In this document: one piece after another, positions 1 through 64,000 of the stretch
Position numbering within the stretch: the first letter of the stretch is position 1
How the letters are laid out: every line of letters begins with the position of its first letter
Assembly (NCBI RefSeq): GCF_004346265.1
Contig: NZ_SMAP01000007.1
Location: 62,001-126,000, forward strand
From: Thermomonas haemolytica
GTDB lineage: Bacteria; Pseudomonadota; Gammaproteobacteria; Xanthomonadales; Xanthomonadaceae
Reading direction: 5' to 3'
DNA: 64,000 bases
Notes under the pieces: model-generated
What the model saw: the letters and a program-made list of their open reading frames with translations, nothing else
What the model was told of the DNA's origin: nothing
The model's database searches: none
Made by a program: the position numbers and the translations under genes

Positions 1-1131
1 GCCCAGCGCCTGCGCGGCCTGCTGGGCGAGGCCGACGTGCTGGGCCGCTTCGGCGGCGGCACCTTCGCGATCCTGTTGCCGTGCACGTCACCCGAGCCGG
101 AAGCCTGCGACACCTACGTCCCGCAGTTCGCCGAACGCGTGCGCCAGGCCCTGCGCGAACCGTTCTGGCTGGGCAGCCCGGTGCCGATCGCGATCACGGT
201 CAGCATCGGCTGGACCGAACTGCATCCGGGCACCGGCCACGCCGACACCGCGATCAAGGAAGCCGAGCTGGCGATGTACGCGGCCAAGGCGGCCGGACGC
301 GACCGCGTCACCCGCTTCGATCCGGCGATGGTGCAGAAGCTGGAGCGCCAGGAGGCGCTGGCCAACGACCTGTTGCGCGCGGTCGGCGGCGACATCGACG
401 GGCTCGACCTGCACTACCAACTGCAGATCGACCGCGAGGGCCGCGCGGTCGGCGCCGAGGCGCTGCTGCGCTTCACCCAGCCGGACGGCACCCGGGTCGG
501 CCCGGACACCTTCATCCCGCTGGCCGAGGAGAACGGGCTGATCCTGCCGCTGGGCGACTGGGTGCTGCAGCGCGCCTGCCAGCGGCTCGCGGCCTGGGCC
601 ACCCAGCCGCATACGCGCGGGCTGGCGCTGGCGATCAACGTCAGCGCGCGCCAGTTCGTGCAGCCGGGGTTCGTGGAGGACGTGGAGCGCGCGCTCGCCC
701 GCAGCGGCGCCGACCCGTCGCTGCTCAAGCTGGAGATCACCGAATCCACCCTGCTCGGCGACCTCGAGGGAGTGGCCGCCAAGCTGGCCCGGCTGCGCGC
801 GCTGGGCATCCACATCTCGCTGGACGATTTCGGCACCGGCTATTCCTCGCTGGCCTACCTGTCGCGGCTGCCGCTGGACCAGCTCAAGATCGACCGCACC
901 TTCGTCAGCCGCCTGCCCGAGGACGGCAACGACGCCACGGTGGCGCAGACCATCATCGGCATGGCCCGCGGGCTGTCGCTGGAGGTGATCGCCGAGGGCG
1001 TGGAGACCGCCGCCCAGCGCGATTTCCTGGTCGCGCACGGATGCGACGGTTTCCAGGGCTACCTGTTCGCGCGGCCGCTGCCGCTGGCCGACTTCGAACG
1101 CCTGCTGCAGGAGCACTACGCCCCGCACTGA
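1..1131 (+). CDS. C-terminal part of a GGDEF-EAL protein (likely c-di-GMP phosphodiesterase)
   Basis: The reading frame is open from the first base, so the true start lies outside the window. The first third is the end of a diguanylate-cyclase domain whose signature loop reads GGGTF (52-66) instead of GGDEF, so cyclase activity is unlikely. The rest is an EAL domain. The EAL motif (GAEALLRF, E codon at 457) is followed by the usual metal and catalytic set: INVSARQF, LEITES, LDDFGTGYSSL, LKIDRTFV, VIAEGVET and the FQGY ending. All these residues are intact, so this looks like an active enzyme hydrolysing c-di-GMP to pGpG, with the degenerate GGDEF part as a possible GTP-binding regulatory module. 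The N-terminal sensor domains are not visible. It is followed at close range by the flavoprotein gene on the same strand, with no obvious functional link. Confidence 0.93.
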   Translation, partial: AQRLRGLLGEADVLGRFGGGTFAILLPCTSPEPEACDTYVPQFAERVRQALREPFWLGSPVPIAITVSIGWTELHPGTGHADTAIKEAELAMYAAKAAGRDRVTRFDPAMVQKLERQEALANDLLRAVGGDIDGLDLHYQLQIDREGRAVGAEALLRFTQPDGTRVGPDTFIPLAEENGLILPLGDWVLQRACQRLAAWATQPHTRGLALAINVSARQFVQPGFVEDVERALARSGADPSLLKLEITESTLLGDLEGVAAKLARLRALGIHISLDDFGTGYSSLAYLSRLPLDQLKIDRTFVSRLPEDGNDATVAQTIIGMARGLSLEVIAEGVETAAQRDFLVAHGCDGFQGYLFARPLPLADFERLLQEHYAPH

Positions 1132-1204
1132 GCGCGCCGGCGCCGCCGCAAGCGGCTATCGTTGGCGGGACAATCGTCGGCGGGCCGCTGCGCCCGGGGG
1201 AAGC

Positions 1205-2812
1205 ATGGCATCGCTGCAGGCGGACGTGGTGGTGGTGGGCGGCGGGCTGGCCGGGATCGTGACCGCGCTGGAAGCGCTGCGCGCCGGGCAGCGGGTGGTG
1301 TTGCTGGACCGCGACACGCCGGAGCGCTTCGGCGGGCTGGCACGCTGGGCCTTTGGCGGGATGGCGCTGGTAGACACGCCGCTGCAGCGCCGGCGCCGGA
1401 TCCAGGATTCGCCCGAGCGCGCGTTCGCCGACTGGATGCGGTTCGGCGAACTCGACCCTGCCGATATCCACGCCGTGGCCTGGGCGCGGCATTACGTCGA
1501 ACGCTCGCGGCCGGATGTCTACGACTGGCTGCGCGCGCACGGCATCGGGTTCATGCCGGCGGTGAACTGGGTGGAACGCGGACGCGCCGGCGAGGGCAAC
1601 TCGGTGCCGCGCTACCATATCGTCTGGGGTACCGCGCTGGCGCTCACCCAGCGCATGATCGCCGCGCTGCGCGAGGCCGACAGCGGTGGCCGGCTGGCCC
1701 TGCTGCACCGCCACCGCGTGCTGGCGCTGGAGCAGGCCGGCGGGCGCATGGCCGGGGTGCAGGCAGTGGACGAGGCCAGCGGCGCCCCGGTGCAGGTCAC
1801 GGCCGCGGCGGTGGTGATCGCCAGCGGCGGCATCAATGGCGATCCCACCGAGCTGCGCCGCAACTGGCCGCCGGAGCGCCCGCTGCCGTCACGTTTTCTC
1901 AATGGCGCGCATCCGTATGCGGATGGCCGCCTGCACCATGCCGCCGCCGCGCTGGGCGCGCGCATCGTACGCGCCGGTGAGATGTGGAATTACGCCGCCG
2001 GCATCCCGCACCCATTCCCCCACTTTCCGGGCCACGGGCTGTCGCTGATCCCGTGCAAGTCGGCGCTATGGCTGGATGCCAGCGGCCGCCGCATCGGCCC
2101 GGAGCCGCTGGTGACCGGGTTCGACACCCATTGGCTGTGCCAGCAGGTGGCCGCGCAGCAACAGCCGTGGACCTGGCACCTGCTCAACCGGCGCATCGCG
2201 CTCAAGGAGTTCGCGATCTCCGGCGCCGAGCACAACCCACGCATCCGTGACAAGCAACTCCTGCGCTTCCTGCTGGACACCCTGCTGGGCAACCGCCGCC
2301 TGCTGGCACAGATGCAGCGCGAGAGCCCGCACTTCCTGGTGGCTGATACCCTGCCGGAGCTGGCCGAGCGGATGAACGCACTGACCTGCTCGCACGACAT
2401 CGACCCGGCCGTGTTGCAGGCCAGCGTCGATGCCTTCGACGCCCACTTCGCACCCGGCGCCGATCCTGCGGCCGATCTGCAAGTGCAGCGCATCCTGCAC
2501 GCACGCCAGTGGGGCCCGGATCGCCTGCGCACCTGCAAGCCCGCGCCATTGCAGGCCCCGGGCGCCGGGCCGTTCATCGCCATCCACACCCAGTTGATCA
2601 CCCGCAAGAGCCTGGGCGGGCTGCGCACCGACCTGCACAGCCGGGTGCTGGATGCCAACGGCGTGCCGATCCCGGGCCTGTACTGCGTGGGCGAGGCCGC
2701 CGGCTTCGGCGGCGGCGGCGCCTGCGGCAAGCGCTCGCTGGAGGGCACCTTCCTGCCCGGCTGCATCCTCACCGCGCGCGCCGCAGCCCGCGCCATCGCC
2801 ACCGGGCACTGA
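1205..2812 (+). CDS. FAD-binding dehydrogenase (fumarate reductase/ketosteroid dehydrogenase-like flavoprotein)
   Basis: A 535-residue flavoprotein of the fumarate reductase/succinate dehydrogenase flavoprotein superfamily, closest in layout to the KSTD-like FAD-binding dehydrogenases. The N-terminus has the Rossmann dinucleotide motif VVVGGGLAG, a mid-chain VVIASGGINGD segment, and the C-terminus has the family ending GLYCVGEAAGFGGGG with GKRSLEGTFLPG, which closes the FAD pocket. There is no signal peptide, so it is cytoplasmic. The ATG is preceded by GGGGGAAGC. The ThDP-enzyme gene starts 14 bases downstream on the same strand, so the two are probably co-transcribed and may act on the same metabolite, for example dehydrogenation followed by C-C bond cleavage or condensation. 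The substrate cannot be told from sequence. Confidence 0.88.
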   Translation: MASLQADVVVVGGGLAGIVTALEALRAGQRVVLLDRDTPERFGGLARWAFGGMALVDTPLQRRRRIQDSPERAFADWMRFGELDPADIHAVAWARHYVERSRPDVYDWLRAHGIGFMPAVNWVERGRAGEGNSVPRYHIVWGTALALTQRMIAALREADSGGRLALLHRHRVLALEQAGGRMAGVQAVDEASGAPVQVTAAAVVIASGGINGDPTELRRNWPPERPLPSRFLNGAHPYADGRLHHAAAALGARIVRAGEMWNYAAGIPHPFPHFPGHGLSLIPCKSALWLDASGRRIGPEPLVTGFDTHWLCQQVAAQQQPWTWHLLNRRIALKEFAISGAEHNPRIRDKQLLRFLLDTLLGNRRLLAQMQRESPHFLVADTLPELAERMNALTCSHDIDPAVLQASVDAFDAHFAPGADPAADLQVQRILHARQWGPDRLRTCKPAPLQAPGAGPFIAIHTQLITRKSLGGLRTDLHSRVLDANGVPIPGLYCVGEAAGFGGGGACGKRSLEGTFLPGCILTARAAARAIATGH

Positions 2813-2826
2813 ACGAGGTCCTCCGC

Positions 2827-4485
2827 ATGAACGGCGCCCACTCCCTGATCAAGACCCTGGCCGATGCCGGGATCGAGGTCTGCTTCAGCAATCCCGGCAC
2901 CAGCGAGATGCACTTCGTGGCCGCGCTGGATGCCGAGCCGCGCCTGCGCGCGGTGCTCACTCTGTTCGAAGGCGTGGCCACCGGCGCCGCCGACGGCTAT
3001 GCGCGGATGGCCGGCAAGCCCGCCGCCACCCTACTGCATCTGGGCTGCGGCCTCGGCAACGGCCTGGCCAACCTGCACAACGCGCGCAAGGGCAAGGTGC
3101 CGGTGCTGAACATCGTTGGCGACCATGCCACCTTCCATGTCCCGTTCGATGCCCAGCTGCAATCCGACATCGAAACCGTCGCGCGCAACGTCTCGCCCGG
3201 CTTCGTGCGCACCAGCGCCAGTACCGAGGCGCTGTGCCGGGACGCGGTGGAAGCGATCGCCGCCGCGCGCGGCCTGCCCGGCCAGGTGGCCACCCTGATC
3301 CTGCCGGCCGACGTGTCCTGGGGCGAAGGCGGTATGCCCTGCCCGCCCCCGGCGCCGCCGGCCCCGCAAGCGGCGGACGATGCCACCGTCGAGGCGATCG
3401 CCCGCGCGATCCGCGGCGGCGGCAAGACCGCCTTCCTGCTCGGCGGCCAGGCCCTGCGCGAACCGGCGCTGCTCGCGGCCGCGCGGATCGCCGCGCAATG
3501 CGACACGCACCTCTTCTGCGAGGTGTTCCCGACCCGGCTGGAACGCGGCGCCGGGCTGCCCACGCCCGAACGCATCGCCTACCTGGCCGAACTGGCGGGC
3601 GTGCAGCTGGCCGGCATCGACCACCTGGTGCTGGTGGATGCCAAATCGCCGGTTTCGTTCTTCGCCTATCCCGGCAAACCCAGCGACCTGGTGCCGGAAG
3701 GCTGCACCGTGCACACGCTGGCGACCCCGGCGCAGGATGCGGCGGCCAGCCTGGACAAGCTCGCCGCAGCGCTCGGCGCAGCACAGGCCGCGCCCGCGCT
3801 GCAGCCGGCCATGCGCCCCGCGCGGCCACGCGGCCGCCTGACCGCGGCCAAGGTGTGCAAGGCCGTCGGCCACCTGCTTCCGGAGCGCGCCATCCTTATC
3901 GACGAGGCGATCACCTCCGGCCTGCTGCTGGGGACGATGACCGCCGGCTGCCCGCGCCACGACCTGCTCACCCTCACCGGCGGCGCGATCGGCCAGGCGC
4001 TGCCGAACGCAGTCGGTGCGGCCATCGCCTGCCCCGACCGTCCGGTGCTGGCGCTGGTCGGCGACGGCAGCGCGATGTACACCCCGCAGGCGCTGTGGAC
4101 GATGGCGCGCGAGCGGCTGGATGTCACGGCGATCGTGTTCAACAACGCCAGCTATTCGGTGCTGAACGTCGAACTGGAACGGGTCGGGGCCGATGCCGCG
4201 CCCGGCCCCAAGGCGCGCTCGCAGCTCGCCCTGCGCGACCCGGTCTTGGATTTCTGCCGGTTGGCGCAGGGCATGGGCGTGCATGCCGCCCGCGCCGACA
4301 CCGCCGAGGCGTTTTGCAAGGCCCTGGAATACGCACTGGCAAACCCCGGCCCGCACCTGATCGAAGCCGTGGTGCCGGAAGCGCTGGGCGGGGCCAAACG
4401 CCGATTGCTGCCATGGCTGCTGCGCACCCTGCCCAGCCTGCCGCCTCCGCTGCGCCGAGCGCTGAAGCGCAGGATCGCGCCTTGA
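2827..4485 (+). CDS. Acetolactate synthase large subunit-like ThDP enzyme
   Basis: A 552-residue three-domain thiamine-diphosphate enzyme. The N-terminal pyrimidine-binding domain carries the proton-relay glutamate in LFEGVATGAADGYAR. The C-terminal domain has the ThDP/Mg signature, starting GDGSAMYTP and ending IVFNNASYSV at the expected spacing. Such proteins are usually labelled acetolactate synthase large subunit family, but no regulatory IlvN/IlvH subunit gene is near and it sits with a flavoprotein, so a role in branched-chain amino acid synthesis is doubtful; a decarboxylase/lyase of the benzoylformate or benzaldehyde lyase type is equally possible. The ATG follows the flavoprotein stop by 14 bases with GAGGTCCTCCGC in front. 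The reading frame is open far upstream, but that part is a shadow of the previous gene. Confidence 0.88.
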   Translation: MNGAHSLIKTLADAGIEVCFSNPGTSEMHFVAALDAEPRLRAVLTLFEGVATGAADGYARMAGKPAATLLHLGCGLGNGLANLHNARKGKVPVLNIVGDHATFHVPFDAQLQSDIETVARNVSPGFVRTSASTEALCRDAVEAIAAARGLPGQVATLILPADVSWGEGGMPCPPPAPPAPQAADDATVEAIARAIRGGGKTAFLLGGQALREPALLAAARIAAQCDTHLFCEVFPTRLERGAGLPTPERIAYLAELAGVQLAGIDHLVLVDAKSPVSFFAYPGKPSDLVPEGCTVHTLATPAQDAAASLDKLAAALGAAQAAPALQPAMRPARPRGRLTAAKVCKAVGHLLPERAILIDEAITSGLLLGTMTAGCPRHDLLTLTGGAIGQALPNAVGAAIACPDRPVLALVGDGSAMYTPQALWTMARERLDVTAIVFNNASYSVLNVELERVGADAAPGPKARSQLALRDPVLDFCRLAQGMGVHAARADTAEAFCKALEYALANPGPHLIEAVVPEALGGAKRRLLPWLLRTLPSLPPPLRRALKRRIAP

Positions 4486-4787
4486 TCGACGCACGGCGCG
4501 CGGTGCGCCTGACCGAGATTCCCGCTCGCGGGGCGCCGGCATCTCGTGTTCGCGGGGAGCGTGTTCCTTTCGTTCGCGACCAACCCGAGGCGCCCGTTCG
4601 TGGTGCGCCTATCGAACCATGAACGGGCGCCAGTGCCTGAGTCACCCGCAATCAGGCCCGCAGTCCGCCGCCGTTCGCGCAGATGACAAAAAGCGCGGCA
4701 CGTCCCTGTGCCGCCGGTGGAGCCGCGTCCTGCGCCACCACCTCAACCCCGCGGGGAAAGCACTCACCCCAACCATCCAGGCTGGGG
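4486..4787. other. Intergenic region between convergent genes, with repeated GGGCGCC boxes
   Basis: No coding sequence is supported here. The stretch contains three copies of GGGCGCC or its complement (4531, 4589, 4625), a strong inverted repeat listed separately, and near 4766-4788 a short hairpin (ACCCC...GGGGT arms) just after the hutD stop that could end the minus-strand comEA-hutD transcript. It has no T-tract. Confidence 0.5.
4589..4631. repeat. 16-bp inverted repeat, terminator-like hairpin
   Basis: The arms GGCGCCCGTTCGTGGT (4589-4604) and ACCATGAACGGGCGCC (4616-4631) pair along their full length with one G-U wobble and an 11-base loop. It lies about 100 bases after the ThDP-enzyme stop. 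No T-run follows, so it may be a stabilising 3' hairpin or a REP-type element rather than an intrinsic terminator. Confidence 0.7.
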
Positions 4788-5435
4788 TCAGTCCTCGCCG
4801 ATCCGGGTGATCCTCGCCAGCAAGGCGGCCCCGTGGCCTTCCAAGGGCAGCCGGGTTGGCAGTTCGCTGCCTTCCAGCAGCACGCTGTCGCCCGCGACCA
4901 GTGCGCCGCCGGGCACGCCATCGCCGGCCACCTGCGCAGTGCCCTCCAGCAGGTGCAGCAGCCAGGTTTCGCGCCTGCCCGCGAACAGCACCATCGTGCC
5001 GGCCAGCGGGCGGTGCCAGAGCTGCACATCGATGCGGCCGCGCTTCCAGATCAGGCCGAAGTCGCGGCAGGGCCCGCCCAGCAGCTCGGCACGCAGCGGC
5101 CGGTCGCCGGAAAACCGCAGCATCCCGTGCGGCGGGCGCAATTCCTGGCTGCGGCCATCCTCGAACTGCAGGCGCAGGCCATCGCCTTGCAGCAGGACCA
5201 GCAGCCGCTCCATCCCCGGAAATGCGGAGAACGGGGCGTCCTGGTCGATCTCCGCCAGCGACAGCCGCCAGTCCCAGTCCTCGCAGTCCGGCATCCGCAG
5301 CACTTCCGAGGTCCAGCCGGCCCCGTTCTTCCAGCGCATGCGGCGGTAATCGGCCGCACGCAGGATGCGCACGCCGCACGGCGGGGCGTCCTGCCCCGCC
5401 GTCGCGGTATCGCCGCAGGTGCAATCGGCACTCAC
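4788..5435 (-). CDS. hutD: HutD/Ves family protein
   Basis: A 215-residue cupin-like protein of the HutD/Ves family, recognised from the N-terminal block MRWKNGAGWTSEV, the WRLSLAEIDQDAPFS segment and the later PHGMLRFSGD. HutD proteins often accompany histidine-utilisation genes and are thought to bind formyl-glutamate-type ligands or to act as regulators, but no other hut gene is in the window. The start codon is GTG (5435-5433) in a GTGA overlap with the comEA stop, which implies translational coupling. No signal peptide or membrane segment is seen. The N-terminal 20 residues contain two cysteines and are less conserved, so an internal start is possible. Confidence 0.85.
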   Translation of the reverse strand: MSADCTCGDTATAGQDAPPCGVRILRAADYRRMRWKNGAGWTSEVLRMPDCEDWDWRLSLAEIDQDAPFSAFPGMERLLVLLQGDGLRLQFEDGRSQELRPPHGMLRFSGDRPLRAELLGGPCRDFGLIWKRGRIDVQLWHRPLAGTMVLFAGRRETWLLHLLEGTAQVAGDGVPGGALVAGDSVLLEGSELPTRLPLEGHGAALLARITRIGED

Positions 5436-5791
5436 CGACGCACCACCTGCACGGGCTTGGTCGCCGCCTTGACGACCGGCTTGGCGCTAGCCTGCTGGGC
5501 CGCCGGGGCCAGCGGACGCGCGCCACCGACCGAGATGCGGTCGCGGTTCTTCTCCACCGTCTTCAGGCCGATGCCCTTGACCATCGCCAGCTGCTCGGGG
5601 CTGCGGAAGGCGCCATTGGCTTTGCGGTAATCGACGATCGCCTGGGCCTTGGCCGGCCCGATGTTGACCAGCACCCGCTCCAGGGTGGCGGCGTCGGCGG
5701 TGTTGATGTTGACGGTCTCGCTGGCGAGCGCGCTGCCGGCCAGCGCGAAGAACAGGACCAGCGAGGACAGCAGGGTGGACAGGATTTTCAT
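5432..5791 (-). CDS. comEA: ComEA-family helix-hairpin-helix DNA-binding protein
   Basis: A 119-residue protein with an N-terminal signal peptide (MKILSTLLSSLVLFFALAG, cleavage near ALAS) followed by the ComEA double helix-hairpin-helix region: VNINTADAATLERVL, then GPAKAQAIVDYRK and MVKGIGLKTVEKNRDRI. ComEA binds incoming double-stranded DNA in the periplasm during natural transformation. Short soluble versions like this one are the common form in gammaproteobacteria. The C-terminal 30 residues are Ala/Lys/Val-rich and disordered. AAGGAG lies seven bases before the ATG. It shares a 4-base overlap with hutD downstream and is divergent from the M20 peptidase gene. No other competence gene is visible here. 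Confidence 0.92.
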   Translation of the reverse strand: MKILSTLLSSLVLFFALAGSALASETVNINTADAATLERVLVNIGPAKAQAIVDYRKANGAFRSPEQLAMVKGIGLKTVEKNRDRISVGGARPLAPAAQQASAKPVVKAATKPVQVVRR

Positions 5792-5982
5792 GGCAGTCTC
5801 CTTGGGTTGTGGGCTTCCGTGCCGGAGCGCGTGCGGCGTCCCGGTGTGCGCAGGTTGCGCCGCAGGACGGGGACGAGCCTATCGGGCGGCATCCCGGCGC
5901 GCGTCGGAGGTTTTCCGAGCCTCGGGGTAGGAAAAATCTGATCCGCAACCGCCGCTCACGCCGGCTTGCCCACCCCGGGGCG

Positions 5983-5988
5983 TACAAT
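5983..5988 (+). promoter_or_regulatory. Candidate -10 box (TACAAT) of the M20 peptidase gene
   Basis: TACAAT lies 33 bases before the ATG in otherwise GC-rich DNA. No convincing -35 box is seen at 16-18 bases. Similar TACAAT or TACACT boxes precede mutS, the tRNA and deaD in this window. Confidence 0.45.
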
Positions 5989-6021
5989 CCGGAAGTTGCT
6001 TTCATTGCGAGTAAATCCCCC

Positions 6022-7530
6022 ATGCACACCCCCCACTTCGATGCCGCCGGCGTGCGCGAGTTCGTCGCCCGCAAATGGGACGAGGAGATCGTCCCGCAGC
6101 TGGTCGAATACATCCGCATCCCCAACAAATCGCCGATGTTCGACGCCGACTGGGTGAAGAACGGCCACATGGATCGCGCCGTGGCGCTGATGGAATCCTG
6201 GGCCAGGGCGCAGCCGATCCTGGGGATGCAGGTCGAAGTGGTGCGGCTGGAAGGCCGCACGCCACTGATTTTCATCGACATCCCGGCTGCCAACGGCGGG
6301 CGCGACGACGATTGCGTGCTGCTCTATGGCCACCTCGACAAGCAACCGGAGATGACCGGCTGGGATGCCGACAAGGGCCCGTGGATCCCGGTGCTGCAGG
6401 GCGACCGCCTGTACGGCCGCGGCGGCGCCGACGATGGCTATGCGATCTACGGCTCGCTGGCGGCGATCATGGCGTTGCAGGCGCAGCGCGCCGCCCACGC
6501 GCGCTGCGTGGTGCTGATCGAGGCCTGCGAGGAATCCGGCAGCTACGACCTGCCCTACTACGTGGACCACCTGGCCGAGCGCATCGGCAAGCCCTCGCTG
6601 GTGGTGTGCCTGGATTCCGGCTGCGGCAACTACGAGCAGCTCTGGTGCACCACCTCGCTGCGCGGGCTGGCCGGCGGCAACCTCACCGTGAAGGTGCTCT
6701 CGGAAGGCGTGCATTCCGGCGATGCCTCCGGGATCGTGCCTTCCAGCTTCCGCATCATCCGCGACCTGCTCTCGCGCATCGAGGACGAGGACACCGGCCG
6801 CATCCTGCTCGACGGGCTGTACGTGGAGATCCCGGCCGAACGCCGCGCGCAGGCGCAGAAGGTGGCCGAGGTGCTGGGCAGCGAGGTGTACGACAAGTTC
6901 CCGCTGCTGTCCGGCATGGTGCCGATGAGCGACGACCTGGCCGAGCTGGTGCTCAACCGCACCTGGCGCCCGGCACTGTCGATCACCGGCGTGGACGGCA
7001 TCCCGCCGCTGGATTCGGCGGGCAACGTGCTGCGCCCCTACACCGCGCTCAAGCTCAGCCTGCGCCTGCCGCCCACGCTGGACGGCAAGCGCGCCGGCGA
7101 GCTGCTGCAGGACGCGCTGCTGCGCGATCCGCCGTACGGTGCGCACGTCAGCCTGACCCTGGAGAAGGCCAGCAGCGGCTGGAACGCACCGGCGCTGGCG
7201 CCGTGGCTGGAAGCCGCCATCGAGCAGTCCAGCCAGGACTTCTTCGGCAAGCCGGCGATGTACATGGGCGAAGGCGGCACCATCCCGTTCATGGGCATGC
7301 TCGGCGAGAAGTTCCCGGGCGCGCAGTTCATGATCACCGGCGTGCTGGGCCCGCATTCCAACGCGCATGGCCCGAACGAGTTCCTGCACATCCCGATGGG
7401 CAAGGCGGTCACCGCCTGCGTGGCGCGGGTGGTCTCCGAGCACCACGCGGCCAGCCTGCGCGGCGAAACCACCGGCGTGGCCGCCAACCCGGGCAATTCC
7501 TACGCCGATACCCACCGCGCCTGCTGCTGA
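6022..7530 (+). CDS. M20 family metallopeptidase (dipeptidase/aminoacylase type)
   Basis: A 502-residue zinc hydrolase of the M20/M28 superfamily. The metal-site motifs are in order: [10 protein letters not shown] (His and catalytic Asp), [11 protein letters not shown] (bridging Asp), EACEESGS (catalytic Glu pair), an Asp in [10 protein letters not shown] and a C-terminal HSNAHGPNE. The length and an inserted lid domain match the cytoplasmic dipeptidase branch of the family. The open frame extends upstream to 5809, but the ATG at 6022 fits the family N-terminus (a [20 protein letters not shown]-type helix) and lies just after a TACAAT promoter element. It is divergent from comEA and upstream of mutS on the same strand, with a hairpin between them. 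Confidence 0.9.
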
Positions 7531-7540
7531 TCGATCACGC

Positions 7541-7560
7541 CCGCCGCGCTCGCGCGGCGG
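7541..7560 (+). terminator. GC-rich hairpin after the M20 peptidase gene
   Basis: The arms CCGCCGCGC and GCGCGGCGG meet across a 2-base centre, 10 bases after the stop codon. There is no U-run, so termination is only a possibility. Confidence 0.35.
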
Positions 7561-7584
7561 CGCCCTCCCGCGGCGACATCCTTC

Positions 7585-7590
7585 TACAAT
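7585..7590 (+). promoter_or_regulatory. Candidate -10 box (TACAAT) of mutS
   Basis: TACAAT lies 62 bases before the mutS ATG and after the hairpin that follows the peptidase gene, which argues for an independent mutS promoter. No clear -35 box is seen. Confidence 0.4.
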
Positions 7591-7652
7591 CAGGCTTCAA
7601 CCATCAGGCCACGGCATGCGACGCCTCGCCTGCCGCTCGTCCGTGCCCACCC

Positions 7653-10271
<2,619 letters not shown>

Positions 10272-10325
10272 CCACGCGCGGAGGCACGCGCCCGCCGCAT
10301 ACCGCGATGCCATCGCAAATAAACC

Positions 10326-10354
10326 TTGCGCGATCCGGCATCGGTCATTACAAT
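10326..10354 (+). promoter_or_regulatory. Sigma-70 promoter of the initiator tRNA
   Basis: TTGCGC (10326-10331), a 17-base spacer and TACAAT (10349-10354) are followed by a GC-rich discriminator (gcgcgac) before the tRNA. A GC discriminator is typical of stable-RNA promoters under stringent control. Confidence 0.7.
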
Positions 10355-10366
10355 GCGCGACTCTGC

Positions 10367-10443
10367 TGCGGGGTGGAGCAGTCTGGCAGCTCGTCGGGCT
10401 CATAACCCGAAGGTCGCAGGTTCAAATCCTGCCCCCGCTACCA
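10367..10443 (+). tRNA. Initiator tRNA-fMet (anticodon CAT), CCA encoded
   Basis: The sequence folds into a complete 77-base cloverleaf with anticodon CAT at the centre of a stem containing the three consecutive G-C pairs typical of initiator tRNAs, an A11-U24 pair in the D stem, and an unpaired 1-72 position (U opposite U). The acceptor GCGGGG/CCCCGC, T stem GCAGG/CCTGC, T loop TTCAAAT and the 3' CCA are all present. The 1-72 mismatch allows formylation and keeps the tRNA away from elongation. It has its own promoter and is followed at once by an intrinsic terminator. mutS lies upstream and the end of the nuo operon lies downstream on the other strand. Confidence 0.97.
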
Positions 10444-10449
10444 CATTCA

Positions 10450-10500
10450 GCACGAACGAAACGGCGATCCGGGCAACCGCATCGCCGTTTTCGTTTGTGC
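10450..10500 (+). terminator. Intrinsic terminator of the tRNA gene
   Basis: A nearly perfect 19-base stem (arms 10450-10468 and 10481-10500, with one bulged T and one G-U wobble) encloses a 12-base loop and starts seven bases after the CCA end. Confidence 0.75.
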
Positions 10501-10596
10501 TTTCGCGCCGTTCGCCGCATCGCCACCGGCGTCCCGGCGTCCGGCGTCTCAGCGCCCGCCTTCAGGCGAGCACGGCATCGTGATTTGCATCGCCGC

Positions 10597-10627
10597 AAAA
10601 CGCACGGGGCGCACCGAAGTGCGCCCC
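10597..10627 (-). terminator. Intrinsic terminator of the nuo operon
   Basis: Read on the minus strand, GGGGCGCAC-TTCG-GTGCGCCCC forms a 9-bp stem closed by a very stable UUCG tetraloop, followed after five bases by TTTT. It lies about 30 bases after the nuoN stop. Confidence 0.8.
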
Positions 10628-10658
10628 GCGGTCGATCCAGGAAAGGCCTGACGCGCTG

Positions 10659-12122
10659 TCAGGCGAACGCGGCCTGGCACCAGGCCATCAGCGGGTTCCA
10701 GAACACGCCCAGCGCCAGCAGCACCAGCGCGTTGACGCCGAACACCACGCGTAGCAGGCGGTCGTCGCGCGGACGCATCGCCTCGCCCACCGGCTCGTCG
10801 AAGTACATGACCTTGATGACGCGCAGGTAGTAGAACGCGCCGATCACCGCGAACACCACGCCGGTGATCGCCAGCCACAGCATGCCGCCGTCCAACGCCG
10901 CGCGCAGCACCGCCAGCTTGGCCCAGAAGCCGAGGAACGGCGGGATGCCGGCCAGCGAGGCCATCACGCACAGCACCATGCCGGCGCTCCACGGATCACG
11001 CGCGTTCAGGCCCTTGAAGTCGTCGATGGCATCGGCCTCGAACCCGCGCCGCGACAGCAGCACGATCGCGCCGAACGCGGCGGTCGCCATCAGCGCGTAG
11101 CTGATCGCATAGAACATCGCCGCGGCATAGCCACCGGCGCCGCCGCCGGCCAGGCCGAGGAACAAAAAGCCGACGTGCGAAATGGTCGAATACGCCAGCA
11201 TGCGCTTGAGGTTGGTCTGCATCAGCGCGATCACGTTGCCGACCAGCAGCGACAGCGCGGCCAGCACGGCCAGCATCGGCTGCCAGTGCGCGGCCAGCGG
11301 CGCGGCGCCGAAGCCCAGCAGGCGCACCACCATCGCGAACGCGGCCAGCTTGGGCGCGGAACCGATGAACAGGGTCACCGGGGTCGGCGCGCCGTGGTAG
11401 ACGTCCGGCAGCCACATGTGGAACGGGGCCGCGCCGAACTTGAAGGCGATGCCCGCCAGCATGAACACCACGCCGGCCAGCAGCAGGGTCGGCTGCGCGA
11501 CGGAGGGGGCCGCCTCGCGGATGGTGGCCAGGTCCAGGCTGCCGGTGGCGCCGTACACCAGCGACATGCCGTACAGCAGCAGGCCCGAGGCCAGCGCGCC
11601 CAGCACGAAATACTTCATCGCCGCTTCCGAGGCCAGGCGGCTGTCGCGGTCGATCGCAACTAGCGCGTACGAGCTCAGCGCCAGCAGCTCCAGTCCCAGG
11701 TACACCATCACCAGGCTGCCGGCCGAGATCAAGAGCAGCATGCCCAGCACGGCGAACAGCACCAGCACCGAGACCTCGCCCTTGTACAGGCCGCGCTCGC
11801 GCAGGTAAGGCCAGAAGAACAGCAGCGCGGCCGCGGAGATCACGCAGGTGACCACCTTGAGCACGTCGGCCAGGGTGTCACGCACGAACATCCCGCCGAG
11901 CACGCTGGCCTCATCGCCGGCCCCAACGCCGCCCAGCACCAGCGCCGCCACCACCAGCAGGGTGGCGATCGCGAGCACATGGGTGAGCACGCGCTGGCCG
12001 TCCTTCAGGAACAGGTCCAGCATCAGCAGGAAGAACGCGGCGCCCACCAGCACCAGTTCGGGAATCAGCGGCAGCAGTTCGGTGGCTGCCGGCATGGCGA
12101 GAGTGGCCTGCATCGTCGTCAT
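10659..12122 (-). CDS. nuoN: NADH-quinone oxidoreductase subunit N
   Basis: A 487-residue antiporter-like membrane subunit of respiratory complex I, with about 14 hydrophobic segments and conserved proton-path residues, including the Lys of FKFGAAPFHMWLPDVYHGAP and the downstream NLKRMLAYSTISHVGF block. It forms one of the three proton channels in the membrane arm. It is the last gene of the operon, 4 bases after nuoM, and a UUCG-loop terminator follows. Length and motifs are normal. Confidence 0.97.
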   Translation of the reverse strand: MTTMQATLAMPAATELLPLIPELVLVGAAFFLLMLDLFLKDGQRVLTHVLAIATLLVVAALVLGGVGAGDEASVLGGMFVRDTLADVLKVVTCVISAAALLFFWPYLRERGLYKGEVSVLVLFAVLGMLLLISAGSLVMVYLGLELLALSSYALVAIDRDSRLASEAAMKYFVLGALASGLLLYGMSLVYGATGSLDLATIREAAPSVAQPTLLLAGVVFMLAGIAFKFGAAPFHMWLPDVYHGAPTPVTLFIGSAPKLAAFAMVVRLLGFGAAPLAAHWQPMLAVLAALSLLVGNVIALMQTNLKRMLAYSTISHVGFLFLGLAGGGAGGYAAAMFYAISYALMATAAFGAIVLLSRRGFEADAIDDFKGLNARDPWSAGMVLCVMASLAGIPPFLGFWAKLAVLRAALDGGMLWLAITGVVFAVIGAFYYLRVIKVMYFDEPVGEAMRPRDDRLLRVVFGVNALVLLALGVFWNPLMAWCQAAFA

Positions 12123-12126
12123 GTCC

Positions 12127-13653
12127 TCAAAGCTTGGTCGCGGCGAGCTGGCCCGCCAGTTGCGCGATGGAGGGCTCCATCAGGTCGGTCAGCGGCTTGG
12201 GATCGATACCCAGCGCCAGGGTGAAGGCGGCGAACACGCCCAGCACGATCCACTCGCGCATGTTGATGTCCTTCAACTCGGCGACGTGCGCATTGCCCAC
12301 GTCGCCCCAAATCACCCGCTTGGTCAGCCACAGCGAGTAGCCGGCGCCGATGATCAGGGTCAGCGCCGCGGCCAGGGCGATCAGCGGGCTGTGCTGGAAC
12401 GCGGCCAGGATCACCACGAACTCGCCGACGAAGCCGCTGGTGCCCGGCAGGCCGGAATTGGCCATCGCGAACAGCACCCAGAACAGCGCGAACCACGGCA
12501 TCACCTTGGCCACGCCGCCGTAGTCCTTGATCATGCGGGTGTGCATGCGGTCGTAGAGCACGCCGACGCAGGAGAACATCGCGCCGGAGATGAAGCCGTG
12601 CGAGACCATCTGCACCATCGCGCCCTGCAGGCCCAGGCGGGCCGCGTCGGCCGACTGCGCGTCGCGCACCAGCGAGAACGCGATGAAGGTGCCCAGGATC
12701 ACGAAGCCCATGTGCGCGACCGACGAATAGGCGATCAGCTTCTTCATGTCGGCCTGCACCAGCGCCACCAGGCCGACGTACACGATCGCGACCAGGCTCA
12801 AGGCAATCATCAGCCAGGCGAACGCGTGGCCGGCGTCCGGCACGATCGGCAGGGTGAAGCGCAAAAAGCCGTAGCCGCCGATCTTCAGCATGATCGCCGC
12901 CAGCACCACCGAACCGCCGGTCGGCGCCTCCACGTGGGCGTCCGGCAGCCAGGTGTGGACCGGGAACATCGGCACCTTGATCGCGAACGCGCCGAAGAAG
13001 GCGAAGAACAACCAGGTCTGCTCGCGCATGGTCAGCGGCAGCGCGGCCATGTCCGCGATCTGCCAGCTGCCGCCCTTCAGGTACAGGTAGATCAGCCCGA
13101 TGAGCATGAACACCGAGCCGAGGAAGGTGTACAGGAAGAACTTCAGCGAGGCGTAGATGCGGCGCGGGCCGCCCCACACGCCGATCACGATGAACATCGG
13201 GATCAGCATGGCCTCGAAGAACACGTAGAACAGCATCGAGTCCAGCGCGCTGAACACGCCCACCATCGCGCCTTCCAGCAGCATCAGGCAGGCGAAGTAC
13301 TGCGCCACCCGCTTCTCTACCGAGCCCCACGCACCCACCAGCACCAGCACGCCGACCAGGGTGGTCAGGCCGATCAGCGGCACCGACAGGCCGTCCGCGC
13401 CGAGGTGGTACTGGATGTCGTAGGCCGGGATCCACGGCCGCTGCTCGACGAACTGCATCGCCGCGCTGCCGTAGTCGAAGCCGGTGAAGAGCGGGATGCT
13501 GAGCACGAACGTCAGCACCGCGAAGCCGAGCGCGATCCAGCGCGCCAGTTGCGGTCGCTGGTTGCCGGCCAGCAGGGTCAACACGCCGCCGAGGATCGGC
13601 AGCCAGATCAGGAGGCTGAGCAGGGGCCAGTGGGTCACGCTTGCGGTATCCAT
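12127..13653 (-). CDS. nuoM: NADH-quinone oxidoreductase subunit M
   Basis: A 508-residue antiporter-like subunit of complex I with the expected 14 or so membrane helices. Visible family marks are the Glu of FFEAMLIPMFIVIGVWG, KVPMFPVHTWLPDAHVEAP with its lysine, and MKKLIAYSSVAHMGF. It works as the middle proton pump module between NuoL and NuoN. It is 19 bases downstream of nuoL, the widest gap in the operon, and 4 bases upstream of nuoN. Confidence 0.97.
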   Translation of the reverse strand: MDTASVTHWPLLSLLIWLPILGGVLTLLAGNQRPQLARWIALGFAVLTFVLSIPLFTGFDYGSAAMQFVEQRPWIPAYDIQYHLGADGLSVPLIGLTTLVGVLVLVGAWGSVEKRVAQYFACLMLLEGAMVGVFSALDSMLFYVFFEAMLIPMFIVIGVWGGPRRIYASLKFFLYTFLGSVFMLIGLIYLYLKGGSWQIADMAALPLTMREQTWLFFAFFGAFAIKVPMFPVHTWLPDAHVEAPTGGSVVLAAIMLKIGGYGFLRFTLPIVPDAGHAFAWLMIALSLVAIVYVGLVALVQADMKKLIAYSSVAHMGFVILGTFIAFSLVRDAQSADAARLGLQGAMVQMVSHGFISGAMFSCVGVLYDRMHTRMIKDYGGVAKVMPWFALFWVLFAMANSGLPGTSGFVGEFVVILAAFQHSPLIALAAALTLIIGAGYSLWLTKRVIWGDVGNAHVAELKDINMREWIVLGVFAAFTLALGIDPKPLTDLMEPSIAQLAGQLAATKL

Positions 13654-13672
13654 CTCGTCGTCGTTTCCGGCC

Positions 13673-15742
13673 TTACTGCCAGTAGTAGCGGGCCATCGCC
13701 AGCAGGGCGACCAGTCCCAGGATCATGGCGAAGGCATAGTGGTAGAGGTAGCCGGTCTGCACCCGGCGGATCATCGCGGCCAGCGTGCCCACCAGGCGCG
13801 CGCTGCCGTTCACGATGCCGTCGATCAGGCCGGCGTCGATCTCGCTGGACGCCTTGCCGAGCTTGAGGCTGCCGCCGGCCAGGCCGCCGATCCACAGGTC
13901 GTCCATGTAGAACTTGCGCTCCAGCACGCGGATCGGCAGCGCCAGCGCGCGGGTGATGCCGGTGCGCAACTGCGGCTTGACCAGGTACAGCAGGGTGGCC
14001 AGCAGAAAGCCGACCAGCGCCAGCCAGAACGCCGGGGCCAGGAACCCGTGCAGCGCGAACGCCACCGGGCCGTGGAACTCCTCGGCCAGCTTGGCCATCA
14101 CGTCGTTCTGCTCCAGCACCTGGATCGCGCCGGCGAAATACGGCACCTGCTTCACGTGGCCCAGCACGTCGGTGCCGAACAGCATCGGCCCCGCGGTGAA
14201 GAAGCCCACCAGCAGCGCCGGGATCGCCAGCAGCGCCAGCGGCAACGTCACCACCCACGGGCTCTCGTGCGGTTCCACCGGGCCGTGGTGGTGGTCCGGC
14301 TCGCTGTGGGTCTCGTGGTCGTGCGCGCCATGCGAGGCGTGCGCGTGGCGGAAGCGCTCCTCGCCGAAGAAGGTCAGGTACAGCAGGCGGAAGCTGTAGA
14401 AGCTGGTGACGAACGCGCCCAGCAGCACCGCCCAGTTGGCGTACTGTGCGATCCAGCCGGCGTGGGTCTGCGCATGCTCGGCGGCCGCCTCGATGATGGT
14501 GTCCTTCGAGTAGAAGCCGCTGAAGAACGGCGTGCCGACCAGCGCCAGGGTGCCGATCCACATGGTCAGGTGGGTGATCGGCATGTACTTGCGCAGGCCG
14601 CCCATCTTGGTCATGTCCTGCTCGTGGTGCATGCCGATGATGACCGAGCCGGCGCCGAGGAACAGCAGCGCCTTGAAGAAGGCGTGGGTCATGAGGTGGT
14701 ACACCGCGGCCGAGTAGGCGGATACGCCCAGCGCCACCGTCATGTAGCCCAGCTGCGACAGGGTGGAATAGGCCACGACGCGCTTGATGTCGTTCTGCAC
14801 CATGCCGATCAGGCCGGTCCAGAACGCGGTGGTGGCGCCGATGAACAGGATGAAATTGAGCGCGGTCTCCGACAGCTCGAACAGCGGCGACATGCGCGCC
14901 ACCATGAAGATGCCGGCGGTCACCATGGTCGCGGCGTGGATCAGCGCCGAGATCGGGGTCGGGCCTTCCATCGAGTCCGGCAGCCACACGTGCAGCGGCA
15001 CCTGCGCCGACTTGCCCATGGCGCCGATGAACAGGCAGATGCAGATCACGGTGGCGACCGACCACGCGTGGCCCGGCAGGATCTCGACGCTGGCGCCGCG
15101 GATCGCGTCGGCATTGGCGAAGGCGGTGCCGTAGTCCAGGGTGCCCAGCCACAAGAGCACGCCGGCGATGCCCAGCAGGAAGCCGAAATCGCCCACGCGG
15201 TTGACCAGGAACGCCTTGAGGTTGGCGAACACCGCGGTCGGGCGCTTGAACCAGAAGCCGATCAGCAGGTAGGACACCAGGCCCACCGCCTCCCAGCCGA
15301 AGAACAGCTGCATGAAGTTGTTGCTCATCACCAGCATCAGCATGCTGAAGGTGAACAGCGAGATATAGCTGAAGAAGCGCTGGTAGCCGTCGTCCTCGGC
15401 CATGTAGCCGATGGTGTAGATGTGGACAAGCAGCGACACGAAGGTCACCACCACCATCATCATCGCGGTCAGTTTGTCCACCAGGAAGCCGACGTTCACC
15501 GAGATGTCGCCCACCTGCATCCAGGTGTACAGGTTCTCGTTGAACACCGGCGCGCCGTGCAGCAGCTGCCACAGCACGTGCACCGACAGCGCGCAGCTCA
15601 CCGCCACGCCGAGGATGGTCACGGTGTGCGCCCCCGCGCGGCCGATCTGGCGGCCGAACAGGCCGGCGAGGATGCTGCCCAGCAGCGGCAGCAGCACCAC
15701 CAGCACGAGCTGGGTCTTGGAAATGAGGAGTGCCGAATCCAT
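13673..15742 (-). CDS. nuoL: NADH-quinone oxidoreductase subunit L, with a His-rich loop
   Basis: The distal antiporter-like subunit of complex I, with the long lateral helix at its C-terminus. The core motifs are the Glu-containing FFGWEAVGLVSYLLIGFWF, GKSAQVPLHVWLPDSMEGP and NDIKRVVAYSTLSQLGYM. At 689 residues it is longer than the E. coli subunit (613). Part of the excess is a strongly polar insert at about residues 466-493 (window 14264-14347) with ten histidines in 28 residues, between transmembrane segments. It is followed by nuoM after 19 bases and preceded by nuoK, whose stop is 4 bases away. Confidence 0.96.
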   Translation of the reverse strand: MDSALLISKTQLVLVVLLPLLGSILAGLFGRQIGRAGAHTVTILGVAVSCALSVHVLWQLLHGAPVFNENLYTWMQVGDISVNVGFLVDKLTAMMMVVVTFVSLLVHIYTIGYMAEDDGYQRFFSYISLFTFSMLMLVMSNNFMQLFFGWEAVGLVSYLLIGFWFKRPTAVFANLKAFLVNRVGDFGFLLGIAGVLLWLGTLDYGTAFANADAIRGASVEILPGHAWSVATVICICLFIGAMGKSAQVPLHVWLPDSMEGPTPISALIHAATMVTAGIFMVARMSPLFELSETALNFILFIGATTAFWTGLIGMVQNDIKRVVAYSTLSQLGYMTVALGVSAYSAAVYHLMTHAFFKALLFLGAGSVIIGMHHEQDMTKMGGLRKYMPITHLTMWIGTLALVGTPFFSGFYSKDTIIEAAAEHAQTHAGWIAQYANWAVLLGAFVTSFYSFRLLYLTFFGEERFRHAHASHGAHDHETHSEPDHHHGPVEPHESPWVVTLPLALLAIPALLVGFFTAGPMLFGTDVLGHVKQVPYFAGAIQVLEQNDVMAKLAEEFHGPVAFALHGFLAPAFWLALVGFLLATLLYLVKPQLRTGITRALALPIRVLERKFYMDDLWIGGLAGGSLKLGKASSEIDAGLIDGIVNGSARLVGTLAAMIRRVQTGYLYHYAFAMILGLVALLAMARYYWQ

Positions 15743-15746
15743 CAGG

Positions 15747-16070
15747 TCAGCCCTTCAAGCTATCGATGTCCGCCACATCGATCGTGCGGCGGTTGCGGAA
15801 CAGGGTCACCAGGATCGCCAGGCCGATCGCGGCCTCGGCGGCGGCGACGGTGAGGATGAAGAACACGAACACCTGGCCGGCGGCGTCGCCCAGCGAGCGC
15901 GAGAACGCCACGAAGTTGATGTTCACCGAGAGCAGCATCAGCTCCAGCGACACCAGCAGCATGATCACGTTCTTGCGGTTGAGGAACAGGCCGGCGACGC
16001 TGATGCAGAACAGCACCGCGCCCAGCGCGAGGTAATGCCCCAGGGTCAGGGCGGACACCAGGTTTTCCAT
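15747..16070 (-). CDS. nuoK: NADH-quinone oxidoreductase subunit K
   Basis: A 107-residue complex I subunit with three membrane helices. The conserved proton-path glutamates are in [15 protein letters not shown] and [12 protein letters not shown]. The ATG (16070-16068) shares one base with the nuoJ stop (TGATG), so it is translationally coupled. The longer upstream open frame in this phase is only a shadow of nuoJ. The C-terminus, VADIDSLKG, is typical of the family. Confidence 0.96.
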
Positions 16071-16708
16071 CACGCGCCCTCCCCGGCCTGGCCATCGACC
16101 ACCGGCGTCTCCGCCGCCATCTTCACCATGCGCACGCGCTCGGCGGCGCGCACCCGCACCTGCTCCGAAGGATTCTGATGGCGTGTTCCCTCGCGCCGGC
16201 GCAAGGTCAGCATCACCGCCGCCACCACCGCCACGGTCAGGATCACCGCCGCCACTTCGAACGGCAGCATGAAGTCGGTGAACAGGGCATGCGCCAGCCA
16301 GTTGGTGTTGGGAATACCGGAAGCGACCGCGGCGTTGTCGGCCAGCGGCGCCTGCGCGGCGCTGCGCACGCCGATCAGCGCCAGCATCTCCAGCAGCATC
16401 GCCACCGCCACCAGCAGCCCGATCGGCAGGTAGCGCACGTAGCCCTGGCGGATCGGCGCCTTGTCCATGTCCAGCATCATCACCACGAACAGGAACAGCA
16501 CCATCACCGCGCCCACGTACACCAGCACCAGCGCGATGCCGAGGAACTCGACGCCGCCCACGATCCAGGTGCAGGCCACCGAAAAGAACGTCAGCACCAG
16601 CCACAGCACGGCATGCACCGGGTTGCGGGCGGCGATCGTGGCCAGCGCGGCGATCGCGGCGACCGCCGCGAAGCCGAGGAAGGCAATGGTCTGGAAATCG
16701 AAATCCAT
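16070..16708 (-). CDS. nuoJ: NADH-quinone oxidoreductase subunit J
   Basis: A 212-residue complex I subunit with five predicted helices, including the conserved [23 protein letters not shown] segment that contains the pi-bulge helix coupling quinone chemistry to the membrane arm. The soluble C-terminal tail (about 50 residues, Arg/Glu-rich, ending [12 protein letters not shown]) is longer than in E. coli. The start ATG (16708) lies 11 bases after the nuoI stop. Confidence 0.95.
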
Positions 16709-16719
16709 GGGGTCCTGCC

Positions 16720-17211
16720 TCAACGGTAGGGGGCGTCGGCGGCACGGCGCTCGGCGATCTCCGCCTCCAGGCGGTCGCCGATGGCCAGCAGCTTGGGCTT
16801 GGTCAGGATGTTCTGGCCGCGCTGGTCGAAGTGGTACTCGTGCACGTGGGTCTCCACGATCGAGTCGGTCGGGCACGACTCCTCGCAGAACCCGCAGAAG
16901 ATGCACTTGAACAGGTCGATCTCGTAGCGGGTGGTACGGCGGCTGCCGTCGTCCGCGCGCGGGCCGGCCTCGATGGTGATCGCCAGCGCCGGGCACACCG
17001 CCTCGCACAGCTTGCAGGCGATGCAGCGCTCCTCGCCGTTCGGGTAGCGGCGCAGGGCGTGCACGCCGCGGAAGCGCGGCGACTGCGGGGTCTTCTCCAT
17101 CGGGTACATCAGCGTGTACTTCGGACGGAACAGGTACTTCAGGGTCAGCCACAGGCCGCCGAGCAGCTCCAGCAACAGCAGGCTCTTGAAATAGGACACC
17201 ACCTTGCTCAT
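16720..17211 (-). CDS. nuoI: NADH-quinone oxidoreductase subunit I (two 4Fe-4S clusters)
   Basis: A 163-residue ferredoxin-like subunit that carries clusters N6a and N6b in the hydrophilic arm of complex I. Both 4Fe-4S motifs are intact: [12 protein letters not shown] and [12 protein letters not shown]. An amphipathic N-terminal helix ([17 protein letters not shown]) anchors it to the membrane. The ATG overlaps the nuoH stop by 4 bases (ATGA). The long upstream frame belongs to shadows of nuoH and nuoG. Confidence 0.97.
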
Positions 17212-18320
17212 GCCGCCGCCCCCATCGCATTGCCACCGATCACGCCGAAATACACCAGCATCGCGGTCACGAAGATCCAGACGATGGTGATCGGGATGAA
17301 CACCTTCCAGCCCAGCCGCATGATCTGGTCGTAGCGATAGCGCGGGAACGCGGCGCGGAACCAGATGAAGCAGGTGGCGAAGAAGAACACCTTGGCCAGC
17401 AGCCACCACCAGCCGTCCGCCGACAGCAGCGGGATGCCCCAGCCGTGGAACGGGCTGAGCCAGCCGCCGAGGAAGAAGATCGAGGTCAGGAAGCTGACCA
17501 GCAGCATGTTGGCGTATTCGGCCAGGAAGAACAGCGCGAACTGCGAGCCGGAGTACTCGACCATGTGGCCGGCCACGATCTCGGATTCGCCTTCCACCAC
17601 GTCGAACGGCGCGCGGTTGGTCTCGGCCACGCCGGACACGAAGTACACGACGAACAGCGGCAGCAGCGGGATGAAGAACCAGCTCAGGAAGCCGCGGCCG
17701 GCCTGGGCCATCACGATCTCGGACAGGTTCAGGCTGCCGGCGGCGATCAGCACGCCGACCAGCGCGAAGCCCATCGCGATCTCGTAGCTGATCATCTGCG
17801 CCGAGGCGCGCATGGCGCCGAGGAAGGCGTACTTCGAGTTCGAGGCCCAGCCGGCGAGGATCACGCCGTAGATGCCCAGCGAGGTCATCGCCAGCAGGTA
17901 CAGCAGACCGGCGTTGACGTTGGCCAGCACCACCTGGGCGTCGAACGGCACCACCGCCCATGCCGCGAACGCCGGCACCAGCGCCAGCAGCGGCGCCAGG
18001 CGGTACAGCACCGGGTGCGCCACGCTCGGCTGCACCACTTCCTTGAACAGCAGCTTGAACACGTCGGCGAACGCCTGCAGCACGCCCCAGCCGACGTACA
18101 TCGGCCCGTGGCGCACGTGCATCCAGCCGATGACCTTGCGTTCCCAGACCACGTAGAAGGCCACGGTGACGATCACCGGCACGGTGATCGCCAGCACCTT
18201 CAGCACGATCCAGGCCAGCAGGCCGAGGGTGCCGAACGACAGCAGGGCCGCGTGCAGCGGCTCGATGGCGTATTGCATCAGCGGATTGTTGGACAGCAGG
18301 GTGTGGGTCATGGTGCTCAT
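17208..18320 (-). CDS. nuoH: NADH-quinone oxidoreductase subunit H
   Basis: A 370-residue, roughly eight-helix membrane subunit at the joint between the two arms of complex I, lining the quinone entry channel. Family signatures are [39 protein letters not shown] and the acidic loop [20 protein letters not shown]. The ATG at 18320 overlaps the nuoG stop (ATGA). A second ATG three codons in is an alternative start. Normal length. Confidence 0.97.
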
Positions 18321-20551
18321 GCGCGCGCCACCTCCAGGGTGGTGGCGGCCAGCAGCGGCGCGGTGGCGCCGTGGCCGGACTCCAGCCACACGCAGCCCGG
18401 GGCCACGCGCGCATCCAGCAGCACCTGCAGGGTGGCGGTGCCGGCGGCGGTGGAGAACTTCGCCATCGCGCCCTGCGCGAGGCCGGCCGCGGCGGCATCC
18501 GCCGGGTTCAGGCTGGCGTGCGGGCCGGCGTTGAGCGGATGCGCCTGCAGCGCATGGCTGCGGCGGACCACTGCATCCACCCGGTAGATCGCCTGCGAGG
18601 CGGCCACCTGCAGGCCGTTGCCGGCGGCCGGCGCGGCGCTGCCCGCGGCCACCTGCACGGCCACCGGGGCCATCCCGGCGCGCAGGCCGTCGAGGTCGGT
18701 GAACTCGAAGCCCGGCAGCGCCAGCGCGCCGCCGAGGGCGCGCAGCACGCGCCAGCCGGGGCGGGCCTGGCCGGGCAGCTTCGCGGCGGCCACCGCCTGC
18801 TGGTCGCGGCCATCGAGGTTGGTCAGGGTGGCGTCGATTTCCGGCAGCGCGCCGATCGGCAGGATCACGTCGGCCACCGCGCGGGTCGAGGTGCAGGCGA
18901 ACTGGCTGAACGCCACCACCCGCGCGCCGCCCAGCGCCTTCAGCGCGGCCTGCTGGTCGGCGAAGTCCAGGCCCGGCTCGATCCCGTACAGCACGTAGGC
19001 CTTGCGCGGCTGGCGCAGCATCGCCTGCGCGTCCAGCCCGGCCGGCAGCACGCCGTGGCGGGCCAGACCGAGGGCATTGGCGCCCTGCGGGATGCGGCAC
19101 AGCTTCGCATTCTTCGCCGCGGCGAACGCGGCGGCCGCCTTGCGGATCGCGGCGGCGTGCGGGCCGTTCTCGGCCACGCCACCCACGATCACCGCCACAT
19201 TGCCGGCATCGCCCAGGTCCACGCCATCAAGGGCCGCTGCCAGCTGCGCCGGCGGCACGATGTGCTTGGACGCGACCGCGAAGGTGAAGTCGAAGTCCAC
19301 CGGATTGACCACGTGGACCCGCGCGCCGCGCTTGGCCGCCTTGCGCACGCGCTGGTGCAGCAGCGGCACTTCGTGGCGCAGGTTGGAGCCGACGATGACG
19401 ATGGCATCGGCCTGTTCGATCTCGGCCACCGGCATCGCGAAGGCCTGCGCCTGCGCGCCATCGGACAGGTCGAGCTGGCCGATGCGGTGGTCGAGGTGGC
19501 GGCTGCCGAGGCCATCGGCCAGGCGCGCCAGCAGCGCGCCCTCCTCGTTCGAGGTCGCCGGGTGCACCAGCACGCCGAGGTCGTCGCCGGCGGACTCGCG
19601 CAGGATCCGCGCGGCCGCGTCCAGCGCCTCGTCCCACGAGGCCTCGCGGAAACCGTCGCCGTCGCGCAGCAGCGGCACCGCGGCGCGATCGTCGGCCAGC
19701 AGGCCCTCGTGCGCGTAGCGGTCGCGGTCGGACAGCCAGCACTCGTTCACCGCCTCGTTGTCGCGCGGCACGCTGCGCAGCAGCTCGCCGCGGCGGACGT
19801 GGTGGAACAGGTTGCTGCCGAGCGCGTCGTGGTAGCCAAGCGAAGGCCGCGCGATGAGCTCCCACGGACGCGCCTTGAAGCGGTACACCTTGTTGGTGAG
19901 CGCACCGACCGGGCATACGTCGATCACGTTGCCCGACAGCTCGGTCATCAGCGGCTGCCCGTCATAGGTGCCGATCTGCAAATTCTCGCCGCGCTGCATG
20001 CCGCCGAGCTCATAGGTACCGGCGATCTCCGCGGTGAAACGCACGCAGCGGGTGCACTGGATGCAGCGGGTCATCTCGGTGGCGACCAGCGGGCCGAGGT
20101 CCTCGTCCGGCACCACCCGCTTGCGCTCGACGAAGCGGCCGACCGAGCGGCCATAGCCCAGCGACAGGTCCTGCAGCTCGCACTCGCCGCCCTGGTCGCA
20201 GATCGGGCAGTCCAGCGGATGGTTGATCAGCAGGAACTCCATCACGTTGCGCTGGGCCTTGAGCGCCTTCTCGTTGCGGGTGAACACCTTCATCCCGTCC
20301 ATCACCGGGGTGGCGCAGGCCGGCGAGGGCTTGGGCGCGGCGCGCCCGCCGATTTCGGTATCCACCAGGCACATGCGGCAGTTGGCCGCGATCGGCAGCT
20401 TCTCGTGGTAGCAGAAGCGCGGGATCGGGATGCCCGCCTTGTCGGCGGCATGGATGATCATCGAGCCCTTGGGCGCGGCCATCTCGACGCCGTCGATGAA
20501 GACGGTGACGTGGTCGGGCGGCAGGTTCGGATTGACGGGTTGTGCGCTCAC
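18317..20551 (-). CDS. nuoG: NADH-quinone oxidoreductase subunit G
   Basis: A 744-residue subunit with the electron-wire clusters of the NADH arm. The N-terminal 2Fe-2S domain has [16 protein letters not shown] and a distal Cys in ACATPV. The His-Cys3 cluster is in [18 protein letters not shown], and the 4Fe-4S motif in [10 protein letters not shown] with a later DVCPVGAL. The rest is a molybdopterin-oxidoreductase-like fold without cofactor. The start codon is GTG, in a GTGA overlap with the nuoF stop. It is shorter than the E. coli protein (about 908). Confidence 0.96.
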
Positions 20552-21915
20552 GCCACCACCTTCTCAGCCGTGGCCAGCGTGCCGGCAAGCGCATCGTCGA
20601 CGTAGAAGCGCTTGTGCACGATGGCGTATTCGAATTCGTGCCAGAAATGGCGCAGGAAGCCCTGCACCGGCCACGCCGCGGCCTCGCCGAAGGCGCAGAT
20701 GGTGTGGCCTTCGATCTGCCCGGCGGCGGCGCGCAGCATGGCGAGGTCGTCCATCGTCGCCTCGAAATTGGCGATCCGGGTCAGCATGCGGTACATCCAT
20801 CCGGTGCCTTCGCGGCACGGGGTGCACTGGCCGCAGCTCTCGGCCTTGTAGAAGCGCGCGATGCGCTGGCAGGCGCGCACCATGCAGGTGGTGTCGTCCA
20901 TCACCACGACCGCGCCCGAGCCGAGGCCGGAACCGGCCTTCTGGATGCTGTCGTAGTCCATGGTCAGGCCCAGCATCACCTCGCCGGGCAGCACCGGCAT
21001 CGACGAGCCGCCCGGGATCACCGCCTTCAGCGTGCGCCCCGGGCGCATGCCGCCGGCCATCTCCAGCAGCTCCGCGAACGGGGTACCGAGGCGAATCTCG
21101 AAGTTGCCGGGGTTGGCCACGTGGCCGGACACCGAGAAGATCTTGCAGCCGCCGTTGTTCGGCTTGCCCAGGCCCATGAACCAATCCGGGCCGTTGCGGA
21201 TGATCGCCGGCACCGAAGCATAGGTCTCGGTGTTGTTGATGGTGGTCGGCTTGCCGTACAGGCCGAAGTTGGCCGGGAACGGCGGCTTGTAGCGCGGCTG
21301 CCCCTTCTTGCCTTCCAGCGACTCCATCAGCGCGGTTTCCTCGCCGCAGATGTAGGCGCCCGCGCCAAGCGCATTGTAGATGTCGATGTCGATGCCGCTG
21401 CCGAGGATGTCCTTGCCCAGCCAGCCGTGCTTGTAGGCCTCGGCCAGCGCCTCCTCGATGTGCTCGAACGGCTCGTGGTGGAACTCGCCGCGCATGTAGT
21501 TGTAGGCCACGGTGCTGCCGGTGGCATAGCAGGCGATCGCCATGCCCTCGATCACCGCGTGCGGGTTGTAGCGCAGGATGTCGCGGTCCTTGCAGGTGCC
21601 CGGCTCGGACTCGTCCGAGTTGCACAGGATGTACTTCTGGCCCGGCCCCTTGGGCATGAAGCTCCACTTCAGACCGGTCGGGAAGCCCGCGCCGCCGCGG
21701 CCACGCAGGCCGGAGGCCTTGACCATCTCGATGACATCGGCCGGCGGGATCTTTTCGGTCAGCACCTTGCGCAGCGCCTGGTAGCCGCCGGTCTTGAGGT
21801 AGTTCTCGTACGACCACGGCTTGTCGAAGTGCAGCGTGGTGTACACCGCCTGGTGCTCCTTCGGCGCGGGGCCGACGGGACCATAGCCTTCCGAATAGTG
21901 CGAATGTCCGCCCAT
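20548..21915 (-). CDS. nuoF: NADH-quinone oxidoreductase subunit F (NADH and FMN site)
   Basis: About 455 residues. It oxidises NADH with FMN and passes electrons to cluster N3. Visible are the FMN/NADH glycine-rich loop [16 protein letters not shown], the [17 protein letters not shown] block and the 4Fe-4S motif [12 protein letters not shown]. Two starts are possible: GTG at 21918 (GTGA overlap with nuoE) or the adjacent ATG at 21915 (TGATG). I chose the ATG. The product begins [16 protein letters not shown], a Gly/His-rich extension before the conserved core. Confidence 0.96.
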
Positions 21916-22442
21916 CACTTCAGCCCGTCCAGCAGCTCATCCACCTTCCCGGGGGTGAGCTTCTCGTGGTAATGCCCGTTGATCACGACCACCGGGGCGC
22001 CGCAGCAGGCGGCCACGCACTCTTCCTCGCGCTTGAGGTAGACGCGGCCGTCGGCGGTGGACTCGCCCAGCTTGCAGCCCAGCTTCTTTTCCGCGTGCGC
22101 AACGAGATCCTCGGCGCCGTTGAGCCAGCAGCTGATGTTGGTGCAGAAGGCCACGTTGTTGCGGCCGACCTTCTTCGTCTCGAACATCGAGTAGAAGGTC
22201 GCCACCTCGTAGGCCCACACCGGCGGCAGGTCCAGGTATTTAGCCACCGCCGCCATCAGCTCATCGGTCAGCCAGCCGCCGTTCTGCTCCTGCGCGGCGA
22301 ACAGCCCCTGCAGCAGCGCCGAACGCTTGCGGTCCGGCGGGAACTTGGCCAGCCAGTGGTCGATATGCGCGCGGGTCGCATCCGACAGCACTGCCATCGG
22401 ATCGACGTGACGGCAGGCTTCGAAATTGCCGGTTGCTTTCAT
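21915..22442 (-). CDS. nuoE: NADH-quinone oxidoreductase subunit E (2Fe-2S)
   Basis: A 175-residue thioredoxin-fold subunit carrying cluster N1a. The four cluster cysteines lie in FCTNISCW and [10 protein letters not shown]. It sits beside NuoF and helps tune electron entry. The ATG overlaps the nuoD stop by 4 bases, and the stop overlaps the nuoF start. The N-terminus has about 20 extra residues ([16 protein letters not shown]) ahead of the core; a downstream ATG at the end of that stretch is an alternative start. Confidence 0.96.
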
Positions 22443-23749
22443 CGGTCGATCTCACCAAAGACGATGTCGTAGGTGCCGATCATGGCCACCACGTCGGCCA
22501 GCATGTGGCCCTTAACGATTTCATCCATCGAGGACAGGTGGGCGAAACCCGGCGCGCGCAGGTGCACGCGGAACGGCTTGTTGGCGCCGTCGCTGACCAG
22601 GTAGCAGCCGAACTCGCCCTTCGGTGCCTCCACCGCGGCGTAGGTCTCGCCGGCGGGCACGCAATAGCCTTCGGTGAACAGCTTGAAGTGGTGGATCAGC
22701 GCTTCCATGCTCTGCTTCATGTCCGCGCGCGAGGGCGGGGCCACCTTGTAGTTGTCCAGCATCACCGGGCCCGGGTTGGCCTTCAGCCACTTCACGCACT
22801 GGGCGATGATGCGGTTGGACTCGCGCATCTCCGCGATGCGCACCAGGTAGCGGTCGTAGCAGTCGCCGTTCACGCCCACCGGGATGTCGAAATCGACCTC
22901 GGCGTACTTGGCGTAGGGCTGCTTCTTGCGCAGGTCCCATTCGATCCCGGAACCGCGCAGCATCGGGCCGCTCATGCCCCAGGCCTTGGCCTGCTCGGGG
23001 GTGACCACGCCGATCCCGACGGTGCGCTGCTTCCAGATGCGGTTGTCGGTCAGCAGGGTCTCGTACTCGTCGATCCGCTTCGGGAAGTCCTGGGTGAAAT
23101 GCTCCAGGTAATCCAGCAGCGAGCCTTCGCGCCACGCGTTGAAGCGCTTGAGCTTGTCGCCCTTGCGCCACGGCGATTCCTTGTACTTCGGCATCTGCTC
23201 GGGCAGGTCGCGGTACACGCCGCCGGGACGGTAGTAGGCCGCATGCATGCGCGCGCCGGACACCGCCTCGTAGCAGTCCATCAGCTCCTCGCGCTCGCGG
23301 AAGGCGTACAGGAACACCGCCATCGCGCCGAGGTCGAGCGCATTCGAGCCCACCCACATCAGATGGTTCAGGATGCGGGTGATCTCGTCGAACATGGTGC
23401 GGATCCACTGCGCCCGCTCCGGCGCCTCGATCCCCAGCAGCGTCTCGATCGCGCGCACGTAGGCGTGCTCGTTGCACATCATCGAGACGTAGTCGAGCCG
23501 GTCCATGTAGCCGATCGACTGGTTGAACGGCTTGCTCTCGGCCAGCTTCTCGGTGGCGCGGTGGAGCAGGCCGATGTGCGGGTCGGCGCGACGCACCACC
23601 TCGCCGTCCATCTCCAGGATGAGGCGCAGCACGCCGTGCGCCGCCGGGTGCTGCGGGCCGAAGTTCAGGGTGTAGTTGCGGATCTCCTGCTGCGCCTCCG
23701 CCGGGCTGCTGGCGAAGGTGTCGCTGCCGGGGTTCTGATGCAGGTTCAT
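22439..23749 (-). CDS. nuoD: NADH-quinone oxidoreductase subunit D
   Basis: A 436-residue 49-kDa-type subunit that forms the quinone-binding chamber together with NuoB. Family marks are [15 protein letters not shown] near the N-terminus, [14 protein letters not shown], and the C-terminal end DPVFGEIDR-like IVFGEIDR. nuoC and nuoD are separate here, unlike the fused nuoCD of enteric bacteria, and overlap by 4 bases. The ATG at 23749 was chosen; a second Met follows nowhere near the N-terminus. Confidence 0.97.
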
Positions 23750-24501
23750 CGACGCGCCTCCCGGGCCAGGATGCGGCTCGAGCGCTCGCCCTCGGCGGTG
23801 ACCAGGCCGGCGTCGTCGCGGATCACGCGGGCCACGCCCACGCGCGGCTCCACGCTGGTGACGGGTTCATACACCACGCGCTGCTTCTCCTCGTCGTAGC
23901 GCACTTCCACGTTGCCGATCAGCGGGAAGTCCTTGCGGAACGGATGCCCCACGAAGCCGTAGTCGGTGAGGATCCGGCGCAGGTCCGGATGCCCCTCGAA
24001 GATGATCCCGAACAGGTCGAACGCCTCGCGCTCGAACCAGTTGGCGCCCGGCCAAACCGAGGTCACCGAGGCCACCACCGGCAGCCCGTCGTCGGCGGTG
24101 AAGCAGCGCACGCGCAGGCGCTGGTTGCGCGCGATCGACAGCAGGTGCAGGACCACGGCGAAGCGGCGCGGGCCGGCCGCGTCCGGGGCTTCGGCCTGCG
24201 GCTGCGCGGTCTGGTGCGAGGGGCGCTCGCCCCAGGCGAAGCGGCCGGGGCCCTGCCCTTCCACGCCGCGGCTGAAGCCCTCGGAGGACACGTCGGTGTC
24301 CCATTCGTCGCTGCCGTAGCCGAGGTAATCGACCCCGCACAGGTCGATGAAGGTGTCGAAACCGAACGCATCGCGCAGCGCGGTGCAGGTGCCCAGCCAG
24401 TCGGCGGCCGGCACTTCCAGCGTCACCTCGCCGCGCGGCTGCGCGACCTGCACGGCGGCCTCGCCGAAGCGGGCGGCCAGTTCCTGGGCCAGGGCGGTCA
24501 T
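23746..24501 (-). CDS. nuoC: NADH-quinone oxidoreductase subunit C
   Basis: A 251-residue 30-kDa-type subunit of complex I. The conserved C-terminal block reads [20 protein letters not shown] with [13 protein letters not shown] proline/Ala/Gln-rich insert (about residues 80-110, containing [16 protein letters not shown]) interrupts the middle and is longer than in E. coli. The ATG at 24501 overlaps the nuoB stop (ATGA); the longer open frame upstream is a shadow of nuoB. Confidence 0.95.
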
Positions 24502-25088
24502 GCGCGCGCGCCCTCCGGCTTGGGCGTCCGCGAGAACGGGTTCTGTTCCATGCGGCGGATCTTCTTCTGCAGTTGCAGGATGCCGTACACCAGCGCCTCG
24601 GCGGTCGGCGGGCAACCAGGGACGTACACGTCCACCGGCACCACGCGGTCGCAGCCGCGCACGACGGAATACGAGTAGTGGTAGTAGCCGCCACCGTTGG
24701 CGCAGCTGCCCATCGAGATCACCCACTTCGGGTCGGGCATCTGGTCATAGACCTTGCGCAGCGCCGGGGCCATCTTGTTGACCAGGGTGCCGGCCACGAT
24801 CATCACGTCGGACTGGCGCGGCGACGGGCGGAACACCACGCCGTAGCGGTCGAGGTCCAGGCGCGCCGCGCCGGCGTGCATCATCTCCACCGCGCAGCAG
24901 GCCAGGCCGAAGGTCATCGGCCACATCGAACCGGTGCGCGCCCAGTTCCACAGCGCGTCCATGCTGGTGGTGACGAAGCCGTTCTGCAGCAGCGGGTTGT
25001 CGCCATCCGGCCGCAGGATGTCGTCCAGACGCCCTTCCGGCAGCGGGTTGCTGGCGGCTTCCAGTACTGATTGGACGATATTGCTCAT
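24498..25088 (-). CDS. nuoB: NADH-quinone oxidoreductase subunit B (cluster N2)
   Basis: A 196-residue subunit that holds the terminal 4Fe-4S cluster N2 next to the quinone site. The cluster ligands are in [10 protein letters not shown] (tandem cysteines), MGSCANGGG and [12 protein letters not shown]. The ATG (25088) overlaps the nuoA stop by 4 bases. The C-terminal 15 residues are basic and variable. The very long upstream frame is not coding. Confidence 0.97.
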
Positions 25089-25441
25089 TCCCACTCCAGC
25101 GCGCCGCGCTTCCACACGTACACGAAGCCGATCACCAGCAGCGTGAGGAACACGCCCATCTCGATCAGGCCGAACACCCCCAGCTCGCGGAACACCACGG
25201 CCCAGGGGAAGACGAAGGCGATTTCCAGGTCGAACACGATGAACAGGATCGCGACCAGGTAGTAGCGCACGTCGAACGGCATGCGCGCGTTCTCGAAGGC
25301 GCCGAAGCCGCACTCGTAGGGCGACAGCTTCTCGTCGGAGGGGCGCTTGGGTCCGAGCACGTTGCCGACGAGGATCAGGACGATGCCGATCCCGGTGGCG
25401 ACGATCAAAAACAGCAGGGTGGGCAGGTATTCGGCCAGCAC
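25085..25441 (-). CDS. nuoA: NADH-quinone oxidoreductase subunit A
   Basis: A 118-residue three-helix subunit and first gene of the nuo operon. Family signatures are [25 protein letters not shown]-type text (conserved Cys-Gly-Phe and Phe-Asp-Val), and [11 protein letters not shown]. The start is GTG (25441), preceded by AAGAGGCGAGC. A TAGAAT box read on the minus strand at 25513-25508 gives a leader of about 60 bases. In Xanthomonas I recall secG and a tRNA gene just upstream of nuoA; neither is present here, where deaD is the divergent neighbour. Confidence 0.96.
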
Positions 25442-25762
25442 GCTCGCCTCTTCTGGTTGTTCGTGGGCTTGCCGGCCGCATCGGCCGTTCTTCGCTAACA
25501 GCCGCGCATTCTAACCGGCCACGCGCGGCCGCGACCAGACCTGGCGTGCCCGATCCGGGGATTTGCGTGCGCAACGCACGCTTCGCGCGCGCTTGCCGAG
25601 AACCGTTCTCAACATGTCGATCGAAATACCCGGATCGAATCCCCGAGCGCGACCGCTTCCTGTATCGCCCCCCACCCTCGGCAACGCGCGCCGCGCCCGC
25701 CGCGGCTGCGCGGCGTACACTGTGCGATCCATTTGCTCCCGGCGATCCCGCCCAGAGGCACC
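25442..25762. promoter_or_regulatory. Divergent nuoA/deaD promoter region
   Basis: No gene is supported. On the minus strand a TAGAAT -10 box (25513-25508) can serve nuo. On the plus strand TACACT (25716-25721) can serve deaD, giving a leader of about 35 bases. Between them lie a 13-base palindrome GAGAACCGTTCTC (25588-25600), a hairpin GCGTGCG-caa-CGCACGC (25565-25581), and the distant inverted pair CGATCCGGG/CCCGGATCG (from 25551 and about 25631). Which of these, if any, bind regulators is not known. Confidence 0.55.
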
Positions 25763-27556
25763 ATGAGCGGCGATACCGCACCCGTCCTGTTCTCCGACCT
25801 CGGCCTACCCGAGCCCTTGCTGGCCGCGCTGCGCGAAGTCGGCTACGAAACCCCCTCGCCGATCCAGGCCGCCACCATCCCACCGCTGCTGGCGGGGCGC
25901 GATGTGCTGGGCCAGGCCCAGACCGGCACCGGCAAGACCGCCGCCTTCGCCCTGCCCGCGCTGGCGCGGCTGGACCCGGCCCCGGGCAAGCCGCAGGTGC
26001 TGGTGCTCACCCCCACCCGCGAACTGGCGATCCAGGTGGCCGAGGCCTTCCAGAAGTACGCCCACCACGTGCCCGGGTTCCAGATCCTGCCGATCTACGG
26101 CGGCCAGGGCTACGGCCCGCAGCTGCACGCGCTGCGCCGCGGCGTGCACGTGGTGGTGGGCACCCCCGGACGGGTGATCGACCACCTGGAGCGCGGCACG
26201 CTGGACCTGTCCGAGCTGCGCATGCTGGTGCTGGACGAAGCCGACGAAATGCTGCGCATGGGCTTCATCGACGACGTCGAGGCGGTGCTGAAGAAGACCC
26301 CGGAGACCCGCCAGGTGGCGCTGTTCTCCGCGACCATGCCGGCGCCGATCAAGCGCATCGCCCAGACCTACCTGCGCGAGCCGGTGGAGATCGCGATCAA
26401 GGCGCAGACCACCACCGCGGCCAGCATCCGCCAGCGCTACTGGATGGTGAGCGGCACCAACAAGCTGGACGCGCTGACCCGGATCATGGAGGCCGAGCCG
26501 TTCGAGGCCATGATCATCTTCGCGCGCACCAAGCTGGGCACCGAGGAGCTGGCCGAAAAGTTGTCCGCGCGCGGCTTCGCGGCGGCGGCGATCAACGGCG
26601 ACGTGGAGCAGAAGACCCGCGAGCGCACCATCCAGCGCCTGAAGGACGGTGACATCGACGTGCTGGTGGCCACCGACGTGGCCGCGCGCGGGCTGGACGT
26701 GGAGCGCATCAGCCACGTGCTGAACTACGACATCCCCTACGACACCGAGAGCTACGTGCACCGGATCGGCCGCACCGGCCGCGCCGGCCGCAGCGGCGAG
26801 GCGATCCTGTTCGTGGCCCCGCGCGAGCGCGGCATGCTGGGCGCGATCGAGCGCGCCACCCGGCAGAAGATCGAGCCGATGGCCCTGCCCAGCGTGGACG
26901 CGGTGAACGAGCGCCGGGTCGCCAAGTTCCTCGACCGCATCGATACCGCGCTGGCCGGCGACGACCTGTCGGTGTTCCGCGAACTGGTGGAGCGCTACGA
27001 GCGCGAGAAGAACGTGCCGGCGGTGGAGATCGCGGCCGGGCTGGCCAAGCTGGTGCAGGGCAAGACGCCGCTGCTGCTGCCCAAGCCGGCCGTGCCGGAA
27101 AAGACCTTCATCGCGCGCGAGGAGCGCCCGCCGCGGCCCGAGCGCCCGGCCCGCGAGCCGCGCGAGCGCGGCCCGCGCACGCCGCTGCCGGCCGACGTCG
27201 GAATGCAGACCTACCGCATCGAGGTGGGCTACCAGCACGGCGCCCAGCCCGGCCACATCGTCGGCGCCATCGCCAACGAGGCCGACCTGGAGAGCCGCTA
27301 CATCGGCCGCATCGACATCCGCGACGACTACACCCTGGTGGACCTGCCGGAAGGCATGCCCGCCGCGCTGATGCAGCACATGCAGACGGTGCGCGTGGCC
27401 AGCCGCCCGCTGCGGATGCGCCCGGCCACCGACGCCGACATCGATGCCCCCAAGCGCAAGCGCGCCTTCGGTCCGCCGCGCGGCGCCCGCCCGGGCCCGG
27501 GCGGCCCCGGCGACCCGCGCAAGCCCGGCGGCTTCAGGCCGCGCGGCCCGCGCTGA
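25763..27556 (+). CDS. deaD: DEAD-box ATP-dependent RNA helicase DeaD/CsdA
   Basis: A 597-residue DEAD-box helicase. The motifs in order are Q motif region [74 protein letters not shown] and [11 protein letters not shown]. The C-terminal DbpA/CsdA-type RNA-binding domain (from about [20 protein letters not shown]) and a Gly/Pro/Arg-rich tail mark it as the DeaD class. It unwinds structured RNA in ribosome assembly and mRNA turnover, typically important in the cold. The ATG at 25763 has AGAGGCACC in front; an in-frame ATG ten codons upstream is less likely. Confidence 0.94.
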
Positions 27557-27637
27557 TCGGCACGACGCCGCCACTGGCGCGTCCCTGACACAGGCGATAC
27601 GCCGCCTTGTCCATTGCTGCACGATGCCGATGCCATC

Positions 27638-27657
27638 ATTCCCGCGCCGGCGGGAAT
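27638..27657. repeat. REP-like palindrome between genes
   Basis: ATTCCCGC-gccg-GCGGGAAT has perfect 8-base arms. The core ATTCCCGC...GCGGGAAT is the common form of dispersed intergenic palindromes in many GC-rich proteobacteria. Only this copy was seen in the window. It lies in the gap after deaD. Confidence 0.6.
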
Positions 27658-27769
27658 CGCTCTGCCCGGTACGAACCCGTGCTGCCGTGCGCGGCTGGGC
27701 GCATCAGGATGTCCTTGCGCCAACCTGCGGCGACAATGACGCCCCCGCCCCTGCCGTGACCCTGCGCGG

Positions 27770-28972
27770 ATGACCGCCCCGCCCTCCACGTCCTGCGATG
27801 CCCTCGTCATCGGCGCCGGTGCCGCCGGCCTGATGTGCGCACTGACGGCCGGCCAGCGCGGCCTGCGCGTGCGGGTGCTCGACCATGCCAACAAGGTCGG
27901 CAAGAAGATCCTGATGTCCGGCGGCGGGCGCTGCAATTTCACCAACACCGGCACCACGCCCGCGAACTACCTCTCGGCCAACCCGCACTTCTGCAAGTCG
28001 GCGCTGGCGCGCTACACGCCCTGGCATTTCATCGAGCTGGTGGAGCGGCACGGCATCGCCTACCACGAGAAGGAACTCGGCCAGCTGTTCTGCGACGAGT
28101 CCTCCAAGCAGATCGTCGCCATGCTGCTGGCCGAATGCGCGGCCGCCGGGGTGGAGATCCGCACCCACTGCGCGATCGAGCGGGTGGAGCACACCGACGC
28201 CGGGCGCTTCCGCCTGCACACCGCGCAGGGCCGCTTCGAGGCGCCGTCGCTGGTGGTCGCCAGCGGCGGGCTGTCGATCCCCAGCATGGGCGCCAGCGGC
28301 TTCGGCTATACGCTGGCCCGGCAGTTCGGCCACGCCGTGCTGCCCACCCGCGCCGGGCTGGTGCCGCTGACGCTGAGCGGCAAGCATGCCGAGCGCCTGC
28401 ACGACCTGGCCGGGGTGGCACTGCCGGTGGAGGCGCGCTGCAACGGCATGGCCTTCCGCAGCTTCCTGCTGGTGACCCATCGCGGCATCAGCGGTCCGGC
28501 GATCCTGCAGATCTCCAACTACTGGCAGCCCGGCGACGACCTGCGGCTGGACCTGCTGCCCGGGCAGGACGCGGAGGCGCTGCTGCGTGAGTGGCAGCAC
28601 GCACGGCGCGACGCCGAACTGAAGACGCTGCTGGCCGAGGTGCTGCCCAAGCGCTTCGCGCAGCGCCTGTGCGAGCACTGGATCGCCAGCAAGCCGCTGC
28701 GCCAGTACACCCCGCGAGAGTTGGAGGGCATCGCCGCGCTGCTGCGCGACTGGCCGCTGGTGGCCAGCGGCACCGAGGGCTACCGCACCGCCGAGGTGAC
28801 CCTGGGCGGGGTGGACACCGACGGCCTGTCGTCCAGCACGATGATGTCCCGCCACGTGCCGGGCCTGCATTTCATCGGCGAGGTGGTGGATGTCACCGGC
28901 TGGCTGGGCGGCTACAACTTCCAGTGGGCCTGGGCCAGCGGCCACGCCGCCGGCCACGCGCTGGGCGGCTGA
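27770..28972 (+). CDS. HI0933-family (YhiN/BaiN-like) FAD-dependent oxidoreductase
   Basis: A 400-residue flavoprotein of the HI0933 family. The N-terminal dinucleotide fold is DALVIGAGAAGLMCALTAG, followed by the family signature KKILMSGGGRCNFTNTG. The C-terminal part has AEVTLGGVDTDGLSSSTM and the FAD-closing block FIGEVVDVTGWLGGYNFQWA. Members such as BaiN and YhiN are widespread; the true substrate is unknown. The ATG at 27770 follows the stop of no nearby gene, and the product begins MTAPPSTSC. A second member of the same family lies at 29965, beyond trhO. Confidence 0.9.
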   Translation: MTAPPSTSCDALVIGAGAAGLMCALTAGQRGLRVRVLDHANKVGKKILMSGGGRCNFTNTGTTPANYLSANPHFCKSALARYTPWHFIELVERHGIAYHEKELGQLFCDESSKQIVAMLLAECAAAGVEIRTHCAIERVEHTDAGRFRLHTAQGRFEAPSLVVASGGLSIPSMGASGFGYTLARQFGHAVLPTRAGLVPLTLSGKHAERLHDLAGVALPVEARCNGMAFRSFLLVTHRGISGPAILQISNYWQPGDDLRLDLLPGQDAEALLREWQHARRDAELKTLLAEVLPKRFAQRLCEHWIASKPLRQYTPRELEGIAALLRDWPLVASGTEGYRTAEVTLGGVDTDGLSSSTMMSRHVPGLHFIGEVVDVTGWLGGYNFQWAWASGHAAGHALGG

Positions 28973-28981
28973 ACCGGCGCG

Positions 28982-29137
28982 TCAGAACGGCTGCAGCGGC
29001 AGGCCCAGGTAGGGATGCACCAGCCACCACACCGCGAACACCGCCAGCGCCCACAGCAGCAGCTTGAACAGTACGCCGGCGACCTTCAGCGCCAGCCACA
29101 CGCCCAGCACCAGCAGGACCACCCCGACCCAGGTCAT
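28982..29137 (-). CDS. Small two-helix membrane protein, coupled to trhO
   Basis: A 51-residue, almost wholly hydrophobic protein with two likely membrane helices (VGVVLLVLGVWLALKVAG and FKLLLWALAVFAVWWLV) and the ending HPYLGLPLQPF. Its ATG overlaps the trhO stop by 4 bases (ATGA), so it is probably translated by coupling. I do not recognise a family. It could be a genuine small membrane protein or a chance open frame, but the overlap geometry and the clean hydrophobic pattern favour a gene. Confidence 0.65.
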   Translation of the reverse strand: MTWVGVVLLVLGVWLALKVAGVLFKLLLWALAVFAVWWLVHPYLGLPLQPF

Positions 29138-29886
29138 GCGGCCTCCGCGGCGTCGGCCAGCGGGCGCAGCTGTGGATCCAGCGCGATGCGGTCGTCGAAC
29201 ACGAAGCAGCGGCCGCTGTAGCCGGCCCCGCCGACGCGCTCGAAATAGCCGAGGATGCCGTCGTCCAGCTGCAGCACGTTGTCCATCCCGTCCGCGCGCA
29301 TCCACAGCGCCGCCTTCTCGCAGCGGATGCCTCCGGTGCATACGCTGACCACGGTGGCGTCGCGCAACGCCTCGCGGTGCGGGGCCAGCGCCGCCGGCAG
29401 GTCGGTGAAGCGGTCGATCGGCAGGGTCAGCGCGCCGGTGAAGGTTCCGTGCGCGACCTCCTCGCGGTTGCGGGTATCCAGCACCACCAGGCGGCGCCCG
29501 GCGTCGTCGTGGCCCTGCGCGATCCAGCGCGCCAGCGTCGGCGCATCCACCGCCGGCGCGCGCATGCCGGCCGCCAGCGGCGAAGCCGCCTCGCGCCGGA
29601 AGGTGATGACCTCCGCCTTGCGCTTCACCTTCAGCCGCGCGAACGGCTGCACCCGGCTCCAGCTTTCCTTGGCATGCAGGGCGGCAAAGCGCGGGTCGGC
29701 GCGCAGCCATGCCAGGAACCCGCGCAGCGGCGCCTCCGTGCCGGCGAGGAATAGGTTCAGGCCTTCCGGCGTGACCAGCATGGTGCCGCGCAGCGCGGCG
29801 GCCTCGGCGCGCTCGCGCAGGCGTGCGGCCAGCGCATCGGCATCGTCGATGGCCACGAACAGGTAGGCGGCGATGTTGAGGATCAT
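29134..29886 (-). CDS. trhO: tRNA uridine(34) hydroxylase TrhO (YceA-type rhodanese)
   Basis: A 250-residue rhodanese-family protein with the N-terminal ferredoxin-like domain of the YceA/TrhO group (starting MILNIAAYLFVAIDD) and a central rhodanese domain containing LVVLDTRNREEVAHGTFTGA and the active-site cysteine loop VCTGGIRCEKA. Proteins of this group make the oxygen-dependent 5-hydroxyuridine modification at tRNA position 34. The ATG at 29886 was chosen over a GTG seven codons upstream because the conserved domain starts there. It overlaps a small membrane-protein gene. Confidence 0.88.
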   Translation of the reverse strand: MILNIAAYLFVAIDDADALAARLRERAEAAALRGTMLVTPEGLNLFLAGTEAPLRGFLAWLRADPRFAALHAKESWSRVQPFARLKVKRKAEVITFRREAASPLAAGMRAPAVDAPTLARWIAQGHDDAGRRLVVLDTRNREEVAHGTFTGALTLPIDRFTDLPAALAPHREALRDATVVSVCTGGIRCEKAALWMRADGMDNVLQLDDGILGYFERVGGAGYSGRCFVFDDRIALDPQLRPLADAAEAA

Positions 29887-29964
29887 GCGGGGTGGCCCGG
29901 TGCGCACGGCGGCAAAGCACGCATTCTAGTCGCCCGCGGGCCGCGGGCACGGCATCCTGTGCGG

Positions 29965-31221
29965 ATGCGAACGTTCGATGGTTCCCCCCGGCTGGCCGTG
30001 ATCGGCGGTGGCCCCACCGGCCTGATGGCGGCCGAAACCGCGCGCGCGGCCGGCGTCGAGGTGCACCTGTTCGAGGCCAAGGGCTCGGTGGGGCGCAAGT
30101 TCCTGATCGCCGGCAAGGGCGGCCTCAACCTCACCCATTCCGAGCCGCGGCCGGGTTTCGACGCCCGCTACCGCGAGCGCGCGGCGGAAATCGCGCGCTG
30201 GCTGGACGGCTTCGACGCCGCGGCCCTGCGCGCCTGGGCCGCCGGGCTGGGGGTCGAGACCTACGCCGGCAGTTCGGGCCGGGTGTTCCCGCGCGACCAC
30301 AAGGCGGCGCCGCTGCTGCGCGCCTGGGTGCATCGCCTGCGCGAGGCCGGCGTGCAGTTCCATGTGCGCCACCCGTGGCAGGGCTGGGCGGCGGACGGCG
30401 CGCTGTGCTTCGCCACGCCCGAGGGCGAACGCCATGTGCAGGCGCAGGCGGTCGTGCTCGCCCTCGGCGGCGGCAGCTGGCCGCAGCTGGGCTCGGACGG
30501 CGGCTGGATCGACACCCTGCACGCGCGCGGCGTCGCCATCGCGCCGCTGCGTCCGGCCAACTGCGGCTTCGACATCGGCTGGAGCCCGCACCTGGCCACC
30601 CGCTTTGCCGGTGCGCCGCTGAAGCCGGTGGTTGCCCACTGGCACGATGCCGCCGGCCGCGCGCAGGCGCTGCAGGGCGAGTGCGTGCTCACCGAAACCG
30701 GGATCGAGGGCAGCCTGGTGTATGCGATCGGTGCCGACCTGCGCGACGCCATCGCCCGCGACGGCAGCACGCTGCTGCACCTGGACCTGGTGCCCGGCCG
30801 CGACGAAGCGCGCCTGGCGTCCGACCTGGGCAAACCGCGCAAGGGCCGCAGCCTGGGCGAACACCTGCGCCGCCAGGCCGGTCTGGACGCCGCCAAGTGC
30901 GCGCTGCTGTTCGAAGTGCTGGGCCCGCCGTCGGCGCAGGACGGGCCGCCGGACATGGCCCGGATCGCGGCCTGCCTGAAACGGCTGCCGCTGCGCCTGC
31001 ACGCCCCGCGCCCGCTGGCCGAGGCGATCTCCAGCGCCGGCGGGGTGCGGCTGGAGGACCTCGACGGGCAATTGATGCTGCGCCGGCTGCCGGGCGTGTT
31101 CTGCGCCGGCGAGATGCTGGACTGGGAAGCCCCGACCGGCGGCTACCTGCTCACCGCCTGCCTCGCCAGCGGGCACCTGGCCGGCGCGGGCGCGGCGCGC
31201 TGGCTGCAGGCGCGTACCTGA
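29965..31221 (+). CDS. Second HI0933-family flavoprotein (TIGR03862-like)
   Basis: A 418-residue FAD-binding protein. The N-terminus has LAVIGGGPTGLMAAETA, the family block GRKFLIAGKGGLNLTHSE, and the C-terminus GVFCAGEMLDWEAPTGGYLL with the last FAD contacts. The central signature (AGKGGLNLT) differs from the SGGGRCNFT form of the protein at 27770, which places it in the other branch of the family. Function is unknown. The ATG at 29965 was preferred to GTG two codons upstream. It runs convergently into the M1 peptidase gene after 4 bases. Confidence 0.87.
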   Translation: MRTFDGSPRLAVIGGGPTGLMAAETARAAGVEVHLFEAKGSVGRKFLIAGKGGLNLTHSEPRPGFDARYRERAAEIARWLDGFDAAALRAWAAGLGVETYAGSSGRVFPRDHKAAPLLRAWVHRLREAGVQFHVRHPWQGWAADGALCFATPEGERHVQAQAVVLALGGGSWPQLGSDGGWIDTLHARGVAIAPLRPANCGFDIGWSPHLATRFAGAPLKPVVAHWHDAAGRAQALQGECVLTETGIEGSLVYAIGADLRDAIARDGSTLLHLDLVPGRDEARLASDLGKPRKGRSLGEHLRRQAGLDAAKCALLFEVLGPPSAQDGPPDMARIAACLKRLPLRLHAPRPLAEAISSAGGVRLEDLDGQLMLRRLPGVFCAGEMLDWEAPTGGYLLTACLASGHLAGAGAARWLQART

Positions 31222-31225
31222 GCCT

Positions 31226-32980
31226 TCAGCGCTTTCCCGTGGCCGCGTTGCTTGCCGCCGCCTTGGCCGCTTCCGCCGCGGCGCGCGCGCGCTCGGCCTG
31301 GTCCTGCTGGAACTCGGCCATGTACGGCAGGTCGCGCAGCACCTTCGAATGCGGGTCCAGGGTGTAGCTCTCGTCCGCCGCGATCGCCACCGCGCCCTGC
31401 CCGCCGGTCATCGGCACCTCCACCACGCGGCGGCCGATGCGCACCTGCACCGGCATCGGGAACGTCCGCCCGCCCTCCACCTGCCAGCGCAGGCGCAGCA
31501 TGCCGCCGTCGCGCTCGACCAGCAGCGCCGGCAGCTGCACGGTGCGCAGATAGGCGTCGAAGAACCAGCGGTAGTCGCGCCCGGTGACGCGGTTGACGAT
31601 CGCCACGAAATCATCGGTCGAGGCCTGGCGCGGCCGGAACTGCCCGGGCCGGGGAGCGTCGCTGCCGTACACCAGTTCGCGGATGCTGCGGAAGAAGGCG
31701 TCGTCGCCGATCAGCCCGCGCAGGGTGTGCAGCATCAGCGCACCCTTGTAGTACACGTCGTTGCCCGGGCCGCGGCTGGCATCCGACACGTCCTTCTCCA
31801 GCATCGGATGGCCGGCCACCACCGGGTGCTTCAGCATCAGCACCGAACGCATCTTCATCAGCGCGGCGTAGTACTCCATGTCGCCGCGCAGCCACTGCAG
31901 GTACAGCGGCTGCATGTAGGTGGCGAACCCCTCGTGCAGCCAGAAGTCGTCCCAGTCGGTATTGGTCAGCTGGTTGCCGAACCACTCGTGCGCGAACTCG
32001 TGCTGCAAGAGCCAGTCGTAGCCGGTCTCGGCCTTGCGGTAGTCGTTGCCGTAGGCATTGATGGTCTGGTGCTCCATGCCCAGGTGCGGGGTTTCCACCA
32101 CCCCCATCTTCTCGTCGCCGAACGGGTACGGGCCGATCATCTCCTCGAAGAAATCGAGCATCGGCGCGAACTGCGAAAACAGCCCCTCGGCCTGCGCGCG
32201 ACGGCCCTTGAGGTACCAGAAGCGCAGCGGGATGGTGTTGCCGTAGCGGGATTTGTACTCGGCCTGCAGCAGCTCGTACGGGCCGATGTTGAGCGCGATC
32301 GCGTAGGTGGCCGGCTGGCGCGCGCTCCAGTGGTAGGTGCGCCAGCCGTCCTTCTCGTCCATCCCGGTCTGCACGCCGTTGCTGGCCGCCACCAGCGGCG
32401 CCGGCACCGTGATGTGCTGCACCACCCGCTCGGGCTTGGCCAGCGGGTGGTCGATGCATGGCCACAACAGGTCGCAGCCTTCACCCTGCACCGCGGTGGC
32501 CACCCACGGCTCGCCGGTGGGTGCGGTGGCCCAGACGATGCCGCCGTCCCACGGCGCCTTCTTCGCCTCGTGCGGGTGCCCGGCATAGCGGATGTGCAGC
32601 ACCGGCCGCGCCCCGGCCGGCAGTGGTGACTCCAGCGCGATGCGCATGCGCCCCTCAGGATTGCTCCAGCGCACCGGGCGGCCGTCCACCTCCACCGCGG
32701 ACACCGTGTAATTGCGGTCCAGATCCACCACCAGCGCCTGCAGCGGGCGCGCCAGGCGCAGGGTGAGGTGCGCGTCCGCGTCCAGCCACTTGCGCGCGGG
32801 ATCGACCTTGAACGCGAGGTCCGCCAGTTCGATCGTCGTCGCCAGCTGCTCCGGCGTGCGCGGCAGGCCGGTGGCGGCGGTGGTGGCGGTCAGCGGCGGC
32901 TGCTCGGCGTGCAGGGCGACGGCGGGGACGCACAGGGCGACGGCAAGCAGGCAGCGGCGGACGGGCATGGCGAAGGGCAT
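31226..32980 (-). CDS. Secreted M1-family metallopeptidase
   Basis: A 584-residue M1 (aminopeptidase N-like) zinc peptidase with a signal peptide (hydrophobic stretch CLLAVALCVPAVALHA). The zinc site is HEFAHEWFGNQLTN with the third ligand in FWLHEGFATYM, 18 residues on. The exopeptidase motif usually written GAMEN appears as GMEHQTINAYG. Shorter than E. coli PepN, as is usual for exported members. Start is uncertain: ATG at 32980 is used, ATG 32968 or GTG 32998 are possible. It is divergent from the repeat-protein gene. Confidence 0.88.
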   Translation of the reverse strand: MPFAMPVRRCLLAVALCVPAVALHAEQPPLTATTAATGLPRTPEQLATTIELADLAFKVDPARKWLDADAHLTLRLARPLQALVVDLDRNYTVSAVEVDGRPVRWSNPEGRMRIALESPLPAGARPVLHIRYAGHPHEAKKAPWDGGIVWATAPTGEPWVATAVQGEGCDLLWPCIDHPLAKPERVVQHITVPAPLVAASNGVQTGMDEKDGWRTYHWSARQPATYAIALNIGPYELLQAEYKSRYGNTIPLRFWYLKGRRAQAEGLFSQFAPMLDFFEEMIGPYPFGDEKMGVVETPHLGMEHQTINAYGNDYRKAETGYDWLLQHEFAHEWFGNQLTNTDWDDFWLHEGFATYMQPLYLQWLRGDMEYYAALMKMRSVLMLKHPVVAGHPMLEKDVSDASRGPGNDVYYKGALMLHTLRGLIGDDAFFRSIRELVYGSDAPRPGQFRPRQASTDDFVAIVNRVTGRDYRWFFDAYLRTVQLPALLVERDGGMLRLRWQVEGGRTFPMPVQVRIGRRVVEVPMTGGQGAVAIAADESYTLDPHSKVLRDLPYMAEFQQDQAERARAAAEAAKAAASNAATGKR

Positions 32981-33150
32981 CGGAGGGACTTCCACCACCT
33001 TGGCATGATCTCCGATACGGCGTCACTGTCGTTGGTCATGCGCCGCGGCTGAAGCCCGGCTTCACGCATTCTGAACGCGCACTGGCGGCCCTTTGCGGGG
33101 CGCGGAAATCTCAGCCACGATTCATCCCGAAAACCGCCTACTGCCGGCAA

Positions 33151-33171
33151 GGGCGCGAATGGGTCGCGCCC
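33151..33171 (+). promoter_or_regulatory. Leader hairpin touching the ribosome-binding site
   Basis: GGGCGCGA-atggg-TCGCGCCC forms an 8-bp stem that ends one base before the GGGGAGA ribosome-binding site of the repeat-protein gene. It might modulate translation. Confidence 0.45.
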
Positions 33172-33186
33172 GGGGAGACACCCGCC

Positions 33187-34515
33187 ATGAACTGCATTCC
33201 TGCTTTCCGTCCGCTGGCCCTGGCCGTGCTGGGCTCCGCGCTGGCACTGGGCGCATTGATGCCGGCCGCCGCCCAGGACAGCGGCGATCGCCAAGAAGGA
33301 CGCTGGCAGCGCCAGGCCGAACGCGCACGCCCCAGCCCGCCGCCCGCGCCGGAAAACCGGCCGCCGGCCCCGGCCCCGGCCATGCGTGGGAACGACTTCC
33401 CGCGTCCAGCGCAGGTCGAGCCGCCGGCGGCACGCATCGAGCGCCCGCCGTTCAACCCCGGCCAGGCGGCCCCCGAGATGCGGCTGCCGCGCGGCCAGGA
33501 CGCACAGCGCCAGGAGAACTGGGGCGAGCTGGCCCGCCAGCAGATGCAGCGCCAGCAGCAGGATGCCCAGCGCGAGCAGCAGCGCCAGCGCTTCGACGAG
33601 CAGCGCGTGGCGGACCAGCAGCGCATCGAGATGCAGCGCGAGCAGCAACGCCAGCATTTCGAGGACCAGCGCGTCGCCGACCAGCAGCGGCTGGACATGC
33701 AGCGCGAGCAGCAACGCCAGCGCTTCGAGGACCAGCGCATGGCCGACCCGCAGCAGCGCAACGACGGCAACCGCCCGGCGGAAGCCCCGCGCAGCCCGCA
33801 GGACTGGGCGATCCAGCAGGGCCTGGAGCGCGAGGCGCAGGCGCGCCGCAACGAGCAGGGCCCGCCCGGGCGTCCCGGCTGGCCCGGCAACCGCGGCGAT
33901 GACCGCCCCGGCCGCATCCCGGATGCCGAGCGCCAGCGCCGGATCGAGGAGCAGCGCCGACAACAGGCGCAGTGGCAGCGCGACGAGGCGCGCCGCCGTG
34001 CCGACTACGACCGCCAGCGTGAGCGCCTGGAGCGCGAGCGCCGCAATGCCCAGTACCGCTACCAGCAGGATTACTGGCGGCGCTGGATGGCGGCGCAGGC
34101 GCGCTGGAATGCGTACCGCTTCGACTACTACAACGACCCGTTCTTCTACACGCCCTACAGCTACCGCTACGGCTTCGACGGCCGCTGGTACAGCACCAAC
34201 AGCTACGGCGCGGAAGTCCTGCGCCAGGCAGTGCGCGACGGCTACCGCGAAGGCTGGTACGCCGGCCAGGCCGACCGCTACGACCACTGGCGGTTCGACT
34301 ACCGCGGCAACTACGCGTGGATCGATGGCAGCTACGGCTACCCCGGCTACTACGTCAGCTTCGATGCCTACCGCTACTACTTCCGCCAGGGATTCGAGCG
34401 TGGCTACCGCGACGGCTACTACGGCCGCTACGAATACGGCCGCTACGAAAACGGCAGCGCCGTCATCCTGCCGGCGGTGCTGGGGATGATCCTGGCCTTC
34501 AGCATCATCCACTGA
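33187..34515 (+). CDS. Secreted Gln/Arg-rich repeat protein with a Tyr-rich C-terminus
   Basis: A 442-residue protein I cannot assign to a family. It has a signal peptide (PLALAVLGSALALGALMPAAAQ), then a disordered Pro/Arg-rich part. Residues 129-194 are three tandem 22-residue units beginning REQQRQ, rich in Gln, Arg, Glu and Asp, likely a long charged helix. A Gly/Pro/Arg spacer and a second charged helix follow, then a C-terminal domain (about 290-430) very rich in Tyr, Arg, Gly and Trp, such as DGYREGWYAGQADRY and RGYRDGYYGRYEYG. It ends in a hydrophobic segment AVILPAVLGMILAFSIIH. GGGGAG precedes the ATG and an intrinsic terminator follows, so it is a single-gene unit. A cell-envelope structural role is a guess. 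Confidence 0.85.
   Translation: MNCIPAFRPLALAVLGSALALGALMPAAAQDSGDRQEGRWQRQAERARPSPPPAPENRPPAPAPAMRGNDFPRPAQVEPPAARIERPPFNPGQAAPEMRLPRGQDAQRQENWGELARQQMQRQQQDAQREQQRQRFDEQRVADQQRIEMQREQQRQHFEDQRVADQQRLDMQREQQRQRFEDQRMADPQQRNDGNRPAEAPRSPQDWAIQQGLEREAQARRNEQGPPGRPGWPGNRGDDRPGRIPDAERQRRIEEQRRQQAQWQRDEARRRADYDRQRERLERERRNAQYRYQQDYWRRWMAAQARWNAYRFDYYNDPFFYTPYSYRYGFDGRWYSTNSYGAEVLRQAVRDGYREGWYAGQADRYDHWRFDYRGNYAWIDGSYGYPGYYVSFDAYRYYFRQGFERGYRDGYYGRYEYGRYENGSAVILPAVLGMILAFSIIH
33571..33768 (+). repeat. Three tandem 66-bp units in the repeat-protein gene
   Basis: Units at 33571, 33637 and 33703 each encode about REQQRQ(R/H)F(E/D)(D/E)QR(V/M)AD plus a Gln/Arg-rich end. Two are nearly identical in protein and the third diverges after MADP. 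Confidence 0.85.
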
Positions 34516-34535
34516 GGCGCGCCCTTTCGCCTCCT

Positions 34536-34568
34536 CAACGCCCGGCCCGGTGCCGGGCGTTGTCTTTT
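34536..34568 (+). terminator. Intrinsic terminator of the repeat-protein gene
   Basis: CAACGCCCGGC-ccggt-GCCGGGCGTTG is a perfect 11-bp stem followed by TCTTTT, 20 bases after the stop. Confidence 0.85.
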
Positions 34569-34587
34569 CGGGGCACGGCCAGGCCGT

Positions 34588-34854
34588 TCAGCGCAATTGG
34601 CTGTCCTTGCTGCCGCGGCGGTTGTAGCCGGCGAACGCGGCCTCCTCGGCATCGCGCGCCTGCTGGCAGGCCACGCACAGGCGCACGCCGGGGATGGCCT
34701 TGCGCCGCGCCTCGGGGATCACCGCCTCGCATTCCTCGCAGTGCGTCAACCCCGGCCCGCTGGGGAGCCGGCTGCGCGCCCGCGCGATGCCGTCCTTCAC
34801 GGTCGCATCGATCTGCTCCTGGACCGCTCCGTCGCCTGCCCAACCGGTGGCCAT
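34588..34854 (-). CDS. DksA/TraR-type zinc-finger protein (YbiI family)
   Basis: An 88-residue protein of the DksA/TraR family, closely resembling E. coli YbiI from memory (same start MA-GWA and the ending GYNRRGSKDSQLR). The C4 zinc finger is CEEC...CVAC, with 17 residues between the pairs. It lacks the long coiled-coil of DksA, so a secondary-channel role at RNA polymerase is uncertain. Start at ATG 34854, preceded by the strong GGGAGGTGGGGC; the longer upstream frame is not needed. It is divergent from the BlaI-like regulator gene. Confidence 0.88.
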   Translation of the reverse strand: MATGWAGDGAVQEQIDATVKDGIARARSRLPSGPGLTHCEECEAVIPEARRKAIPGVRLCVACQQARDAEEAAFAGYNRRGSKDSQLR

Positions 34855-34960
34855 GCCCCACCTCCCGCCGCCTGCCATTGCAATCCCGCCGCGACGATAC
34901 ACCCGGCGCCACTCGCGGGCTGCCCGGGAGCTGAGCGCCGGCATGACCGTTCGTCGAAAA

Positions 34961-34990
34961 TAGAAACATTTTTCTAGACAAAGTTTTCTA
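34961..34990. promoter_or_regulatory. Two overlapping BlaI-type operator palindromes
   Basis: TAGAAACATTTTTCTA (34961-34976) and TAGACAAAGTTTTCTA (34975-34990) are 16-base near-palindromes that share two bases and sit 14 bases apart, 26 bases before the BlaI-like ATG. They are the only AT-rich island for kilobases. TAGA...TCTA dyads of this size suit dimeric BlaI/MecI repressors, so autoregulation of the 35017-37351 pair is likely. Confidence 0.7.
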
Positions 34991-35016
34991 TCAAGTGCAG
35001 CATCCCTCCAACCCCG

Positions 35017-35424
35017 ATGGAATGCCCACGCCTCGCCATGCCCAAGCCCCGCCTGCCGAAGCCGACCCCCGCCGAACTCGAGGTGCTGCGCACGCTCTGG
35101 CAACTCGGCCCCAGCACCGCCCGCCAGGTCCATGAAGCGCAGCAGCGCGAGCGCCCGGAGCTGTCGTACGCGAACGTGCTGCGTCTGCTCCAGATCATGC
35201 ACGGCAAGGGCCTGCTGAGCCGCGACGAACGCCAGCGCGCACACGTCTATGCGCCGGTGCAGGCGCAGGGCTCGCTGCAGAACCGGCTGCTGGACGACCT
35301 CATCCACAAGGCGTTTTCCGGCTCCGGCAAGGCGCTGGTGATGGCGGCGCTACGCGGCAACCGGGTCAGCGACGAGGAGCGTGCCGAAATCCAGCGTTTC
35401 CTGGAGGAGAACCGCGATGCGTGA
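35017..35424 (+). CDS. BlaI/MecI/CopY-family winged-helix repressor
   Basis: A 135-residue regulator. Residues 12-80 form the penicillinase-repressor winged helix (TPAELEVLRTLWQLGPSTAR, LSYANVLRLLQIMHGKGLLSRD); the C-terminal part is the dimerisation region. BlaI-type repressors bind inverted repeats and are cleaved or displaced when the partner protease is activated. The ATG at 35017 is used; MPKPRLPK at 35038 is an alternative. No ribosome-binding site is visible for either, so translation may be leaderless. It overlaps the protease gene by 8 bases. Confidence 0.92.
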   Translation: MECPRLAMPKPRLPKPTPAELEVLRTLWQLGPSTARQVHEAQQRERPELSYANVLRLLQIMHGKGLLSRDERQRAHVYAPVQAQGSLQNRLLDDLIHKAFSGSGKALVMAALRGNRVSDEERAEIQRFLEENRDA

Positions 35425-37351
35425 TGCCTTCTTCCTGCTGGCGCCGGCACTGGGCGCCACCCTGCTCCACTTCCTGTGGCAAGGGACTTTGCTTGCGCTG
35501 CTCGCCTCCGGCGCTCTGGCCCTGCTGCGCGGCGCCCGCGCGCAGACCCGCTACGCCATCGCCTGCCTGGCCCTGTGCGTGGCACTGCTGGCGCCACTGC
35601 TCACCCTGGGCTGGTTGCTGGCCAGCCCGTCGCTTGCCGCATCCGCCGCCGGTGCCGACCTGTCGCCGACGGCGCCCGCCGCGCTCTCCGGCTGGCCATT
35701 GCTGCCCGAGGTCACAGTCTCCGGTGCCGCCGTCCGCTGGCCCTGGCTGGTGCTTGGCTGGGCGGCCGGGGCCGGGCTGCTCTCGCTGCGGATGGCGGGC
35801 GGGCTGCTCTGGATCGGGCGCCTGCGCCGCCGCGCATGGACGGACGAAAATGGCGTGCTGCAGGCCATGGCCGATCCCCTGGCGCTACGCATCGGACTGC
35901 GGAACCCAGTCTTCGTGTGCTTGAGCCGGGACATCGCCTCGCCGGTCGCGGCCGGCTGGTGGCGGCCGATGGTGCTGGTGCCCGCCGCACTGGCCCTGCG
36001 CATGCCAGCGCCGCTGCTCGAGGCACTGATCGCGCACGAACTGGCGCACGTACGTCGCCACGATTACCTGGTCAACCTGCTACAGGGCGTGGTCGAGACC
36101 CTGCTGTTCTACCACCCGGTCGTTTGGTGGCTGTCACGTCGTATCCGCGAGGAGCGCGAGCTCATCGCCGACGATCTGGCCGCCAACGCGCTGGGGGATC
36201 GCCGCCGGCTGGCGCTGGCCCTGGCGGAACTCGACCGCTCGTTCGATGCATCCACCCCCACGCTCCCACGCTTCGCACCGGCCGCCCGAGGAGGCCAGCT
36301 CATGGCACGCATCCAGCATCTGATCCGCCCCCGCCGTTCCGGCATTGCCCGCAGCCAGCTGCTGTCGCTGGCCAGTCTGCCGCTGCTTGGCCTGGCCCTG
36401 GCCGGCATCGCGGCCTATGCGCAGGCCACGCCTGCCCAGACCGCACCCGTGCAAGCCTCCACCGGCCTGCCCCCGCCGCCTCCGCCGGCACCGCCTGCGG
36501 CGCTGGCGGACCCCACGCCGCCTGCACCGCCGGCCGAGCCCGCGCCGCCCGCTCCCCTGGCCCCGCCGGCGGCGCCGCCCCCGCCTCCGCCCCCGCCGCC
36601 GCTCCACATGTCCACCCGCGGCCCCGACGGCAACGGCTACAGCCTGGTCCGCCACGGTACGACCCGCACGATGGCCACGTGGAACCGCGAGGACCAGGCC
36701 GCGCTCGAAGCCGCACGTGCGCGCATCGACGGCGACTTCCTGCTGGTCCGGCGCGGCAAGCAGCACCTGGTGCTGCGCGATCCCGGCCTGCTCGATCAGG
36801 TGGAAGCCGTCTGGGCACCCCTGAACGCACTGGACGGGCAGATGCAGGCCCTGCAGGTGCAGATGGCCCCGCACCAGCAGCGCCTGCATGCATTGCAGGT
36901 GGAGATGGATCGCGCGCAACCGCCCGCCGTGCCGGCGGGGCTGAATGCGGAGACGTCGCGGTTGGCGACGCTGGCCTCGCGCCAGGCGGAACTCGCCGCG
37001 CGCCAGGCCCAGATCGCCCACCGCATGCGCAAGGCCGATGACAGCGAACGCGCCGATCTCGAGCGCCAGCGCAGCGCCCTTGCGGCCGAATCGGATGCAC
37101 TGTCCGCCCAGTTGCGCGAGCAATCGGCCCGGGTGGAGGCGCAGACCCGCCGTATCCGCGTGCAGAGCGAGCAGATGCGCGAGGTGGGCGCGCGCATGGA
37201 GGCCGCCAGCGCGCCCATGCAGGCGATCGGAAAGGACATGGAAGCGCTTGGCCGCCGGATCGAACAGGCCGCGATGGCAGCCGACGGCAAGACCCGCAAG
37301 CTGATCGACGACGCCGTCGCACGCGGACTGGCGCAGCCCCTGCTGCGCTGA
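35417..37351 (+). CDS. BlaR1-like M56 membrane metallopeptidase with a coiled-coil sensor region
   Basis: A 644-residue protein. Three membrane helices precede the cytoplasmic M56 zinc-protease domain (HELAH at residues 207-211, with a downstream RELIADDLAA). A fourth helix (SLPLLGLALAGIAAYAQ) is followed by an extracytoplasmic region: about 60 residues nearly all Pro and Ala, a short globular part (from MSTRGPDGNGYSLV) and a long Gln/Arg/Ala-rich coiled coil to the end. There is no penicillin-binding sensor domain, so a beta-lactam signal is not expected; the sensed stimulus is unknown. It overlaps the repressor gene and has GGAGGAGA before its ATG, fitting a two-gene signalling unit. Confidence 0.9.
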   Translation: MRDAFFLLAPALGATLLHFLWQGTLLALLASGALALLRGARAQTRYAIACLALCVALLAPLLTLGWLLASPSLAASAAGADLSPTAPAALSGWPLLPEVTVSGAAVRWPWLVLGWAAGAGLLSLRMAGGLLWIGRLRRRAWTDENGVLQAMADPLALRIGLRNPVFVCLSRDIASPVAAGWWRPMVLVPAALALRMPAPLLEALIAHELAHVRRHDYLVNLLQGVVETLLFYHPVVWWLSRRIREERELIADDLAANALGDRRRLALALAELDRSFDASTPTLPRFAPAARGGQLMARIQHLIRPRRSGIARSQLLSLASLPLLGLALAGIAAYAQATPAQTAPVQASTGLPPPPPPAPPAALADPTPPAPPAEPAPPAPLAPPAAPPPPPPPPPLHMSTRGPDGNGYSLVRHGTTRTMATWNREDQAALEAARARIDGDFLLVRRGKQHLVLRDPGLLDQVEAVWAPLNALDGQMQALQVQMAPHQQRLHALQVEMDRAQPPAVPAGLNAETSRLATLASRQAELAARQAQIAHRMRKADDSERADLERQRSALAAESDALSAQLREQSARVEAQTRRIRVQSEQMREVGARMEAASAPMQAIGKDMEALGRRIEQAAMAADGKTRKLIDDAVARGLAQPLLR

Positions 37352-37368
37352 AGGACGATGCCGCCGCC

Positions 37369-38151
37369 TCACTCCAGCGGCGGCCACTCCCCCGACTCGA
37401 GGGTGTCGCGGTACGCATGCCAGGTCGCGTAGGCCAGCCACGGCATCGCCACTGCCAATCCCAAGAAGGCGGTGGCGAACGCCAGCACGGTGATCGCCAC
37501 CAGCAGCGCGGCCCACAGCAGCATCACCGGCTTGTTGCGCAGGACCGCGTTCACGCTGGAGACGCAGGCGGTGACCATGTCCACGTCGCGGTCGGCGACC
37601 ATCGGCAGGGAGAAGGCGGAAATCGCGAACGTGAAGGCGGCGAACACCGCGCCGACGCCGCTGCCGACGAGCAGGTATTCGGCCAGGGCGGCGGCATCGC
37701 CCTCCTGCATCGGCCACAGCGCGCTGAGCATCATCCCCGCGCGCGACCACAGCAGGATCACCACGCCCTGCCCCAGCGCATACACCCCGGCCTGGCCGAG
37801 CACCCGCCGCATCATCGCAAGCGAACCGTGCAGGCTGGGCGTGCCGCCGCGCTCCAGGCGGCGGCTGACGCAGTACAGCCCCACCGCCAGCAGCGGTGCC
37901 ACGAACACGAACCCGGACAGCAGCGTGGCCAGCAGCGCGAACCGGCCCAGCCACCAGGCCAGCGCACTTACCGCCAAGCTCAGGACGACGATCGCGCTGC
38001 CGAACGCCAGGCTGATGCCTGGCGCGCGCCGCAGATCCTGCCAGCCCCGCGCCAGCCAGCGCCAGGGCGCATCCCAGTCGAGCCGCCGGCATGGCACCGC
38101 GAATGGCCGCGGCACGGGGTCCGGCAGATGCGGAGGCGGCGGAGCGTGCAT
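37369..38151 (-). CDS. DUF2189-family integral membrane protein
   Basis: A 260-residue protein with about six membrane helices and an N-terminal Pro-rich cytoplasmic tail. Family marks are W-rich WLARGWQDLRRAPGISLAFG, the DRDVDMVTACVSSVNAVLRNK loop and the C-terminal WLAYATWHAYRD. DUF2189 proteins are of unknown function; some sit near cytochrome oxidase genes, but none is here. It is convergent with the M56 protease gene and divergent from the peroxiredoxin gene. Confidence 0.85.
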   Translation of the reverse strand: MHAPPPPHLPDPVPRPFAVPCRRLDWDAPWRWLARGWQDLRRAPGISLAFGSAIVVLSLAVSALAWWLGRFALLATLLSGFVFVAPLLAVGLYCVSRRLERGGTPSLHGSLAMMRRVLGQAGVYALGQGVVILLWSRAGMMLSALWPMQEGDAAALAEYLLVGSGVGAVFAAFTFAISAFSLPMVADRDVDMVTACVSSVNAVLRNKPVMLLWAALLVAITVLAFATAFLGLAVAMPWLAYATWHAYRDTLESGEWPPLE

Positions 38152-38274
38152 GCCGCGACGCTAGCAAAGCCGGCCCGGCCGCGCATGCTGCGGCCGCACA
38201 GCCGGCCGCACCTGCATCCATCCTGCGCCGCCCGGGCGTAAGCTGGGTTGTCCCCACCCCGCCTGGAGCGTCCC

Positions 38275-38877
38275 ATGCGCCGTCTTGCCCTCGCCTGCCT
38301 GCTCGCCGCCGCCCTTCCCTCCGTCGCGCTGGCCGCGCTCAAGCCCGGCACGCCCGCGCCGATGTTCAGCGCGCCGGCGTTCCTCGCCGCGCAGCCCTTC
38401 ACCTTCGACCTCAAGGCCGCGCTGGCCAAAGGCCCGGTGGTGGTCTATTTCTTCCCGGCCGCCTTCACCCCGGGGTGCAACGTCGAAGCTGCGGCGTTCT
38501 CGCAGGCGATCGACAAATTCAAGGCGCACGGCGCCAGCGTGATCGGCGTCACCGCCGGCAACATCGACCAGCTGGCGGAATTCTCCAAGGACACCGAGAA
38601 GTGCGCCGGCAAGTTCCCGGTCGCCGCCGACGAGGGCGCGAAGATCGCCAAGTCCTACGACGCCGTATTGACCCTCAAGCCCGATCTGTCCAGCCGCACG
38701 TCCTACCTCATCGGGCAGGACGGCCGCATCCTCGCCGAGTACGACTCAATGAACCCCAACCAGCACGTCAAGCAGATGCTGGATGCGCTACAGGCCGTGC
38801 ATGCCGGTGCCGGCGGCAAGGGCACGGCCGCGCCGGCCGCGAAGCCATCCCCCAAGTCATCCGCCACGGGCGGCTGA
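38275..38877 (+). CDS. Exported peroxiredoxin (AhpC/TSA/BCP type)
   Basis: A 200-residue thiol peroxidase with a signal peptide (LALACLLAAALPSVALAA). The peroxidatic cysteine is in FFPAAFTPGCNVEA, with a likely resolving cysteine in TEKCAGKFPV five turns on, the arrangement of the BCP/PrxQ group. It would reduce peroxides in the periplasm. The C-terminal 30 residues (Gly/Ala/Lys/Pro/Ser) are disordered. ATG 38275 follows CTGGAGCGTCCC. No thioredoxin partner gene is adjacent. Confidence 0.9.
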   Translation: MRRLALACLLAAALPSVALAALKPGTPAPMFSAPAFLAAQPFTFDLKAALAKGPVVVYFFPAAFTPGCNVEAAAFSQAIDKFKAHGASVIGVTAGNIDQLAEFSKDTEKCAGKFPVAADEGAKIAKSYDAVLTLKPDLSSRTSYLIGQDGRILAEYDSMNPNQHVKQMLDALQAVHAGAGGKGTAAPAAKPSPKSSATGG

Positions 38878-38908
38878 GGCGTGTCGTGCCAATTGCGCCT
38901 GCCGACGC

Positions 38909-39091
38909 TCAGCGCCGGCAGGTGTTGATGCCGATCAGCCGGTACAGCGGGCAGAAATTGAACAGCCCGGTGGCCAGCGGCACCACCCCGATCCAGGCCC
39001 AGACCGGCCCACCGAGCACGGCCCAGGCGATCAGCGCCAGGCCGATGAGGATCCGCAGCCACTTGTCGATGCCACCCACGTTTGCCTGCAT
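38909..39091 (-). CDS. DUF2892-family small membrane protein (YgaP-like membrane part)
   Basis: A 60-residue protein: MQANVGGIDKWLRILIGL, a first helix, then VWAWIGVVPLATGLFNFCPLY, a second helix, and the ending LIGINTCRR. This is the typical DUF2892 pattern (N-terminal VGxxDxxLR and FCPLYxLxGxxTC). In rhodanese proteins such as YgaP the same module is the membrane anchor, but here it stands alone. AAGGAG precedes the ATG by 7 bases. It is convergent with the peroxiredoxin gene. Confidence 0.9.
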   Translation of the reverse strand: MQANVGGIDKWLRILIGLALIAWAVLGGPVWAWIGVVPLATGLFNFCPLYRLIGINTCRR

Positions 39092-39176
39092 GACACGCTC
39101 CTTCGTTGAAAGGATGGTGCGATGAGTATGCACCCGCCGCCCGCCCGTCGCAGGGCCGGGCGGCAGGCGGCCGACA

Positions 39177-41231
39177 TCACCAGATGCGCACGCGCTGTTC
39201 CGGCGGCAGGTACATCGCGTCGCCCGGCTTCACGTCGAAGGCGCGGTACCACGCGTCCAGGTTCCTCAGCGGGCCGTTGGCGCGGTACATCACCGGCGAG
39301 TGCGGGTCGGTCTTGATCAGCCGCAGCAGCGCCTCGTCGCGGTATTTGCCCTTCCACACCTGCGCCCAGGCCAGGTAGAAGCGCTGGTCGCCGGTTAGGC
39401 CGTCGATCACCGGCGCCGGCTTGCCCTTCAGGCTGAGCTGGTAGGCGGTGTAGGCCATCGACAGGCCGCCGAGATCGCCGATGTTCTCGCCCATGGTCAG
39501 CCCGCCGTTCACGCACTGGCCCGGCAGCGGGCAGTAGGCGTCGTACTGCGCGCCCAGCGCCTTGGTGCGCGCCTCGAAGCGGGCGCGGTCTTCGTCGGTC
39601 CACCAGTTGCGCTGGATGCCGTCGGCGTCCGACTTGCTGCCCTGATCGTCGAAGCCGTGGCCCATCTCGTGGCCGATCACCGCGCCGATGCCGCCGTAGT
39701 TCACCGCCGGATCGGCGTTCACGTCGAAGAACGGCGGCTGCAGGATGGCGGCCGGGAACACGATCTCGTTGAACGCCGAGTTGTAGTAGGCGTTCACCGT
39801 CTGCGGGGTCATGCCCCACTCCTCGCGGTCGGTCTTCTGCCCGACCCGGCGGTTCTGGTCGGCGCGGTTGAACCTGCGCAGCGCCACCGCATTGCCCAGC
39901 AGGTCGTCCGGCTTGATGGTGACGCTGGAATAGTCCTTCCACTTCGACGGGTAGCCGATCTTGGGACGGAAGGTGGACAGCTTGCGCAGCGCCTCGGCCT
40001 TGGTCGCCGGGCCCATCCAGTCCAGCTGCTCGATGTTCTGGCGCAGCGCCGCGCGCAGGTTCTCCACCAGCTGGTCCATCGCGGCCTTGGCTTCCGGCTT
40101 GAAGTAGCGCGCCACATACAGCTCGCCGAGGGCATCCCCCAGCCCGTTGCGCGCGCCCACCATGCCCAGCGCGCGCTTCCAGTCCTCGCGCTGCGCCTTC
40201 TGCCCGCCCAGCACCTTGCCGTTGAACTCGAACGCGGCCTGGTCGATCTCGGTGCTCAATAGGTCGGCGTTGCCATCGACCGCGTGGAAGGCGAGGTAGT
40301 CGCGCCAGGTGGACAGCGGGGTGGCGTTGATGATGTCGATGACCGGCTGCAGCACGTCCGGGGTGGCCACGTTGAGGTCGGTCGGCTGCGGCATCTGCTG
40401 CGCGCGCAGCTGCGCGGCCCAGTCGTAGCCGGGATACTTCTGCTGCAGCTCGGCGAAGGTCAGGACGTTGTAGGTCTTGTCGCGATCGCGCAGCTTCACC
40501 CGGTCCCACTGCGGCTTGGCCAGCGCGGTCTCGAGCGCCAGCACCGCCTCGGCGCGCGCCTTGGCGTCGGCCCCGGTGATGCCGGCGAAGCCCAGCATGC
40601 GCTTGATGTGGGCCACGTAGGCCTCGCGGATCTTGGCAAAGCGCGGGTCGGGGTTGAGGTAGTAGTCGCGGTCCGGCAGGCCCAGGCCGCCGACCCCCAG
40701 GTTGACCTGGTAGCGGTCGGGGTTCTTGCGGTCGATGCCGACGTAGAACCCGAACGGCGCATCGCTGCCGTCGATCCCGGCATCGCCGAAGGCTGCCACC
40801 AGTTTGTCCTTGCCGTCGATCGCCGCGATCTTGTCCAGCACCGGCTGCAGCGGCTTGATCCCGGCGGCGTCGCGGGTGGCGCGGTCGGTGAAGCTCAGGT
40901 AGTAGTCGCGCAGCTTCTGCGCATTGCTGCCGGGGGCGAGGTCCTTGCGCGCCAGCAGTCCGTCCATGATCGCGCGGGTCTGCTCCTCGGCGCGATCGCG
41001 CAGCTGGTTGAACGAACCGTAGTTGGTCTCGTAATCCTTCAGCTGGTAGGTGTCGATCCAGTGGCCACTGGCATAGCGGTTGAAGTCGTCGCCCGGCTTG
41101 ACGGACAGATCGCGCGCGGACAGGTCCACGCCGAAATCGCCGATCTGGGCCTTGCCGGCCGGGGTGGCGGCGATCGCGGTGGCTGCGGCCAGTGCGCCAG
41201 CGATGCCGAGGACGAGCAGGGAACGCTTCAT
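39177..41231 (-). CDS. M13-family zinc metallopeptidase (neprilysin/PepO-like), exported
   Basis: A 684-residue endopeptidase with a signal peptide (SLLVLGIAGALAAATAIAA). The catalytic motif is VIGHEMGHGFDDQG, the third zinc ligand is in GENIGDLGGLSMAY, and the C-terminus VRIW is the conserved M13 ending. It cleaves peptides in the periplasm or outside. ATG at 41231 gives the normal length. The gene is divergent from the DUF885 lipoprotein gene; a GC-rich hairpin (arms 39136-39143 and 39157-39164) follows its stop. Confidence 0.93.
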   Translation of the reverse strand: MKRSLLVLGIAGALAAATAIAATPAGKAQIGDFGVDLSARDLSVKPGDDFNRYASGHWIDTYQLKDYETNYGSFNQLRDRAEEQTRAIMDGLLARKDLAPGSNAQKLRDYYLSFTDRATRDAAGIKPLQPVLDKIAAIDGKDKLVAAFGDAGIDGSDAPFGFYVGIDRKNPDRYQVNLGVGGLGLPDRDYYLNPDPRFAKIREAYVAHIKRMLGFAGITGADAKARAEAVLALETALAKPQWDRVKLRDRDKTYNVLTFAELQQKYPGYDWAAQLRAQQMPQPTDLNVATPDVLQPVIDIINATPLSTWRDYLAFHAVDGNADLLSTEIDQAAFEFNGKVLGGQKAQREDWKRALGMVGARNGLGDALGELYVARYFKPEAKAAMDQLVENLRAALRQNIEQLDWMGPATKAEALRKLSTFRPKIGYPSKWKDYSSVTIKPDDLLGNAVALRRFNRADQNRRVGQKTDREEWGMTPQTVNAYYNSAFNEIVFPAAILQPPFFDVNADPAVNYGGIGAVIGHEMGHGFDDQGSKSDADGIQRNWWTDEDRARFEARTKALGAQYDAYCPLPGQCVNGGLTMGENIGDLGGLSMAYTAYQLSLKGKPAPVIDGLTGDQRFYLAWAQVWKGKYRDEALLRLIKTDPHSPVMYRANGPLRNLDAWYRAFDVKPGDAMYLPPEQRVRIW

Positions 41232-41432
41232 GGATCGGTGCCTGTGGTCATTGAGGAATCCCCGAGGGTAGCCGCTGGCGCTTGCGCGCGCCCGTGACTT
41301 TGGTTGGCCCCGGGCGCTCCGGCCCGACCGGGCACGCGGCCCGAGGCGCCACGCGGGCGGGGCTTCCGGCACTGGGCGCGGCCGCGCGCAGCCCGTATCG
41401 TGGTGGTCTCGAACGACTGGGGAGCTTTCCGG

Positions 41433-43235
41433 ATGCGCCATCGCCTGCTGGCCCTGACCTTGACCACCCTGCTCGCCGGCTGCGGCGGCCCGCAAACGCC
41501 GCCGCCCCCGGCCGCCGGCACGGCGACCGCCCCGGCCAGCGACGCCAATGCCGCCTTCGCCGCGCTGTCGCGGCAAGCGGTGGACGACTGGATGAGGCTG
41601 TCGCCGGTGGCGGCCACCCAGGCCGGCGACCACCGCTTCGATGCCGAGCTGGACGACCTCAGCGCCGCCGGCCGCCAGCGCCGGGTGGACACCAGCAAGG
41701 CGCTGCTGGCCAAGCTCGATGCCATCGATACCGGCAAGCTCTCGCGCGAGAACCAGGTGGATGCCGCGCTGCTGCGCAACCAGCTGCAGTCGGACATCTG
41801 GAGCAACGACGTGCTGCAGGACTGGGCCTGGGACCCGCAGCTGTACGGCGGGCTGGCCGGTGGCGCCATCTACGGCCTGATGGCGCGCGATTTCGCGCCG
41901 CTGCCAGAGCGCATCAAAGCCGCCACCGCGCGCATGGAGAAGCTGCCGGCGCTATTCGCACAGGCGCGCGCCAACCTCGACCCGGCGCGGGTGCCGAAGA
42001 TCCACGCGCAGACGGTGGCACGCCAGAACGCCGGGATCCTGTCGATCGTCGAGACCTTCATCACCCCGCACCTGGACGCCCTGCCGGCCGCCGACGCCGC
42101 GCGCACCCGCGCCGCGATCGCCACGCTCAAGCAGGCGGTGGCCGAGCAGCAGGCATGGCTGGACAAGACTCTGGTGCCGAACGCCAAGGGCGACTTCCGC
42201 ATCGGCGCCGAGAAATACGACCAGAAGCTCAAGTTCGCGCTGTCCTCCTCGCTCTCGCGCGCCGAGATCAAGCAGCGCGCCGAAGCCGAGATGCAGCGCG
42301 TGCGCGCGCAGATGTACGCCATCGCCCGCACCGTGCTGGCCGGCAAGGCCGGCGCGCCGCCATTGCCGGAGCAGCCGACCGACGCGCAGCAGCAGGCGGC
42401 GATCGAGGCCGCGCTGGAGCTGGCCTATGCCGACCACCCGGCGCGCGATGCGGTGGTGGACGCGGCCAAGGCGGCGCTGGCATCGGCCACCGACTTCGTG
42501 CGCGAAAAGAATCTCGTCACCCTGCCGGATGCCCCGGTGGACGTGATCCTGATGCCGGAGTTCCAGCGCGGCGTGGCGGTCGCTTACTGCGACTCGCCGG
42601 GCCCGCTCGACAAGGGCCAGAAGACCTTTTACGCGATCTCGCCGATCCCGGACGACTGGAGCCGGGCGCAGGCCGATTCGTTCCTGCGCGAATACAACAG
42701 CCGCATGATCCAGCTGCTGTCGATCCACGAGGGCATCCCCGGCCACTACCTGGAGGGCTGGCACTCGGCCAAATATCCGTCCGTGCTGCGCGGCGTGCTG
42801 CGCTCCGGGGTGTTCGCGGAAGGCTGGGCGGTCTATACCGAGCGCATGATGCAGGAACAGGGCTACCTGGATGGCGACCCGCTGTTCCACCTGGTGCAGC
42901 TGAAGTTCTACCTGCGCACCATCGCCAACGCGCTGCTCGACCAGGGCGTGCACGTGGACGGCTGGAGCCGCGAGCAGGCCATGCACCTGATGACCCACGA
43001 CGCCTTCCAGCAGGAAAGCGAGGCCGCCGGCAAGTGGGTGCGCGCGCAGCTGACCTCGGCGCAGCTGCCCACCTATTTCGTCGGCGTGCAGGAGCACCTG
43101 GACCTGCGCGAGGCGATGCGGCGCAAGCTGGGCGACCGCTTCGACCTCAAGGCCTACCACGACCAGGTGCTGTCCTACGGCGCCCCGCCGGTGCGCTACG
43201 TGCGCGAGTTGATGCTGGACGAGCCGATCCGCTGA
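41433..43235 (+). CDS. DUF885-family lipoprotein, putative zinc carboxypeptidase-like hydrolase
   Basis: A 600-residue protein with a lipoprotein signal (LLALTLTTLLAG-C, Cys 17) and a Pro/Ala linker. The DUF885 catalytic block is LSIHEGIPGHYLEG (His 432) with WAVYTERMMQEQGY downstream, consistent with a zincin fold. Members include a dipeptidyl-carboxypeptidase-like group, but specificity is not established. ATG 41433 was chosen from the signal peptide; the frame is open 129 bases further upstream. The neighbouring M13 peptidase suggests shared work in peptide breakdown at the cell envelope. Confidence 0.88.
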   Translation: MRHRLLALTLTTLLAGCGGPQTPPPPAAGTATAPASDANAAFAALSRQAVDDWMRLSPVAATQAGDHRFDAELDDLSAAGRQRRVDTSKALLAKLDAIDTGKLSRENQVDAALLRNQLQSDIWSNDVLQDWAWDPQLYGGLAGGAIYGLMARDFAPLPERIKAATARMEKLPALFAQARANLDPARVPKIHAQTVARQNAGILSIVETFITPHLDALPAADAARTRAAIATLKQAVAEQQAWLDKTLVPNAKGDFRIGAEKYDQKLKFALSSSLSRAEIKQRAEAEMQRVRAQMYAIARTVLAGKAGAPPLPEQPTDAQQQAAIEAALELAYADHPARDAVVDAAKAALASATDFVREKNLVTLPDAPVDVILMPEFQRGVAVAYCDSPGPLDKGQKTFYAISPIPDDWSRAQADSFLREYNSRMIQLLSIHEGIPGHYLEGWHSAKYPSVLRGVLRSGVFAEGWAVYTERMMQEQGYLDGDPLFHLVQLKFYLRTIANALLDQGVHVDGWSREQAMHLMTHDAFQQESEAAGKWVRAQLTSAQLPTYFVGVQEHLDLREAMRRKLGDRFDLKAYHDQVLSYGAPPVRYVRELMLDEPIR

Positions 43236-43268
43236 CACGGCGGCGACCGTCCGCACAAGACCTGCTGC

Positions 43269-43520
43269 TCAGTCCTCGCCGTCCGCGCCCTCGTCGGCGT
43301 CGCGCAGGTCGTCCGCATCGTAGGCATAGTCCAGCAGGTCGCCGGGCGCGCAGCCCAGCGCCGCGCACAGCCGCGCCAGCGTGCGGAACCGAATGCCCTT
43401 GACCTTGCCGCTGCGGAACAGCGACATCTGGGTCTCGCTGATGCCCACCGTCGCCGCCAGTTCCCGCGCGGTCATGCCGCGCCGGGCCAGCATCGCGTCC
43501 AGCGTGATCCGGATCGGCAT
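43269..43520 (-). CDS. Small XRE-type helix-turn-helix regulator
   Basis: An 83-residue Cro/C1-type regulator. The helix-turn-helix is MTARELAATVGISETQMS with RTLARLCAALGCAPGDLLDY, followed by an acidic tail (DADDLRDADEGADGED). It shares one base with the stop of the DUF2975 gene (TGATG), a pairing seen in many bacteria, and is probably its regulator. It could bind the GACTTAAAT repeats upstream of the pair. Confidence 0.92.
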   Translation of the reverse strand: MPIRITLDAMLARRGMTARELAATVGISETQMSLFRSGKVKGIRFRTLARLCAALGCAPGDLLDYAYDADDLRDADEGADGED

Positions 43521-44008
43521 CAGACGATCTCGTCCAGTTCGGCCTGCAGCGCGCGGGCGCTGTCCACCACGCGCGCCAGCAGCACCAGCGCGGCGCCGAC
43601 CACGCCCAGCACGATGCCGGACAGGTCGAAGTAAAGCACGCTGCCGTGGCCGCCCAGGATCCATCGCGAGAGGTTGGTCACCGCGAACACGCTGAGCAAC
43701 GCACCGGCCAGCACGCCGATGCCAACCTGGCGCAACGCGCGAACCAGAGCGGCCTGGAACAGCCGGCCGGCAGCCAACTCGCCCAGCGCGCGCTGCACCG
43801 CCCACAGCGCCCACAGATAGCCCACCCCCGGTAGCAGCCGGACGAGCATCAGCGGCAGCCGCACTCCGAAGCCGCCGTCGGCACGCGACGGAAACCACGG
43901 CAATCCCCCGGCGCCCAGGGCAAGCAACAGGAACAACCCGCAGAACACCACCAATGTGGCAATGCGGAGCAGGCGGCATTGCTGCCGGAAACGGTCTGGG
44001 GTGGACAT
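43520..44008 (-). CDS. DUF2975-family membrane protein
   Basis: A 162-residue protein with four likely membrane helices: TLVVFCGLFLLLALGAG, a middle pair around YLWALWAVQRALGELAAGRLF and GVLAGALLSVFAVTNLSRWI, and DLSGIVLGVVGAALVLLARV. DUF2975 proteins occur next to a small XRE regulator and are of unknown function, possibly a membrane-linked signal partner. The ATG at 44008 is divergent from the ABC transporter genes with 113 bases between. Confidence 0.88.
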   Translation of the reverse strand: MSTPDRFRQQCRLLRIATLVVFCGLFLLLALGAGGLPWFPSRADGGFGVRLPLMLVRLLPGVGYLWALWAVQRALGELAAGRLFQAALVRALRQVGIGVLAGALLSVFAVTNLSRWILGGHGSVLYFDLSGIVLGVVGAALVLLARVVDSARALQAELDEIV

Positions 44009-44056
44009 GGCGGGAAGGTGTTCGCGGGTGTCAATGATTGATGCAGTTTTAATCTT

Positions 44057-44101
44057 GACTTAAATCCCGGGGTCTGCGCAAACTTTATGCCCGACTTAAA
44101 T
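44057..44101. repeat. Direct repeat GACTTAAAT in the divergent promoter region
   Basis: Two copies (44057-44065 and 44093-44101), 36 bases apart, in an AT-rich stretch between the DUF2975-XRE pair and the ABC transporter. The first overlaps TTGACT (44055-44060), a possible -35 box on the plus strand. An operator for the XRE protein is plausible but unproved. Confidence 0.5.
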
Positions 44102-44121
44102 TTCCACAGGAGTCTTCCCCC

Positions 44122-45051
44122 ATGCCCGCCGCCATCGAAACCCGCGGCCTCACCCGCCGCTTCGGCGACCGCATCGCGGTCGACCGCATCGACATGACCG
44201 TCCCCGCGCGCAGCGTCTACGGCTTTCTCGGCCGCAACGGCGCCGGAAAGACCACCACGATCAAGCTGCTGCTGGGCCTTCTGCAGCCGGATGCTGGCAG
44301 CGTCCGGATCCAGGGCCTGGACGTCACCCGCGATCGGCTGGCGGCTGCCCGCCAGGTCGGCGCGCTGCTGGAGGCGCAGGGCTTCTATCCGCACCTGACC
44401 GGCCGCGAGAACCTGGACCTGAGCCGGTGCCTGCTGGGCCTGCCCGCCACCGAGATCGACCGCGTGCTGGCCGCCACCGACATGGCCACGCACGGGCGTC
44501 GCCGGGTGTCCGACTATTCGCTGGGCATGCGCCAGCGGCTGGGGCTGGCGCGGGCGATGCTGGGCGCCCCGCCGGTGCTGGTGCTGGACGAGCCCACCAA
44601 CGGCCTGGACCCCGAGGGCATCGCCGACATGCGCCGCTTCCTGCGCGAACTTCCCGACCGCGCCGGCGCCACCGTGCTGGTGTCCAGCCACCTGCTGGGG
44701 GAAATCGAACAGGTCGCGACCCACGTTGGCATCGTCAGCCACGGCCGGCTGGTGCTGGAAGGCGCACTGACCGCCCTACAGGCGGGCATGGCCGCCGAGG
44801 TGGAAATCGGCAGCGATGCGCCCGAGCGTGCGCTGGCCGTGGTTCGCGATCATGGCTTCATCGCCGAGCGCGAGACCGACGCCGATGCCGTGGTGGTGCG
44901 CCTCGCCGCGGGCGAGGTCCCGCACGCGGCCGCCGCGACCCTGAACCACGCGCTGTGCGCGGCCGGCGTGCGCGTGCACGCGCTGGCGCCGCGCCGCCGC
45001 AGCCTGGAAGCCCTGTACCGGCAAGCCGCGCAACCCGCGGCCGCCGCCTGA
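44122..45051 (+). CDS. ABC transporter ATP-binding protein (ABC-2 exporter type)
   Basis: A 309-residue ATPase with Walker A GRNGAGKTTTIK, Q-loop region LLEAQGFYPHLTG, signature YSLGMRQRLGLARAML, Walker B LVLDEPTNGLDPEG and the switch His in VLVSSHLLGEIE. The C-terminal 90 residues are the accessory region of the drug or lantibiotic exporter group. CAGGAG lies 11 bases before the ATG. The permease follows 13 bases after, giving a two-gene exporter. Confidence 0.95.
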   Translation: MPAAIETRGLTRRFGDRIAVDRIDMTVPARSVYGFLGRNGAGKTTTIKLLLGLLQPDAGSVRIQGLDVTRDRLAAARQVGALLEAQGFYPHLTGRENLDLSRCLLGLPATEIDRVLAATDMATHGRRRVSDYSLGMRQRLGLARAMLGAPPVLVLDEPTNGLDPEGIADMRRFLRELPDRAGATVLVSSHLLGEIEQVATHVGIVSHGRLVLEGALTALQAGMAAEVEIGSDAPERALAVVRDHGFIAERETDADAVVVRLAAGEVPHAAAATLNHALCAAGVRVHALAPRRRSLEALYRQAAQPAAAA

Positions 45052-45064
45052 CGAGGACCCTGCC

Positions 45065-45829
45065 ATGACCACCCGGACCGTTGCCTTCGCCCCGCCCTGC
45101 TTCTCCACCGCGCTCGCGGTGGAAGCCTACAAACTGCGCCGATCACTGGCCCTGCTGCTGGCCGCCGTCGCGCCGCTGCTGATCGCCGTGTTCGTGTTCT
45201 TCAACCTGCTTCGCATTGGAAAGCCGGTCCCATGGACGATGCCGTTGCAGTCATCGGCGGCGATCTGGGCCTTCTTCATGCTGCCGATGTGCGCCACCGC
45301 GCTTGCCGCGCTGCTGGCCCAAACCGAACACGGGCCGCGTGCTTGGGACCACCTGCGTGCACTGCCGCGGCCGCGCTGGCACTTCTACGCTGCCAAGGCG
45401 GCCTGCGCGTTGGGGGTGGTGGCAGGCATGAGCGTGCTGCTGGCCGTGCTGGCACCGCTGGCGGTCCTGCTGGTCGGCGCACTGAAGCCTGCCGTGGCGG
45501 CCACGGGCGCGCCGGACCTGCCGGCATTCCTGCTGCTGCTCGGGCGGATCTTCCTAGCCGCCTGGTTGCTGGTGGCCGTGCAGCTGTGGCTAGCGCTGCG
45601 CTATGCCAGCTTCGTTCCGGCGCTCGCGCTGGGCATCGCCGGCACCTTCTTCTCGGTGGTCGCCACCTCCGCCAAGGCCGGCGTGGTGATGCCCTGGCAG
45701 ATGCCGGTCAACCAGCTGGCCAGCAATCCCGCCCGTGCCGACCTGGCGCTGGCACTGGGCTTCGTCGGCGGGCTGGTCTGTTTTGCGCTGATGCTGTGGC
45801 GGATGAGCCAGCAGGAGACTCCGCGCTGA
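45065..45829 (+). CDS. ABC-2 type permease (lantibiotic-immunity-like)
   Basis: A 254-residue membrane protein with six likely helices. It partners the ATPase just upstream. The layout (an N-terminal EAYKLRRSLALLLAAVAPLLIAV helix, a FFMLPMCATALAALLAQTEH segment, later LLVAVQLWLALRY) resembles the lantibiotic-protection permeases; the substrate is unknown. ACGAGGACCCTGCC precedes the ATG. It is convergent with the M14 peptidase gene, 12 bases apart. Confidence 0.87.
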   Translation: MTTRTVAFAPPCFSTALAVEAYKLRRSLALLLAAVAPLLIAVFVFFNLLRIGKPVPWTMPLQSSAAIWAFFMLPMCATALAALLAQTEHGPRAWDHLRALPRPRWHFYAAKAACALGVVAGMSVLLAVLAPLAVLLVGALKPAVAATGAPDLPAFLLLLGRIFLAAWLLVAVQLWLALRYASFVPALALGIAGTFFSVVATSAKAGVVMPWQMPVNQLASNPARADLALALGFVGGLVCFALMLWRMSQQETPR

Positions 45830-45841
45830 GCCTGCCCGCTG

Positions 45842-46795
45842 TCAGGGATGCGCCAGCGCGAACTCCAGCGCCGCGCGCACGGCGGCAGCCTGGGCCTCGT
45901 TGCACTGCGCCGGATCGGCACGCGGGCTGTCCGGATAGACCTCGGTGGTGGTGACGTAGGCCGCGTCGGTGATCCCGGCGCACAGGCCCAGCGCGCGGTA
46001 GTCGTATTCGATCACGCCCGGCGCCACCACCGGCGACCCGATGATGGTGCCGTCCGGATCCGCCGGCGCGATGTGCGTCACCGCTGCCACCGCCGTGTTG
46101 ATCGCCTGCTGGAAGGCCGGTGCCGGCCGCGCGCTGTCGGCGCACAGGTAGAAGCCGTCGGGAATCGTGCCGGGTTCATACGGCTTGCCATCGCGCGCGG
46201 CCAGCGCCGGGCGGAATTCGCGCTCGTCGCTGTCGGTGGTCTCGTGCAGGTCGATGTGCATCGCGATCCGCCCGCGCAGCGGCTGCACGAACGCACACAG
46301 CGCCGCCGACTCGGCACAAGGACTCTCCGCCACGAAGTTGCGGTTGGGATCCAGCGCCAGCGGGTTCCAGCGCTGGATGCGCTCGTAGGCCCAGGGGCTG
46401 ACGCAGGGCGCGATGAGCAGGTTGGCGCGACCGGCGTACGCCGCCGCGTCGCGCGCCGCGAACAGCAGCGCGCCCTGCACGCCGCTGGTCTCGTAGCCGT
46501 GCACGCCGCCAGTGACCAGCGCGACCGGCAGCGCGTCATCCCAACCGCGGCTGCGCAGAGCGAACAGCGGATAGCAGCCATCCGCGCCCCAGTCCAGTTC
46601 GCCGTACTGCACCACGTCGAAGGCTCCGCGCAGGGCCTCGATCCGCGCCAGCACCTCGTCGGCATAGCTGCGCTTCTTCGACTGCAGCGCGCGCCACCGG
46701 GCTTTTTCGGCCGCCTCCCAGGGCTGGCCGGGGGTGCCGATGGGATATGCGGATGCCGAAATGTCATTCATTGCGGTAATGGCACCGATACTCAC
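45842..46795 (-). CDS. M14-family metallocarboxypeptidase
   Basis: A 317-residue zinc hydrolase. The M14 metal motif is GGVHGYETSG (His and Glu), with DPNRNF (substrate-binding Arg/Asn) and the third ligand in MHIDLHETTD. A late Glu in VTTTEVYPD may be the catalytic base. No signal peptide, so cytoplasmic. The start is GTG 46795 overlapping the cytochrome gene stop (GTGA); ATG 46771 is an alternative that gives a more usual N-terminus. Confidence 0.87.
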   Translation of the reverse strand: MSIGAITAMNDISASAYPIGTPGQPWEAAEKARWRALQSKKRSYADEVLARIEALRGAFDVVQYGELDWGADGCYPLFALRSRGWDDALPVALVTGGVHGYETSGVQGALLFAARDAAAYAGRANLLIAPCVSPWAYERIQRWNPLALDPNRNFVAESPCAESAALCAFVQPLRGRIAMHIDLHETTDSDEREFRPALAARDGKPYEPGTIPDGFYLCADSARPAPAFQQAINTAVAAVTHIAPADPDGTIIGSPVVAPGVIEYDYRALGLCAGITDAAYVTTTEVYPDSPRADPAQCNEAQAAAVRAALEFALAHP

Positions 46796-47331
46796 AGCAT
46801 GCGTCGCAGGGTGTCATCGCGGCGCACCCAGTGGTGGTACAGCGCGGCCAGCACGTGCAGGCCGATCACCCAGTAGAAGATGTCGCCGATGGTGCCGTGG
46901 ATGTCTTCCAGCGTATGCGCCAGCGGCCGGTTTTCCGGCAGCAGCGCCGGCAGCGCAACGCCGGTGAACGGAATCATGATCTGCTTGCCGTCGCTCCACG
47001 CGGTGGCCAAACCCAGCAGCGGCATCACGATGAAGAAGGCATACAGGGCCAGGTGCATCAGCTTGGAGGCGAGCGCGGTCAGCCCGTCCAGCGCCGGCGT
47101 GATCGGCGGCGCGCCGCGCCGGCGGCGGGTCGCGATCCGCCAGAGCGCCAGCAGGAAGATGGTGATGCCGGCCCAGAAATGCCCCTGCATCATCGCGATA
47201 CGCCCGCCACTGCCGCGCGGGAACAGCCCCCGCTGCTCGATCAGCACGTAGGCCAGCACCACCAGCAACGCCATCCACCAGTGCAGATGCCGCTGCAAGC
47301 GGCTGTAGCGCGGACGGGACTGGGCGGACAT
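46792..47331 (-). CDS. Cytochrome b561 family protein
   Basis: A 179-residue four-helix membrane protein with likely haem ligand histidines in RLQRHLHWWMALL, GHFWAG, LMHLALYAFF and IGLHVLAALYHHW. Family members pass electrons from quinol to periplasmic acceptors or scavenge superoxide. The ATG at 47331 is preceded by GTGGAGCCCGCC; the longer frame adds only four residues. It overlaps the M14 peptidase gene by 4 bases and is divergent from the flavoprotein gene at 47405. Confidence 0.9.
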   Translation of the reverse strand: MSAQSRPRYSRLQRHLHWWMALLVVLAYVLIEQRGLFPRGSGGRIAMMQGHFWAGITIFLLALWRIATRRRRGAPPITPALDGLTALASKLMHLALYAFFIVMPLLGLATAWSDGKQIMIPFTGVALPALLPENRPLAHTLEDIHGTIGDIFYWVIGLHVLAALYHHWVRRDDTLRRML

Positions 47332-47404
47332 GGCGGGCTCCACGGCATGAAGATGGCGCTACGCTAGCGCATCCGCGCTCCCACTGTCAGCAGACCCATT
47401 ACGC

Positions 47405-48514
47405 ATGCCGGCCTCGGCCCCTCCATACGATCTGATCGTGGCCGGCGCCAGTTTCGCCGGTGCCGCCTGTGCCATCGCCGCGGCCCGCCGGGGCCTGCGC
47501 GTCTGCGTGCTCGAGCGCAAGCGCGACCCCGGCGAGAAGCTGCACACTACCGGCATCATCGTGAAGGAAGCGGCCGAGCAAACCCTGCTGAACCAGCTTC
47601 CGGCCAGCACGACGCGCCGCATCGAAGCCGTGCAGCTGTACTCACCGCGGCTCAAGCATGTGCGCCTGACCGCGCCGGGCTATTACTTCCTGACCACCGA
47701 CACCCCGAACGTCATGCGCTGGCTGGCCGGGCAGCTGCGCGCACATGGGGTCGATCTGCGGCTCGGTGAGCCCTTCCGTGACGCGACGCGCCGTGATGAC
47801 GGCTGGAAAGTGGAGGGTGTCGGCCGCACGCGCTATCTGGTCGGCGCTGATGGCGCGCGCTCGCAGGTGGCGCGACGCTGCGGGCTGGGACAGGTGCGGC
47901 AATTTCTGTATGGCGTGGAGTATGAATTCCCTGGCGCGCAACTGGCGGATCCCGATGCCCTGCACTGCTTCGTCAGCAAACGCTTCGCGCCGGGCTACAT
48001 CGGCTGGCTGGCGCAGAATCCGACCGGGATCCAGGCTGGGCTCGCACTCCGTCACGACCCGCGCAACAGCCGGGTGCCGGATCTGGATGCATTCCTGCTG
48101 CACGTCGGTCTGGCCGGCGGCCTGCCGCGCCAGCTCAGGCCAGGACAGGTACGGGCGGGATTGATCCCTTGTTCCGGACCCGTGCGCGGCATTGCACGCA
48201 ATCGCGCGATATTGACCGGGGATGCCGCGGGCATCGTCTCGCCGGTGACCGCCGGCGGCATCCATTCCGCGTGGGAGCACGGCTGGCGCGTGGGCGAGGC
48301 GATCGCTGCACACCTTCGCGATGACGGCCCGCCGGCGGAATCCGTGGCCATCCGCGCAGCCCCCCGCTTCCGCAGCAAACGCCTACTGCGCTGGGCCTTC
48401 GACCATTTCCAGATGGACTGGCCATTCGACCTGCTGCTGCACTCCGCACCCCTGCGCTGGGCCGCCGGGCAGGTGTATTTCCACCAGCGCCGGCGCGATC
48501 AGCCGGCGGCGTGA
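47405..48514 (+). CDS. Geranylgeranyl-reductase-like FAD-dependent oxidoreductase
   Basis: A 369-residue flavoprotein with LIVAGASFAGAACAIAAARRG at the N-terminus, YLVGADGARSQVARR, and the group-type motif AILTGDAAGIVSPVTAGGIHSAWEHG. This pattern fits the GGR/tryptophan-halogenase-like flavoprotein branch that reduces isoprenoid or polyene double bonds or hydroxylates aromatics. The substrate is not known. Its 3' end overlaps the convergent acyltransferase gene by 16 bases. Confidence 0.87.
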   Translation: MPASAPPYDLIVAGASFAGAACAIAAARRGLRVCVLERKRDPGEKLHTTGIIVKEAAEQTLLNQLPASTTRRIEAVQLYSPRLKHVRLTAPGYYFLTTDTPNVMRWLAGQLRAHGVDLRLGEPFRDATRRDDGWKVEGVGRTRYLVGADGARSQVARRCGLGQVRQFLYGVEYEFPGAQLADPDALHCFVSKRFAPGYIGWLAQNPTGIQAGLALRHDPRNSRVPDLDAFLLHVGLAGGLPRQLRPGQVRAGLIPCSGPVRGIARNRAILTGDAAGIVSPVTAGGIHSAWEHGWRVGEAIAAHLRDDGPPAESVAIRAAPRFRSKRLLRWAFDHFQMDWPFDLLLHSAPLRWAAGQVYFHQRRRDQPAA

Positions 48515-49401
48515 TCCACCATCGGCGCCTCCAGCAGCGCCTCGAAGTCGGCGTCCTTCTGCTGCCACAGCACGTTCATCCACTGCTGGAAGCGCGCGCG
48601 GAAGGCGCGGTCGTGCTGGTAGTCGCCCTGCGCAAGTTCGGCCGGGATCGGATGCTGGCGCAGGTGCACGCGGACCTCGGGGATGCGGCCGGCCATCAGG
48701 TCCGGCAGCGAGGGCACCCCGGCGGGATAGACGATGGTGACATCCAGGATCGCGTGCAGCCCCTGCCCCATCGCATCCAGCACGAAAGCCACCCCGCCCG
48801 ACTTCGGCTTGAGCAGGTGCCGGTACGGCGAGGCCTGGCGCGCGTGCTTGCCGGCAGTGAAACGGGTGCCCTCGACGAAATTCATGATCGCCACCGGGAT
48901 CGCGCGGAACTTCTCGCAGGCGCGCCGGGTGGCTTCGATGTCGCGCCCGGCCAGCGCCGGGTTGCGCGCGATCTGCTTGGGCGTGTAGCGGCCCATGAAC
49001 GGGAAATCCAGCGCCCACCACGCCACCCCCAGCAGCGGCACCCAGAACAGCTGGCGCTTGAGGAAGAAGCGCAGCAGCGGGATGCGCCGGTTGAACAGCT
49101 TCTGCAGCACCAGGATGTCCACCCAGCTCTGGTGGTTGGCCAGCACCAGGTAGTGGCCGTCGCGCTGTAACGCGGTTTCGCCGGTGACCACCAGGCGGGT
49201 GTCGGTGAACCAGTCCCACAGCCGGTTGTTGAACCCGATCCAGCTTTCCGCGATGCCGGTCAGCAGCGGGTTGCAGGCGCGCTGCAGGCGCGGCAGCGGA
49301 AGCACCAGCTTCAGCAGCGCCACCAGCAGCAGCGGCAATACGTGCAGCACGGTGCTGAGCGTGATCAGAAGGAACACCAGGGCGAGGCGAAGCAGGGACA
49401 T
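48499..49401 (-). CDS. 1-acyl-sn-glycerol-3-phosphate acyltransferase-like protein (YihG type)
   Basis: A 300-residue PlsC-family acyltransferase with an N-terminal membrane helix (ALVFLLITLSTVLHVLPLLLVA). The catalytic HX4D motif is NHQSWVD, and the phosphate-binding block is FVEGTRFTAGKH. The length and the DFPFMGRYT segment match the YihG-like group, which transfers acyl chains to lysophosphatidic acid. It overlaps the convergent flavoprotein gene at its 3' end. Confidence 0.9.
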   Translation of the reverse strand: MSLLRLALVFLLITLSTVLHVLPLLLVALLKLVLPLPRLQRACNPLLTGIAESWIGFNNRLWDWFTDTRLVVTGETALQRDGHYLVLANHQSWVDILVLQKLFNRRIPLLRFFLKRQLFWVPLLGVAWWALDFPFMGRYTPKQIARNPALAGRDIEATRRACEKFRAIPVAIMNFVEGTRFTAGKHARQASPYRHLLKPKSGGVAFVLDAMGQGLHAILDVTIVYPAGVPSLPDLMAGRIPEVRVHLRQHPIPAELAQGDYQHDRAFRARFQQWMNVLWQQKDADFEALLEAPMVDHAAG

Positions 49402-49478
49402 CGGGCCACATCACGGGGAACGGCCTGCCATTGTCGCGGAAAAGCCGGTGCGCTTGCCGCCGCCGGTATCATCCGCGC

Positions 49479-50315
49479 ATGCCGCGCATCACCACGCCCC
49501 TGCTCACCCGCCCGCTGGGCGAGGCCCTGCTCGCCGCGCGCGCCGCCGGCCAAGCCACGTGGCAGGGCTCGCTGGACCTCGGCCGCCATCAGGACACCGT
49601 GATGCTCGCGGACGATCATTGGACCTGGCGCGGCGCGCGTTATCCCTATCCAGGCAAGCTCAAGGACCGCACGCTGTACTGGTGGGACGGCGACGCGTTC
49701 GCCCCGGTGTCGCGCTATGCAGGGAAACTCATCAAGCTGGTGCCCACCGGGTGGGACGTGCCGACCTTCGAGATCGACGGCATCAAGATGCTGCCCACCG
49801 CGAAGGAATCGCCGCTGGACGATGCGCGCCGCAAGGTGGCGCTGGTGCAACCGGCGGGCAAGACCGTGCTGGACACCTGCGGCGGGCTGGGCTACTTCGC
49901 CGCCTGCTGCCTCGACGCGGGCGTGGCGGCGATCCAGTCGTTCGAAAAGAACGCGGATGTGCTGTGGCTGCGCGCGCTCAACCCGTGGTCGCCCGACCCC
50001 GACGCCAGCGGTGGCCGCCTGCGCTTGGCGCATGCCGACGTCTCACAGGCGATCGCCGGCCTGCCGGATGCCGCGTTCGATGCCGCCCTGCACGATCCGC
50101 CGCGCTTCGGCATCGCCGGCGAACTGTATGCGCTGGCCTTCTACCAGCAGCTGGCGCGGGTGCTGCGTCGCGGCGGGCGGCTGTTCCACTACACCGGCAG
50201 CCCCAACAAACTGACCTCCGGCCGCGACGTGCCGCGGGAAGTGGCGCGCCGGCTGGAAACCGCCGGCTTCAAGGCCGAGCTGGCGCTGGACGGCGTGCTA
50301 GCGACGAAGCGCTGA
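49479..50315 (+). CDS. Class I SAM-dependent methyltransferase
   Basis: A 278-residue protein. The C-terminal two thirds are a Rossmann methyltransferase: KTVLDTCGGLGYFA (SAM loop), a carboxylate in IQSFEKNADVL and the active-site DPPRFG, which resembles the NPPY/DPPY motif of N-methyltransferases. The first 120 residues hold a small domain of unknown function. The target is unknown, though the DPPR motif would suit an amino group on RNA, DNA or protein. ATG 49479 was chosen; a TTG 16 codons upstream is the only longer option. Confidence 0.85.
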   Translation: MPRITTPLLTRPLGEALLAARAAGQATWQGSLDLGRHQDTVMLADDHWTWRGARYPYPGKLKDRTLYWWDGDAFAPVSRYAGKLIKLVPTGWDVPTFEIDGIKMLPTAKESPLDDARRKVALVQPAGKTVLDTCGGLGYFAACCLDAGVAAIQSFEKNADVLWLRALNPWSPDPDASGGRLRLAHADVSQAIAGLPDAAFDAALHDPPRFGIAGELYALAFYQQLARVLRRGGRLFHYTGSPNKLTSGRDVPREVARRLETAGFKAELALDGVLATKR

Positions 50316-50415
50316 ACGTCGCGCCGTGCATGGGCCGGTGGTCATCGTGCCGGCCGGCACTGCCGCGCATCGCTCCGACCGGCTGCAATGGGCGCCTTCC
50401 CCAGCGAGACGCCCC

Positions 50416-51228
50416 ATGCCCACCCTCCGCCTCCTCCCGCTTGCCCTCGCCCTTGGCCTGCCGTTCACCGCGACCGCCGCCGAGCCCGTGCGCGTGACCG
50501 CCACCGACCTCCACCTGGAGGCGCTGCGCCCGGCCACGATGACCTACCTGGTGTACTTCCACGGGGCCGCCGGCAGCGGCGCCAAGCGCGCCCTGCTGGC
50601 CACCAGCAGCGTCCGGCGCGAACGCGTGGAAGGCACGGATGCCTGGGTGATCGACCAGTCCTGGGAGGACGAGAACGGCATCGTCCACACCGCCCATACC
50701 GTGCATGCGGCCAAGGACGTGGCCACGCTGGCGCAGACCAGCCACTGGAGCCGCGCCGGGCGCGCATTCACCACCCGCATCACCCCCGCCAGCGGGCAGG
50801 GCGAGAGCGAGGGCGAACTGCCAGAGGCCGCCCGCGCCAACACCCAGGCCGGCTTCGCCGCGATGCGCGAGGGCTGGTGGATGAACTGGCATTCCGATCT
50901 CACCCTGCTGCCGCTGCTGCCCTACGAGAAAGGCGGCACCCTGCGCATCCGCCTATTCGACGTGGGCATGGCCGCGCCGATGGACGTGGACTACGTGGTG
51001 CGGGGCGAACGCGCACTGGCCGGGGCCGACGGCAAGCCGCGCGCGTGCTGGCTGGTGGAAACCGAGAGCGGCAAGCCCGGCAGCGGCAACGTGCAGCGCT
51101 TCTGGATCGACAAGGCGCAGCGGGTGGTGGTCAAGGAAGAGGACATCTTCAACGGCAGCTACCGCTCGAAGGTGCTGCTGGCGGCGCCGGCGACCATCGA
51201 ATTCCCGTTGCCTGCGGCGGCCGGCTGA
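50416..51228 (+). CDS. DUF3108-like exported protein
   Basis: A 270-residue protein with a signal peptide (LRLLPLALALGLPFTATAAE). The text resembles the DUF3108 group of periplasmic proteins (a long beta-rich domain, VTATDLHLEALRPATMTYL, WMNWHSDLTLLPLLPYEKGG, then FWIDKAQRVVVKEED). Function unknown. It begins 100 bases after the methyltransferase gene on the same strand and is convergent with the GHSCP protein gene. Confidence 0.75.
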   Translation: MPTLRLLPLALALGLPFTATAAEPVRVTATDLHLEALRPATMTYLVYFHGAAGSGAKRALLATSSVRRERVEGTDAWVIDQSWEDENGIVHTAHTVHAAKDVATLAQTSHWSRAGRAFTTRITPASGQGESEGELPEAARANTQAGFAAMREGWWMNWHSDLTLLPLLPYEKGGTLRIRLFDVGMAAPMDVDYVVRGERALAGADGKPRACWLVETESGKPGSGNVQRFWIDKAQRVVVKEEDIFNGSYRSKVLLAAPATIEFPLPAAAG

Positions 51229-51250
51229 GGCACGCGCCACGCCCCGCCGC

Positions 51251-51865
51251 TCAGGTGCGACGTTCGGCGCGCACCAGGGCCGGGTCGTCCGCGTGTTCCA
51301 GCAGCAGCTGGCGCACGCGGTCCTGCCAGGCCGAGGCGAACGCAGCACGCTCCTCGCCGCTGGCATCGGCGGCCAGCGCCCGCTCCATCAGCGAACGCAG
51401 ATGCGCGACCGGCGGCACCGCCGCCAGGTTGAGCGCCACATGCACGGTATCGCCGCTATCGATCCGCCGGAACGCGGCCAGCGCGCGCAGGTCGCCGCCG
51501 CCATAGCGCAGCAGGCCGTGCCGGGCATGCCGCCCGGCCAGCCCGGGGAAGCCGTTGTTCGCCGCCGCGCCGGTGACCAGGGTGAACACCTGCGCGATCA
51601 CCCCGGTGCTGCCTTCCACTTCGGCCGAGCTCAGCGTCACCTGGATGCCGCCGCGCTCAGGCAACGCATCCGGGTACAGCTCGCGCAATGCCGCACGCAC
51701 CGCGAGGTAGGCGCCGGCGACGGTTGGGCAGGAATGCCCGGCCAGGCGCACCGCGTCGGCATAGCCATACTCCAGCAGGCCGCCCTCCGCTGCACCGAGC
51801 AGCTCGGCCAGCGGATCGCGCAGCAACAGGCGCGGGGCCTGCGAATAGAACGCGGGCAGGTGCAT
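51251..51865 (-). CDS. Conserved hypothetical protein with a GHSCPT motif (FmdE-like)
   Basis: A 204-residue protein. It begins MHLPAFYSQAPRLLLRDPLA and contains VRLAGHSCPTVAGAYLAVRA, a His-Cys motif reminiscent of the FmdE family (formylmethanofuran dehydrogenase subunit E), where the equivalent His and Cys bind metal. The family link is a resemblance from memory only. GGAGGGGAGGA directly precedes the ATG (51865), which fixes this start against the open frame upstream. No pathway context. Confidence 0.75.
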   Translation of the reverse strand: MHLPAFYSQAPRLLLRDPLAELLGAAEGGLLEYGYADAVRLAGHSCPTVAGAYLAVRAALRELYPDALPERGGIQVTLSSAEVEGSTGVIAQVFTLVTGAAANNGFPGLAGRHARHGLLRYGGGDLRALAAFRRIDSGDTVHVALNLAAVPPVAHLRSLMERALAADASGEERAAFASAWQDRVRQLLLEHADDPALVRAERRT

Positions 51866-52023
51866 TCCTCCCCTCCGGAGTGCATCGCATGCAGTGATCG
51901 CCCGACGATACGCCAGCCCGGCGCTGGAATTGCAGGCAAACGCGAAGTGCGTGACGCAGTTCCGCTCTTGCATCCATGCCCGGCATCGGGTTGGATGGCG
52001 GCAACCACCGACGGAGCGAATGG

Positions 52024-52866
52024 ATGCCGCACCGCCTGCCGCTGACCCACGAGGTGCTGGACCTCCTGCCGGATGCCGTCTGCGTGGTGGATGCCGATGG
52101 TGTGCTGCGCTTCGCGAACGCTGCGTTCGACCGCCTGCTCGGCCTGCGTCCCGGGGAAATGGTCGGGCGCGCGCTGTTCGAGCTGGTCCATCCCGATGAT
52201 CGCCCCGCGTCCGAACGCCAGGCCCAGGCCCTGATGCAGGGGGGCGGCGAGCGCCATTTCCGCAACCGCTACCTGCACCGCGACGGCCGCGTGGTGGAAC
52301 TGCTGTGGGCCGCGCACTGGCTTCCCGAATACGGCGTACGGATCGGGGTCGGCCGCGAGATCGGCGACCTGCGCCGGATGGAGCGCGAGCTGGAGCACCA
52401 CGCCCACCACGACCCGCTGACCGGCCTGGCCAATCGCCGCCGGCTGGAACAGGCCCTGGACGCCGCCCTGCGGCAGGCGATCGAGCGCGCCGGCCCGGTG
52501 GCCCTGCTCTACATCGACCTGGACGGCTTCAAGCTGGTCAACGACAGCGGCGGCCACGATGCAGGCGACCAGGTCCTGCGCATGCTGGCGCAGCGACTGC
52601 AGGACGGCGTGCGCCAGAGCGACCTGGTGGCGCGGATCGGCGGCGATGAATTCGTGGTACTGCTGCCCGGCTGCGGCGCCGCGGATGCACGCGCGATGGC
52701 CGGCCAGTTGCGCCAGCGCCTGCGCGCGCCCTGCACGCTTGAGGCCATGACCTTCGCGCTCGATGCCAGCATCGGCATCGCCTGCTTCCCGGACGACGGC
52801 GAGGACGCGGCGACCCTGATCGCCCGCGCCGACGCCGCCATGTACGCCGGGAAGCGCCCGCGCTGA
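52024..52866 (+). CDS. PAS-GGDEF diguanylate cyclase
   Basis: A 280-residue protein: a PAS domain (DLLPDAVCVVDADGVLRFAN to about residue 115) then a GGDEF domain starting at HDPLTGLANRRRLE with the active-site loop ARIGGDEFVVLL. The I-site RxxD is not obvious at the usual place, so product inhibition is uncertain. No membrane segment. It makes c-di-GMP in response to a cytoplasmic signal, opposite to the phosphodiesterase at the window start. ATG 52024 has a GACGGAGCGAATGG leader; ATG 51976 is the alternative. Confidence 0.88.
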   Translation: MPHRLPLTHEVLDLLPDAVCVVDADGVLRFANAAFDRLLGLRPGEMVGRALFELVHPDDRPASERQAQALMQGGGERHFRNRYLHRDGRVVELLWAAHWLPEYGVRIGVGREIGDLRRMERELEHHAHHDPLTGLANRRRLEQALDAALRQAIERAGPVALLYIDLDGFKLVNDSGGHDAGDQVLRMLAQRLQDGVRQSDLVARIGGDEFVVLLPGCGAADARAMAGQLRQRLRAPCTLEAMTFALDASIGIACFPDDGEDAATLIARADAAMYAGKRPR

Positions 52867-52872
52867 GCGCGC

Positions 52873-53622
52873 TCAGCGCACGTTGGAGATGCTGTTCTTG
52901 GCGGTGTCGTGCTTGGTCTTCAGCACGCCGCCTTCGACCTGGAACGCGAGTTCGATCCGTACCTGTGGCGGGGCGGACGTGCGCACCTGGGTCTTGAGGG
53001 TGTCCTTCAGCCCACTGGTGGCCTTCTCCACCACCTTGTCCATCCCCTTGCCCTTCGCGGCCACGCCCGGTTCCGCTGCGCCCTTTCCCACCACGAGGGT
53101 CAGCAGGTACTCGCCATCGACCAGCGGCTCGGTGACATCGATCTGCCCGGGGCCGGCCATGCGGCTTGGCATCGCCATCACCGCCGGCGCCACCCGGCCG
53201 GTCGCCGCGTAGCTGGCGGACGCCGCGCCGCCGCCGGCATTGCCGGACAGCGCGGACACCGCGGCCGAGACGATCGCGCCGCCGGGAAGCGCATGGCCCA
53301 CCACTGCCGCACCCGGCTCGGCCGGCGCCAGTTGCAGCGCCTGCAGGTCGGCGCGCACGCCATGCCCGTCGGGGAAGGTCACCACGCACTGGCGGCCATC
53401 GCAGGCCGCCTCGATCTGCAGGCTGGCGCCCTGGGCCAGCGCGCTACCCGCCGCGTGGAGGCCGCCGTTGACTCGCTCGCCGAAGGTGGCGCCCTGGGTC
53501 TGCTTGGGCACGGTGACGTTGATCGAAATGCGGTTGGGCATCCCGCTGTCGATTTTCGCAGCCGCTGCAATACCGGAGGCCAGCACCAGCCCACACGCCG
53601 CTGCCTGCATGATCGTACGCAT
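52873..53622 (-). CDS. Exported hypothetical protein
   Basis: A 249-residue protein with a signal peptide (MQAAACGLVLASGIAAAAK) and no recognised domain. The sequence is Ala/Gly/Val-rich in the middle and ends in a basic-acidic tail (TKHDTAKNSISNVR). One Cys pair (AACDGRQCVV) could form a disulphide. AGGTGGGAG precedes the ATG. It lies 6 bases from the stop of the convergent cyclase gene. Divergent from the MPRTKTT gene after about 310 bases. Confidence 0.75.
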   Translation of the reverse strand: MRTIMQAAACGLVLASGIAAAAKIDSGMPNRISINVTVPKQTQGATFGERVNGGLHAAGSALAQGASLQIEAACDGRQCVVTFPDGHGVRADLQALQLAPAEPGAAVVGHALPGGAIVSAAVSALSGNAGGGAASASYAATGRVAPAVMAMPSRMAGPGQIDVTEPLVDGEYLLTLVVGKGAAEPGVAAKGKGMDKVVEKATSGLKDTLKTQVRTSAPPQVRIELAFQVEGGVLKTKHDTAKNSISNVR

Positions 53623-53933
53623 CTCCCACCTCGTCGTTGTCCCCAGGTTCGCCCGATCCTACTCCTCGCCCCGCCGGTGCGAATGGCGCCCGGGGCCGCA
53701 TTCGCGTAGAATTCAGCTTGACAAACACGCGCCCTGCGTGCAGGCCAGCCCCGATACCGCCCTGCCCGCACCCCTCCCGCGCTTGCGCGCCGCTGTCGTT
53801 CCGTCGTTGCGGCGGCCCCTGCACTTCCGTCCTTCCCGCTTCCCCCGGCCGCCATCCCGGCCAACCGCGACACCGCCGGGCACGCGCCCGGCGGCCCACC
53901 CGGCACCTTTGCGTGTCCGCCACAGGAGGCTCC
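53623..53933. promoter_or_regulatory. Long leader of the small-gene pair, with promoter and hairpin
   Basis: No coding sequence is supported. TAGAAT (53707-53712) is a candidate -10 box giving a leader of about 215 bases; a TTGACA (53718-53723) just after it has no matching -10 at 17 bases. CCGCCGGGC-acgc-GCCCGGCGG (53873-53894) is a perfect 9-bp stem 40 bases before the ATG, and CAGGAGGC is the ribosome-binding site. Confidence 0.45.
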
Positions 53934-54203
53934 ATGCCGCGCACCAAGACCACCCCGCCGCCGGAACCGGCGACCGGCAACCGCACCAGTCCGCTGTTCC
54001 AGGCCCGCAAGCCGGCGGAGCGCAATGCCACGCTGACCCGTGAACGGATCGCCGAGCACATGGACGCCTTCCGCAAGGCCGGCGGCACCATCGAAGTGCT
54101 CGGTACCACCCGCGCCCTGCAGCGCATCGGCCTGCCCGAGGACGCCGCGCCCGGCGCGCCGGCGGCGGCACCCGCAAGCCGCACCCGCAAACCTTCCCGC
54201 TGA
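53934..54203 (+). CDS. Small conserved hypothetical protein
   Basis: An 89-residue protein with disordered ends (PRTKTTPPPEPATGN and APASRTRKPSR) and a central helical part RERIAEHMDAFRKAGGTIEV followed by LGTTRALQRIGL. The product is basic. A strong CAGGAGGC precedes the ATG. The next small gene follows after 15 bases, so the two form a pair. No family assigned. Confidence 0.75.
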   Translation: MPRTKTTPPPEPATGNRTSPLFQARKPAERNATLTRERIAEHMDAFRKAGGTIEVLGTTRALQRIGLPEDAAPGAPAAAPASRTRKPSR

Positions 54204-54218
54204 CCCCAGGAGCCGCCC

Positions 54219-54425
54219 TTGCCCAAGCCCAACTACGCATTCGAAAAGCGCCAGCGCGAGCTGGCGAAGAAGAAGAAACAGGACGAAAAGGACGCCCGCA
54301 AGCGCGAAGCGCGCGCCGCGGCGTCGCCCGACACGGCGACCGATACCGCGGAGACCGGTGCCTCCCTGCCCGACGACCCTTCCGCACCGGGTCCGCGCGT
54401 GCACCTGCGCAAACCGGGCGCCTGA
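54219..54425 (+). CDS. Small basic Lys/Arg/Ala-rich protein
   Basis: A 68-residue protein starting at TTG (54219), with CCCCAGGAG six bases before. The first half is one charged helix (FEKRQRELAKKKKQDEKDA); the second half is acidic and disordered, ending HLRKPGA. I have the impression that proteins starting MPKPNY-FEKRQREL are common in proteobacteria, function unknown. An ATG start is absent nearby, which makes the TTG call depend on the ribosome-binding site. Confidence 0.7.
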   Translation: MPKPNYAFEKRQRELAKKKKQDEKDARKREARAAASPDTATDTAETGASLPDDPSAPGPRVHLRKPGA

Positions 54426-54454
54426 CCCCGGGGCATCCGGCCCGCAGGCGGACG

Positions 54455-55006
54455 TCAGCGCGCCTTGCGGAACAACACCGCCGCCAGCGCCCAGGGCAGC
54501 GCGAAACAGGCGGTCAGCACCAGATCGACCGGCGCGAACCGCCCCATGCCCATCGCAATACCCGCCACAGCCAGCTGCATCATCGCGGTCGCCGCCATGG
54601 CACGGACCATGCCCGGTGCACGCAATCGCGCCCGCGCGCTGCCCAGCGCCGCCACCGCGAGCACTGCGACGAACAGGGCATTGGCGGGGTCGCCCTCACG
54701 CCCGAGCATGCCGACCGCGAGGTTCACCCACGCCGTCAGCAGCGCGGTGACGACCGCCAGTGCGAACCCGGCGCGATACGCCAGCGCGCGTGCCCGGCGC
54801 AGGCCGAGTTCCAGCGCACCGCAGGCTGTCGCCAGCAGCACGCCCATCACCACGAAGTCCAGCGCCGTCCAGGCCACCCCGGCCTGCGGGTAGAACCGCA
54901 TCGCCAGCGCCGGCAATAGCAGCAGCCCCGCCGCCCCGGCCCACAGCCACGGGTGCAGGCCGATCCCGCCCCGCCCGTCAAAGCCCTGCATCGTCGATCC
55001 CTGCAT
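54455..55006 (-). CDS. Six-helix hypothetical membrane protein
   Basis: About 183 residues, almost all hydrophobic, with roughly six helices (for instance LWAGAAGLLLLPALAMRF, LDFVVMGVLLATACGALEL, LALAVVTALLTAWVNLA-type, MQLAVAGIAMGMG and a last VLTACFALPWALAAVLF). No domain recognised. ATG 55006 follows GGAGCACAGGTG; ATG 55024 would add six residues. It is convergent with the small-gene pair and follows the TIGR03915 gene by 90 bases on the same strand. Confidence 0.7.
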   Translation of the reverse strand: MQGSTMQGFDGRGGIGLHPWLWAGAAGLLLLPALAMRFYPQAGVAWTALDFVVMGVLLATACGALELGLRRARALAYRAGFALAVVTALLTAWVNLAVGMLGREGDPANALFVAVLAVAALGSARARLRAPGMVRAMAATAMMQLAVAGIAMGMGRFAPVDLVLTACFALPWALAAVLFRKAR

Positions 55007-55096
55007 CACCTGTGCTCCACGCATCCGGCTGGACGCATCTGTTTGGACGTCGATGCTACGCCAGGGAACACCCGCGGCGACAGGGAATGCGGCGCG

Positions 55097-55972
55097 TCAG
55101 CCGCGGCCACGGCGGTCGCGATGTGGGGCAGCGGCGGCCTCCAGGCGCGGCTTGCGCGGCAGCGTTGGCGCGGACGCCAGCATCGCGCCCATGCGCGCGC
55201 CGGCATCGCGCACCAGCGCCGGGATCAACCGCGCCTCGGGCAGGTGCTTCCAGTAGCGCACCGGCATTTCCTTGCGCATCGCGTCCACCTTGAGGCGCGC
55301 GGGGTTGAAGGTGCTGGCGTAGTACACCCGCCACAGGTCTTCCAGCGCGTCATCGCCCGGCGCATCGGAACGGCTCGCGCCCGGCCCCGGATGCAGCGCG
55401 ATGCCGTCCCAATAGGCGCTGCGGGAGGGCGTCAGGATCGACCAGCGCATCCCGGCGAAGCGGCGGGCGAAGAACGGCGCGACCAGCGGCAGCACGTCGT
55501 GGGCCGGTTCGAACCACGCCACGTACACCGGGCCGCCCGCGTCCACCATCTCGCGGAAGCGCACGAACGCCTTCATCTTGTGGCGCTCGCGCCGCACCGC
55601 CGAGGCCGCCGCGCGCGCCCACGCCACGTCGGGATCGGTGACGATGCCCAGCAGGGTCCGCTCGCCGCGGACCAGACGCCACAGCAGGCGGTACAGCAGC
55701 GCGTGGCGATGCGGATCCGCGTGGGCCAGCACCAGTTCGGCCAGCGCGAGGAATTCGCGCGGCACCCGTACGTCCGGCATCGGCCCAGCGTTTCCGGCAG
55801 CGGCGTTGCCGGCCGCTGGTTCCAGCGGCTCCGCCAGCGTCGCGAGCAGATCGCCCTGCATCCCGCACGCCCACTGCACCTGCGGCGGCGGCACCCGCGC
55901 CGCCAGCAGCGCGCGCGCGGCACGGCGCCACTCGCCCAGGTCCCCGCCATCGGCCAGCACGATGTGTCGCAT
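55097..55972 (-). CDS. TIGR03915-family DNA-metabolism protein (no UDG domain)
   Basis: A 291-residue protein of the TIGR03915 type, the partner of the TIGR03916 radical-SAM protein. Visible blocks are the W..ARALLAARVPPPQVQW start, LLYRLLWRLVRGERTLLG and the FVRFREMVDAGGPVYVAWFEPAHDVLPL region. In many bacteria this domain is fused to a UdgX-like uracil-DNA-glycosylase domain; here the chain ends in a basic tail (RLEAAAAPHRDRRGRG) and no such domain follows. Its ATG shares one base with the radical-SAM gene stop (TGATG), so the two are coupled. Confidence 0.85.
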   Translation of the reverse strand: MRHIVLADGGDLGEWRRAARALLAARVPPPQVQWACGMQGDLLATLAEPLEPAAGNAAAGNAGPMPDVRVPREFLALAELVLAHADPHRHALLYRLLWRLVRGERTLLGIVTDPDVAWARAAASAVRRERHKMKAFVRFREMVDAGGPVYVAWFEPAHDVLPLVAPFFARRFAGMRWSILTPSRSAYWDGIALHPGPGASRSDAPGDDALEDLWRVYYASTFNPARLKVDAMRKEMPVRYWKHLPEARLIPALVRDAGARMGAMLASAPTLPRKPRLEAAAAPHRDRRGRG

Positions 55973-57201
55973 CAGAAGCCGAACAGGTCGGGTTGCCGCG
56001 ACCGCTGCGCCGCCACCAGCGCTGCGCGCAGGGCCGCGCTATCGAGGTCGGCCTGCGGGCGGTGCTCCAGCGCGGATAGGAACGGGCCGGCCTTGTCCAT
56101 CGGCACGCGCAGGCGCACCAGGTCGTCGTGGCGCACGCGGCGGTGGCGGCGCAGCCGCAGCAGCTTCAGCACCGTGGCCACGCCCAGCCCCGGCACGCGC
56201 AGCAGCAGCTCGCGCGGGGCGGTGTTCACGTCCACCGGAAAGCGCTCGCGGTGGCGCAGTGCCCACGCCAGCTTCGGGTCGATGTCGAGGTCCAGCATGC
56301 CGCCTTCGCCGTCGGGCGCGATCTCGGCCACGTCGAACCCGTAGAAGCGCATCAGCCAGTCGGCCTGGTAGAGCCGGTGCTCGCGCACCAGCGGCGGCGC
56401 GCGCAGCGGCAGAGCACGCGAGGCATCGGGGATCGGGCTGAACGCCGAGAAGTACACGCGGCGCAGCCGGTAGCCGCGGTACAGCGCGTCGCTGGCGCGC
56501 AGGATGTCGCGGTCGTTGGCCGCGTCCGCGCCGACGATCATCTGGGTGCTCTGCCCGGCCGGTGCGAAGCGCGGGGCGCGGCGCTCGGCGCGGGCCTCGT
56601 CGATGCCGGCGCGCAGCCGGCCCATGGCCTGGCGGATGCCGCGGGCGTCCTTCTCCGGCGCCAGCGCCTTGAGGCCCGTCTCGGTCGGCAGCTCGACGTT
56701 GATGCTGAGCCGGTCGGCCCAGCGCCCGGCCTCGGCCAGCAGCTCCGGCGAGGCCTCAGGGATGGTCTTGAGGTGGATGTAGCCGCGGAAGTGCTCGTCC
56801 TGCCGCAGCCGGCGCGCCACCTGCACCAGCAGTTCCATCGTGTGGTCGCCGGAACGGATGATCCCCGAGGACAGGAACAACCCTTCGATGTAATTGCGGC
56901 GGTAGAAGTCCATGGTGAGCCGCACCACTTCGTCCACCCCGAAGCGCGCGCGCCGCACGTTGGAGCTGCGCCGGTTGATGCAATAGGCGCAGTCGTAGAT
57001 GCAGAAGTTGGTGAGCAGGATCTTCAGCAGCGAGATGCAGCGGCCGTCCGGGGTGTAGGCATGGCAGATGCCCATGCCGCCGGTGGAGCCGATGCCGCCC
57101 TTGCCGCCGCGGGCGCCGCGGCGCGCGCCGCCGCTGGAGGAACACGAGGCATCGTATTTCGCGGCGTCCGCCAGCACCGCCAGTTTTTCTTCGATCCGCA
57201 T
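55972..57201 (-). CDS. TIGR03916-type radical-SAM DNA modification/repair protein
   Basis: A 409-residue radical-SAM protein with the CX3CX2C motif in FCIYDCAYCINRR, which binds the 4Fe-4S cluster. An N-terminal Gly-rich segment (SSSGGARRGARGGKGGIG, about residues 20-38) and the C-terminal part with helix-hairpin-helix text LLRVPGLGVATVLKLLRLRR suit DNA binding. Members of this family are thought to act in DNA repair or modification together with the downstream protein, but the reaction is not established. ATG 57201 was preferred over the GTG ten codons before it. Confidence 0.88.
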   Translation of the reverse strand: MRIEEKLAVLADAAKYDASCSSSGGARRGARGGKGGIGSTGGMGICHAYTPDGRCISLLKILLTNFCIYDCAYCINRRSSNVRRARFGVDEVVRLTMDFYRRNYIEGLFLSSGIIRSGDHTMELLVQVARRLRQDEHFRGYIHLKTIPEASPELLAEAGRWADRLSINVELPTETGLKALAPEKDARGIRQAMGRLRAGIDEARAERRAPRFAPAGQSTQMIVGADAANDRDILRASDALYRGYRLRRVYFSAFSPIPDASRALPLRAPPLVREHRLYQADWLMRFYGFDVAEIAPDGEGGMLDLDIDPKLAWALRHRERFPVDVNTAPRELLLRVPGLGVATVLKLLRLRRHRRVRHDDLVRLRVPMDKAGPFLSALEHRPQADLDSAALRAALVAAQRSRQPDLFGF

Positions 57202-57259
57202 GCCCGCAAGCGTGGGCCGCGGCGGTCTCACCGGCTGCGACGGCGCGCCGGCACGGCGG

Positions 57260-57625
57260 TCATTCCTCGCTGCCGATGACGGTATCGATCAGCATGCCCA
57301 CGGTGCAGTGCGCCTCGTTGGGATGGCGCAGCGGGGTGTCCGGGTCGATGGTGTAGCGGTTGCGGCGGCCGTCGCGCTCGCGCAGCAGCGCGCCGGACTC
57401 CTCGAGGTCGGCCACGATCCGCTGTACCGCGCGCTCGGTGATGCCGACCCGGGCCGCCACTTCGCGCAGCAGCATGTCCGGCTCGCGCGCCAGGCAGAAC
57501 AGCACGTGGCCGTGGTTGCTGAAGTAGGTCCAGTCCGGCACCGCCGCCGGCGCGGCCGCGGCCGGCGCGCGGGTGGATGCGGCCTGCTTGACAGCCGGCC
57601 GGGATTGCCCCTTAATATGCGACAT
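57260..57625 (-). CDS. Winged-helix (MarR-like) transcriptional regulator
   Basis: A 121-residue protein with a Lys/Ala-rich N-terminal extension and a winged helix-turn-helix (MLLREVAARVGITERAVQRI, then ADLEESGALLRERDGRRNRY). It ends with a short tail (IDTVIGSEE). The start is unclear: ATG 57625 is used, ATG 57643 would add six residues; neither has a ribosome-binding site. It is divergent from isocitrate dehydrogenase with only 20-37 bases between start codons, so the promoters overlap and it may control icd. Confidence 0.8.
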   Translation of the reverse strand: MSHIKGQSRPAVKQAASTRAPAAAAPAAVPDWTYFSNHGHVLFCLAREPDMLLREVAARVGITERAVQRIVADLEESGALLRERDGRRNRYTIDPDTPLRHPNEAHCTVGMLIDTVIGSEE

Positions 57626-57662
57626 GTGTTTCGTGTTTTTCATAACGTGAATAGGAGAACGC

Positions 57663-59156
57663 ATGAACGCCCAGCTGTCACCCGCCCGCACCGCCACCGA
57701 CGCCGCCACCCGCACCATCGCCGTGGCCCACGGCGACGGCATCGGCCCCGAGATCATGGACGCCGTGCTGCATGTCCTGCGCCACGTCGCCCCCAACCTG
57801 CAGCTGCAGCCGGTGACGATGGGCGAGGCCGCCTACCGCAGCGGGCATATGAACGGGATTCTCCCACAGACCTGGGACATCCTGGCCGAGCATCCGGTGC
57901 TGCTGAAGAGCCCGATGACCACCCCGCAAGGCGGCGGCTACAAGAGCATCAATGTCACCCTGCGCAAGACCCTGGGGCTGTTCGCCAACGTGCGCCCGTG
58001 CGTGGCCTATCACCCCTACGTGGACTCGCTGCACCCGGGCATGGACGTGGTGATCGTGCGCGAGAACGAGGAGGATACCTACGGCGGCATCGAGCACCGC
58101 CAGACCGACGAGGTGGTGCAGTGCCTGAAGCTGATCACCCGCCCCGGCTGCGAGCGCATCGTGCGCTACGCGTTCGAGTACGCGTTGGCGCACAGGCGGC
58201 GCAAGGTCACCTGCATGAGCAAGGACAACATCATGAAGATGACCGATGGCCTGTTCCATCGGGTGTTCGACGAGATCGCCGCGGAATACCCGCAGCTGGA
58301 GGCCGAGCACCGCATCATCGACATCGGCGCCGCGCGCATGGCCGCGCGTCCGCGCGAGTTCGACGTGGTGGTGACGCCCAACCTGTACGGCGACATCCTG
58401 TCCGACATCGCCGCCGAGGTGGCCGGCTCGATCGGGCTGGCGCCCTCGGCCAACATCGGCCTGCACGGCGCGATGTTCGAGGCGGTGCACGGCTCGGCCC
58501 CGGATATCGCCGGCAAGAACATCGCCAACCCGTCCGGGCTGTTGCTGGCCAGCGTGCAGATGCTGCTGCACCTGGGTGACACCGCGGCCGCCACCGCCAT
58601 CCACAACGCCTGGCTGCGCACCCTGGAGGACGGCCTGCACACCCGCGACCTGTTCAACGAGCGCACCAGCCGGCGCTGCCTGGGCACCCGCGAGTTCGCC
58701 CACGCGGTGATCGAGCGCCTGGGCCAGGCGCCGCAGCACCTGCCGGCCGCGGATTACCGGCAGGCCCCGCCGGCCGCCCTGCGCCAGCCGCTGGATGCCG
58801 CCCCGCGCAAGCGCCAGGAGAAGCAGCTGGAAGGCGTGGACGTGTTCCTGGACTGGGACGAGGCCGGCCGCGCGCCGGATGCGCTCGCCGCGCGCCTGCA
58901 GGCGGCGCTTCCGGACGGCCTGCGCCTGGCGGTGATCACCAACCGCGGGGTGAAGGTCTGGCCGGACGGTCATCCCGATACCTTCTGCACCGACCACTGG
59001 CGCTGCCGGATCAAGGCGGTGGACGGCCAGCTGGCGCCGCGCCAGGTGCCGGAACTGCTGCTGCGCCTGGTCGAGCACGGCCTGCCGGCGATCAAGACCG
59101 AGAACCTGTACCGCTTCGACGGCCAGCCCGGGTACTCGGTCGCGCAGGGCGAATGA
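57663..59156 (+). CDS. icd: Isocitrate dehydrogenase (Thermus-type, with a C-terminal extra domain)
   Basis: A 497-residue dehydrogenase. The core contains HGDGIGPEIM, the substrate Ser/Asn loop GGGYKSINVTLRKTLGLF with NVRPCVAY, RENEEDTYGGIEHR, the metal Asp in PNLYGDILSDIAAE and GSAPDIAGKNIANP near the cofactor site. After residue 350 there is an extra C-terminal domain (around VDVFLDWDEAGRAPD and NRGVKVWPDGHPDTF), as in the T. thermophilus enzyme. Whether NAD or NADP is used is not decided. AGGAG lies 5 bases before the ATG. It overlaps sua5 by 4 bases. Confidence 0.92.
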   Translation: MNAQLSPARTATDAATRTIAVAHGDGIGPEIMDAVLHVLRHVAPNLQLQPVTMGEAAYRSGHMNGILPQTWDILAEHPVLLKSPMTTPQGGGYKSINVTLRKTLGLFANVRPCVAYHPYVDSLHPGMDVVIVRENEEDTYGGIEHRQTDEVVQCLKLITRPGCERIVRYAFEYALAHRRRKVTCMSKDNIMKMTDGLFHRVFDEIAAEYPQLEAEHRIIDIGAARMAARPREFDVVVTPNLYGDILSDIAAEVAGSIGLAPSANIGLHGAMFEAVHGSAPDIAGKNIANPSGLLLASVQMLLHLGDTAAATAIHNAWLRTLEDGLHTRDLFNERTSRRCLGTREFAHAVIERLGQAPQHLPAADYRQAPPAALRQPLDAAPRKRQEKQLEGVDVFLDWDEAGRAPDALAARLQAALPDGLRLAVITNRGVKVWPDGHPDTFCTDHWRCRIKAVDGQLAPRQVPELLLRLVEHGLPAIKTENLYRFDGQPGYSVAQGE

Positions 59157-60193
59157 GCCCAGCCGATGGCACCATAGCGGGCATGGAATCCCCCCTGCCC
59201 GCCTTTGATCCCGGCAGCGATGCCGATGCCGGGATCACTGCCGCCGCCGCCCTGCTCGCCCAGGGCCGGCTGGTCGGCCTGCCCACCGAAACCGTCTATG
59301 GCCTGGCCGCCGACGCCCGCAATCCCGAGGCCGTACGCGCCATCTTCACGCTCAAGCAGCGCCCTGCGGACCATCCGCTGATCGTGCACATCGGCAGCGT
59401 GGAGGAGTTGCACGCCTGGGCGGCCGCGGTGCCGCCCGCCGCGCTGGCGCTGGCGCGCGCGTTCTGGCCCGGCCCGCTGACTCTGGTGCTGCCGGCCCGG
59501 CCCGACGTGCCGCGCGTGGTCACCGGCGGGCTGGACACCGTGGCCCTGCGGATGCCGGCACACCCCATCGCGCTGGCGCTGCTGCGCCGGTTCGGACGCG
59601 GGGTCGCGGCGCCGTCGGCCAACCGCCACCTGCACGTCAGTCCCACCACCGCCGAGCACGTGCGCGCCGAGTTCGGTGATGCTCTGCCGCTGGTGCTGGA
59701 CGGCGGGCCGTGCACGGTCGGGATCGAATCGACCATCGTGGATGTCAGCACCGATCCCCCGCGCATCCTGCGGCCCGGGCGGATCAGCGCGGCCGAGATC
59801 GCCGCCTGCCTGCAGCGCGACGTGGACCTGCGCCCGGCCGCCGGCACCCGCAGCCCCGGGCTGATGAAGCGCCACTACAGCCCGCGCGCCGCGGTGGTAT
59901 GCGCCCCACCCGCGGCCGTACAGACACAGGTGGAAGCCTGCCTGGCGCGCGGCCTGCGCACCGCGCAGCTTTCGGCCCTGCCACCGGCCGTCGCGCACCC
60001 GGCCTTGCTCTGGCTGGATGCCGGCAACAGCGTGGAGACCCGCATGCAACGGCTGTATGCACTGCTGCGCGAGGCCGACGCCCGCGGCGCCGAGGTCATC
60101 GTGGCCGAACTGCCGGAAGGCGACGGCACTGCCGAAGCCCTGCGCGACCGCCTGCTGCGCGCGGCCGGACAGGGCAGCGTGCCCTCGTCCTAA
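59153..60193 (+). CDS. sua5: L-threonylcarbamoyladenylate synthase (Sua5 type)
   Basis: A 346-residue enzyme that makes threonylcarbamoyl-AMP from Thr, bicarbonate and ATP for the tRNA t6A modification. The YrdC domain has GLPTETVYGLAADARN, KQRPADHPLIVHI, WPGPLTLVLPA and APSANRHLHVSPTTA. The C-terminal Sua5 domain begins near SPGLMKRHYSPRAAVVC. The ATG overlaps the icd stop (ATGA) and is used here; an internal ATG at 59183 is a possible alternative. The partners TsaB, TsaD and TsaE are not in the window. Confidence 0.93.
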   Translation: MSPADGTIAGMESPLPAFDPGSDADAGITAAAALLAQGRLVGLPTETVYGLAADARNPEAVRAIFTLKQRPADHPLIVHIGSVEELHAWAAAVPPAALALARAFWPGPLTLVLPARPDVPRVVTGGLDTVALRMPAHPIALALLRRFGRGVAAPSANRHLHVSPTTAEHVRAEFGDALPLVLDGGPCTVGIESTIVDVSTDPPRILRPGRISAAEIAACLQRDVDLRPAAGTRSPGLMKRHYSPRAAVVCAPPAAVQTQVEACLARGLRTAQLSALPPAVAHPALLWLDAGNSVETRMQRLYALLREADARGAEVIVAELPEGDGTAEALRDRLLRAAGQGSVPSS

Positions 60194-60205
60194 ACGCTCA
60201 CCGAT

Positions 60206-61072
60206 ATGCACGCCCCACCGCTGGACGCGCTGGTCGGACGCACCGCCGTGCTGGCCACCATGCACCACAAGGAACGGGTGATCGCTCCGCTGCTGGGCCG
60301 TTTCCTCGGCCTGCGGGTGCAGGTGCCGCCGGGGTTCGACAGCGACCGCTTCGGTACCTTCAGCCGCGAGATCGCGCGCACCGGCAGCGCGCTGGAGGCG
60401 GCGCGCGCCAAGATCGCCGCCGGCTTCGCGCAGCTGCCGGAAGCGCGCGTGGGGCTGGCCAGCGAGGGCAGCTTCGGCCCGCACCCCGAGCTGCCGTTCG
60501 TCAGCATGGGGCTGGAACTGGTACTGCTGGTCGATCGCGACAGCGGCCTGGAACTGGCCGGCTGGCATGGCGCCCCCGCCCCGTATGCGACCGGCGAGCG
60601 CATCACCGACCTTGCCGGGCTGCGTGAATTCGCCACCCGCGTCGGCTTTCCTGCGCAGGGCCTGATCGTGATGGGCATCGCCGACGGCCAACCGACGCCC
60701 ACGCGCGCACTGTTCAAGCAGCTGGACACCTGGGATGCGCTGGAAGCCCGCGTGAGCACGCTGCTGGCCGAGCATGGCGAAGCCTGGGTGGAAACCGACC
60801 TGCGCGCGCACCGCTGCCCGCACCGGATGCGCCGGATCGCGCGCGCCAGCCTCGCCCTGGTGCGCGCCTGGCGCAGCCGCTGCCCGGCCTGCGGCCAGCC
60901 CGACTTCGTCCCCGGCGAGCCGGTGCGCGGGCTGCCCTGCGCCTGGTGCCTGGCCCCGACCACGCTGGCACGCGGGCATCGCCAGCACTGCCGCCACTGC
61001 GGCCACGAAGCGATCCGCCCGGTGCGGCGGATGCTGGCCGACCCTGCCCACTGCGACCGCTGCAATCCGTAA
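60206..61072 (+). CDS. Conserved hypothetical protein with C-terminal zinc-ribbon cysteines
   Basis: A 288-residue protein without a function I can name. The N-terminal domain has TMHHKERVIAPLLGRFLG, LASEGSFGPHPELPFVSMGL and GFPAQGLIVMG; the C-terminal 80 residues carry CPACGQPDF, CAWCLAPTT, CRHCGHEAIRP and CDRCNP, four CxxC pairs that should bind two zinc ions. It starts 13 bases after sua5, so it is probably part of the icd-sua5 transcript. Two hairpins lie downstream. Confidence 0.8.
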   Translation: MHAPPLDALVGRTAVLATMHHKERVIAPLLGRFLGLRVQVPPGFDSDRFGTFSREIARTGSALEAARAKIAAGFAQLPEARVGLASEGSFGPHPELPFVSMGLELVLLVDRDSGLELAGWHGAPAPYATGERITDLAGLREFATRVGFPAQGLIVMGIADGQPTPTRALFKQLDTWDALEARVSTLLAEHGEAWVETDLRAHRCPHRMRRIARASLALVRAWRSRCPACGQPDFVPGEPVRGLPCAWCLAPTTLARGHRQHCRHCGHEAIRPVRRMLADPAHCDRCNP

Positions 61073-61095
61073 CGTCCCCGCTCTGGAAGCTCTGA

Positions 61096-61239
61096 ACAAC
61101 GCCATCCAGGCGTTGTCCGCCCACGCCGAGTCCGGTACATGCCTGGACTCGGCTCACACGCTTCAATCACTTGCATGATCGATGCGCGGCCGGCCATCCA
61201 TGGCCGGCGGGAACCTCTGAGTTGATCAGAGGTTCCCGC
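61096..61239. promoter_or_regulatory. Four consecutive inverted repeats upstream of the sigma-factor operon
   Basis: Within 144 bases lie four hairpins: ACAACGCC/GGCGTTGT (61096-61116), GCCGAGTCC/GGACTCGGC (61125-61153), GCCGGCCAT/ATGGCCGGC (61189-61208) and a perfect 14-base repeat GCGGGAACCTCTGA/TCAGAGGTTCCCGC (61207-61239) with a 5-base spacer. The first two could end the upstream transcript; the last two lie 20 bases before the sigma-factor ATG and may be operators. None has a T-run. Confidence 0.7.
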
Positions 61240-61259
61240 TGCCGGTGTACGCTAAACCG

Positions 61260-61868
61260 ATGCCGGCACAGCACGCCCCCACCGATGTCGCCGCCGACTG
61301 CACGCAGCCCTTCGACTGCGTGCTCGGCGCCTGGCGGCGGTATGAAGGAGAACTGCGCGGCTTCCTGCGCCAGCGCCTGGACGCGCCCGACCTGGCAGAA
61401 GACTTGCTGCAGGAAGTATTCCTGCGCGCCCTGCGCCAGGGGCAGGGCTTTTGCCGCCTGGAGCAGCCGCGCGCCTGGCTGTTCCAGGTCGCGCGCAATG
61501 CCCTGATCGACCATGCCCGCACCACGCGCCCCCATGCGCCCCTGCCGGAGACCCTGGCGGCTCCCGGCGACGAGGAGCGCCCGCCGGTGGATGCACTGGA
61601 CGCCTGCCTGGGGCGCAATCTGGCGCGCCTGTCCGCCGAAGATCGCGCCATCCTCGAGGCCTGCGACCTGCGCGGCCAGACGGTCAAGGCCTATGCCCAG
61701 CACGCCGGGTTGAGCCTGGCCGCGGCCAAATCCCGGCTCCTGCGCGCCCGCCAGCGCCTGCGCGATGCCCTGGTGCAGCACTGCCAGGTCCAGTTCGATG
61801 CCCAGGGCCGGGTGTGCTGCCACATCCCGCCCGAGGCGCGCGCTTCCGCCCCGTCGGTCGCCCCCTGA
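61260..61868 (+). CDS. SigZ-like ECF sigma factor with a Cys/His C-terminal tail
   Basis: A 202-residue sigma factor. Region 2 has LRGFLRQRLDAPDLAEDLLQ with VFLRALRQG, and region 4 has LSAEDRAILEACDLRGQTVK with YAQHAGLSLAAAKSRLLRAR. The C-terminal tail holds His174, Cys175, Cys186, Cys187 and His188 (HC then CCH), a possible metal or thiol site. It resembles the SigZ group. No anti-sigma factor gene is adjacent. ATG 61260 was used with no clear ribosome-binding site; GTG 61245 is an alternative. It heads the permease-thioredoxin-rhodanese-OsmC series. Confidence 0.87.
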   Translation: MPAQHAPTDVAADCTQPFDCVLGAWRRYEGELRGFLRQRLDAPDLAEDLLQEVFLRALRQGQGFCRLEQPRAWLFQVARNALIDHARTTRPHAPLPETLAAPGDEERPPVDALDACLGRNLARLSAEDRAILEACDLRGQTVKAYAQHAGLSLAAAKSRLLRARQRLRDALVQHCQVQFDAQGRVCCHIPPEARASAPSVAP

Positions 61869-61906
61869 ATCCTTTTCGCCCCTGCTTCGTCTTCTGGTGC
61901 ATGAAG

Positions 61907-61927
61907 CCGGCCGCGACGCGCGGCCGG
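61907..61927 (+). promoter_or_regulatory. Hairpin between the sigma factor and permease genes
   Basis: CCGGCCGCG-acg-CGCGGCCGG, a perfect 9-bp stem with a 3-base loop, lies in the 87-base gap and ends 28 bases before the permease ATG. It may partly separate expression of the sigma factor from the rest. Confidence 0.5.
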
Positions 61928-61955
61928 TCGATCGCTTTCCAGGAGACGAGCCCCG

Positions 61956-63008
61956 ATGCATGCCACCGTTGCCCCGACCCCGACCCTGCGCTGGCCGCAG
62001 CGCCATCCGCGCCTGTTCCTGGCCGGTGGGGCGCTGCTGTGGTGGGCGCTGTACCGCATCCTCGAACCACTCTCGGAAACCGTGGTGGGGTGGCTGCCGG
62101 TCGCGCGCGATAGCCACCTCGGCAGCGCGCTGCAGTTTTTCTTCTACGACACCCCGAAGGTCCTGCTGCTCCTGACCGGGATCGTGTTCCTGATGGGCAT
62201 GGTCAACAGCTATTTCACCCCGGAGCGCACCCGCGCGCTGCTGGCCGGGCGGCGGGAAGGCATCGGCAACGTGATGGCCGCAAGCCTGGGCATCGTGACG
62301 CCGTTCTGCTCGTGCTCGGCGGTGCCGCTGTTCATCGGCTTCGTGCAGGCGGGCATCCCGCTGGGGGTGACCTTCTCGTTCCTGATCGCAGCGCCAATGG
62401 TCAACGAAGTGGCGCTGACCCTGCTGTTCGGCCTCTTCGGCTGGAAGATCGCGGCGCTGTACCTGGGGCTGGGCCTGGCGGTGGCGATCGTCGCCGGCTG
62501 GGTGATCGGCCGGCTGAAGATGGAAGCGCATCTGGAGGACTGGGTCCGCGAGATGCCGCGCGTGAGTGCCGCCGTCACCGACACCGGCATGTCCTTGGGC
62601 GAGCGCCTGCACGCCGGCTTTGCCAGCGTGCGCGAAATCGTCGGCAAGGTCTGGCCCTACATCCTGGCCGGCATCGCCATCGGCGCCGGCATCCACGGCT
62701 ATGTGCCGGAGAACCTGATGGCCTCGATCATGGGCCGCGATGCCTGGTGGGCGGTGCCGCTGGCGGTGCTGATCGGGGTGCCGATGTACACCAATGCCGC
62801 CGGGGTGATCCCGATCGTGCAGGCGCTGCTGGCCAAGGGCGCCGCGCTGGGCACGGTGCTGGCCTTCATGATGAGCGTGATCGCGCTGTCGCTGCCGGAG
62901 ATGGTGATCCTGCGCAAGGTGCTGAAAGTGCGCCTGATCGCGACCTTCGTCGCGGTGGTCACCAGCGGCATCCTGCTGGTCGGCTACGTGTTCAACGCGA
63001 TCCTGTGA
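61956..63008 (+). CDS. Permease of the DUF318/ArsP-like family
   Basis: A 350-residue membrane protein with about eight helices. The family motif TPFCSCSAVPLFIGFVQAG contains the Cys pair thought to bind the substrate, followed by GVTFSFLIAAPMVNEVAL. A second half repeats the fold (WAVPLAVLIGVPMYTNAAGV). The group includes ArsP, which exports trivalent organoarsenicals, and members of unknown substrate. ArsP assignment is tentative. AGGAG is 10 bases before the ATG. It is followed by the mini-thioredoxin gene. Confidence 0.87.
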   Translation: MHATVAPTPTLRWPQRHPRLFLAGGALLWWALYRILEPLSETVVGWLPVARDSHLGSALQFFFYDTPKVLLLLTGIVFLMGMVNSYFTPERTRALLAGRREGIGNVMAASLGIVTPFCSCSAVPLFIGFVQAGIPLGVTFSFLIAAPMVNEVALTLLFGLFGWKIAALYLGLGLAVAIVAGWVIGRLKMEAHLEDWVREMPRVSAAVTDTGMSLGERLHAGFASVREIVGKVWPYILAGIAIGAGIHGYVPENLMASIMGRDAWWAVPLAVLIGVPMYTNAAGVIPIVQALLAKGAALGTVLAFMMSVIALSLPEMVILRKVLKVRLIATFVAVVTSGILLVGYVFNAIL

Positions 63009-63069
63009 GCGCCCATCCCTGCCCCCATCCCCTCCAACCAAGCATCCAACGACGCAAGGAGAATGCACG

Positions 63070-63306
63070 ATGAAAACCGTCAAGGTCCTGGGCACCGGCT
63101 GCGCGAACTGCAAGACCACGGTCGCGCTGATCGAGGACGTGGCCCGCGCCAAAAGCATTCCGGTCACGGTCGAAAAGGTGGAGGACATCCGCCAGATCAT
63201 GGGCTATGGCGTGATGAGCACGCCCGGCGTCGTGGTCGACGGCAAGGTGGTGCATGCCGGCGGAATCCCGGCGCGCGAGCGCATCGAACAGTGGTTGAGC
63301 CAGTAA
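63070..63306 (+). CDS. Small redox-active thioredoxin-fold protein (MTH895-like)
   Basis: A 78-residue thioredoxin-like protein beginning MKTVKVLGTGCANCKTT, with a CANC active site and the cis-Pro segment MSTPGVVVDGKVVHAG. Proteins of this MTH895-like group sit beside DUF318 permeases and are thought to reduce thiols or metalloid bonds. CGCAAGGAGAATGCACG precedes the ATG. It lies between the permease and the Cys-tailed rhodanese, 16 bases from the latter. Confidence 0.9.
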   Translation: MKTVKVLGTGCANCKTTVALIEDVARAKSIPVTVEKVEDIRQIMGYGVMSTPGVVVDGKVVHAGGIPARERIEQWLSQ

Positions 63307-63322
63307 GCACGAGGAGGCCCAC

Positions 63323-63796
63323 ATGAACGACACCTACAAAGAGCTGTCGGAAGTCCCCCAGTTCTGCCCGACCCTGACCCGGCGCAAGCTCGAGGAAGAA
63401 AACGCGCTGCTGGTGGATGTGCGCGAACCGGATGAGGTCGCCGCCTTTGCCTTCGATGTGCCCAGCCAGATGCAAATTCCGCTGAGCGCGCTGCCGCAGC
63501 GCCTGCACGAGCTTCCGCGCGACCGCCTGCTGATCCTGGCCTGCGCGGGCGGCCAGCGCAGCCTGAAGGCCGCATACTTCCTGTCGTATCACGGCTTTTC
63601 CCAGGTCGCCAATCTGGACGGCGGGTTGGAGAAGTGGGCGCGCAAGGACTTTCCCGTCCGCGGCCAGGCCACCGCGTCCTGCTGCGCCGGCGGGGAATGC
63701 TGCGCGCCGTCCACGCAGGATGCCTCCGCAGCGGCTAGCGGCGGATGCTGCACACCTGCTGCGGAACCGGCCGCAGCCTCGCAAAGCTGCTGCTAA
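63323..63796 (+). CDS. Rhodanese-like sulfurtransferase with a tail of four Cys-Cys pairs
   Basis: A 157-residue protein. Residues 20-113 are a rhodanese domain with ALLVDVREPDEVAAFAF and the active-site loop LACAGGQRS (Cys 74). After residue 115 comes a Ala/Ser/Gly-rich tail with paired cysteines at 120-121, 126-127, 142-143 and 156-157 (the protein ends in Cys-Cys). Such a tail could bind As(III), other soft metals, or carry sulfane sulfur. GAGGAGGCCCAC precedes the ATG. It sits between the mini-thioredoxin and the OsmC-like gene. Confidence 0.9.
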   Translation: MNDTYKELSEVPQFCPTLTRRKLEEENALLVDVREPDEVAAFAFDVPSQMQIPLSALPQRLHELPRDRLLILACAGGQRSLKAAYFLSYHGFSQVANLDGGLEKWARKDFPVRGQATASCCAGGECCAPSTQDASAAASGGCCTPAAEPAAASQSCC

Positions 63797-63811
63797 GCCA
63801 CTGAGAACCCC

Positions 63812-64000
63812 ATGGAAACACCGCCGAAAATGACGTTCACGGTCCGCGCCCGCCGGGTGGATGCACACGGCAGCACGGCCCAGTGCAAATCCGCCGAGCT
63901 CGTGCTGGACACCGATCTTGCGGGCCGCAGCGATGCCTTCAACCCGGCCGAGCTGCTGCTGGCCGCGCTGGCGGCCTGCATGCTCAAGGGCATCGAACGG
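63812..64000 (+). CDS. OsmC-family protein, N-terminal part (cut by the window end)
   Basis: The first 63 residues only. The start METPPKMTFTVRARRV leads into the beta strands and the OsmC block AFNPAELLLAALAACMLKGIER, which contains the first active-site cysteine. OsmC/Ohr proteins reduce organic hydroperoxides or handle reactive sulfur species. ATG 63812 is 15 bases after the rhodanese stop; an internal ATG at residue 7 is an alternative. The second cysteine is beyond the window. Confidence 0.82.
   Translation, partial: METPPKMTFTVRARRVDAHGSTAQCKSAELVLDTDLAGRSDAFNPAELLLAALAACMLKGIER

Follow-up and report, generated by a model that had tools for sequence, protein, structure and literature searches.

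The window analyzed here, i.e., the whole 64,000-nucleotide stretch of a Thermomonas haemolytica contig, ends in a contiguous series of five genes, all on the + strand, that runs from a sigma factor through an ArsP permease, a thioredoxin and a rhodanese to an OsmC protein. The leading gene (61260..61868, +) encodes a 202-aa SigZ-like ECF sigma factor with Pfam Sigma70_r2 and r4_2 domains, read from an ATG at 61260 with a GTG at 61245 as a possible alternative start; its nearest NCBIfam model, SigZ (TIGR02959), scores 145.7 bits, under the cut-off of 168.65 for membership. The permease gene (61956..63008, +) carries the motif TPFCSCSAVP and belongs to the ArsP_1 family (PF03773, 259.3 bits, cut-off 32.3; C(S/T)C motif TPFCSCS). 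A search by sequence for a solved ArsP structure gave no match; the TPF ahead of the CSC fits ArsP cluster 2 as described in the cited parts of Yang et al. (PMC4435449). The thioredoxin-like protein (Thioredoxin_3; 63070..63306, +) belongs to the MTH895/ArsE family (TIGR00412, 96 bits, cut-off 62), has CANC as its CxxC motif and matches the MTH895 structure (PDB 1ilo, E 7.8e-10). The rhodanese (63323..63796, +; PF00581, 53.8 bits, cut-off 22.2) combines the loop CAGGQRS with four C-terminal CC pairs, and the OsmC gene (63812..64000, +; PF02566, 49.6 bits, cut-off 27.5) runs past the window end after its first 63 codons, the complete 139-aa copy lying at 4812-5231 of locus record L003. The genes, their one-strand order and the motifs described in an earlier note (TPFCSCS, CxxC, the four Cys-Cys pairs of the rhodanese and the Cys tail of the sigma factor) are thus all present, with matching domain profiles; the start of the set given there, 61096, lies about 160 bases ahead of the sigma gene. 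An Rfam gyrA-RNA match upstream falls under its gathering score.

Among 80 loci carrying a related sigma gene, 65 have ArsP and 58 have the thioredoxin, against nine with OsmC and three with a true rhodanese relative (defined at ≥100 bits, which excludes four weaker RHO rows—L072, L092, L096—at 34-42 bits). The core of the unit is therefore sigma factor, ArsP and thioredoxin, with rhodanese and OsmC as occasional passengers. Related rhodaneses with CC-rich tails do occur (L010, L011, L015, L031, L037, L039), and in L015, L037, L039 and L011 an OsmC gene holds the same place. The earlier note had built a single pathway around the rhodanese tail, a proposal that these counts leave unsupported; we rejected a rhodanese-centered core, as the presence of the gene also requires five changes on the sigma tree. 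It had further named genes lying mostly apart in related genomes as grounds against its operon, and this is what rhodanese and OsmC do, whereas sigma factor, ArsP and thioredoxin stay together.

The surroundings of the sigma gene point to arsenic. Acr3 lies near it in 37 of the 80 loci, any ars core gene in 41, and ArsP or an ars core gene in 71; the other nine have neither, some because contigs end. Across many bacterial families, genes for Acr3, ArsC, ArsD, ArsA, ArsM and ArsI are repeatedly found near the sigma gene. Annotated ars clusters contain the unit in Comamonas, Ideonella, Sulfuricella and on Citrobacter and Klebsiella plasmids, and on a Comamonas plasmid the identical five-gene order directly follows an arsR-to-acr3 cluster. 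The sigma–ArsP–thioredoxin block matches 112 of 72,556 plasmid records (101 across ≥80% of the block), including enterobacterial plasmids, i.e., plasmids of gut bacteria; the block moves between genera.

We describe here a conserved promoter-like site in the sigma–ArsP gaps. The pattern TGCATCCTTTT-N11-CGTCTTC occurs in 54 of 54 gaps examined (46 of the 80 loci picked by rule, the window and seven hand-picked loci), with the 11-base gap exact throughout; since the pattern was derived from these same loci, its occurrence there is partly by construction. All 54 gap sequences are distinct, conservation is little immediately beyond the site, and the lowest real site score was matched by 6 of 1080 mononucleotide shuffles. 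In the window, the predicted promoter of the sigma factor, TGAATCCTTTT-N11-CGTCTTC (61866..61894, +), overlaps the sigma stop codon, lies 61 bases upstream of the ArsP start codon and is the only exact match in the 2.59-Mb genome. The site also precedes ArsP genes located kilobases from the sigma gene or on the opposite strand (L031, L038, L053, L068, L077, L087, L098); at up to three mismatches none was found in 14 of the 80 loci, in some because contigs end. Autoregulation of the sigma factor via the same site was rejected, with no such site upstream of its gene in the window, and a simple scan of this genome found no sigma-70-like promoter for the sigma gene.

Within the order Xanthomonadales, the site follows the sigma factor. 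Seven of 299 genomes carry it, six of them being exactly the six sigma carriers with one site each, and a reversed-pattern control in the same 299 genomes returned 0. ArsP is found in 11 of these genomes, including all six sigma carriers, where the sigma gene always adjoins it. The five ArsP carriers that lack the sigma factor also lack the site; an ArsR-type gene adjoins ArsP in four of them and lies about 6 kb off in the fifth, and the examined stretches of the six sigma carriers contain no ArsR-type gene. The site thus pairs with the sigma factor and would serve as its promoter. Because it is conserved, unique in the genome and co-occurs with the sigma factor, in carriers without ArsR in the examined stretches, the operon is very probably transcribed by its own sigma factor.

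These patterns suggest a probable arsenic-compound efflux unit whose dedicated sigma factor appears to activate it at one conserved promoter, replacing the usual ArsR repressor. At the window the operon does not have the ArsR lead and arsenite pump of a canonical ars operon; this genome has no SBF/Acr3 match, and its ArsB sits on contig C1. In the proposed mechanism, the SigZ-like sigma factor would become active once a trivalent arsenical enters the cell, the compound most likely being methylarsenite or a different organoarsenical, with arsenite as a possibility. The active sigma factor would bring RNA polymerase to its one promoter, from which arsP and the genes for the ArsE-type thioredoxin, the CC-tailed rhodanese and OsmC would be transcribed. 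The permease would then export the arsenical and the thioredoxin would keep the arsenical or the pump reduced, with rhodanese and OsmC as putative accessory thiol proteins and the sigma factor standing in for ArsR. According to the cited portion of PMC6205960, the substrates exported by ArsP of Campylobacter are methylarsenite and trivalent roxarsone, not arsenite. The window ArsP may likewise export trivalent organoarsenicals. The earlier note's thiol or metalloid defence under a sigma factor thus survives as a metalloid operon led, and given the fixed-spacing site very probably transcribed, by that sigma factor, without the rhodanese-built pathway. For the metalloid, the choice narrows to arsenic, trivalent organoarsenicals being somewhat favored by ArsP itself and by the ArsM or ArsI beside some related SigZ genes. 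For the whole account—a self-contained, sigma-activated arsenical-efflux operon with the sigma factor in ArsR's place—we estimate a probability of roughly 0.7.

The cysteines of the sigma factor that are conserved to varying degree are C20, C65, C116, C135, C175, C186 and C187; in a 92-row alignment that takes in near relatives, C20 and C65 are kept in 91 rows each and C116, C135 and C175 in all 92, while each cysteine of the tail CC pair is kept in 72. The C-terminal tail itself, HCQVQFDAQGRVCCH, has the spacing C-x10-C-C, and as both the tail and the sigma–ArsP adjacency recur across dozens of genomes, it stands beyond chance. The built-in Cys tail singled out in the earlier note is therefore real, although its CC pair is not among the most conserved cysteines; absent in 20 of 92 rows, the pair is not essential in every member, which weakens it as an essential sensor. 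An AlphaFold model (mean pLDDT 89.2) places strands at 177-179 and 185-188, and its pTM of 0.53 makes the relative placement of the two domains unreliable. We infer that the sigma factor responds to an arsenical, which its own conserved cysteines would sense directly. Specifically, trivalent arsenic might bridge a C175/C186/C187 hairpin and/or C20, C65, C116 and C135, making the sigma factor a one-protein positive switch with a single-promoter regulon here, plasmid-spread and in place of ArsR; we hold this form of the proposal to be evenly poised.

A relay is an alternative that we consider unlikely though worth weighing: the sigma factor would be regulated by its amount only, with ArsR or another regulator sensing arsenite and de-repressing the sigma factor's operon, after which the sigma factor would activate ArsP. 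The sigma gene does follow a same-strand ars gene in many relatives (Acr3 in 17 of 80 loci, ArsI in eight), Acr3 precedes it in L010, which belongs to the same genus, and an ArsR-type gene lies near it in 34 of 80 loci, so that ArsR could be the sensor there. However, another 34 of the 80 loci have ArsP without an ArsR-type gene within reach, and in this genome no ArsR lies near the operon, the window's contig having no HTH_5 match and all five matches in the genome falling on other contigs. Five near-invariant sigma cysteines are also hard to account for without a thiol-based role.

The inducer could instead be a different soft metal or a reactive sulfur compound (antimonite, polysulfide, copper, zinc), with the arsenic genes as hitch-hikers on resistance islands. 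Rhodanese and OsmC fit sulfur chemistry, a CDF transporter lies near the sigma gene in 13 of 80 loci, and SaoE and a Cu/Zn exporter appear among the NCBIfam relatives of the permease, each scoring far under its cut-off. Against these stand the recurrence of ars genes around the sigma factor in so many families and the ArsR-type genes beside ArsP in the order's genomes without it, and we regard another inducer as improbable. Most ECF sigma factors have an anti-sigma factor, and one encoded elsewhere might control this one as in ordinary ECF systems, its absence being judged from annotation near the sigma gene alone; yet the gene table for six annotated records, itself incomplete, lists none within 7 kb, and the unit moves between genera on plasmids, which makes such a partner very improbable.

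If direct sensing by the sigma factor holds, more of the SigZ branch would act as organoarsenical regulators for ArsP, ArsM and ArsI. More distant SigZ genes adjoin ArsM or ArsI, where a site of this type recurs, and one ArsM and one ArsI beside SigZ genes were confirmed above NCBIfam cut-offs. In a smaller SigZ sample, made up of the window and seven other matches, the stretches examined for each of the seven include ArsP, ArsM or an ArsI-like gene. A wider Pseudomonadota sample of 29 matches divides into 15 with ArsP, ArsM, ArsI or Acr3 at up to about 1.5 kb and 14 without. The SigZ-family gene of a Hymenobacter plasmid lies 2-4 kb from arsC and acr3, and for those on one Priestia and two Rhodococcus plasmids the annotation shows no arsenic gene within 5 kb. 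A wholly arsenic-specific SigZ family is therefore unsupported. If borne out, the proposal would give ars control in numerous Proteobacteria, and on plasmids of enterobacteria, a second mode that works by activation. One branch of the SigZ-type sigma factors would acquire both a function and a promoter, and biosensors for organoarsenicals could gain a positively acting part.

Among known systems, SigZ (TIGR02959) is the best-scoring family for the window sigma factor and shares a Cys-containing tail and, at ArsM- and ArsI-linked members, a similar site. The canonical SigZ of L127 keeps counterparts of C116 and C175 but lacks those of C20, C65 and C135. In its tail, unlike that of the window sigma factor, CC precedes the hairpin and more Cys follow at the extreme end. 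The ArsR-controlled ars operons with ArsP share the permease and thioredoxin families and the expected function, whereas the window has a dedicated sigma factor and promoter-like site and no adjacent ArsR. The ars operon reviews, in the parts consulted, name ArsR as regulator, and the titles and opening lines of abstracts among the matches listed report no case of ArsP, ArsM or an ars operon under the control of a sigma factor; the group may feature in the main ECF re-classification.

Closest in design are CorE and CorE2 of Myxococcus xanthus, metal-dependent ECF sigma factors formerly of ECF44 and now of ECF238, which, as described in the cited sections (PMC3107203, PMC8999054), likewise have cysteines in a short C-terminal extension and adjoin putative target genes, with no anti-sigma factor annotated nearby (for the window's relatives, from an incomplete gene table). 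They differ in that the window sigma factor has no CXC in the sigma2–sigma4 linker (residues 66 to 115 contain no Cys), and its tail reads C-x10-C-C rather than C-x4-C-x2-C-x1-C or CC-x3-C-x2-C-x1-C, the patterns given in the cited part of PMC9023288. Four of its five near-invariant cysteines lie outside the tail, and its ties are to arsenic, where those of CorE/CorE2 are, in the sources as cited, to copper, cadmium or zinc. OrbS of Burkholderia cenocepacia, likewise an ECF sigma factor, has a built-in metal sensor of C-terminal Cys residues; by the account in the same source (PMC9023288) it is inhibited by Fe(II), and its motif and regulon differ from those of the window sigma factor.

The gene set singled out in the earlier note proved real and more telling than described there; its proposed single thiol or metalloid pathway, with the rhodanese tail as a trap, was not borne out, and we instead read the operon as a predicted unit for arsenical efflux, controlled by the sigma and marked by a promoter-like site that can be recognised. 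All five genes lie on the + strand of a 135-kb contig (window = contig positions 62001–126000) in a 2.59-Mb genome: an ECF sigma factor (61260–61868), an ArsP permease (61956–63008), a thioredoxin (63070–63306), a rhodanese (63323–63796) and an OsmC protein, which starts at 63812, runs past the window end and is whole in a retrieved locus (L003, 4812–5231). The gaps between them are, in order, 87, 61, 16 and 15 bases. The family nearest to the sigma is SigZ, at a score beneath the SigZ cut-off, and its best PDB match, both by sequence and by fold, is mycobacterial SigL; the other four proteins exceed the cut-offs of their own families. In the permease TPF precedes CSC, which part of a survey of ars operons (PMC4435449) gives as the mark of ArsP cluster 2.

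On the 5′ side, a DUF6671 gene on the same strand is followed by 187 intergenic bases, whose fold contains several strong hairpins. These run consecutively at 61074–61243 (fold z-score −7.25) and include GGAACCTCTGA-N5-TCAGAGGTTCC, which occurs once in the window; the Rfam gyrA RNA motif matches the minus strand at 61074–61159 with 32 bits, under its gathering score of 45. Downstream, a Pfam search of the next ORF (169 aa) matched no family.

Reading of sigma–ArsP gaps yielded the promoter-like motif TGCATCCTTTT-N11-CGTCTTC (window copy at 61866–61894), which we scored in 54 gaps, i.e., those of the window, seven hand-picked loci and 46 of the 80 best sigma loci (ArsP next, same strand, ≤450 bases). 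Every gap scored ≥14 of 18, with a spacer of 11 chosen in 53 of them when 8–14 was permitted, and all 54 still reached 14 with the spacer fixed at 11, vs. 6 of 1080 mononucleotide shuffles; bases flanking the site hold little information, except one preceding base (0.86 bit). At ≤3 mismatches the 80 loci contain 80 sites, distributed over 66 loci, vs. four after a single shuffle of those loci. In the window genome, the one exact site lies 5′ of ArsP; three further matches carry three mismatches each, and a reversed-pattern control gave three matches as well. Across 299 genomes of the order Lysobacterales, a slightly looser pattern matched exactly in seven: the six sigma carriers and a seventh genome (G240), where the match is probably chance. 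As this pattern was fitted to the six carriers, what counts is that the remaining 293 genomes almost entirely lack it and that it occurs in single copy. Of 40 genomes reached via 40 of the 80 loci, 34 hold exact sites, between one and three apiece and 40 altogether, vs. none for the control. Among 30 of these sites retrieved as loci, ArsP lies downstream in 27, thioredoxin in one and a thiolase-like ORF (judged by eye) in one, and one site could be assigned to no gene. Among these loci, L156 is a second sigma–ArsP–thioredoxin unit within a single genome. The thiolase-like case is L164, from an Accumulibacter genome with three sites. We conclude that sigma and site belong together as a pair (probability above 0.9).

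Gene neighbourhood narrows the unit to fewer constant members. Within the order, the sigma (E ≤ 1e-20) occurs in 6 of 299 genomes and ArsP (E ≤ 1e-40) in 11, including all six sigma carriers, in each of which the two genes are adjacent (divergent in G109). In the best 80 of at least 548 confirmed loci from the genomes of 84,980 species, several ending at contig ends, the most frequent companions within reach are ArsP (65/80) and thioredoxin (58/80; both together, 57/80), followed by any ars core gene (41/80) and Acr3 (37/80), with ArsP or an ars core gene in 71/80. The full five-gene order emphasized earlier is present in the window, a Comamonas sp. C11 plasmid (L015), Comamonas testosteroni (L039), Tepidimonas (L037) and genome G244 (L011); on the plasmid it follows an annotated cluster of regulator, arsC, phosphatase, arsD, arsA, arsC and acr3. 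Also recurrent near the sigma are genes for a DUF2789 protein and a CDF cation transporter (L015 at 9814–10971, L037, L039, L047, L066, L092), which in L015, L037 and L039 lie directly 3′ of the five-gene set.

Five of the order's ArsP carriers have no sigma, and all five lack the site; an ArsR-type gene stands beside ArsP in four and ~6 kb away in the fifth. No ArsR-type gene was found in the stretches examined of the six sigma carriers, two of which (L010, L012) have an Acr3-type gene near sigma or ArsP. The window genome, in which Acr3 has no match, carries a separate arsR–arsC–arsB set on another contig (C1), where the ORF separating arsC from arsB resembles ArsH. Inorganic arsenic may thus already be covered elsewhere in the genome, and this would make organoarsenicals the likelier business of the ArsP operon.

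Other SigZ genes suggest that the organoarsenical link is broader than this operon. In one search, four matches exceed the SigZ cut-off, three adjoining ArsM (G384, G329, G333) and one ArsP plus thioredoxin (G373). In a wider sample, SigZ adjoins ArsI (L180, L181, L199) or ArsM (L182), with a variant site at or near TGC[AG]TC[CT]TTTT-N11-CGTCTTT in all four loci; the ArsM of L182 and ArsI of L180 exceed NCBIfam cut-offs. These four and L127–L129 are all loci of distant SigZ genes with an ArsM or ArsI neighbour and a similar promoter-like site. Among the 29 Pseudomonadota matches of the wider sample, ArsP, ArsM, ArsI or Acr3 lies within ~1.5 kb in 15 and none of them in 14. CC pairs like those of the window's rhodanese tail occur on ArsI-like proteins (L180 at 2128–2667, L199) and in loops of two DUF318-type permeases (L188, L190); tails of this CC-rich kind may thus be a widespread decoration among the arsenic proteins that such operons encode.

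Bacterial families and classes are intermixed on the sigma tree, which fits horizontal spread. A sigma–ArsP–thioredoxin block from a Klebsiella huaxiensis plasmid, used as query, found matches in 112 of 72,556 plasmid records, covering ≥80% of the block in 101 of them; the hosts are mostly Citrobacter, Klebsiella and Enterobacter. The window's sigma has weaker, protein-level matches in 1383 plasmid records (six inspected), at <60% identity in all but one.

In 92 aligned sigma rows, C116, C135 and C175 (numbered on the window's 202-aa sigma) are kept in all, C20 and C65 in 91 each, and C186 and C187 in 72 each. The AlphaFold model has strands at residues 177–179 and 185–188, suggesting a tail hairpin that would bring C175 near C186/C187. 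Arsenic is the probable signal, and the chances are about even that the sigma itself senses it directly. The cysteine arrangement of the window's sigma is akin in principle to those of CorE and OrbS, though its motif differs from theirs.
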